This document shows positions 1-25,657 of a stretch of DNA of 25,657 nucleotides, piece after piece (within the stretch, counting starts at the first letter, position 1; each line of letters opens with the position of its first letter). The stretch spans positions 1 through 25,657 of IMG/VR virus record IMGVR_UViG_3300023284_000984; one strand, written 5' to 3'. The notes under the pieces were generated by a model. It was not told the origin of the DNA and made no database searches. It saw only the letters and a program-made list of their open reading frames with translations. A program made the translations under genes and the position numbers. The DNA is from a virus.

Positions 1-467
1 GTATTGGCACCGACAATCGCGCCCACAACATTTAATGAACCGGCTGCAATTGAGGCAAGTAATCCGTCTCTAATTTCTATATCGGTTGCGTCGCCATCCG
101 ATAAAAACGTAAACGGAATCCCGGCGAGGGTAGTTGTATAAGTTGTATTATCTAAAACAGTATCAATTGTGAAATCGTCAACCTGAGCAACGTCCGCCGC
201 TCTTTTTGCAACTTTAATTTTTTCAGGACGTGGTGACTGACTGGCCATTGCTTGGGCCGATAAAAAAGTTTGGTCGGTATTCAAAAACCCGTCGGCAACT
301 AAGTCGGTTAAGACAGTTGCAATATTATATTGCTTACTTCTTATAGCTGCAAATGCCGCTAAGCCATTGGCCTCTAATGATAAAATTAATGGTGTCCCGA
401 ATCCGACTTGCGAAGGTGCCGAGGTTTCCTTAGAAATGTTTACAACAACATGATCGTCTAATGACAT
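1..467 (-). CDS. Tail sheath protein, DUF3383-like (3' end outside window)
   Basis: This should be the contractile tail sheath subunit, which polymerises around the tail tube. The visible N-terminal 155 residues start MSLDDHVVVNISKETSAPSQ and continue with a GFGTPLILS segment. This opening (a short beta strand with VNISKET, then a GFGTPL turn) is typical of DUF3383 sheath-like proteins. The ATG at 467 is preceded by a good Shine-Dalgarno (AAAGGAAA). The gene lies just downstream of a neck-terminator gene, where the sheath gene sits in related myoviruses. The C-terminal part, including the polymerisation core, lies beyond the window, so the call rests on the N-terminus and gene order. It is the main evidence for a contractile tail. 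Confidence 0.75.
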   Translation of the reverse strand, partial: MSLDDHVVVNISKETSAPSQVGFGTPLILSLEANGLAAFAAIRSKQYNIATVLTDLVADGFLNTDQTFLSAQAMASQSPRPEKIKVAKRAADVAQVDDFTIDTVLDNTTYTTTLAGIPFTFLSDGDATDIEIRDGLLASIAAGSLNVVGAIVGAN

Positions 468-485
468 ATAATTTCCTTTTGTTTA

Positions 486-1031
486 TTACGGTTCGGGAAC
501 CGTAAATTTATCGATAATAATTTCAGTTGCGTCCGGCTTAATAGCTTTTCCATCTATTTCAGCGGATTCAATTGGGCCAATGTTAGTTAATTTAATTTTA
601 CTAGCTAAAAACGAAATGTCTAGGGAACCACGTTTTTCCCACGCAGTTGAAACGGTGCTGGAAATATCAGTAATGTTGCCTCTGATTTCGATTCCAATAT
701 CGCACTGTTTTAAAGTAGTATTAAATTCTAAATTTTGAGAGCCTATAATAATGTCGTCTAAAACATCGGTATGATTTAAACCATACGATTGAAATGAAAC
801 GTTGTATCGACGACGACCAACGAATTTAAAAGTCTGAGACGTTTCGTCAAAAACTTTCGGATCGGTTTCCATTACTCTATTCGGCCCAGTGATTTTAATA
901 GTTATATATGGTTTCGCAGGTCTCGACCCATCTTGTTCGGATAGAATAACTGAATGGTTAGGGAAATCGGCTAATATAGCCGCCTTGGTAAACTTAACCC
1001 ATGCGTTTTCGATTTCCTCTAAGGTTGCCAT
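486..1031 (-). CDS. Neck terminator / tail completion protein (LIC_12616, gp12-like)
   Basis: This 181-residue protein has the look of the LIC_12616 or phage neck-terminator gp12-like family, which caps the tail at its junction with the neck. The N-terminal helix is followed by a beta segment (PYITIKITGPNRV), an RRRYNVSFQSYG strand, an alpha/beta core and a tail rich in ISFLASKIKLTNIGPIESAEI-type strands. In DUF3383 phages this family is encoded directly before the sheath gene, as here. Its ATG overlaps the stop of the preceding gene (TAATG), so translation is probably coupled. Family recognition is by motif memory and context; no search was run. Confidence 0.68.
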   Translation of the reverse strand: MATLEEIENAWVKFTKAAILADFPNHSVILSEQDGSRPAKPYITIKITGPNRVMETDPKVFDETSQTFKFVGRRRYNVSFQSYGLNHTDVLDDIIIGSQNLEFNTTLKQCDIGIEIRGNITDISSTVSTAWEKRGSLDISFLASKIKLTNIGPIESAEIDGKAIKPDATEIIIDKFTVPEP

Positions 1032-1405
1032 TATATATTGGTTCCTTCGCCTTCGCCGTCCACTTTCATCGCGATTACTTTAAAATGTTTTATATCGGTT
1101 CCAATATTCCAATTGAAAATTCTATGAACTTCATAATTTTTGCCGTCGAATAAAACAAACGAGGCATTTCTTTGATTCTTCTCATCTGAAACGAACATCT
1201 TTAATTCAGTGTAAATTTTAATCGCCTCAACGTTTCGTCGGCCTTCTGGTAACATTTGAATTTCAGATGGTTTAAGAGGTTGTACGCTGGCCACAATATT
1301 ATTGAGAACTACTTTAGTCCCCTCTTGATATCGTCCATCGTCATCATAAGCACCAGGGCCATCCGGCTGGGTAACTGTTATTTTAGTTGTTGGGATATCG
1401 ATCAT
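1031..1405 (-). CDS. Head closure / head-tail joining protein (likely)
   Basis: A 124-residue, beta-rich protein that I assign to the head-closure (stopper) role mainly from size and position. It sits between a virion-morphogenesis-type gene and the neck terminator. The sequence alternates polar beta strands (TKITVTQPDGPG, KVVLNNIVASVQPL, FVLFDGKNYEVHRIF, HFKVIAMKVDG), as expected of the small SH3-like barrels that close the portal channel. It has no enzymatic motif. Its stop codon is shared with the next gene's start (TAATG). It could instead be another small neck component. Confidence 0.5.
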   Translation of the reverse strand: MIDIPTTKITVTQPDGPGAYDDDGRYQEGTKVVLNNIVASVQPLKPSEIQMLPEGRRNVEAIKIYTELKMFVSDEKNQRNASFVLFDGKNYEVHRIFNWNIGTDIKHFKVIAMKVDGEGEGTNI

Positions 1406-1407
1406 AA

Positions 1408-1965
1408 TTACCGCCCTAATTTCTTACGAAAAAAGCCTTTCATTATTCGTTTAAAGCGAACGGAGTTTAACATCTGAGCGGTATCAATTAGCGGTTTATC
1501 TGATCCCTTTCGTAGGACCGTGGAAATCGCATTTGGCTCAAAGTTTCCGTTCCTTATCATGTCTTTGATATCAGTTTCCAGCATTAGACCCAATATGTCT
1601 AGGGCACGCTCGACGGACATTTCAGATTTATAAATTTTAATTAATAGTCGCTTGGTTTGTTTTTCATATTTTGGACGATTTTTATCAAATGCCTGACGGA
1701 CATGCGATCGTTCTGGAATTGTTTCGGTTCCAAATTCATTCCAAATTGCAGTATCCAAAACAGTGACCTCACTAGAAATATCGACCTCTGTTCCTTCGTT
1801 GACTGAAAACCTTTTGAACTTATCGCCGGGTTTAAACTCAGCCGGATAACCAGCTTTGACAAATGGTCGGTCCTCGAGTTTTTTTAACTCTTTTATTATG
1901 TTTTTTAAACCCCTGTCTTTTTCAGTTGTTTTAGTTCTGACTTTTACTTTTGGTTTTCCGGCCAT
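1408..1965 (-). CDS. Virion morphogenesis / tail-completion neck protein (HK97 gp10-like)
   Basis: This 185-residue basic protein resembles phage virion-morphogenesis or HK97-gp10-type neck proteins. The clearest marks are WNEFGTETIPERSHVRQAFD in the middle, matching the family's N-E-F-G-T...IP-R-sF-R pattern, and a C-terminal KPLIDTAQMLNSVRF, matching the usual PL-dTG-L--Si-- ending. The N-terminal 30 residues are Lys/Arg-rich (MAGKPKVKVRTKTTEKDRGL) and probably disordered. An AGGT Shine-Dalgarno lies eight bases before the ATG, inside a duplicated 18-bp sequence. Its neighbours, a DUF4054 connector and a head-closure gene, fit a neck cluster. Confidence 0.72.
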   Translation of the reverse strand: MAGKPKVKVRTKTTEKDRGLKNIIKELKKLEDRPFVKAGYPAEFKPGDKFKRFSVNEGTEVDISSEVTVLDTAIWNEFGTETIPERSHVRQAFDKNRPKYEKQTKRLLIKIYKSEMSVERALDILGLMLETDIKDMIRNGNFEPNAISTVLRKGSDKPLIDTAQMLNSVRFKRIMKGFFRKKLGR

Positions 1966-1966
1966 T

Positions 1967-2010
1967 TCGATTTACCTGTATATAAGAATAATATCGATTC
2001 ACCTGTATAT
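1967..2010 (-). repeat. Tandem direct repeat covering a ribosome binding site
   Basis: TCGATTTACCTGTATAT (from 1967) and TCGATTCACCTGTATAT (from 1994) are two near-identical 17-bp copies 27 bp apart. Read on the minus strand they are ATATACAGGTRAATCGA, and the copy nearer the gene holds the AGGT Shine-Dalgarno of the gene starting at 1965. The outer copy reaches the stop codon of the preceding gene. A short slippage duplication of the translation-initiation region is the simplest explanation. Confidence 0.8.
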
Positions 2011-2384
2011 TAACAAGAGACGAATAACGGGCCTTTTAGAATCTTTTTTCTCAACCTTTTAAATTCTTTTCCATAAATAGTTAAGGCCAAAGTATCGGCA
2101 TTCTTATCGTCTGAAACGGCAAATTCCCGTTCTAGGTCGCCGACTTTAACTTTTTCCAATTGAGCATTACCACCAGACGATTGGCCAGTGTTGGATATAT
2201 CAAACATTTTTTGAAGGTGAGCCGTCATTAAGGCCCAGGCGCGAGGATGGAATTTACCCCATTTTTTTAAAGAAACTTCGAGTTCCGCCTCATCGACAAA
2301 TGGTTGTAATTTTGTTTCGGATTTGTTTTTAAATTCGGGGGCCACAACTTTTTTAAATAGATCGAAATCAAACAATACCGCCAT
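2010..2384 (-). CDS. Head-tail connector, DUF4054-like
   Basis: A 124-residue, mostly helical protein of the size and composition of DUF4054 phage proteins, which act as head-completion adaptors below the portal. It has an N-terminal FDFDLFKKVVAPEF segment, then FVDEAELEVSLKKWGKFHPRAWALMTAHL, whose Trp and Ala-rich helix matches the family's W---a-al--aH- segment. A Gly/Ser linker (TGQSSGGNAQ) and a region that reports on protein-particle contact follow. The last residues (KKILKGPLFVSC) correspond to the family's conserved late segment. It sits just upstream of the virion-morphogenesis gene, the usual order in DUF2184/DUF3383 phages. Confidence 0.7.
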   Translation of the reverse strand: MAVLFDFDLFKKVVAPEFKNKSETKLQPFVDEAELEVSLKKWGKFHPRAWALMTAHLQKMFDISNTGQSSGGNAQLEKVKVGDLEREFAVSDDKNADTLALTIYGKEFKRLRKKILKGPLFVSC

Positions 2385-2410
2385 TGTGGCCCCCTATATT
2401 TATTAATTAA

Positions 2411-2896
2411 TTATTCTTTGTCGCCGTGTTCTTCTCGGTAATCCGCGATTTCTTTTAGCTTTTTCTCGATAGCATTTCTAACACCAGAACGTTCGTCTTT
2501 TTCAAGCCAAGCATTCAATAAACCTGTGTCCTCTGTTTCCGCTACTAATTTCTGAGCGGTTTTAGAGTTACCCGGAACACCCGGTTTTGCATCAGTTCCA
2601 GTTCCAGTTTTAGCAGAACCATTGTTATCCTTATCACTACCGGCATCTTTTCCAGCACCATCAATAAGGATAATATTTCCAAGCCCAGATTTCTCATCAT
2701 GCTTTTTAGGGTCGTCATTTTTTTCGCCACGACTAACCATATCTTGGATATCTTTATGTTTAATCATTGCCTTCCAAGCATCCTCTTTAAGAGTATTGAT
2801 ACCCGGTTTAACGGTGTGAACGCCGCCACCACCATTAGTTACACTAACAGGACCTAGTCCTGTATACCTTAGAGTTACATCTTTTTTCTCGCTCAT
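2411..2896 (-). CDS. Unknown virion-region protein with two small domains and a Gly/Asp linker
   Basis: This 161-residue acidic protein is not assigned to a named family. The N-terminal 55 residues (VTLRYTGLGPVSVTNGGGGV, then HTVKPGINTLKEDAWKAMIK) look like the small beta fold found in phage proteins coded between capsid and connector genes. Residues 60-110 are a low-complexity linker rich in Gly, Asp, Lys and Asn. The C-terminal segment (LLNAWLEKDERSGVRNAIEK) is a short helical module also seen in phage head proteins. It follows the capsid gene after a terminator-like hairpin. It may be a minor capsid or connector accessory protein, but this is inference from position. Confidence 0.55.
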   Translation of the reverse strand: MSEKKDVTLRYTGLGPVSVTNGGGGVHTVKPGINTLKEDAWKAMIKHKDIQDMVSRGEKNDDPKKHDEKSGLGNIILIDGAGKDAGSDKDNNGSAKTGTGTDAKPGVPGNSKTAQKLVAETEDTGLLNAWLEKDERSGVRNAIEKKLKEIADYREEHGDKE

Positions 2897-2963
2897 TTCA
2901 CAATCCTTTGTTTCGATTTATATTGTTAGTAATTATTATTTATTTTTTTACTCATCTTGGCAA

Positions 2964-2989
2964 TAAAACGACCCTGTTTCCAGGGCCGT
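2964..2989 (-). terminator. Intrinsic terminator-like hairpin after the capsid gene
   Basis: On the minus strand ACGGCCCTG and CAGGGTCGT form a 9-bp stem (one G-T pair) around a GAAA loop, followed by TTTTATT. An outer CTTGG/CCAAG pair (2956-2960 with 2994-2998) can extend it. It lies about 40 bases past the major capsid stop and before the next gene's start. It could partly stop transcription after the most abundant virion gene, or stabilise that mRNA's 3' end. Confidence 0.75.
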
Positions 2990-3029
2990 CAAACCAAGTA
3001 ACTTTAAGAAATAACGAGCAAAAAATCCC

Positions 3030-3998
3030 TTAAATACCCTCGGCTTTAGCAACCGATAATGGATAATAAATTAAAACACCACCAAAACGTTGATGAGTTG
3101 GAACGATAAATTCTAACCCTTTCATTTGAACAGGTAGTTGTTTGTAATCACTAGGAATTTCCATTGATAAATGCTCAGAATCACGCTTGTAAGCAATTAG
3201 TAAATCAGTGTTACCAGCGCCGGCCTCTTTTAGTTCATTAACCCAATCTATCGCTTTGATATGAGGATTTGAACCTAGAAACCATTCTCCAATTGTCTTA
3301 TCAGACGCAGCGGAAAAGTGAGTTGAAAAAATTAAATTATATTGAGCCAAAGGCATCAACATCATGTCGGCCGTTTCGACCCCGTTAGTATTTTCATGAA
3401 CTGCAGTTGGCAACGATGCTAGATCCCTAACAATTTGAACAGGTGTTTTAGTTGAAAATGTTTTAGTCGCGCCAGTTCCGTCCGCCGGAATAACAACAAC
3501 ATTAACATTTGGATTACTTAAAAACCCTTGTAAGTTATGTTCAACATCACCGAAAAATGCAATGAAGTTTTCTAGACTTGCATCGGCCCGTCTCGCTGAC
3601 ATGGCTTTTCGATTCGTTAAAGGTTTACCGCCCATTTTAGCCGCTTGAACTTCGTCAAAGTTATAACCATAACTTGAGGCGATTGTTCTAACCTTACTAG
3701 TAAACTCTTTTCCTTGAACGTCAGCTCGAGGCAAATCGTCCGCATAGTTTGAAATGATTTTCGCCATCCCAATTTGAGAAAATTGTTCGTAAGTAATTGT
3801 TTCGGCCCCTGCGTTTGCCGTGAAATCTGGCATAAACAAAGAACGCGCTTTTAAAAGAGGATATTTAATATCATAGGTTTTGGCCTTGATATGCTCTAAC
3901 TCTCTCGCGAAAAATATTGATTCACCCTCATCTAATAATTCTAGGTTATGATACTCGCGCGGGCATTCGTCGAGTTTTTCCCATTGTGGTTTTTCCAT
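3030..3998 (-). CDS. Major capsid protein, DUF2184-like
   Basis: This 322-residue protein should be the HK97-fold major capsid subunit. It has the features of DUF2184 capsid proteins: an N-terminal arm with FFARELEHIKAKTYDIKYPL, then LFMPDFTANAGAETITYEQF leading into the long helix region (GMAKIISNYADDLPRADV). A mid-protein stretch of ENFIAFFGDVEHNLQGFLSN precedes a NVNVVVIP strand, and the C-terminus holds QLPVQMKGLEFIVPTHQRFG, the classic late-strand region. A strong AAGGGAG Shine-Dalgarno lies eight bases before the ATG. The gene follows the cement gene and is followed by a hairpin terminator, fitting high expression. Confidence 0.88.
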   Translation of the reverse strand: MEKPQWEKLDECPREYHNLELLDEGESIFFARELEHIKAKTYDIKYPLLKARSLFMPDFTANAGAETITYEQFSQIGMAKIISNYADDLPRADVQGKEFTSKVRTIASSYGYNFDEVQAAKMGGKPLTNRKAMSARRADASLENFIAFFGDVEHNLQGFLSNPNVNVVVIPADGTGATKTFSTKTPVQIVRDLASLPTAVHENTNGVETADMMLMPLAQYNLIFSTHFSAASDKTIGEWFLGSNPHIKAIDWVNELKEAGAGNTDLLIAYKRDSEHLSMEIPSDYKQLPVQMKGLEFIVPTHQRFGGVLIYYPLSVAKAEGI

Positions 3999-4045
3999 TT
4001 CTAAAACTCCCTTAAGTTTTAAAGTTTATATTAAACGCCCCGCTA

Positions 4046-4522
4046 TTAGAGCAATTCTAGTAATGCAAATTCCCCAGCGCCAGCGCCTTCGAGCCAACGA
4101 GCGTCTGCTAATTCCGCAGCGTCACCGCCACCAGCATCCGAACGGAATAGACCTTCATCACCGTTTTGAAAGTTAATAAAAACGCCAGAATCAGTATCAA
4201 CCGCGTCCTCAACCTTAACGTAAACAGTTCCCCTAGTTAAAATAGATACTGTATTTGTATCAAGATACCTTGGAGATAATCCATTTTGAGGATTTTCGTT
4301 AGCATGAGACTGCAGAGCAACCCCTCTAAATCTTTTAATATCAGTTATATCTAATGCGGCCGCTGGCAATTTAGATTGTTTTTCCTTAACCGTTCCTTTG
4401 GCAACTGCGCGACCAAATGGAATGGCACCTTCGGCGGCTAAACTGATAACTCTATCAGGACCGATATCGCCTTTTAATCCGTCGAATGCCTTTGCTTGTT
4501 CGTCATAATTAGTTTGTGACAT
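4046..4522 (-). CDS. Capsid cement / decoration protein
   Basis: A 158-residue protein matching structural cement proteins, which bind the outside of the expanded capsid and stabilise it. Marks are a short N-terminal tail, GAIPFGRAVAKGT (the family's i-fG-aV--g pattern), FRGVALQSHA, NTVSILTRGTVYVKVEDAV and a C-terminal strand set. All four describe the small beta barrel seen in this family. The Gly/Ala/Asp-rich segment near residue 130 is probably a surface loop. A strong AGGAG Shine-Dalgarno precedes the ATG by seven bases. Its place between the protease/scaffold and major capsid genes is the usual one. Confidence 0.8.
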   Translation of the reverse strand: MSQTNYDEQAKAFDGLKGDIGPDRVISLAAEGAIPFGRAVAKGTVKEKQSKLPAAALDITDIKRFRGVALQSHANENPQNGLSPRYLDTNTVSILTRGTVYVKVEDAVDTDSGVFINFQNGDEGLFRSDAGGGDAAELADARWLEGAGAGEFALLELL

Positions 4523-4549
4523 TTTAAAACTCCTGTTTTGATTAATATT

Positions 4550-4574
4550 ATTTAACTTATTTTTTTAGTTAAAT
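4550..4574. other. AT-rich perfect hairpin between scaffold and cement genes
   Basis: ATTTAACT (4550-4557) and AGTTAAAT (4567-4574) form an 8-bp stem around a T-rich loop. It sits in the longest gap of the capsid module, upstream of the highly expressed cement and capsid genes. It lacks the GC-rich stem of a strong terminator. It may be an mRNA processing or stabilising structure, or a protein-binding site. Confidence 0.45.
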
Positions 4575-4601
4575 TTTATTCTTACCGAAATGATTCAACC
4601 T

Positions 4602-5234
4602 TTAGTTAGCTAATTGTCGACCGGGCAACTTGTCGTTATTTTCCTCAAGTTGTTTGTCCATGTTATCTTGTCTTACCTGGGCCGGAGTTTTATATTTCGG
4701 ATCTTTGTTTCCGTCCTTACGTTTTTGAACAATTTTATTCCCCAACTTATCAACTTGGTCCGCGCTAGTATCTAGGTTTTCCGAAATATGATCGAAACGA
4801 GCATTAACGTATTCACTTTTATCTAATTTCTTTTCATCAATTTCAGGTGAGTCAGCTTTGATGACGGCTTTTTTAATTTCGTCATTTTTCATTGAACTGA
4901 TATTTTTAACTGTTTCACCATCTAGCATTTTTTTACCAATAGCTATAACGTTAAATCTCTCTTGAACGGCCTCGTCGATGTTAACAACGTCACCGTCTTT
5001 TTTTGGTTCTTTTTTAAGTTTTTCAATATCTGATTCTAGTGAATCTTTCTTTGCCTCAAGGCTTGTTTTGTCCTTTTCCAAATCTTCATTTTTCTTTGTT
5101 GTTGCTTTATTTTTTTCTTTTTCAGTATGAAGTGAATCAGTGTGAGCCGTTTCGGTTGCTGCTTTTTCGTCAGTAATTGCTTGGCCGAGCTCATCGGCAA
5201 CGTCAAATTCTTTTCCATTAATTTTGATTTTCAT
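4602..5234 (-). CDS. Possible separate scaffold protein from an in-frame internal start
   Basis: Codon 200 of the protease/scaffold gene is an ATG (complement of 5232-5234) preceded by AAGGGG five bases upstream. It starts MKIKINGKEFDVADELGQAI exactly where the protease domain ends and the coiled-coil scaffold begins. The product would be 210 residues. Nested protease-scaffold genes are known in tailed phages (lambda C/Nu3). Here the inner site looks stronger than the outer one, which would favour excess scaffold over protease. This is inferred from sequence only; the second product has not been shown. Confidence 0.5.
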   Translation of the reverse strand: MKIKINGKEFDVADELGQAITDEKAATETAHTDSLHTEKEKNKATTKKNEDLEKDKTSLEAKKDSLESDIEKLKKEPKKDGDVVNIDEAVQERFNVIAIGKKMLDGETVKNISSMKNDEIKKAVIKADSPEIDEKKLDKSEYVNARFDHISENLDTSADQVDKLGNKIVQKRKDGNKDPKYKTPAQVRQDNMDKQLEENNDKLPGRQLAN

Positions 5235-5831
5235 TGTATCCCCTTGGATTGGATTGATTGGTTCATTTTCATCTAGCATTATAGCGTCGTTATGATCTAA
5301 TTTTAATTTTACTTCGTGTCCCGCGCGACCCTGCCAGACGATAGCAATATGATTGTTAACAATATTTCTTTGAACGGCATCAAATTTTTCACCGTCATGA
5401 TCGCCCGGAGTAAATTCCAAATCAACTTTATAACCGTTTGACAGTTCAGCTTTTCCGGCTTGGATGGCCTCGATTGCATCACGATGAGTTATGATTAAAC
5501 CGGTCGCTAGAAACGATTCTTTTTGACCGTCAATTTTTTTCTTAGTAACTATTCCATTCGTATGGCCAACTTGTAACTTTTGAACATTGTCAGGATTAAC
5601 CATTTCTTTAGGATGGCCATCAGTAACCACGGCCGTTCGTAAACTCGACATTGACGATTCCGAAAAAACTTCCGATTCGGGGCGAAACTCTCTTAAGATG
5701 TTCCCCTTTTCGTCACGATAATTTTGGATTCCAGTTCGGGCCGTAATTGCGGGAATGACTAAAAATCCCTGAGGCGTCACGATAACGTTTTTTCCAATTT
5801 TATGGGTATCAAATCTTTTAACGGTTTTCAT
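4602..5831 (-). CDS. Prohead protease fused to scaffold, DUF2213-like
   Basis: A 409-residue fusion. Residues 1 to about 185 match DUF2213, a prohead protease group: TPQGFLVIPAITARTGIQNY at the start, a VTDGHP motif near residue 68, then a beta core ending in NHIAIVWQGRAGHEVKLKL near 160-177, with the family's N-H-A-----GRAG signature. His72 and Ser132 (in AELSNGYKVDLEF) are plausible catalytic residues by analogy. Residues 225-290 are a Lys/Glu-rich coiled coil, and the rest is charged and disordered, as in scaffold domains. The first ATG has no evident Shine-Dalgarno, whereas an internal in-frame ATG at codon 200 does. The protease would cleave the scaffold and itself during capsid maturation. 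Confidence 0.8.
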   Translation of the reverse strand: MKTVKRFDTHKIGKNVIVTPQGFLVIPAITARTGIQNYRDEKGNILREFRPESEVFSESSMSSLRTAVVTDGHPKEMVNPDNVQKLQVGHTNGIVTKKKIDGQKESFLATGLIITHRDAIEAIQAGKAELSNGYKVDLEFTPGDHDGEKFDAVQRNIVNNHIAIVWQGRAGHEVKLKLDHNDAIMLDENEPINPIQGDTMKIKINGKEFDVADELGQAITDEKAATETAHTDSLHTEKEKNKATTKKNEDLEKDKTSLEAKKDSLESDIEKLKKEPKKDGDVVNIDEAVQERFNVIAIGKKMLDGETVKNISSMKNDEIKKAVIKADSPEIDEKKLDKSEYVNARFDHISENLDTSADQVDKLGNKIVQKRKDGNKDPKYKTPAQVRQDNMDKQLEENNDKLPGRQLAN

Positions 5832-5889
5832 ATAATTTTAGTTTGTTGGGTTTTGACCGATTTGTAAACAACTAAAAATTTTGACCGGT

Positions 5890-6792
5890 TTAGATAAAAC
5901 CTAATTTCATCGTTTCGAAATCCGGTTCACCCCAACATCGACATTGAATTTCATCGCCCGGATGAATTCCGCCGGGTGCTCCGGTTGACCATAAGAATCG
6001 AGTACCATCGAAACCGGCATGTCGTGGACGAACTCGACTATCGTCAGAATCACGCCAAAAATAACCAATAATACCGGCCTGCGTTTGTCGCAAATGGCTT
6101 AGTTGCCCGTTTAGTTTATTGATTTGATCGCGAGCAATTAAATCGGCGCGCGTTTTGGCCATCGAAAACCTAGACACTAGACCCAATTCATCTTTTCCGG
6201 TTCCTAATAATTTTTGGGCGATTTGTTCGTGTCGCCATCCTTTTAACATTCCCTCATTAACTATTTGTTGGGTTTGATTAATGAAAGTATTCGAAACATT
6301 GGCGATTAAGTTAGCGTTATTAATGGAAAACGTTGTCAGCATCTCGGCCAGAAACGGGTCGCCTTGAACTAAATCGATTCCTAGGCCCTGGCGGAAAACA
6401 CGATGAATTTGTTGTTTATTCCAATCACTGGTTTCAAGTGAAATCGATTCGGCTAACCGCTCGAGCTCGACTTGAGTTATTTCGCCACCTAAATTCAATC
6501 TAGTCGTTTCATATAGATCCGCGATGACATTCCCGACCGGTTCTATATCAGATTTATAGGAATCACCTCGAAATAATTTATTATCGGCAACCAGTTGAGG
6601 TAAGGCCGGAACAATTATTGAGCGAATTAAATCGGCCGAAATATCTAACGTTTTCCGAACCGATGTTTGATAACTTCGCTCAATTGCTAACGGAGTCTGC
6701 AGACTTGAGACTTTAGTTCTTTTAGTTGTTCGTTTTTTAGCATCTTTTTTATTTATTGATTTATCAAAATGCTTGCAGTGTGGACATGTCAT
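5890..6792 (-). CDS. Minor head protein, phage Mu F / SPP1 gp7-like
   Basis: A 300-residue head morphogenesis protein, normally bound near the portal inside the capsid. The decisive region is residues 253-290: DDSRVRPRHAGFDGTRFLW, then GGIHPGDEIQCRCWGEP. It has the D-s-vr--H---dG pattern and the P-----CrC signature of the Mu F-like C-terminal domain. The middle is helical, with SRFSMAKTRADLIARDQINK, the family's a--iarte--r helix. The extreme N-terminus carries CPHCKHFD, a possible extra zinc knuckle not needed by the family. It abuts the signal-peptide gene upstream and the protease/scaffold downstream. Confidence 0.88.
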   Translation of the reverse strand: MTCPHCKHFDKSINKKDAKKRTTKRTKVSSLQTPLAIERSYQTSVRKTLDISADLIRSIIVPALPQLVADNKLFRGDSYKSDIEPVGNVIADLYETTRLNLGGEITQVELERLAESISLETSDWNKQQIHRVFRQGLGIDLVQGDPFLAEMLTTFSINNANLIANVSNTFINQTQQIVNEGMLKGWRHEQIAQKLLGTGKDELGLVSRFSMAKTRADLIARDQINKLNGQLSHLRQTQAGIIGYFWRDSDDSRVRPRHAGFDGTRFLWSTGAPGGIHPGDEIQCRCWGEPDFETMKLGFI

Positions 6793-7617
6793 TTAGATCC
6801 CGACACCTACTATAAAACCAAATAATGCCTTAACATCACCATCACCCTCGAGTGTTGTGGCACGAAGTTCAATATCTGTTTTTTCATCAACCCTTATAGG
6901 CGCTGAATTTGACAACGATAATATATTTGCATTGACAGTAAATTCTATCGCACGAATGGACAAGCCGTTTTCTTTTTTGGTCACGACAACAAAAACAGTA
7001 TTTTTGGCCTCTGACGTTGATATCGCAAACTGGGTAACGAGTAGGGATTTATTAGCGGGAACGGTATAAACGCCAAACCGGCTAATATTATCAGTTGGAT
7101 CAATTACCCCTCTAACGTTTGCTGGAACGCCGGCCGTAAAAGTTCCGTCGCCAATATAAATAGTCCCCTCGTTAGATCCGGATGAACCAGCCGTTAATCC
7201 CAGCATTCCATTACCTTGAACTCTAAAACATTGGGCCGACATCGCAACTTCGGTTTGGCCATTTAGAATCACCGTTTCCTTAAATTCCAAATAAGTGTCA
7301 GTTAAACAAGTAACTTGAATGGTCCTTAATCCCGTCCCAGCCGAATTATCGTCAACGTCAGAACTGGCGACGCTTAAAGTAGTTGCGACCGATAAAAATT
7401 GGTATAGATTATTTTCCGACCATAAAGTTTCCTCGACCGCCCCAACGCTTTGAACCGATGGTGAGAGTGCCTGCGTGTCCATGTCGGGCAATAACGGGCC
7501 CGATGCTGCGATATTAAACGGTAAGTTAACGTCACGATTAAATCGTACTGTTTGGGCCAATAAGTTGGCCGAGATAATTAAGAATAATACAATCCATAAT
7601 TTTTTTATTTTAGTCAT
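6793..7617 (-). CDS. Beta-rich virion-like protein with an N-terminal signal peptide
   Basis: A 274-residue protein. Residues 1-22 form a typical Sec signal peptide: a basic MTKIKK start, a hydrophobic LWIVLFLIISANLL core, and cleavage likely after LLA. The mature part resembles beta-rich capsid-associated or fibre-type phage proteins: ETLWSENNLYQFL, then TLSVASSDVDDNSAGTGLRT, TIQVTCL, KETVILNGQTEV. It is coded between portal and minor head genes, which normally implies a virion part. It overlaps the portal gene by 8 bp and has AAGGG before its ATG, so it is made with the structural proteins. Export of such a domain is odd. It might be a surface-display or superinfection factor, or the hydrophobic N-terminus may have another role. 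Confidence 0.6.
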   Translation of the reverse strand: MTKIKKLWIVLFLIISANLLAQTVRFNRDVNLPFNIAASGPLLPDMDTQALSPSVQSVGAVEETLWSENNLYQFLSVATTLSVASSDVDDNSAGTGLRTIQVTCLTDTYLEFKETVILNGQTEVAMSAQCFRVQGNGMLGLTAGSSGSNEGTIYIGDGTFTAGVPANVRGVIDPTDNISRFGVYTVPANKSLLVTQFAISTSEAKNTVFVVVTKKENGLSIRAIEFTVNANILSLSNSAPIRVDEKTDIELRATTLEGDGDVKALFGFIVGVGI

Positions 7618-9253
7618 CTTGATTTCCCTTTTCGGTCACTGATTCACCGGTTTCGCCATCAATTGTAAAATGCGTATGCGGAACACCAGTTAAGCCGAAA
7701 TCTGTTAAGTTTTTATTATTAGCTCTTTTATGTGAGTGAATTTTTCGGCCTTGTTTATCGAGACCCATGTCAATCAATGGGCCAGTATTTCCGCCAAGAG
7801 CATCTAGGTGCCAATGGTCATCGGGATTATCTGGGTCCATTTCAATATTGTCTAGATTAAAATCGTCACCGGTTTCGATTATTTGTTTAGCTCGATCCGG
7901 CTCAACTAAGGCGGCTTTTTCCTGGGCCTTAATTGCAGCTAAATCAACTTGACGTTCGAACGAAAATTCGTCGCCAGTAAATGCGGACTTGGCTATATCT
8001 ATTGCGGATAATGCTCCAATTTTCCAATAAATTTCATCTGTCTCAGCTTGCAACTTTTTAGTTTCCTGTAATTCTTTTTGACTCGGAACCCATAGCGGTT
8101 TAAATAACCATTTAAAGTCAACTGGAATTTTTCCGTTAGTTGGACCCTGTTTTGATAATTGAATCAACTTGAGAATCTTATTGATTGGTTTCTTTACATT
8201 TAAAACTTGTAAGTTAGCAACGTTCGTTAACCAATCTTTTTCTTCTGAATCACCGCCACCACCTAGACTAGTTTTAGGACCCATGCCCAGAATTTTATTA
8301 TGTGGCATATTTGTTGCGGCAACTAATCGTTCATTGACCTTATCTAAAACCTTGTCGACATTAGTTAGCGGAACAGTTTTATTTTCATATGTTTCGGAAT
8401 CGGCATCCAGTAAAACCGTCCCTAGTATTGACTTGGATAAATTCATTAAACGCAATCTAGCGGTAACCGCATCGTCCTCGTCTGCCTCTATGAGTTCAGC
8501 TAAGTTTTGTAACCTTAAAATACCAGTGTTAAAATCTTGCATGATAGCGGCAACTGAATCGTGAGATAAATTAAAATTCCTTAATACGTTTTCCAGCTTA
8601 GTTAAAACTGAGTCACCCCAATAATCATTTGCAATAAATGTATTCTGGGAAACCTTGGCACCTTCGAATCTAACAACTCTGGAATGATGAACATGTAATT
8701 CAACCGACTCGCCCGCGCGCGGGGATATATTGTAAAATTCCGGTAACCCAAATTGAGGGTCATTTATATCCGTCACAATCCCTTGAGACTGTAATTCAAA
8801 TGAACTTAAGACTGTTAACGATTTAATTCGAACAAGTCTATTCGGATTTATTGGTTCGTTTAATTCTAGGCCGTCGTCAACTGAAATAAATATTCCGGCC
8901 CCTCTATATTGACGAGAATATGCCCAAGCCTTTTCGACTTTGGCCTGCATATCTAAATCCTCAGTAATTGTAATCATGTTTTCAATTAACGTTTTATCGT
9001 CAGATTTAAACTCGATCCAATCTCGAGTTCCCTCTTCTGGAATTAAATTAACCACCCTATGAGCGATGTCATCACCATCGTGTAGGTTCTCGAGTTGTTT
9101 TTCCTCGAGAGCTCTATAGGCAACATTTGAACCGAGTCGTTTATCTTTTCCTTTAACACCTAATCCGGTTAAAACATTTTCCCAACCATCTTTTACAAAG
9201 CCTGCGATTGAGGCCGATAGTTTCATAAATTTCATTGCTTTTTCGCTACTCAT
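7610..9253 (-). CDS. Portal protein, DUF1073-like
   Basis: A 547-residue portal subunit; twelve such subunits form the ring through which DNA enters and leaves the capsid. The DUF1073 pattern is seen in AYRALEEKQLENLHDGDDIA, VVNLIPEEGTRDWIEF, AWAYSRQYRGAGIFI, HHSRVVRFEG, YWGDSVL and an ATNMPHNKILGMGPKTSLGG turn late in the core. From about residue 480 to the end lies an extra His-rich tail with HWH, HSH and HTH clusters at about 481, 506 and 527. This looks like a metal-binding add-on and is not part of the portal core. The gene follows two small genes after the large terminase and overlaps both neighbours. Confidence 0.87.
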   Translation of the reverse strand: MSSEKAMKFMKLSASIAGFVKDGWENVLTGLGVKGKDKRLGSNVAYRALEEKQLENLHDGDDIAHRVVNLIPEEGTRDWIEFKSDDKTLIENMITITEDLDMQAKVEKAWAYSRQYRGAGIFISVDDGLELNEPINPNRLVRIKSLTVLSSFELQSQGIVTDINDPQFGLPEFYNISPRAGESVELHVHHSRVVRFEGAKVSQNTFIANDYWGDSVLTKLENVLRNFNLSHDSVAAIMQDFNTGILRLQNLAELIEADEDDAVTARLRLMNLSKSILGTVLLDADSETYENKTVPLTNVDKVLDKVNERLVAATNMPHNKILGMGPKTSLGGGGDSEEKDWLTNVANLQVLNVKKPINKILKLIQLSKQGPTNGKIPVDFKWLFKPLWVPSQKELQETKKLQAETDEIYWKIGALSAIDIAKSAFTGDEFSFERQVDLAAIKAQEKAALVEPDRAKQIIETGDDFNLDNIEMDPDNPDDHWHLDALGGNTGPLIDMGLDKQGRKIHSHKRANNKNLTDFGLTGVPHTHFTIDGETGESVTEKGNQDD

Positions 9254-9446
9254 CGTCTGGGCCTTCGTTAATGTTTACTGTTCTAACCGGCTCGTAATGG
9301 GTTACTTCTTTAACAACATAAACCCAGCCGTTACCCTTGCACGGCGGACAATCAATCGGTCCGCGCGAGCCGTTTTCCAACTGGCCCATTCCGTGACAAT
9401 TACCACAACCGGTTTTTTGTTTTGTTGGTTTATTAGTTTCGCTCAT
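9246..9446 (-). CDS. Small zinc-binding protein with two CxxCxGxG motifs
   Basis: A 66-residue protein with CGNCHGMG (residues 14-21) and CPPCKGNG (33-40). This is the pair of C-x-x-C-x-G-x-G repeats that in the DnaJ central domain binds one zinc. Nothing else of DnaJ is present. The acidic, Pro-rich tail is likely flexible. It overlaps the preceding gene (ATGA) and the portal gene. A chaperone-like or protein-contact role during portal or packaging-motor assembly is possible by position, but this is inference. Confidence 0.75.
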   Translation of the reverse strand: MSETNKPTKQKTGCGNCHGMGQLENGSRGPIDCPPCKGNGWVYVVKEVTHYEPVRTVNINEGPDDE

Positions 9447-9697
9447 TGCTTAACCCTTTCGACTACATCACCGCAATTAATTGATATTGGCGGTTGCTGG
9501 CCGGACCATACTGAAAAAGTTACTTCGCCATGAAACATAAATTTAAAACGTTCCCATATAGATTTTACCTTCCAAATAGAAACAATCCTATCGTCCAATT
9601 TCATAACAGGTAAATCGCCGCATCCCTCAGCTACATAGGTCATATTAGAGTGCCATTTTTTAACGGGCAACATTTGGTTATTGTCGTAATTATTCAT
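9443..9697 (-). CDS. Small conserved phage protein between terminase and portal genes
   Basis: An 84-residue protein beginning MNNYDNNQMLPVKKWHSNMT. I chose the ATG at 9697 because it overlaps the large-terminase stop as ATGA. An upstream ATG at 9739 lies deep inside the terminase gene. The core GCGDLPVMKLDDRIVSIWKV followed by WERFKFMFHGEVTFSVWSGQ and QPPISI resembles a small phage protein often coded next to terminase or portal genes (pattern S-W-l-----rl-fl--G---l-v-g---PPi-i). No function is known to me. It has no catalytic or metal motif. Confidence 0.7.
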   Translation of the reverse strand: MNNYDNNQMLPVKKWHSNMTYVAEGCGDLPVMKLDDRIVSIWKVKSIWERFKFMFHGEVTFSVWSGQQPPISINCGDVVERVKQ

Positions 9698-11313
9698 GAT
9701 TTTATTAAACTCCGTAATGTATCGATTGCAGGCTTGCAATATCGACCTAAATTAGCGATTGCTAAACTATCTGATTTATCCGGCGACTTATTACCGGTTC
9801 GTTTCTTATAATCTTTTTTCGACTCAATCAACATTTTCCCCGCGCTTGTAAACGTGTAATTAATTGTTGGCAACTCGTTGCGATAATCCTTGTCGTCTTT
9901 TAATCGTAATGTATTTTTTAAGTCTTGGCCAAGATCGGTAAACATTTTAGATTTTAAATTGGCAAATGTCGCAGCATCCTTTTCAAATTCCTTTTTAACC
10001 CGAGCGCCCCATTTGGCTTTATTCTTACCGTAACGCAATTTATACAACTGTTCGACTGAGGCGCCGAAATGGATTTCAATGAATCTAAAGTTGCGTGGAA
10101 TCACTTTTTCTTTTTGGAGCTCAACCATTCTATCGAAAACGCCAGCGCCTAAACCAGTGGAATCGATTGGAACGTTGCAAGGCCGACCGTCGTCCTCATC
10201 TAATAAAAACCTGACAAGTTCGCCACATAATGACATTAGATCCCGTTTAGCGTGAACATCTGTTCGAGTGTGGACCGTTCCATATAATTCAGTAAACACC
10301 GATAAATCCTCGCCATATCGAGCAACATCGACGGCGACAACTCTTAAATCTTTTTTACCAGTATTTTTAATAGCATTCCAATCTAAATCAAAACTATGAG
10401 TTCTTTTTTGAGCCGCCTGAACATCTGACAATTGAACCAATGCTGAATCGTCAATGTCCGGAAATTGGCCCAGGACCTTAGACTGAAATAACGGTGAATC
10501 GATTCCCCACTCCAGAGCTCGTTCCATAACCCATTGAGCACTTAATAAATGAGTGACCGGTTTTCTGTATTTGGCCATTTCCTCTAAGGCCACAATTTCG
10601 TCCATGACTCTTAATCTGTCTAATTCTTTTTCGATATCGGCAATATTATTAAATCCATTAGCCGCCATATTAGGTGAATCAAAGCACGATAAATAAATCT
10701 TTTTCCATGTTGGATTTGAGAAACATAAAAAGAAATCGCAGTTCTTAGTCGTTGGGTTCGCTATACAAACAAACTTAACGATTTTTCCGGACGTTAATAA
10801 TCCCTCAACCTGTTTCCAAATATCTGGCGGAATCCCAACGGCCTCGTCGAATACTACTAATATATAATCGGAATGAAATCCCTGAAATGACGAACCCGCT
10901 TGCTCGCCTGTTTCCGTAGCTGCTTTTTTCTCGGGCGAGAATCCAATTGCAAACCAATTCCCTCGCTCGAGCTCTAATTTCTTAGTTGTTAAATGTCCGC
11001 CTAATGTATGCTTGGAATTATTTACTGCATCCCAGATTTCACCCCACAATAACATTTCAACCTGCAGGTTAGTTGGCGCCGTGGTGATAACTTTGGCCCC
11101 TCGATAATTAAAAAGAAACCACAATACAATACGGGCCAAGAGCCATGTTTTTCCAACTGCATGACAAGCCGAAATTGCAACCCTCGAGTACTTCGCTATC
11201 GCCTCACAAATATCAATTTGATATGATTCCATTGAGTCGGTCCCGAGAACATCGGTAACGAATAATTCGGGTGACTCTTGCAATGATTTTAATGCTTGTT
11301 CGTCAGCGTCCAT
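9694..11313 (-). CDS. terL: Terminase large subunit (packaging ATPase and nuclease)
   Basis: This 539-residue protein pumps DNA into the prohead and cuts the concatemer. Walker A is ACHAVGKT at residues 49-56. Walker B is ILVVFDEA at 151-158, with catalytic Glu157. KVITTAPTNLQVEMLLW (74-90) matches the helicase-like motif after Walker A. The C-terminal RNase H-fold nuclease shows VAVDVARYGEDLSV near 335, PIDSTGLGAGVFD near 395, and a final KSDSLAIANLGRY, supplying the acidic metal ligands. The gene ends in an ATGA overlap with the next one. Unusually, the small subunit lies 2.4 kb upstream, with eleven small genes between. Confidence 0.93.
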   Translation of the reverse strand: MDADEQALKSLQESPELFVTDVLGTDSMESYQIDICEAIAKYSRVAISACHAVGKTWLLARIVLWFLFNYRGAKVITTAPTNLQVEMLLWGEIWDAVNNSKHTLGGHLTTKKLELERGNWFAIGFSPEKKAATETGEQAGSSFQGFHSDYILVVFDEAVGIPPDIWKQVEGLLTSGKIVKFVCIANPTTKNCDFFLCFSNPTWKKIYLSCFDSPNMAANGFNNIADIEKELDRLRVMDEIVALEEMAKYRKPVTHLLSAQWVMERALEWGIDSPLFQSKVLGQFPDIDDSALVQLSDVQAAQKRTHSFDLDWNAIKNTGKKDLRVVAVDVARYGEDLSVFTELYGTVHTRTDVHAKRDLMSLCGELVRFLLDEDDGRPCNVPIDSTGLGAGVFDRMVELQKEKVIPRNFRFIEIHFGASVEQLYKLRYGKNKAKWGARVKKEFEKDAATFANLKSKMFTDLGQDLKNTLRLKDDKDYRNELPTINYTFTSAGKMLIESKKDYKKRTGNKSPDKSDSLAIANLGRYCKPAIDTLRSLIKS

Positions 11314-11315
11314 AA

Positions 11316-11459
11316 TTAAAACTTAATTATTAATAATATTACGACTAGTATGATTGCTAGTATTGAGTAGCCCAACATTTGATCGCTGCAGTAATCGCAA
11401 TATAATTGTTTTCTGTTTTTGTATTTACCGCATTCGCAATGCTTTTTAGTCCGGCTCAT
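11316..11459 (-). CDS. 47-residue zinc-ribbon membrane microprotein
   Basis: The ATG is at 11459 and the TAA at 11316-11318, two bases before the terminase ATG. The product begins MSRTKKHCECGKYKNRKQLY, continues CDYCSDQMLGYS and ends with a hydrophobic helix ILAIILVVILLIIKF. So it has CxC and CxxC pairs (Cys8, 10, 21, 24) that could bind one zinc, then one C-terminal membrane segment. It overlaps the preceding gene by 14 bp. I do not recognise a family. A tail-anchored orientation with the zinc knuckle in the cytoplasm is inferred. Confidence 0.65.
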   Translation of the reverse strand: MSRTKKHCECGKYKNRKQLYCDYCSDQMLGYSILAIILVVILLIIKF

Positions 11460-11685
11460 TGTAAACCCATGACATAATTTTATCTGACAGATAATTTTTA
11501 ACGATAACGGCCGGAGTGACGTAAGCCTTTATATAATATTCGGATCGAACGCCAATAGCGAACCAAGTTAAATAAAACCAACCGTTATTCAAATCGCTAT
11601 AAGACATTACTAAAATCATTGGGATGGCTAGATAAGCAAAGATATAATCCATCTCATCGATTTTAATATCCTTAGGCTTAGTCAT
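11446..11685 (-). CDS. Small membrane protein, probably two transmembrane helices
   Basis: A 79-residue protein starting MTKPKDIKIDEMDYIFAYLA. I chose the ATG at 11685 because AAAGG lies eight bases upstream and the preceding microprotein ends across it. A longer reading from 11733 runs through that gene. Hydrophobic stretches YIFAYLAIPMILVMSY and GWFYLTWFAIGV are separated by a short polar turn, and a charged C-terminus (VKNYLSDKIMSW) follows. Size and topology would fit a holin-like or membrane-accessory protein, but there is no endolysin in the window and no family match that I know. Confidence 0.6.
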   Translation of the reverse strand: MTKPKDIKIDEMDYIFAYLAIPMILVMSYSDLNNGWFYLTWFAIGVRSEYYIKAYVTPAVIVKNYLSDKIMSWVYNEPD

Positions 11686-11803
11686 CGTCGAGGCCTTTCT
11701 TATTTGCTTTGGCGGCGAAGTAAAATATAGCACCGATTATTACCGCTGCAATCAATCCGCCGATTCCGCCTTGTTCATATATTTCTGTTAATTGTTTTTC
11801 CAT
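11678..11803 (-). CDS. 41-residue single-span membrane microprotein
   Basis: The product begins MEKQLTEIYEQGGIGGLIAA and continues VIIGAIFYFAAKANKKGLDDD. One Gly/Ala-rich membrane helix is preceded by an amphipathic N-terminus and followed by a Lys-rich stop-transfer and acidic tail, suggesting N-out, C-in orientation. The ATG is at 11803, and the TAA overlaps the start of the next membrane gene, so the two are probably translated together. No family is recognised. The pair could act as one membrane complex. Confidence 0.65.
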   Translation of the reverse strand: MEKQLTEIYEQGGIGGLIAAVIIGAIFYFAAKANKKGLDDD

Positions 11804-11805
11804 TA

Positions 11806-12096
11806 TTAATCCTTTATTACTTTGGTCCCACACATACTGCAGTAATTGCCATTTGTTTTAATCCAAATATTACAGCATTCATCACATTGCTGAAACTTCT
11901 CGGGGCGCTCTCTTAAGTTTTTCTCTTTTACACGTTGAACCGCATTTTTAACCTTACACTCTTTGCAGTCTGAATTTACCACGCCTCTGATTACTCCGAA
12001 TTCAGTGAACTGTTTTATTTTAGGACTACAACTTCGACATTCCCTTATGCCCTGAACGTAATCAATAAAACCTTTATAATAAACTTGGGCCGTCAT
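11806..12096 (-). CDS. Zinc-ribbon protein with four Cys pairs
   Basis: A 96-residue protein with CRSC (residues 20-23), CKEC (44-47), CDEC (71-74) and CSMC (86-89). The spacing suggests two zinc knuckles or ribbons, one in each half, joined by a basic helix (NAVQRVKEKNLRERPEKFQQ). The N-terminal half resembles the zinc part of small phage HNH-endonuclease relatives, but no HNH residues are seen, so nuclease activity is not supported. It begins directly after its upstream neighbour's stop (TAAATG). DNA binding or a protein adaptor role is possible. Confidence 0.7.
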   Translation of the reverse strand: MTAQVYYKGFIDYVQGIRECRSCSPKIKQFTEFGVIRGVVNSDCKECKVKNAVQRVKEKNLRERPEKFQQCDECCNIWIKTNGNYCSMCGTKVIKD

Positions 12097-12351
12097 TTAT
12101 AAACTCACATATTCACCGAGATGGCCTTTGATTAATTTCTTATCACGAATACGAGCGCCTAAATTCGCAGCACCATCATAACCTAAGTAACGACCTAAGG
12201 CGGACAATGATTCGAACTTCATATCATTCCACTCGACTGGTTTCATCATTCGCTTTGTAAGTTTTCGACGAGCATTATGAAATCCTCGATTAGAGTTTTC
12301 GTTTCGGATGGCCGAACTCGTATTATCGCTTGGGTAATAATGCTCGTTCAT
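12097..12351 (-). CDS. Small DNA-binding protein with NUMOD-like helix-turn-helix
   Basis: An 84-residue protein whose C-terminal half reads FESLSALGRYLGYDGAANLG, ARIRDKKLIKGHLGEYVSL. This matches the pattern of the short helix-turn-helix modules (NUMOD type) that accompany homing endonucleases: a-S--ala--lg-----v---i-----i-G--. The N-terminal half is basic (ARRKLTKRMMKPVEW). There is no nuclease domain here, so it is a free-standing module. It might bind phage DNA near the packaging genes, or be a remnant of a homing-type protein. Its neighbours are also small zinc and membrane proteins. Confidence 0.6.
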   Translation of the reverse strand: MNEHYYPSDNTSSAIRNENSNRGFHNARRKLTKRMMKPVEWNDMKFESLSALGRYLGYDGAANLGARIRDKKLIKGHLGEYVSL

Positions 12352-12353
12352 AA

Positions 12354-12482
12354 TTAATTAATCCATTGTAAGTGATCGACTAGGTAACTTCCTAATTGAT
12401 AAAATCCGTAGCCGGTGGCAAAAATGCCAATGATTATAAATAGGCCCATTAGTTTAAAATCGTTCTCGGTAAAAAAATTCAT
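12354..12482 (-). CDS. 42-residue single-span membrane microprotein
   Basis: The ATG at 12482 overlaps the stop of the peptidase-like gene (ATGA), and the TAA is at 12354-12356. The protein begins MNFFTENDFKLMGLFIIIGI and continues FATGYGFYQLGSYLVDHLQW. It has one hydrophobic helix after a short acidic N-terminus. Tight coupling to a C39-like peptidase suggests the two may act together, for example by placing the peptidase at the membrane. That is inference. No family is recognised. Confidence 0.62.
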   Translation of the reverse strand: MNFFTENDFKLMGLFIIIGIFATGYGFYQLGSYLVDHLQWIN

Positions 12483-12880
12483 GGCAACCTCTTGATCTTA
12501 ATAAAAAATATACAAGCCGCTAAGGCTATTTCGTTATTATTGTATTTATTGCTCGGTGACGGATCGTATACGTTTTTACCATCCCAATAAATAGAATGTA
12601 ATCCATCACTTCTCTTGGTTCCACTTGGGACAGATAGAATTGCCGGAGTACTTCCGATTTCTACATTCACCGGCCTATTGAAATTACGGTAAAAGCCTAA
12701 TTTATCTAAGCCGTCTAATTGATTATAATGAAACAATCCTTTTCCATTTTTAATATCTATTCGGGCTGCCAATGGTAACGCTGCCAAAGCAGTTTCGTAA
12801 CTCACGTTCGTTGCCATCGCTAAAGCAGCAACCCCACAATCTTTTTTCAATCGTTGTTTAACTATATTTTCAGGCCGCAT
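12479..12880 (-). CDS. C39-like (papain-fold) cysteine peptidase
   Basis: A 133-residue protein if it starts at MRPENIVKQRLKKDCGVAAL. An in-frame ATG five codons upstream is also possible. DCGVAALAM gives the candidate nucleophile Cys15 with preceding Asp and a Gln at position 9, as in peptidase C39 domains. LHSIYWDGKNVYDP gives His95 and Asp106, in the expected H----------DP order. Length and motifs match the minimal papain-like fold. C39 enzymes cut double-glycine leaders, but phage relatives have no known substrate. It is coded between TerS and TerL and coupled to a membrane microprotein. It is not an obvious endolysin, since no signal or wall-binding part is seen. Confidence 0.7.
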   Translation of the reverse strand: MRPENIVKQRLKKDCGVAALAMATNVSYETALAALPLAARIDIKNGKGLFHYNQLDGLDKLGFYRNFNRPVNVEIGSTPAILSVPSGTKRSDGLHSIYWDGKNVYDPSPSNKYNNNEIALAACIFFIKIKRLP

Positions 12881-13082
12881 GTTTATTAATCTCATCCTCG
12901 TCAAAATCGCAATACTGAATCATGCCATTTAATAAATACTCTGGATTAACTAACGATTCATTACCGCATTGGCAACGACATGCTCGCAATTTGCATTCGG
13001 GGTCATGGTCATCAATAACAGTTAAGGCCCCAAATTTGGAGCCTTTAATAATCACTTTTACCGATGGAATTTTATTTCTCAT
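12870..13082 (-). CDS. Small zinc-knuckle protein, HNH/AP2-associated N-domain type
   Basis: A 70-residue protein: VIIKGSKFGALTVIDDHDPE, then CKLRACRCQCGNESLVNPEYLLNG and a YC near the end. The pattern (G--fg-L-V--------------C-CdCG------Ll-g--k-C) is that of the N-terminal zinc domain of phage HNH or AP2-type DNA-binding proteins. The usual downstream nuclease or AP2 domain is absent, so this is a stand-alone module or a truncated relic. Its 3' end overlaps the peptidase gene. A role in DNA binding is inferred only. Confidence 0.65.
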   Translation of the reverse strand: MRNKIPSVKVIIKGSKFGALTVIDDHDPECKLRACRCQCGNESLVNPEYLLNGMIQYCDFDEDEINKHAA

Positions 13083-13083
13083 A

Positions 13084-13425
13084 TTATTCTAGTATCTCGA
13101 ATATTTGGATATTTGATCCGCCCGCATTACTTGATATAGCAAAAACGGAATTAATAACTGGCAATATAATACTTTCGTTTTGATTACCTCTTAATTTGAA
13201 CCCGTCATCTATGTCCGCCGGAACCGAATCCAGTTTAATAGTTATCGTGTCCGCATTACTTGTATTAACGAATACTATTGATTTTCTTTTAGTGTTTACC
13301 GGGGCGATTTGAACACCGGCTAAAGGAACGGCAACCTCAGAATAAACCCCAACGTTTACCGAGTAAGTGTTAAAAGAAAATAACGTTATTAGTGCTAACG
13401 AAACAATTAGTAATATCTTTTTCAT
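13084..13425 (-). CDS. Secreted small beta protein resembling capsid-decoration domains
   Basis: A 113-residue protein with a clear signal peptide, MKKILLIVSLALITLFSFNT, and likely cleavage near TYS-VNV. The mature 88 residues (KSIVFVNTSNADTITIKLDS, DGFKLRGNQNESIILPV, NSVFAISSNAGGSNIQIFEI) follow the pattern of small phage head-decoration or fibre domains: R--l-i-N-s-----i, then G--l--g------v-avy-is-----ni-i-e. Export of such a domain is unexpected and parallels the protein at 6793-7617. It may coat the host surface or act in the periplasm. No enzyme motif is seen. Confidence 0.6.
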   Translation of the reverse strand: MKKILLIVSLALITLFSFNTYSVNVGVYSEVAVPLAGVQIAPVNTKRKSIVFVNTSNADTITIKLDSVPADIDDGFKLRGNQNESIILPVINSVFAISSNAGGSNIQIFEILE

Positions 13426-13437
13426 GGGCCCCCTGAT

Positions 13438-13623
13438 TTATTCGTATTCAAATTTATATTCAATTTTTGATCTTTTATAAGTCTCATCTATTTTTTTGTG
13501 CGAGTCAATACACTCGTCAACTCTCACACGCCAATAGAAACGATCCAGAAAAACCCAATCGCCCCCGTTCGCTCGTCTGTAAACATTCCAAAACTTTAAT
13601 CGTCCGATTTCATTAACGTCCAT
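13438..13623 (-). CDS. Unknown 61-residue protein rich in aromatic and charged residues
   Basis: The product begins MDVNEIGRLKFWNVYRRANG and continues through GDWVFLDRFYWRVRVDECID to a very charged end. Many Trp, Tyr, Arg and Asp residues and no hydrophobic segment suggest a small soluble beta protein. It overlaps the upstream gene by 28 bp and is followed by the signal-peptide gene after 12 bp. I do not recognise a family. Confidence 0.5.
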   Translation of the reverse strand: MDVNEIGRLKFWNVYRRANGGDWVFLDRFYWRVRVDECIDSHKKIDETYKRSKIEYKFEYE

Positions 13624-13826
13624 TGCTCGCGCATAAAGGTGCTAACTTCTTGAATACTTAAACTTTTAATGTATTTATCCGGAGCGTTTTTTAATAACTC
13701 GACATCTTTGTTGTCCATGTAAATGTCGATTCTCACGTTTTTGATATAAGATTGTAATTGCTCGGCCTGATAATAACTAATCGGTTTTCTTTTCTTCATC
13801 TTTGGAAATTTGATCAGTTTCCCCAT
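13596..13826 (-). CDS. Unknown 76-residue basic-start protein after TerS
   Basis: The product starts MGKLIKFPKMKKRKPISYYQ and continues helically (AEQLQSYIKNVRIDIYMDNKDVELLKN, then IKSLSIQEVSTFMREQWTLM). It overlaps the 3' end of the small-terminase gene by 50 bp. A start at 13799 (MKKRKPISYY) is also possible, and neither start has a strong Shine-Dalgarno. The basic N-terminus with an amphipathic helical body could bind nucleic acid or TerS, but nothing diagnostic is seen. Confidence 0.5.
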   Translation of the reverse strand: MGKLIKFPKMKKRKPISYYQAEQLQSYIKNVRIDIYMDNKDVELLKNAPDKYIKSLSIQEVSTFMREQWTLMKSDD

Positions 13827-14640
13827 TATTTACGCCCCGTGCCTTATTATCTAGGTTTTTGACGAGATCCGCAAATGTATTTACTTGTACCTTACCTTCA
13901 AACTCAATTTTGTTTTTCTGACCGAGTAAATTGATTCCCAAAAACTTAAGCATATTTGTGTCGCCACCTATCGCACTATTGATTTGAGAACGTCTAATAG
14001 CTATTTTAATGCCCTGAGAACGACGATCATAGTATTCGCTAAAGGTTATTCCATATTCTTTTTTAACTTTCGATCGGAGCGTGTCCGGATGCAAATCAAA
14101 AAAGCCTGCTATTTCATTAATTGCACAGGCCATCGAACATAAATAGTCAAGTTCACGCCAAGTAAATGGAGCATTTGGCCGGCCAATTTTCTTATATTCA
14201 TTATCTATCTGAGCGAAATATTGAGAGTTATCTTGTTCCATTTGCTCAATATCTTGTTCCATTTCGTCACGCAATTTGCATAATCGAGACGATAATTCAC
14301 TGGCCTTCAAACAACCCATTAATCGTTTATCAACTTTAGATGTTCCAAAGAATTGAACCAATTGGGTTCTAATCGATTCTCGTTCCTTTGGAGTTAAACT
14401 TTTTTCACGTCCAGACTTACCGGCTTGAACAATTTCGGCGGGCAATATTTGGTCCGGAACCTTGGCTTTAGGTTTTGGCCCTCGACGTCTCGGAGTCGAT
14501 CCGTCTTTATTTACTTTATGTTTTTTAGCAGTGAAAACAGTTTTCGTTTTCTTGACGACCTTTTTTTTTGCAACCTTTTTCTTAACGGTTTTTACCTGGG
14601 CCGCTATCTGTTTTTCTAAATCTTTTTCAAAGTCGTCCAC
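13777..14640 (-). CDS. terS: Terminase small subunit (likely), with Lys-rich N-terminus
   Basis: A 287-residue protein with a GTG start (AAGGG eight bases upstream). It should recognise the packaging site and load DNA onto TerL. Residues 18-65 are extremely Lys-rich and probably disordered. From about 165 the sequence reads WRELDYLCSMACAINEIAGF, FDLHPDTLRSKVKKEYGITF and SEYYDRRSQGIKIAIRRSQI, then GGDTNMLKFLGINLLGQ. This is the helix-turn-helix and phage-terminase-small pattern in which residues resembling i----l------W-----G follow a recognition helix. A Glu/Met/Gln coiled coil near 130-150 could drive ring formation. It is the first gene of the minus-strand operon, next to the divergent control region. 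Confidence 0.75.
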   Translation of the reverse strand: MDDFEKDLEKQIAAQVKTVKKKVAKKKVVKKTKTVFTAKKHKVNKDGSTPRRRGPKPKAKVPDQILPAEIVQAGKSGREKSLTPKERESIRTQLVQFFGTSKVDKRLMGCLKASELSSRLCKLRDEMEQDIEQMEQDNSQYFAQIDNEYKKIGRPNAPFTWRELDYLCSMACAINEIAGFFDLHPDTLRSKVKKEYGITFSEYYDRRSQGIKIAIRRSQINSAIGGDTNMLKFLGINLLGQKNKIEFEGKVQVNTFADLVKNLDNKARGVNNGETDQISKDEEKKTD

Positions 14641-14942
14641 TTACAAGGCCCTTTTATCGATAAGTTTTGATTAGTTAATTAATTGATAACCGAAAATAAA
14701 CCGTTTTATTTCAAAACCTTATTCGCTCTCATTCCAGTTTCAACCTATATAATTGAGTTGTCAATTTCACGGTTTCCAAGCTAGCGAAATTCGGTCGTCT
14801 CATGCGCTCGTCGCCCCCAAACCCCTTTAAAAAACCACGAATGGGATTAACCTAGCCTCAGAATGGCTTTAAATGGGCGTTTAGAGCATAATGTAATGAA
14901 ATGGGTTAACGAATAGGCGCGTAAGTTACTGTAATCGTTTTT
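14641..14942. other. Gene-free left half of the divergent control region
   Basis: About 300 bases upstream of terS with no supportable gene on either strand. A GC-richer island (about 14790-14830) with repeated CGTC/GTCG words stands out from the AT-rich surroundings. A related pair AATGGGATTAAC (about 14840) and AATGGGTTAAC (about 14898) recurs. The late-operon promoter and perhaps the packaging recognition site would be expected here by position. A TTGACA at 14759-14764 on the minus strand has no acceptable -10 box at 16-18 bp, so I do not call it a promoter. Confidence 0.5.
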
Positions 14943-15396
14943 AGGTATGTTTATATAGTAGTGTATACCGTTGATATTATTGGATTTAAATACATCTATA
15001 CTTATGAGGTATGAATGTATTGCAACGTCAGGTATGTTTTAAATATAGTCTACATCGCTGACATTATTGGACTTAAATATATATTATCGTTTTTAAATAC
15101 ATCTATACCTACTTTTCCCGGATATAGCTATATATAAAGAGACTAAAAAGCAGTATATTGCATATATTGCAAGTAACTTTTACCCTCTCTATAGCTATAT
15201 ATAACTAGATATATATATAATAATAAGTATAGATGTATTTAAATGGAGTGATTACATAGAGTTGGATTGCAATATATTTATACCTCGACTCATATATGAA
15301 CATACCTGAAAAGTATAGTTGTATTTAAGCGTAGTAATATTAACCAGTTGGATTGCAATATATTTATACCTTGATTTCTAGGATAAGTATGTTTAT
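14943..15396. repeat. Four-unit inverted repeat array (operator/promoter hub or origin)
   Basis: Two units on the left (from 14943 and 15030, 87 bp apart) contain AGGTATGTTT, a GATATTATTGGATTTAAATA-type core (variant GACATTATTGGACTTAAATA) and the box TTTAAATACATCTATAC (14985-15001 and 15092-15108). Two units on the right (15225 and 15311, 86 bp apart) carry the same boxes in reverse: GTATAGATGTATTTAAA (15227-15243), a variant AGTATAGTTGTATTTAA (15312), and a shared 25-bp core starting GTTGGATTGCAATATATTTA (15261 and 15347). The 20-mer TTTAAATACATCTATACTTA at 14985 is the exact reverse complement of 15224-15243. The array is very AT-rich and lies between divergent operons. Binding sites for a phage regulator, phage promoters or origin iterons are the main options. 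Confidence 0.8.
15123..15204. repeat. Central repeat-bounded palindromic segment of the array
   Basis: TATAGCTATATATAA occurs exactly at 15123-15137 and again at 15190-15204. Each copy is itself nearly self-complementary. Between them, AGAG...TAAAAAG on the left is mirrored by CTTTTA...CTCTC on the right, leaving a small TATATTGCATATATTGCA centre. The centre of this segment (about 15164) nearly coincides with the symmetry point of the nearest outer boxes (15092-15108 and 15227-15243, centre about 15168). That suggests one symmetrical site, such as a melting region of an origin or a looping operator. Confidence 0.65.
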
Positions 15397-15399
15397 ATT
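15371..15399 (+). promoter_or_regulatory. Sigma-70-like early promoter candidate
   Basis: TTGATT (15371-15376), a 17-bp spacer, then TATATT (15394-15399) make a good match to a vegetative bacterial promoter. Transcription would begin near 15406, about 32 bases before the first gene of the plus-strand operon. The -10 overlaps an AAGTATGTTTATATTGCA sequence related to the repeat boxes, so a repeat-binding protein could compete with RNA polymerase. Confidence 0.5.
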
Positions 15400-15437
15400 G
15401 CACATTCTATATTTTATATATGAACCTAAGGAATAAA

Positions 15438-15647
15438 ATGGCTAAAGTTAGAACGGCGGACAAAATTATCAAGGAAAACCTAGCGTTACCGGACAAGTAT
15501 AAAAACTTAGGCGTTATCAAAATGCTTGAAAAACAAGAAAAGTTAATCAAGGAATTTCAAACACTGGGACATACTAGAGACGATTTTTTTGCTATGGCCC
15601 GAGAAGCACTGTTAAATAAAAACCAAGTAAGATCAATATTAATGTAA
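15438..15647 (+). CDS. Unknown 69-residue protein, first gene of the plus-strand operon
   Basis: The product begins MAKVRTADKIIKENLALPDK and is helical and basic throughout (MLEKQEKLIKEFQTLGHTRD). I chose the ATG at 15438 rather than an in-frame ATG at 15420 because AAGGAAT lies just before it and the same 20-bp leader precedes the next gene. As the first product of the early operon it may be a regulator or host-takeover factor. No family is recognised. Confidence 0.65.
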   Translation: MAKVRTADKIIKENLALPDKYKNLGVIKMLEKQEKLIKEFQTLGHTRDDFFAMAREALLNKNQVRSILM

Positions 15648-15660
15648 CCTAAGGAATAAA

Positions 15661-15987
15661 ATGGCCAAGACAGCGTCAACGAATGACCAAGATTTTTCAC
15701 AACTAACCGAAATGCAACAATTCGTATTATCCTTTATTAATGAGCGGGCCAAACAAGATCCTAAATTTAGTAATAAAGGCATGAAGTCCTTTTATATTCA
15801 GAACGCCCGCCTCGACAAATTACGTGAGTTTCTACCGACTGTTTTCACCGGTGCCGGATCTATGAAAAAGTCTGAGATGCTAGATTTTATGTTGTTCCTT
15901 TTAGAGAACTATTTAAAAGGTGGCGGTTATCCAGAATATGAAACTTTTAATGAATATTACGAACGGACGGACGGGGGTCGGAAATGA
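15661..15987 (+). CDS. Unknown 108-residue early protein
   Basis: The product starts MAKTASTNDQDFSQLTEMQQ and has a helical body, with a C-terminal module (FTGAGSMKKSEMLDFMLFLL, then ENYLKGGGYPEYETFNEYYE). The MKKSEMLDFMLFLLENYLK helix pair faintly recalls ribbon-helix-helix proteins, but no preceding strand is evident. Its leader AACCTAAGGAATAAAATGGC repeats that of the previous gene exactly. It overlaps the next gene as ATGA. Confidence 0.6.
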   Translation: MAKTASTNDQDFSQLTEMQQFVLSFINERAKQDPKFSNKGMKSFYIQNARLDKLREFLPTVFTGAGSMKKSEMLDFMLFLLENYLKGGGYPEYETFNEYYERTDGGRK

Positions 15988-16304
15988 GTGACTTTAAACA
16001 ATCGAAAACTCAAGTTGAATTTTTAGAGGACTTACAAGAAAAATTGAGTCATATCAAAATTACAGATATTAAAGTAGACCAGCATGGGGCCGATAACCCG
16101 GATAAAACTTATATTGTTGTCTATGGCGACAATTTAAATAAACCACAAATTCAAAAAGCTGAGGTCGATTGTATTCAGCGCAATTATGATAACAAAAAAA
16201 GATTGATGCAAGTACTCTCGACTGGCGAGGAAAAGAAACATACCTGTATTCACGGTATCGAGACGATGGAATCTTGTGACGAATGTATGGAAATATTTAA
16301 GTAA
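15984..16304 (+). CDS. Unknown 106-residue protein with C-terminal zinc knuckle
   Basis: The product begins MSDFKQSKTQVEFLEDLQEK. A central beta segment (TYIVVYGDNLNKPQIQKAEV) is followed by a coiled region. The end, CIHGIETMESCDEC, matches the short C-x-H-G-I-----C-x-x-C zinc knuckle found at the ends of many small phage proteins. The knuckle is probably structural. The gene is coupled to the one before it by ATGA. Function unknown. Confidence 0.65.
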   Translation: MSDFKQSKTQVEFLEDLQEKLSHIKITDIKVDQHGADNPDKTYIVVYGDNLNKPQIQKAEVDCIQRNYDNKKRLMQVLSTGEEKKHTCIHGIETMESCDECMEIFK

Positions 16305-16333
16305 TAATAACGGTTTTAAAATTGGCGGTAAAA

Positions 16334-16474
16334 ATGTTGGACTGGGATAAACTCAAAATCAGATTCATGTTAATTGTCTTACGTTATATTATGGACCATT
16401 CCGGAACTTCGGAACTATATGACCAATCAACTAATTTATATATTGATCTTAAAAAATTTAGGGGGCGAGAATGA
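16334..16474 (+). CDS. 46-residue microprotein, first of a tandem related pair
   Basis: The product begins MLDWDKLKIRFMLIVLRYIM and ends in a charged tail (DLKKFRGRE). The leader GGCGGTAAAAATG is one used by several genes of this operon. It ends in an ATGA overlap with the next gene, whose N-terminus is similar (KIRFMLIVLRYIMD against KIKFMILIAKYLME), so the two look like paralogues. The hydrophobic N-terminal helix could be amphipathic or membrane-associated. Function unknown. Confidence 0.6.
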   Translation: MLDWDKLKIRFMLIVLRYIMDHSGTSELYDQSTNLYIDLKKFRGRE

Positions 16475-16614
16475 AAGTACTTAAAATAAAATTCATGATT
16501 CTTATTGCTAAATATTTAATGGAGCGAAACGCCAATAGCGAGATTTTGAACAAAGATTGCTTGGAATTTATCGGCGAGGCCAACGAGGTCGCTGAGGAAT
16601 TGGATTCAGAATGA
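16471..16614 (+). CDS. 47-residue microprotein, second of the related pair
   Basis: The product begins MKVLKIKFMILIAKYLMERN and ends in an acidic helix (LEFIGEANEVAEELDSE). GGGGGCGAG lies just upstream, and the start overlaps the previous stop (ATGA). The shared first 25 residues with the preceding gene suggest tandem duplication with divergence of the C-terminus. It also ends in ATGA with the next gene. Function unknown. Confidence 0.62.
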   Translation: MKVLKIKFMILIAKYLMERNANSEILNKDCLEFIGEANEVAEELDSE

Positions 16615-16772
16615 AGAAATTTAAAGTCACCCTCACATTCACGGCCGGAGCGTTTTTGAATAGTTTTAACCTGAGCAAAATCCTGATTTATCAAATAAAG
16701 ATATTCAAGGGTTTAAAATTACTTAATTGCAATGTTCAGGAAATTGACGAGGACGACAAGAATGCAGGTTGA
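16611..16772 (+). CDS. 53-residue microprotein
   Basis: The product begins MKKFKVTLTFTAGAFLNSFN and ends VQEIDEDDKNAG. It has a basic, beta-prone N-terminus, a hydrophobic middle (LSKILIYQIKIFKGLKLLNC) and an acidic end. It starts in an ATGA overlap with the previous gene and overlaps the start of the next by 11 bp, so it belongs to the same translationally coupled set. No family is recognised. Confidence 0.58.
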   Translation: MKKFKVTLTFTAGAFLNSFNLSKILIYQIKIFKGLKLLNCNVQEIDEDDKNAG

Positions 16773-17121
16773 TATTTTCTTTAAGGCACTCGAAAAGAAT
16801 CGGCGACTAATTATTGAAATAATAGAACAGGCCGCGAAAATATCTAGCGTGTCGGGCGAATCTTTTAATAGTGTGCTGGAACAAATGCTTGAGTTAGTTG
16901 GCATTTTTAGTCAGCTACAAAATTACGAAAACGCTTTACATGACATAACTACTAGCCGAGACAATTGGCGAGATGAATATTATAAAGCGAAAGCCTTAGA
17001 AGGCGTGGCCGAGAGTAAGTATCGTAAAATAAAACATGAATTTGATATGTTGAATATAAGGAATGCAGCTTTGAGCGTTGCGGTCGGCGACCTGAATAAA
17101 AAACTGGACACTAAGGAATGA
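16762..17121 (+). CDS. Unknown 119-residue helical protein
   Basis: The product begins MQVDIFFKALEKNRRLIIEI. I chose the ATG at 16762 because GAGG lies nine bases upstream and it fits the overlap with the previous gene. A reading from 16732 would run further into that gene. The rest is almost entirely helical with heptad-like stretches (QLQNYENALHDITTSRDNWR, then YYKAKALEGVAESKYRKIKH), suggesting a coiled-coil dimer. It ends in an ATGA overlap. Function unknown. Confidence 0.65.
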   Translation: MQVDIFFKALEKNRRLIIEIIEQAAKISSVSGESFNSVLEQMLELVGIFSQLQNYENALHDITTSRDNWRDEYYKAKALEGVAESKYRKIKHEFDMLNIRNAALSVAVGDLNKKLDTKE

Positions 17122-17621
17122 TACAATTAACTAAAAATATTAGGTTTCAGTGGCATAAAAAAATATGCTTATTTGATTTCACCCGGACTAAAACAGTGAA
17201 TTTTTTAGGACTAGGATATTGCTCTTTAATAATATGTAAACCAGCCAAGGCGGAAAAAATGTTAAGCGAAGTTAATGAATTAAAAGTTTTGACCAGAAAA
17301 AGTTTAGAGTCAGTTTTTAGAACTCAATACAGTCAATTGCAAGCCGAAGTTTTAAAAGGTACTTGTATAAAAGATCGATTAAAAGAATTGATTCCGATTA
17401 TCGCACTTAACTGCGACGGTGAAACTAAACAAGAGGTCAACGGTCGAATACGTGCGCTACTAGTTTGGCTCGACGGTAATTCTCAATTTCAATTTCAAAA
17501 TGACTTAAAAGGTAAGCCAGATTTAATTGTTAGTTATTCGAATTTGTATTGGGGACTTGTTGGAATAATAATAGGCAACTTGTTAACCAGAGCTCTGACA
17601 TATATAGTGGGGAATTTGTAA
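17118..17621 (+). CDS. Unknown 167-residue protein with C-terminal membrane segment
   Basis: The product begins MIQLTKNIRFQWHKKICLFD. A basic, aromatic N-terminal segment is followed by a helical domain (residues about 48-130) and a C-terminal hydrophobic helix (LYWGLVGIIIGNLLTRALTY), which suggests tail anchoring. Codon 48 is an ATG (17259) with AAGGCGG in front, the strongest initiation signal in the gene, so a shorter 120-residue product is possible. The first ATG has only a too-close AAGGA and may depend on coupling. Confidence 0.6.
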   Translation: MIQLTKNIRFQWHKKICLFDFTRTKTVNFLGLGYCSLIICKPAKAEKMLSEVNELKVLTRKSLESVFRTQYSQLQAEVLKGTCIKDRLKELIPIIALNCDGETKQEVNGRIRALLVWLDGNSQFQFQNDLKGKPDLIVSYSNLYWGLVGIIIGNLLTRALTYIVGNL

Positions 17622-17773
17622 TGAATGGAATAGATTTAAACGACCCAAGGTTAAACATTTCCGATGAAATGAGGCATGAATTAATCTGCAGGTTTAGTCA
17701 CGAAGTATCAACGATACAATTATTATTATATTTACTAGAAAACGAAAGTAAACGACGAGAGGGGTTAATATGA
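17621..17773 (+). CDS. Unknown 50-residue protein
   Basis: The product begins MNGIDLNDPRLNISDEMRHE and ends in a helix (FSHEVSTIQLLLYLLENESK, then RREGLI). The ATG at 17621 overlaps the previous stop (TAATG) and has GGGGA upstream. An earlier in-frame ATG lies well inside the preceding gene and is unlikely. It ends in ATGA with the next gene. It may form a small helical oligomer; no function is known. Confidence 0.6.
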   Translation: MNGIDLNDPRLNISDEMRHELICRFSHEVSTIQLLLYLLENESKRREGLI

Positions 17774-18078
17774 CCAAATTAAAAAACGGACAAGTTAGCC
17801 CGTTCCATGCGCGAAGGGCCCGAAAGGCTCAAAGTAAAAATAAAAAACTTATTCGAATCGAGGATTTAAATGAAGTCCTCGAGGAAATCTGTAAAGTCAA
17901 AGGCTGGAAAAATTCAAAACGCGCCTGCAAGGAACTCGGCATTCCAGATAACCATAAAAAAGCAACTGCGAAACAAATCCCCGGATACATAAGTTTGGCC
18001 AAGCAATACTTAAGAGAGGCTCGGCGATTAAAAGTTTGCGAAATGAATACTTTGGACGGTGATTTAAATGGGCGGTAA
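17770..18078 (+). CDS. Unknown 102-residue basic protein, possible nucleic-acid binder
   Basis: The product begins MTKLKNGQVSPFHARRARKA and is strongly basic (ARRARKAQSKNKKL near the start, NSKRACKELGIPDNHKKATA in the middle). The segment ACKELGIPDNHKKATAKQIP has the look of a helix-turn-helix, but the match is weak. It begins in an ATGA overlap and its 3' end overlaps the next gene by 11 bp. Nucleic-acid binding is inferred from charge only. Confidence 0.6.
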   Translation: MTKLKNGQVSPFHARRARKAQSKNKKLIRIEDLNEVLEEICKVKGWKNSKRACKELGIPDNHKKATAKQIPGYISLAKQYLREARRLKVCEMNTLDGDLNGR

Positions 18079-18295
18079 AATACAACCTGACCTAGAGATA
18101 GATAGAATGACTCTTGCTGAATTAATAGAGTTATTGAAAATTGGCCCAGTCGAATTGGTTTCCGATTGCTATAGCAGTGAGGGTCTCAGGATAGTAGTCA
18201 CCGCAACCAACTCTAAATGGGCGCTGATAACTAGTTTGGGTGTTGACGGTGCGATTAATGTAAATGATTTAAAATTTTATCCTAGCAAAAGGTAA
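18068..18295 (+). CDS. Unknown 75-residue protein
   Basis: The product begins MGGKIQPDLEIDRMTLAELI. A helix (TLAELIELLKIGPVELVSDC) is followed by strands (LRIVVTATNSKWALITSLGV), a small alpha/beta fold. The ATG is inside the end of the previous gene, and GGTGATTT is the only upstream purine-rich signal, so coupling is likely. No family is recognised. Confidence 0.55.
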   Translation: MGGKIQPDLEIDRMTLAELIELLKIGPVELVSDCYSSEGLRIVVTATNSKWALITSLGVDGAINVNDLKFYPSKR

Positions 18296-18305
18296 GGCGG
18301 TAAAA

Positions 18306-18638
18306 ATGTTAAATAGTATTTGGTTTATACTTGATGAAAACAATAAACCAGTTCCGGCTACTTCGGACGAATATATAGAATGGAAAAATAGTGACTCGGG
18401 TAAATGCACAGTCGGGAAAACTTATATCGGGAAAACTTTTATTAGTACGGTTTTTTTAGCCTTGGACCATGGCATATTGTCTAGTGAAAAGATACTATGG
18501 GAAACAATGGTTTTCGGTTATGAAAGTAAAGATGAGGACGAATTTCAAGAACGATATAGTTCATTCGAGGACGCTAAAGCAGGCCACGAAAAAGCTGTCA
18601 AGGCTGTAATAAATGGCGAGAAACTAGAATATAGTTAA
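18306..18638 (+). CDS. Conserved phage hypothetical protein (LWETMVFG / ERYSS type)
   Basis: A 110-residue protein of a family widespread in phages without known function. Its hallmarks are all present: ISTVFLALDHGILSSEKILW, ETMVFGYES, then QERYSSFEDAKAGHEKAVKA. The N-terminus (IWFILDENNKPVPATSDEYI) matches the family's l-----vPa----e---w opening. The leader AAGGCGGTAAAAATG is the operon's recurrent initiation sequence. Since the family is found next to many different genes, its neighbours say little about its job. Confidence 0.75.
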   Translation: MLNSIWFILDENNKPVPATSDEYIEWKNSDSGKCTVGKTYIGKTFISTVFLALDHGILSSEKILWETMVFGYESKDEDEFQERYSSFEDAKAGHEKAVKAVINGEKLEYS

Positions 18639-18648
18639 AGGGGTTTAA

Positions 18649-19095
18649 ATGAAGCAATTTGAAAAAATTTACAAAGGCAATGACTTAAATAAATTAGTTG
18701 GTAAAACTATATCTGAAATATCTCTAAGTGTTTGCAAAGAGTATATTCAATTCAAGATAAACGAGGGGTTAATTACGTGGTTTACAGACCAAGACTGTTG
18801 CAGTGAATCTTGGATTGAACACGTTACATTACCTTTCGGATTTGAAAATTCTGATAAGTCATTCGAAGTTATATCAATAGAGGAAATCGACTTGGGTGAA
18901 GTTGTTCCGACTCGCCAAGAAGTAGACCAGCTTTATGGCTTAAAAATATTAGGCAATATAAAAAAATGGGGTAATTCTGAAATATATATTGAATTCAGGA
19001 ATTCCAGTAATGGCTATTATGGCGGGTCAATGGAGCCAATAGAATTGCTAAATGATTCAGATGTAATTTTCAAAGAATTAAAAGAAAGTATTTAG
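18649..19095 (+). CDS. Conserved hypothetical protein, DUF7448-like
   Basis: A 148-residue protein. LNKLVGKTISEISLSVCKEY, then IQFKINEGLITWFTDQDCCS followed by ESWIEHV matches the DUF7448 pattern: G-ti--i--------i-f----g------egDCCSe-w-e-i. The acidic, beta-rich fold with the invariant CCSESW turn has no known activity. A GGGG-type leader lies seven bases before the ATG. It is separated from its neighbours by short gaps within the same operon. Confidence 0.68.
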   Translation: MKQFEKIYKGNDLNKLVGKTISEISLSVCKEYIQFKINEGLITWFTDQDCCSESWIEHVTLPFGFENSDKSFEVISIEEIDLGEVVPTRQEVDQLYGLKILGNIKKWGNSEIYIEFRNSSNGYYGGSMEPIELLNDSDVIFKELKESI

Positions 19096-19118
19096 TTTCA
19101 ATAAATAAGGCGGTAAAA

Positions 19119-19631
19119 ATGAAGCGTGAGAAAATACCCTCATTTTATATATTTATATTAATTTTCGGTTTACTGATATTGTTGTTCGGAATTCCCGAAA
19201 ACGACTCGGAATTTAAAGTTAACGAACTCACAACGACTAGGTATGACGATTGGACCGGCAATTCTAAGGGCGGCGGCGGTAATACTTATCGTCGCGAAAC
19301 TAACGATTGGGTTGGCGGCGTTCAATTAAAAACTGATTACTCAATAACTACTCTTAGCGCATTGTTTGAGGCGGAGTCGGGAACAATAACAACCGATGCA
19401 TTCTGGATTGATAGTTGCACAGACGAGAGTGTTGGCCAATTTACTTGTCGTTATAAAGATCAAATGACGAATCCAATGATTTTATGTAATACAAAAAAAC
19501 TACTAAACACTTGCATTGTAAATACCATTAATAACAGGTTTTTTAAAATATCAATAATGGATTCCACTCATGGAAATTATACGGACGACGATTTTATAAT
19601 TGATTTGTCCTCGGCGGTAAATAATTTATGA
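19119..19631 (+). CDS. Membrane-anchored or secreted protein with paired cysteines
   Basis: A 170-residue protein. Residues 4-24 (EKIPSFYIFILIFGLLILLF) form a signal anchor or uncleaved signal. The rest is hydrophilic, with a Gly/Asn-rich segment (GNSKGGGGNTYRRETNDWVG), then a beta-rich domain with four Cys (SCTDESVGQFTC and LCNTKKLLNTC) that could form two disulfides outside the cytoplasm. The start uses AAGGCGGTAAAAATG, and it overlaps the next membrane microprotein (ATGA). The context suggests an envelope-located early function such as superinfection exclusion; this is inference. Confidence 0.6.
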   Translation: MKREKIPSFYIFILIFGLLILLFGIPENDSEFKVNELTTTRYDDWTGNSKGGGGNTYRRETNDWVGGVQLKTDYSITTLSALFEAESGTITTDAFWIDSCTDESVGQFTCRYKDQMTNPMILCNTKKLLNTCIVNTINNRFFKISIMDSTHGNYTDDDFIIDLSSAVNNL

Positions 19632-19777
19632 AAAAAATGACTAAGTCTTTTACTGATTGGATGGTTGAGCCTGCGGAATGGTGGGAATTCTGGATGCCTA
19701 TGAGCGGTGCCATCGGCGGAATTATTGGCGGTGGTATGGTGTTTGCGATAGCTTATTTCTTCTCACCGGTTAATTAA
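19628..19777 (+). CDS. 49-residue single-span membrane microprotein
   Basis: The product begins MKKMTKSFTDWMVEPAEWWE and ends in a Gly-rich membrane helix (GAIGGIIGGGMVFAIAYFFS). The helix has repeated G-x-x-x-G spacing, a typical packing motif for helix-helix contacts. The start overlaps the previous stop (ATGA), so it is probably the partner of that membrane-anchored protein. The helicase gene begins three bases after its stop. Confidence 0.65.
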   Translation: MKKMTKSFTDWMVEPAEWWEFWMPMSGAIGGIIGGGMVFAIAYFFSPVN

Positions 19778-19780
19778 ACA

Positions 19781-21121
19781 ATGGACATTGAAAAAGAATT
19801 ATTACAGGCCATCAAGTCGGGCCGAAACATATTCCTAACTGGCGGTGCTGGCGTTGGAAAAACTTACTGGCAAAATAAAATTGTCGATAAATTCGGCTCC
19901 GACTTATTAATTGTCAGAACTGCGCTAACTGGCCTCGCCAGCTTACACGTCCAGGGCCAAACTATTCATAAATTTACCGGGATTGGAATCAATAACCACG
20001 TCTCGCAATTACAATATATAATTAAAACAAGAAAGTTTCGAACTCAAACCATGTATGATATTGAGGATTGCGACATTTTATTTATAGATGAAATATCAAT
20101 GCTACGCTCTGACGTTCTCGAATTATTAGATGCCTTGTTCAAGTATGTAATGGATTCGGAAAAACCATTTGGGGGTAAACAAATCGTTTTCGCGGGCGAT
20201 TTCATGCAACTCGCCCCAGTCGTAAAGCGTAATGATAATTTACCAATGTTCTGGGCTTTTCAATCACCGGTTTGGCCCCAGTTAGGTTTTAAGAATATAA
20301 ATTTAAAAGAAGTTAAGCGCCAAACCGATAAGGAATTTAGCAGTTGCTTGAATTGGATTCGTTGCGGCCGGAACGCCATGACTCCTCAAATAGAGCAAAT
20401 GATTTCTAACTATATTTATAATACTAGAAACAATGTAATGCCAGAGGGGGTTGAACCTATTAAATTGGTTTCAACTAATGATGAATCCAACCGTGCCAAT
20501 AATAAAAAGCTAAGAGAGTTGGATTCGGTTATGGAAACTTATATCGCTAAAGTTGAGGGTATCTCTGAAAAACATATCGAGACAATTAAAAAGGATTGCC
20601 CGGCCCTAGAAACTTTAAACATTAAAATCGGAGCTCAGGTGATGACTCTTAAAAATGATTTTAACGGTGAATATATAAATGGGTCAATGGGCGAGTACCT
20701 GGGCCTAGAGAATCACGAAGTAATGACTGGGGTTTTAGACGGCGAACCATTATTGGAAATTGAAAGTTGCATGAAAATAAAAATATTTGATTCCAAGAAA
20801 ATCATTTACGTTCCTAAAGGCCAATGGGAAAACGAGAAAAAGAAATTCGATCCGATTACGAATGAAGTTGTTCGGGAAACCTTGGCCATCTTTGAGCAAT
20901 ATCCAGTTAAATTAGCATATGCAATTACGGTTCATAAAAGTCAGGGCATGAGCTTGGATTACCTAGAGGTTGATTTCAGAAACATATTTATGCCCGGTCA
21001 AGCATACGTGGCATTATCCAGGGCCAAAACATACGAGGGATTAATCGTTCGGAATTGGTCGATATCGAAAGTAATAACCAGCGCGGCGGCGTATGAATTT
21101 TATATGGGGTTAGATAAATGA
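19781..21121 (+). CDS. Pif1-type DNA helicase
   Basis: A 446-residue 5'-3' superfamily 1B helicase. Motif I is GGAGVGKT at residues 21-28, then TGLASLHVQGQTIHKFTGIG (motif Ia region). Motif II is DEIS at 103-106, followed by FAGDFMQLAPV near 138 (motif III). The C-terminal half has AYAITVHKSQGMS near 385 (motif V) and YVALSRAKTYEGLIV near 410 (motif VI, with its Arg). The length is close to phage Pif1 and Dda-like enzymes. It probably unwinds DNA or clears proteins during replication or recombination. It ends in an ATGA overlap with a mini P-loop protein. Confidence 0.92.
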   Translation: MDIEKELLQAIKSGRNIFLTGGAGVGKTYWQNKIVDKFGSDLLIVRTALTGLASLHVQGQTIHKFTGIGINNHVSQLQYIIKTRKFRTQTMYDIEDCDILFIDEISMLRSDVLELLDALFKYVMDSEKPFGGKQIVFAGDFMQLAPVVKRNDNLPMFWAFQSPVWPQLGFKNINLKEVKRQTDKEFSSCLNWIRCGRNAMTPQIEQMISNYIYNTRNNVMPEGVEPIKLVSTNDESNRANNKKLRELDSVMETYIAKVEGISEKHIETIKKDCPALETLNIKIGAQVMTLKNDFNGEYINGSMGEYLGLENHEVMTGVLDGEPLLEIESCMKIKIFDSKKIIYVPKGQWENEKKKFDPITNEVVRETLAIFEQYPVKLAYAITVHKSQGMSLDYLEVDFRNIFMPGQAYVALSRAKTYEGLIVRNWSISKVITSAAAYEFYMGLDK

Positions 21122-21387
21122 ATATAATAATTTACGGGCCAAAAGGTTGCGGAAAAACTAAAGAGATAGAATATTTCAAAAGCAGGTTTAGAAATATCAC
21201 TAAAGTTATAGACGGTTGGAATGGCGACAAAATTATCGGCAACAATATGTTATTAATAACCAACATGCCTTTAAATGTTATCCAAGGGCGAGTCTTTAAA
21301 TTTGGCAATCAAACCAATTATCAAATCCATTCATTCGATAGAATTATGAAAGCTAAGAATGCTAAGACTTTCAAAGGTAAGGCATGA
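21118..21387 (+). CDS. Mini P-loop NTPase-like protein
   Basis: An 89-residue protein. NIIIYGPKGCGKT at residues 2-14 is a complete Walker A motif after a beta strand. A second strand, NNMLLITNMP near 42-51, occupies the Walker B position but ends in Thr-Asn, as in a sensor strand, rather than the acidic pair. At this length it cannot be a full AAA+ or kinase domain. It may be a trimmed ATPase that pairs with the adjacent Pif1 helicase, to which it is coupled (ATGA). Activity is uncertain. Confidence 0.7.
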   Translation: MNIIIYGPKGCGKTKEIEYFKSRFRNITKVIDGWNGDKIIGNNMLLITNMPLNVIQGRVFKFGNQTNYQIHSFDRIMKAKNAKTFKGKA

Positions 21388-21641
21388 CGACAATTTACGG
21401 CGGAAAAGCGACTATTGTTATCGACGGAAAAGAAATAAAACCAACACTGGATGTTGTTGCCTGTTCTAATGTTAACCGCCAGTTCGCGCGAGGAAATTAT
21501 TCCGGGTCAATCGAAATGAAAATAGAAAGCGGGGCCAATAATTTATATTGGTTAATTTTTGGCCATATTAAAAATACAATATCACGTCGTCACTTTAAGA
21601 AATGGGCGAAAAGGAATATGAGGGGTAATTATGTCAATTAG
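21384..21641 (+). CDS. Unknown 85-residue protein with beta start and basic helical end
   Basis: The product begins MTTIYGGKATIVIDGKEIKP. The first half is beta-rich (ATIVIDGKEIKPTLDVVACS), followed by YSGSIEMKIESGANNLYWLI and a basic end (SRRHFKKWAKRNMRG). The strand-rich core with a positive tail could bind nucleic acid, but no family is recognised. It starts in an ATGA overlap with the mini P-loop gene and overlaps the next gene by 11 bp. Confidence 0.6.
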   Translation: MTTIYGGKATIVIDGKEIKPTLDVVACSNVNRQFARGNYSGSIEMKIESGANNLYWLIFGHIKNTISRRHFKKWAKRNMRGNYVN

Positions 21642-21906
21642 AGCCGAAATAAAATCACCTGACGAAATGAGACAAGATGAATTAGATTGGAAATTAACTA
21701 AAGCATTGATCAAAGAAATAGATGTGGTAGTTGATTCTGGTGGCCCTTACATAGAAACTAATACAATTGTCATGGGTGTTTTTGAATCCATAGTTGAGCC
21801 GTCTAAGCGAAACCATTTCCTAGCTAGATTATTAAGGTGCCTTAACAGTGGTTACGATATTGAGGACTCGCTGACTATTATTGCTATCTCTAATCATTAT
21901 AATTAA
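21631..21906 (+). CDS. Unknown 91-residue helical protein, last gene of the plus operon
   Basis: The product begins MSIRAEIKSPDEMRQDELDW and is mostly helical, with a central segment IDVVVDSGGPYIETNTIVMG. GAGGGG lies just upstream of the ATG, inside the preceding gene. The stop is followed 16 bases later by a strong terminator hairpin, so this closes the operon. Function unknown. Confidence 0.62.
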   Translation: MSIRAEIKSPDEMRQDELDWKLTKALIKEIDVVVDSGGPYIETNTIVMGVFESIVEPSKRNHFLARLLRCLNSGYDIEDSLTIIAISNHYN

Positions 21907-21921
21907 AAAATGCCAAAAAAA

Positions 21922-21946
21922 AGGAACCCGAGGGTTCCTAATTTTT
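21922..21946. terminator. Bidirectional intrinsic terminator at the end of the plus operon
   Basis: AGGAACC (21922-21928) and GGTTCCT (21933-21939) form a 7-bp stem with a CGAG loop. It is flanked by eight A on the left and AATTTTT on the right, so it has a U-run in both directions: TAATTTTT for the plus operon and a perfect run of eight U for any minus-strand transcript. The stronger U-run is on the minus side, implying a minus-strand RNA also stops here. Confidence 0.85.
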
Positions 21947-21972
21947 CAGAATATTTAAAAGCTTGAGGTATT

Positions 21973-22076
21973 GCTCTGATTAACCCTTTACACCCTGCTA
22001 GTTGGGGGCATGATCGGCCTATCTGGTTTGCCGCATACGAGACTATATTTAAAGATTCCTTATCAATGACCAGAGC
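21973..22076. ncRNA. Candidate structured RNA 1 (104 nt closed by paired ends)
   Basis: GCTCTG (21973-21978) and CAGAGC (22071-22076) are perfectly complementary and bracket a 104-nt segment with no credible gene. Its interior is GC-richer than its flanks and has further short pairs (for example CCCTGC/GGGGGC and GGC/GCC words). A minus-strand RNA through it would end at the strong terminator at 21922-21946. Strand is not settled. A short minus-strand reading frame here lacks a Shine-Dalgarno and runs into the terminator. Confidence 0.4.
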
Positions 22077-22147
22077 CTTAACAACAAAATGGTAATCTAA
22101 ATGTAATTTGAAAGTCAAATAAAAAATGAAATAAATTAAGAAAAAAA

Positions 22148-22247
22148 GAGACGGGACGGTTTTACGCTATCTCACCGCATGACTAGCTAAGTCTTTTAGG
22201 GGTAACCGGAACCCAATCCGCCGTAATCTTAAGATTACAACCGTCTC
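22148..22247. ncRNA. Candidate structured RNA 2 (100 nt closed by a 7-bp stem)
   Basis: GAGACGG (22148-22154) and CCGTCTC (22241-22247) form a perfect 7-bp closing stem. An alternative stem GACGGTT/AACCGTC can replace it. Inside are a 16-bp palindrome GTAATCTTAAGATTAC (22223-22238), GGGT/ACCC (22201-22215) and GACT/AGTC (22181-22193) hairpins. Seven A at 22141-22147 become a U7 tail on the minus strand, as in a terminated small RNA. On the plus strand a separate terminator follows at 22256-22286. It is not a tRNA: no T-arm consensus or anticodon arm is found. Confidence 0.5.
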
Positions 22248-22255
22248 TAATTTCG

Positions 22256-22286
22256 CTGAGGTCTAATGCTGATTGCTCAGTTTTTT
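22256..22286 (+). terminator. Weak plus-strand terminator candidate
   Basis: CTGAG (22256-22260) can pair with CTCAG (22276-22280), directly followed by six T (22281-22286). The stem is short and the loop is 15 nt, so it is weak, but its position just past the structured segment at 22148-22247 would suit a plus-strand RNA. Confidence 0.4.
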
Positions 22287-22341
22287 ATCTCAACTCTCGA
22301 TTGCGAAAACATTAATATGAAATGATTTAAAAGACAAATAA

Positions 22342-22382
22342 AAAAGGGGTCATTTTCATCCTGAAATATATAGACCCCTTTT
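22342..22382. terminator. Strong intrinsic terminator for the minus-strand primase operon
   Basis: AAAAGGGGTC (22342-22351) and GACCCCTTTT (22373-22382) form a perfect 10-bp stem, with an inner TTTCA/TGAAA pair in the loop. On the minus strand it ends in a run of six or more U. It lies 65 bases past the last minus-strand gene of the right-edge operon. It can also work on the plus strand with a shorter U-run. Confidence 0.85.
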
Positions 22383-22446
22383 CAAATCGTAAATTAATAA
22401 CTTACGATATAATTATTGCGCCCGATGCCGGACGTTACAACTAACA

Positions 22447-22812
22447 TTAACTTACATCAAATCCTTGTTCGTTTAATTGGGGGCTAATTTCCTCGACAAG
22501 CGATTCTATTAAATGCATAGACGTTTTTAACTTGGAACGATTTGATGACTTTTTTTCCTTATCCAAGCAAGCCTTAACCATATCTTTATAACTTGCTAGC
22601 GTTTGCAAAAAACCATTTACGGTTTCAGTCGTCAGTATTCCGCCAACCTTAGCCTTATTTTCCATACGTTGCCGTGCGAAATTTTCGAATGCAGTTTCAA
22701 AATGAACAAATTTTTCAGGCCATTGCTTTTTATTGACCTGATTTATCTCGGCTAATATGTGGCCCAGGGCCAAATAGCTATCTTGATTTATCATTAATAA
22801 ATAATTTCTCAT
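22447..22812 (-). CDS. Unknown 121-residue helical protein
   Basis: The product begins MRNYLLMINQDSYLALGHIL and is helical throughout (FVHFETAFENFARQRMENKA, SYKDMVKACLDKEKKSSNRS), ending in an acidic segment. It starts one base after the previous stop (TAGATG), so it belongs to the primase operon and is its last gene. A second in-frame ATG is at codon 7. No motif is recognised; a small replication accessory role is only a guess from context. Confidence 0.62.
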   Translation of the reverse strand: MRNYLLMINQDSYLALGHILAEINQVNKKQWPEKFVHFETAFENFARQRMENKAKVGGILTTETVNGFLQTLASYKDMVKACLDKEKKSSNRSKLKTSMHLIESLVEEISPQLNEQGFDVS

Positions 22813-23499
22813 CTAAAAATCTCGCTTGATTGACGATGACTTGTAATACATTCGAACGTTTTCTCTTAATGGATTATCTCTATTGTCGAATTTCTTTTCG
22901 CCTGAAAAATACCAGTCGTGAGAGTATTCGAATAGGTGCCAAGCGTAAGCCATTAACCCTTTTTTACGGAATCTTTTTTCGGCCCATCTTAAAGGCCAGT
23001 GAATATTCAAAACCGTTAAAGTTAGGAACCATAAATTTTTACCTGACGTGTTTTTATAGTCAGTCGCCAGTAATGAGAATAATGCCATGATATAAATTAA
23101 TGGGTTGTATTTAAAAATAGGATATTTAAAAGCTAGAAACACGGCCCAGGTGTTAGGGTGCCAATTTTTAGGGTTGTACCATTTGTAACCATTCCAAGTC
23201 ATTAAAGGTAATTGTTTAATGGTTTGTTTCATGTCGTGAATTTTGCAAATTGAATATAATCCCAACATATTGTCGCGAGAAAAATGATCACCATCGTCCG
23301 GCGGGTTTGCTTGAAATCTATTCTTAGAAACTATAGTATGATGAATAGCTTTTTGCCAGTCGGTCCAATACGGCAAATCATTTAATCGATCCCAATTATC
23401 CAGCATGGCTCGAAATAAGATTCCGTTTTCAGTCTCAACATTTCGCTCAATTCGAAATAAGTCATAATAGTTGAAATATTCGTGTTGCTTCTTTTCCAT
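22813..23499 (-). CDS. Unknown 228-residue protein with HFSRDN motif and hydrophobic segment
   Basis: The product begins MEKKQHEYFNYYDLFRIERN. Residues about 66-82 read NPPDDGDHFSRDNMLGLYSI; acidic residues before H-F-S-R-D-N are shared with some phage proteins of unknown function. The middle has a run of aromatic and hydrophobic residues (NPLIYIMALFSLLATDY) that may cross or contact the membrane, and the rest is rich in Trp, Tyr and His. It lies two bases after the primase gene. I do not know its role. Confidence 0.6.
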   Translation of the reverse strand: MEKKQHEYFNYYDLFRIERNVETENGILFRAMLDNWDRLNDLPYWTDWQKAIHHTIVSKNRFQANPPDDGDHFSRDNMLGLYSICKIHDMKQTIKQLPLMTWNGYKWYNPKNWHPNTWAVFLAFKYPIFKYNPLIYIMALFSLLATDYKNTSGKNLWFLTLTVLNIHWPLRWAEKRFRKKGLMAYAWHLFEYSHDWYFSGEKKFDNRDNPLRENVRMYYKSSSIKRDF

Positions 23500-23501
23500 A
23501 A

Positions 23502-25657
23502 TTACCCCAGTTTAATAAAAACCCCTTTTCGGGTTTGTCCGTTAATCCAATTATTTTTATAATCTGTACATCTTGGATGCCGTCTCAATAGTCCTATGTA
23601 ATCTGAATAGTTTGAAACTTTTCCTAGCTTATCTTTTAAATGAACGTTCCCGACCATGAAAAATAATTCATGAGATTGATAATTATATTTTATGCCGTTA
23701 AACGCTAAAACCCGGTCATGAGCTTCGAGGTTTGTTGCTAATGGATTTTTTCTCATCGACTCGACTATTTGCCCAACCGACATAGTGCTATTGTCCATTG
23801 ATAATTGCATTATTATAGATAAGCATTTCTCGGAATCTGATTCGGAATTAATCTCAACATAGTCAGAACCTTCGAAGTTTATCATTTCAACTAACTGGTT
23901 TATGGTTTCGGTCTCGATTAATTCATTTGAAAAGAATGAAAAATAACCAGCTAGTATTGGCGATAACTGATCCGCTAATCGGGCCTCGTATTTCATTGCT
24001 TTTAAATGAACTTTGCATAATTCAATATTTTCCATAGTTGTTTTATAATGGTTTACCATGCGAGAAAATAATAGTGGGGCGAACTCTTTAGCGTTGGCCA
24101 TTGCGTTTTCTAGTGCGATTAATTCCTCGTGGGGTTGGCCGTGAACCGTATTCATTTCAATTACAAAAAACCTAGAATCGTCGGCCGAGTTGAATGATAA
24201 TTTTTGAATAGAACCTAAGCAGAAAATTGCGTTCGTATTATACTTAATACCTTTTCCGCCCGGACTACCTCGCAATATATTTCCGGTTGTCCTAGTCGAG
24301 CAATGGCGGGCCAATTTAACAACGTCAGCCATTTGGTTTCTATCCCTCTCACTGTTAGGCTCTGATTCGTCATAGACTACAGCTTTAGAATTATTTTTTA
24401 ACTCTTGCTTGATACCGGCGGCGGTTGAATCTGTTATCGATATTGAAATTGGAATCAATGAATAGATCCAGTCTAATATAGTCGATTTACCGGAACCTTT
24501 CGAGCCTGTTAAGTAAAGATGTGGTCGCCAATGGAGCGCCCCGGATATCTGAGCAATAGCGATCCATCCTAATAGAAATATATAATCGTTCTTATTCTTA
24601 TATAGTAATTTTTTAAAAGCATTAGTAATTATATTGGCTTGCTCATAATTTAATTGTTTAGTGAAATCAACCTCGACGGATTCCCCAGCCTCATAGAAAA
24701 ATTTTGTCTTTATGTCATGATTAAAAATTGGCTTGTATTCATTTTTATAATAAATCTGATCGCCCAAGTTAACCGCAATCTCGCCATTCTCAAACCAACA
24801 ACCTCGGCCCCTAATGTTTTCCGGATTAAAAAATCCGGCCTTAGTTTGTTCTATCCCTAGTTTCTCAACAACCATGGTCCAATTGGGCGCGGTCTTTTCG
24901 CCTTCGGCATCTTTAAGCCAACCGTAACGGTCACCCCAATATTTTCCCGGCGCCATTAATAAAAACTGATTCTTATTATGCTCATTTGCAGTTAATGGAA
25001 ATATTCTTTTTTGATGAGTAGCAAAATAATAGTTATGCTTTTCAAAATAACCAAGCGGAACTATTTCAGAAAAATCCGAAACGTCTATTCCAAGTTGTTC
25101 GCGAACCGCCTCGATTCCCTCGAAACAATGTAGGTCATTATAATCCGACCATGATTCATTCCCAGCATCGAACCTAACGGTTCTAACTAAACAGTTTGAT
25201 AATTTAAACGCCGCCGTCCTAGCTTTTTTCTCGCCAATATTATTTAAATGTTGTTCCTTATGGATATCTCGGTCGGCACAAAATATTATTTTACAGCTAG
25301 GATTTATTTTCCTAATGGCCATTGCGCCTTGTAAAATATTTGAAGTGTCCCAAACTATCCCAACGGCGGTTTCATCGTTACCGACGGCCTCATAAACAGA
25401 GCCGCCAGTTGCAAAGCCTTCGACAATGAAAACATATTCAGCGGTTTTAATATTTCCTATTGGACAAAAAGAACCTAGCTTTTCAATTCCGTAAGTAAAC
25501 ATTTTGAGAAAACGCTTAGAATTTGCTCCAGTGTTATTATTATACTCGGAGTTGGCCAGAATACGTTGGCAACCAACAAAACCAAACTCATTATAACTAG
25601 GGATATATAGAACCCCATTAAAATCAATGCGACCAAGGTAGTTCGAATTAATCTTTT
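23502..25657 (-). CDS. Phage primase-helicase with Toprim and P-loop domains (5' end outside window)
   Basis: The reading frame is open to the right edge (717 residues visible), so the internal ATG at 25502 is not the true start. Upstream codons give NYLGRIDFNGVLYIPSYNEF, GFVGCQRILANSEY and SKRFLK, the G-l-ip--n--G---g-Qri-----KrfLkG region that precedes Toprim in TraC/P4-type primases. Toprim has VEGFATGG (78-85) and ADRD near 127. A zinc-ribbon start may lie outside the window. The C-terminal half has a P-loop LTGSKGSGKST (about 378-388) and VVYDESEP near 427, as in DUF927-like helicase domains. It likely primes and unwinds DNA during phage replication, with two small genes in the same operon. 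Confidence 0.85.
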   Translation of the reverse strand, partial: KINSNYLGRIDFNGVLYIPSYNEFGFVGCQRILANSEYNNNTGANSKRFLKMFTYGIEKLGSFCPIGNIKTAEYVFIVEGFATGGSVYEAVGNDETAVGIVWDTSNILQGAMAIRKINPSCKIIFCADRDIHKEQHLNNIGEKKARTAAFKLSNCLVRTVRFDAGNESWSDYNDLHCFEGIEAVREQLGIDVSDFSEIVPLGYFEKHNYYFATHQKRIFPLTANEHNKNQFLLMAPGKYWGDRYGWLKDAEGEKTAPNWTMVVEKLGIEQTKAGFFNPENIRGRGCWFENGEIAVNLGDQIYYKNEYKPIFNHDIKTKFFYEAGESVEVDFTKQLNYEQANIITNAFKKLLYKNKNDYIFLLGWIAIAQISGALHWRPHLYLTGSKGSGKSTILDWIYSLIPISISITDSTAAGIKQELKNNSKAVVYDESEPNSERDRNQMADVVKLARHCSTRTTGNILRGSPGGKGIKYNTNAIFCLGSIQKLSFNSADDSRFFVIEMNTVHGQPHEELIALENAMANAKEFAPLLFSRMVNHYKTTMENIELCKVHLKAMKYEARLADQLSPILAGYFSFFSNELIETETINQLVEMINFEGSDYVEINSESDSEKCLSIIMQLSMDNSTMSVGQIVESMRKNPLATNLEAHDRVLAFNGIKYNYQSHELFFMVGNVHLKDKLGKVSNYSDYIGLLRRHPRCTDYKNNWINGQTRKGVFIKLG

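Follow-up and report, generated by a model that had tools for sequence, protein, structure and literature searches.

The window analyzed here is a 25,657-bp IMG/VR virus record of an uncultured tailed phage, in which a noncoding interval separates two divergent gene blocks, with early genes on one side and packaging genes on the other (Table 1). The leftward block includes genes for the portal and the large terminase subunit (terL), and is headed by a terS-like gene recognized by its position before terL and by the relatives found for it. From our reading of the sequence and synteny, positions 5890-6792 of the same block would encode a Mu F-like head protein. Elsewhere, an open reading frame (ORF) at 12479-12904 carries a QxxxDCGVAALAM motif and, by the look of it, resembles C39-type papain-like peptidases. 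The rightward block opens with two small early genes, each preceded by a near-exact repeat (22/23) of a ribosome-binding leader, AACCTAAGGAATAAAATGGC, at 15423-15445 and 15646-15668. Relatives were sought for the first of these genes and none were found, and the only rightward-operon genes found to be shared across related phages are the second early gene, orf108, and the Pif1/Dda-like helicase gene. No Rfam family matched in the window.

Table 1. Features of the window at and around the intergenic box array (+ and − after a position give box orientation)
Feature	Position	Strand	Remarks
terS-like gene	13777-14640	−	First of the leftward packaging/head genes
Left (distal) arm	14943-15110		Boxes 14943+, 14985−, 15007+, 15030+ (degenerate), 15068− (degenerate), 15092−
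Conserved element AATAATATCA	14972-14981	−	Between two distal-arm boxes; exact in L045 and L128; second copy at 15059-15068 with one mismatch
Box AAGTATAGATGTATTTAAA	14985-15003	−	Exact copy at 15225+
Box AGGTATAGATGTATTTAAA	15092-15110	−	
AT-rich core	15111-15224		Between the arms; aligned with the cores of five relatives
Conserved core element ATCCGGGAAAA	15113-15123	−	ATCCGGAAAA in L127 and L137; one mismatch in L045
Short central dyad TTGCA-TATAT-TGCAA	15158-15172		Centre 15165; read from the sequence; weak alone in the window
Conserved core element TATATATAACTA	15196-15207	+	TATATATAACTT in L045 and L137; shortened in L126; one mismatch in L128; window orientation opposite
Right arm, early-gene side	15225-15403		Boxes 15225+, 15267−, 15289− (degenerate), 15311+, 15353−, outer 15385+
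Box AGGTATAAATATATTGCAA	15267-15285	−	Exact copy at 15353−
First early gene	15438-15647	+	ATG at 15438 after AAGGA (ORF tool start 15420)
orf108	15661-15987	+	Second gene of the rightward early operon; proposed DNA-binding partner
Pif1/Dda-like helicase gene	19781-21121	+	In the rightward early operon
Toprim primase-helicase gene	23502-25502	Opposite to the rightward genes	Downstream of the Pif1/Dda-like helicase gene

The intergenic interval is densely repetitive. An exact 20-bp inverted match reported in the initial annotation is confirmed at all 20 positions (14985-15004 is the reverse complement of 15224-15243), as is a third exact copy of the 17-mer at 15092-15108. Longer units recur with a period of 87 bp on the left (53 nt, 77% match) and 86 bp on the right (64 nt, 81% match), and whole arms at 14943-15013 and 15301-15371 are 70% complementary over 71 nt. 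Exact 17-mer pairs within 14900-15420 comprise 11 direct and 7 inverted ones, against means of 0 and 0.004 in 500 shuffles, which control for dinucleotide content and not for how the region was chosen; the repeats are real and far beyond chance. The spacings on which the annotation based its long repeat units are genuine, but the elementary repeat is not the unit: the units resolve into a single box of ~19 bp, AGGTATRNATRTATTKMAA, found in both orientations. About 11-12 copies, nine of them strong and the others degenerate, all lie within 14943-15403, so that the array begins where it had been placed and ends at 15403 rather than at 15396. A leave-one-out matrix gives nine boxes scores of 14-21 bits, with low scores for the degenerate copies at 15030 and 15068; the box at 15289, which was scored two bases out of register, is also listed as degenerate. 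No strong box occurs elsewhere in the window, where the best match reaches 12.7 bits.

The boxes form two arms that are mirror images of each other. Read from the outside in, box offsets are 0/40/64/87/127 on the left and 0/40/62/86/126 on the right. The core between them is part of the AT-richest 400-bp stretch of the window (15037-15436), and 15122-15241, at 78% AT, ranks among its three AT-richest 120-bp stretches. A symmetry about 15165, as originally proposed, holds for a short dyad centred there, whereas the centre of the arms falls anywhere between 15157 and 15168 depending on the pair of boxes used. In two relatives, L045 and L128, the same place is occupied by central palindromes with 10-bp arms containing GGTTAG/CTAACC, longer than the dyad of the window. 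The interval shows no excess of promoter-like matches over shuffled sequence.

Related phages were reached by alignment of the primase and of TerL: TerS, orf108 and TerL used as close-relative queries against viral contigs gave no match, and blastn of the interval against phage records gave none either. Among 84,980 genomes no close host or prophage relative was present, and a single distant TerS match was returned. The nearest relative, the fragment L127, shares 81% identity in TerL and 66% in TerS, while L045 shares 58% in TerL and 48% in the primase; a further fragment, L044, is the closest relative by primase (78% identity), and its contig ends before the array region. The primase and TerL alignments further yielded L126, L128 and L129, the end of which is L137. 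L045 and L129 have terminally redundant records of ~45.6 kb, which suggests that both genomes are complete. As an aside, the pif1 operon of L044 contains a gene for a helix-turn-helix protein (17189-17653; Pfam HTH_31, E = 1e-4, below cut-off).

In L045, L126, L128 and L129/L137, the block of genes associated with the Pif1-like helicase opens with a small gene (the helicase itself lies beyond the end of L126), and a cluster of boxes lies directly upstream of it, starting roughly 100-200 bp before the start codon and in mixed orientation. The box itself differs between lineages: GGTAAC in L045 (orientation ----++++) and, in a mixed pattern, in L126; CGGAAC in L128 (counted as GGAAC; ----+++++); and GGACTC in L137 (-+--+), a weaker case with five copies. 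These boxes were picked by eye before counting, save where a blind scan of 6-mers agrees. That scan gives the cluster first place in the window, in L126 and in L128, gives it second place in the L045 genome, and leaves the GGACTC cluster outside the top three in the L137 genome, so that an array is well supported in three relatives and moderately so in the fourth. In both of the terminally redundant relatives, box clustering is confined to the array site. L127 retains the core elements, one strong full box and half-boxes; with that single full box and a record that stops short of the early genes, it offers weak evidence of box conservation. Scanning of those distant TerS relatives (L151-L175) that are long enough revealed no comparable array.

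Conservation in related phages, on which the initial annotation had staked its reading, therefore takes a different form from the one anticipated. The exact 17-mer has 33 matches in 2.9 million viral contigs, which is chance level for AT-rich DNA, and none in contigs encoding relatives of 24 window proteins; it is not conserved beyond chance. What the relatives keep is the architecture and the core elements, with boxes that are lineage-specific. TATATATAACTT, ATCCGGAAAA and AATAATATCA keep their order across the oriented arrays, each being present in some, not all, of the six sequences. Eight 10-mers occur on the same strand in at least three of these arrays, where 100 shuffles gave a mean of 0.2 and a maximum of 2; several of these 10-mers overlap one another or consist of plain TA repeats, which makes the excess smaller than the bare number would imply.

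The surroundings of these arrays hold further features of their own. Between array and terS, L045 (15490-15723), L126 (about 1390-1560) and L137 (about 3923-4102) share a noncoding stretch with about 72-86% identity in short blocks, which ends near terminator-like hairpins, has no Rfam match and was not seen in the window; it is possibly an undescribed phage RNA. L045 also carries a tRNA-Asp (GTC) between array and terS (15917-15995). Small genes upstream of terS in L045 (16994-17191), L126 (3599-3793) and L128 (8797-8997) resemble CsrA, the L045 gene matching Pfam CsrA at E = 0.026, below cut-off. L126 encodes an Rrf2-family regulator (2195-2614; E = 2e-18), and 1354-1749 of L129 looks alike.

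The initial annotation saw no obvious partner gene for the array in the window, a view that the relatives overturn. Their array-adjacent small proteins are related to each other, and a profile built from four of them, with the window left out, retrieves orf108 as its sole match among 232 window ORFs (E = 5.8e-8; next ORF 0.57), making orf108 the window's member of the array-adjacent family; in direct BLASTP comparison orf108 matches the L045 protein at E = 5e-7. The family is poorly conserved, with 21-27% identity to the window protein as compared with 47-48% for the primase. We read its pattern, in which a short strand precedes two helices and N[KR]SEQIDF is conserved, as resembling that of ribbon-helix-helix repressors. 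The predicted structure of the L045 homologue has a strand at 20-27 and helices at 28-41 and 50-65 (pLDDT 86-88 over the helices), and the model of orf108 itself is poor (pLDDT 54). Searches of the family against Pfam, PHROGs, NCBIfam and PDB sequences gave no ribbon-helix-helix match, and Foldseek and second-look structural searches gave no ribbon-helix-helix structure and no informative match, the sole weak match being the BrnA antitoxin (E = 0.053, below cut-off). Because no family or fold library confirms the assignment, we term orf108 ribbon-helix-helix-like. Given the recurrence of the arrays beside its family, orf108 probably binds the boxes.

The anatomy of the interval and its synteny lead us to favour, at about even probability, a multi-site operator of orf108 where the early and late genes diverge, one capable of looping and autoregulation. 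In such a mechanism orf108, made from the adjoining early operon, would bind as dimers to the boxes of both mirror-image arms, and contacts between dimers on opposite sides of the AT-rich core could loop or bend its DNA. Transcription would be the output: orf108 would control its own early operon as well as the leftward packaging and head genes. Many copies of one short box are clustered at the putative regulator's own operon, as expected of an operator. Both the box sequence and the orf108 family vary between lineages, over four or five compared genomes that are too few for a covariation analysis. In L045, L126 and L128, where terS lies 1-3 kb away with genes between, direct control of the packaging genes would be less natural. 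A parallel in anatomy is the p4/p6 switch of phage phi29, where four inverted-repeat sites bound by p4 lie between the early promoters A2b and A2c and the late promoter A3, and p4 switches these promoters (PMC3100819). Both regions hold several inverted repeats between early and late transcription on opposite strands, bound by an early phage protein in phi29 and putatively so in the window, and in phi29 the protein drives the DNA into a hairpin (PMC3100819). The phi29 sites differ in number and consensus (four copies of CTTTTT-15 bp-AAAATG).

The cooperative binding of a phage regulator or initiator suggested by the initial annotation fits the clustered, mirrored boxes and the arrays beside a small early gene in the relatives. 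The main rival to the operator is a replication origin, in which the boxes would serve as iterons, with orf108 or the phage primase-helicase as the initiator, and the AT-rich core as the unwinding element; we regard this as possible, if rather doubtful. Box arms stand on either side of an AT-rich core that contains a dyad, the juxtaposition of iterons and AT-rich element looked for in an origin; no other 400 bp are as AT-rich as the array, either in the window or in the terminally redundant L045 genome; L045 has no other mixed-strand cluster of comparable strength; the core elements are kept while the boxes change; and the phage encodes both a primase-helicase and a Pif1-like helicase. Against this, the array of the L137 genome is not among its AT-richest stretches, no DnaA-type box was seen by eye in the interval, and the primase is conserved far better than the boxes. 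Strictly lytic phages may show no strand-composition switch, and here third-codon-position skews give no replichore signal, while the raw skew has its minimum at the array, where the coding strand changes, and turns back over the leftward genes at 22-25 kb. A primase-helicase is present, and no known initiator family was found among the proteins scanned. Iteron origins such as the RepA origin of the PLE satellite likewise contain repeated noncoding boxes, which there are bound by a phage- or satellite-encoded protein (PMC7145576), but no RepA_N-like initiator was recognized in the window, where origin activity is putative. A literature search for phage iterons in an early/late intergenic region found none.

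The remaining explanations each account for part of the anatomy and are much less likely. Terminase sites such as lambda cosB and SPP1 pac carry repeated boxes, and only 0.3 kb separates the array from the downstream terS in both the window and L127, as might be the case for a pac or cos site of the small terminase; yet in L128, L045 and L126 other genes intervene and the distance to terS is ~1-3 kb, while the array is always beside the orf108-family gene. Since it stays with that gene and not with terS, a packaging site is improbable. Promoters of a phage-specific transcription system, also raised in the initial annotation, would suit a site between divergent operons; this reading is most unlikely, since no other operon start in the window has a strong box and the relatives' boxes keep to the array site, as opposed to a motif shared by many operons, and there are far more boxes, facing both ways, than two promoters would need. 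Equally unlikely is a partition centromere of the parC or parS type, bound by a ribbon-helix-helix centromere protein. The parC of plasmid R1 is bound by a small repressor protein from the adjoining operon, a likeness to the arrangement proposed for the window. ParR of R1 occupies two sets of five repeats (PMC4949242), which recall the two arms, but the R1 repeats are direct whereas the window has inverted arms, and no segregation ATPase of the ParA type turned up. In pSM19035, omega/ParB is a ribbon-helix-helix protein on heptad repeats in direct and inverted orientation (PMC9499535); those 7-bp repeats are contiguous, unlike the ~19-bp boxes spaced 20-40 bp apart in the window, for which no ParA was found. 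More generally, a ParA-type ATPase (PF13614) is absent from six records including the two terminally redundant relatives, with the control positive in 14 genomes, and the gene content, with no integrase, is lytic. An attP with arm-type sites was rejected, tyrosine integrase (PF00589) being likewise absent from six records including the two terminally redundant genomes. The lack of integrase and ParA-type genes in the relatives disfavours attP and parS even though the window record itself may be incomplete.

Taken as a whole, the array looks like the central regulatory, and possibly also replication, site of the phage. A bolder reading, which we hold as a speculative outside chance, is a combined origin and early/late switch in an undescribed clade of tailed phages, run by an orphan ribbon-helix-helix-like family, with boxes replaced in each lineage and the two-arm geometry and core held fixed. 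The array points to a likely central cis-acting site of such a clade and names its likely partner, an orphan protein family that matches nothing in Pfam, PHROGs or NCBIfam. The collected relatives, with box types of four kinds, offer a ready test of joint change in protein and site, one that is invisible from one genome. Should the array indeed have origin activity, the start of replication and gene switching would be joined in one mirror-symmetric site.
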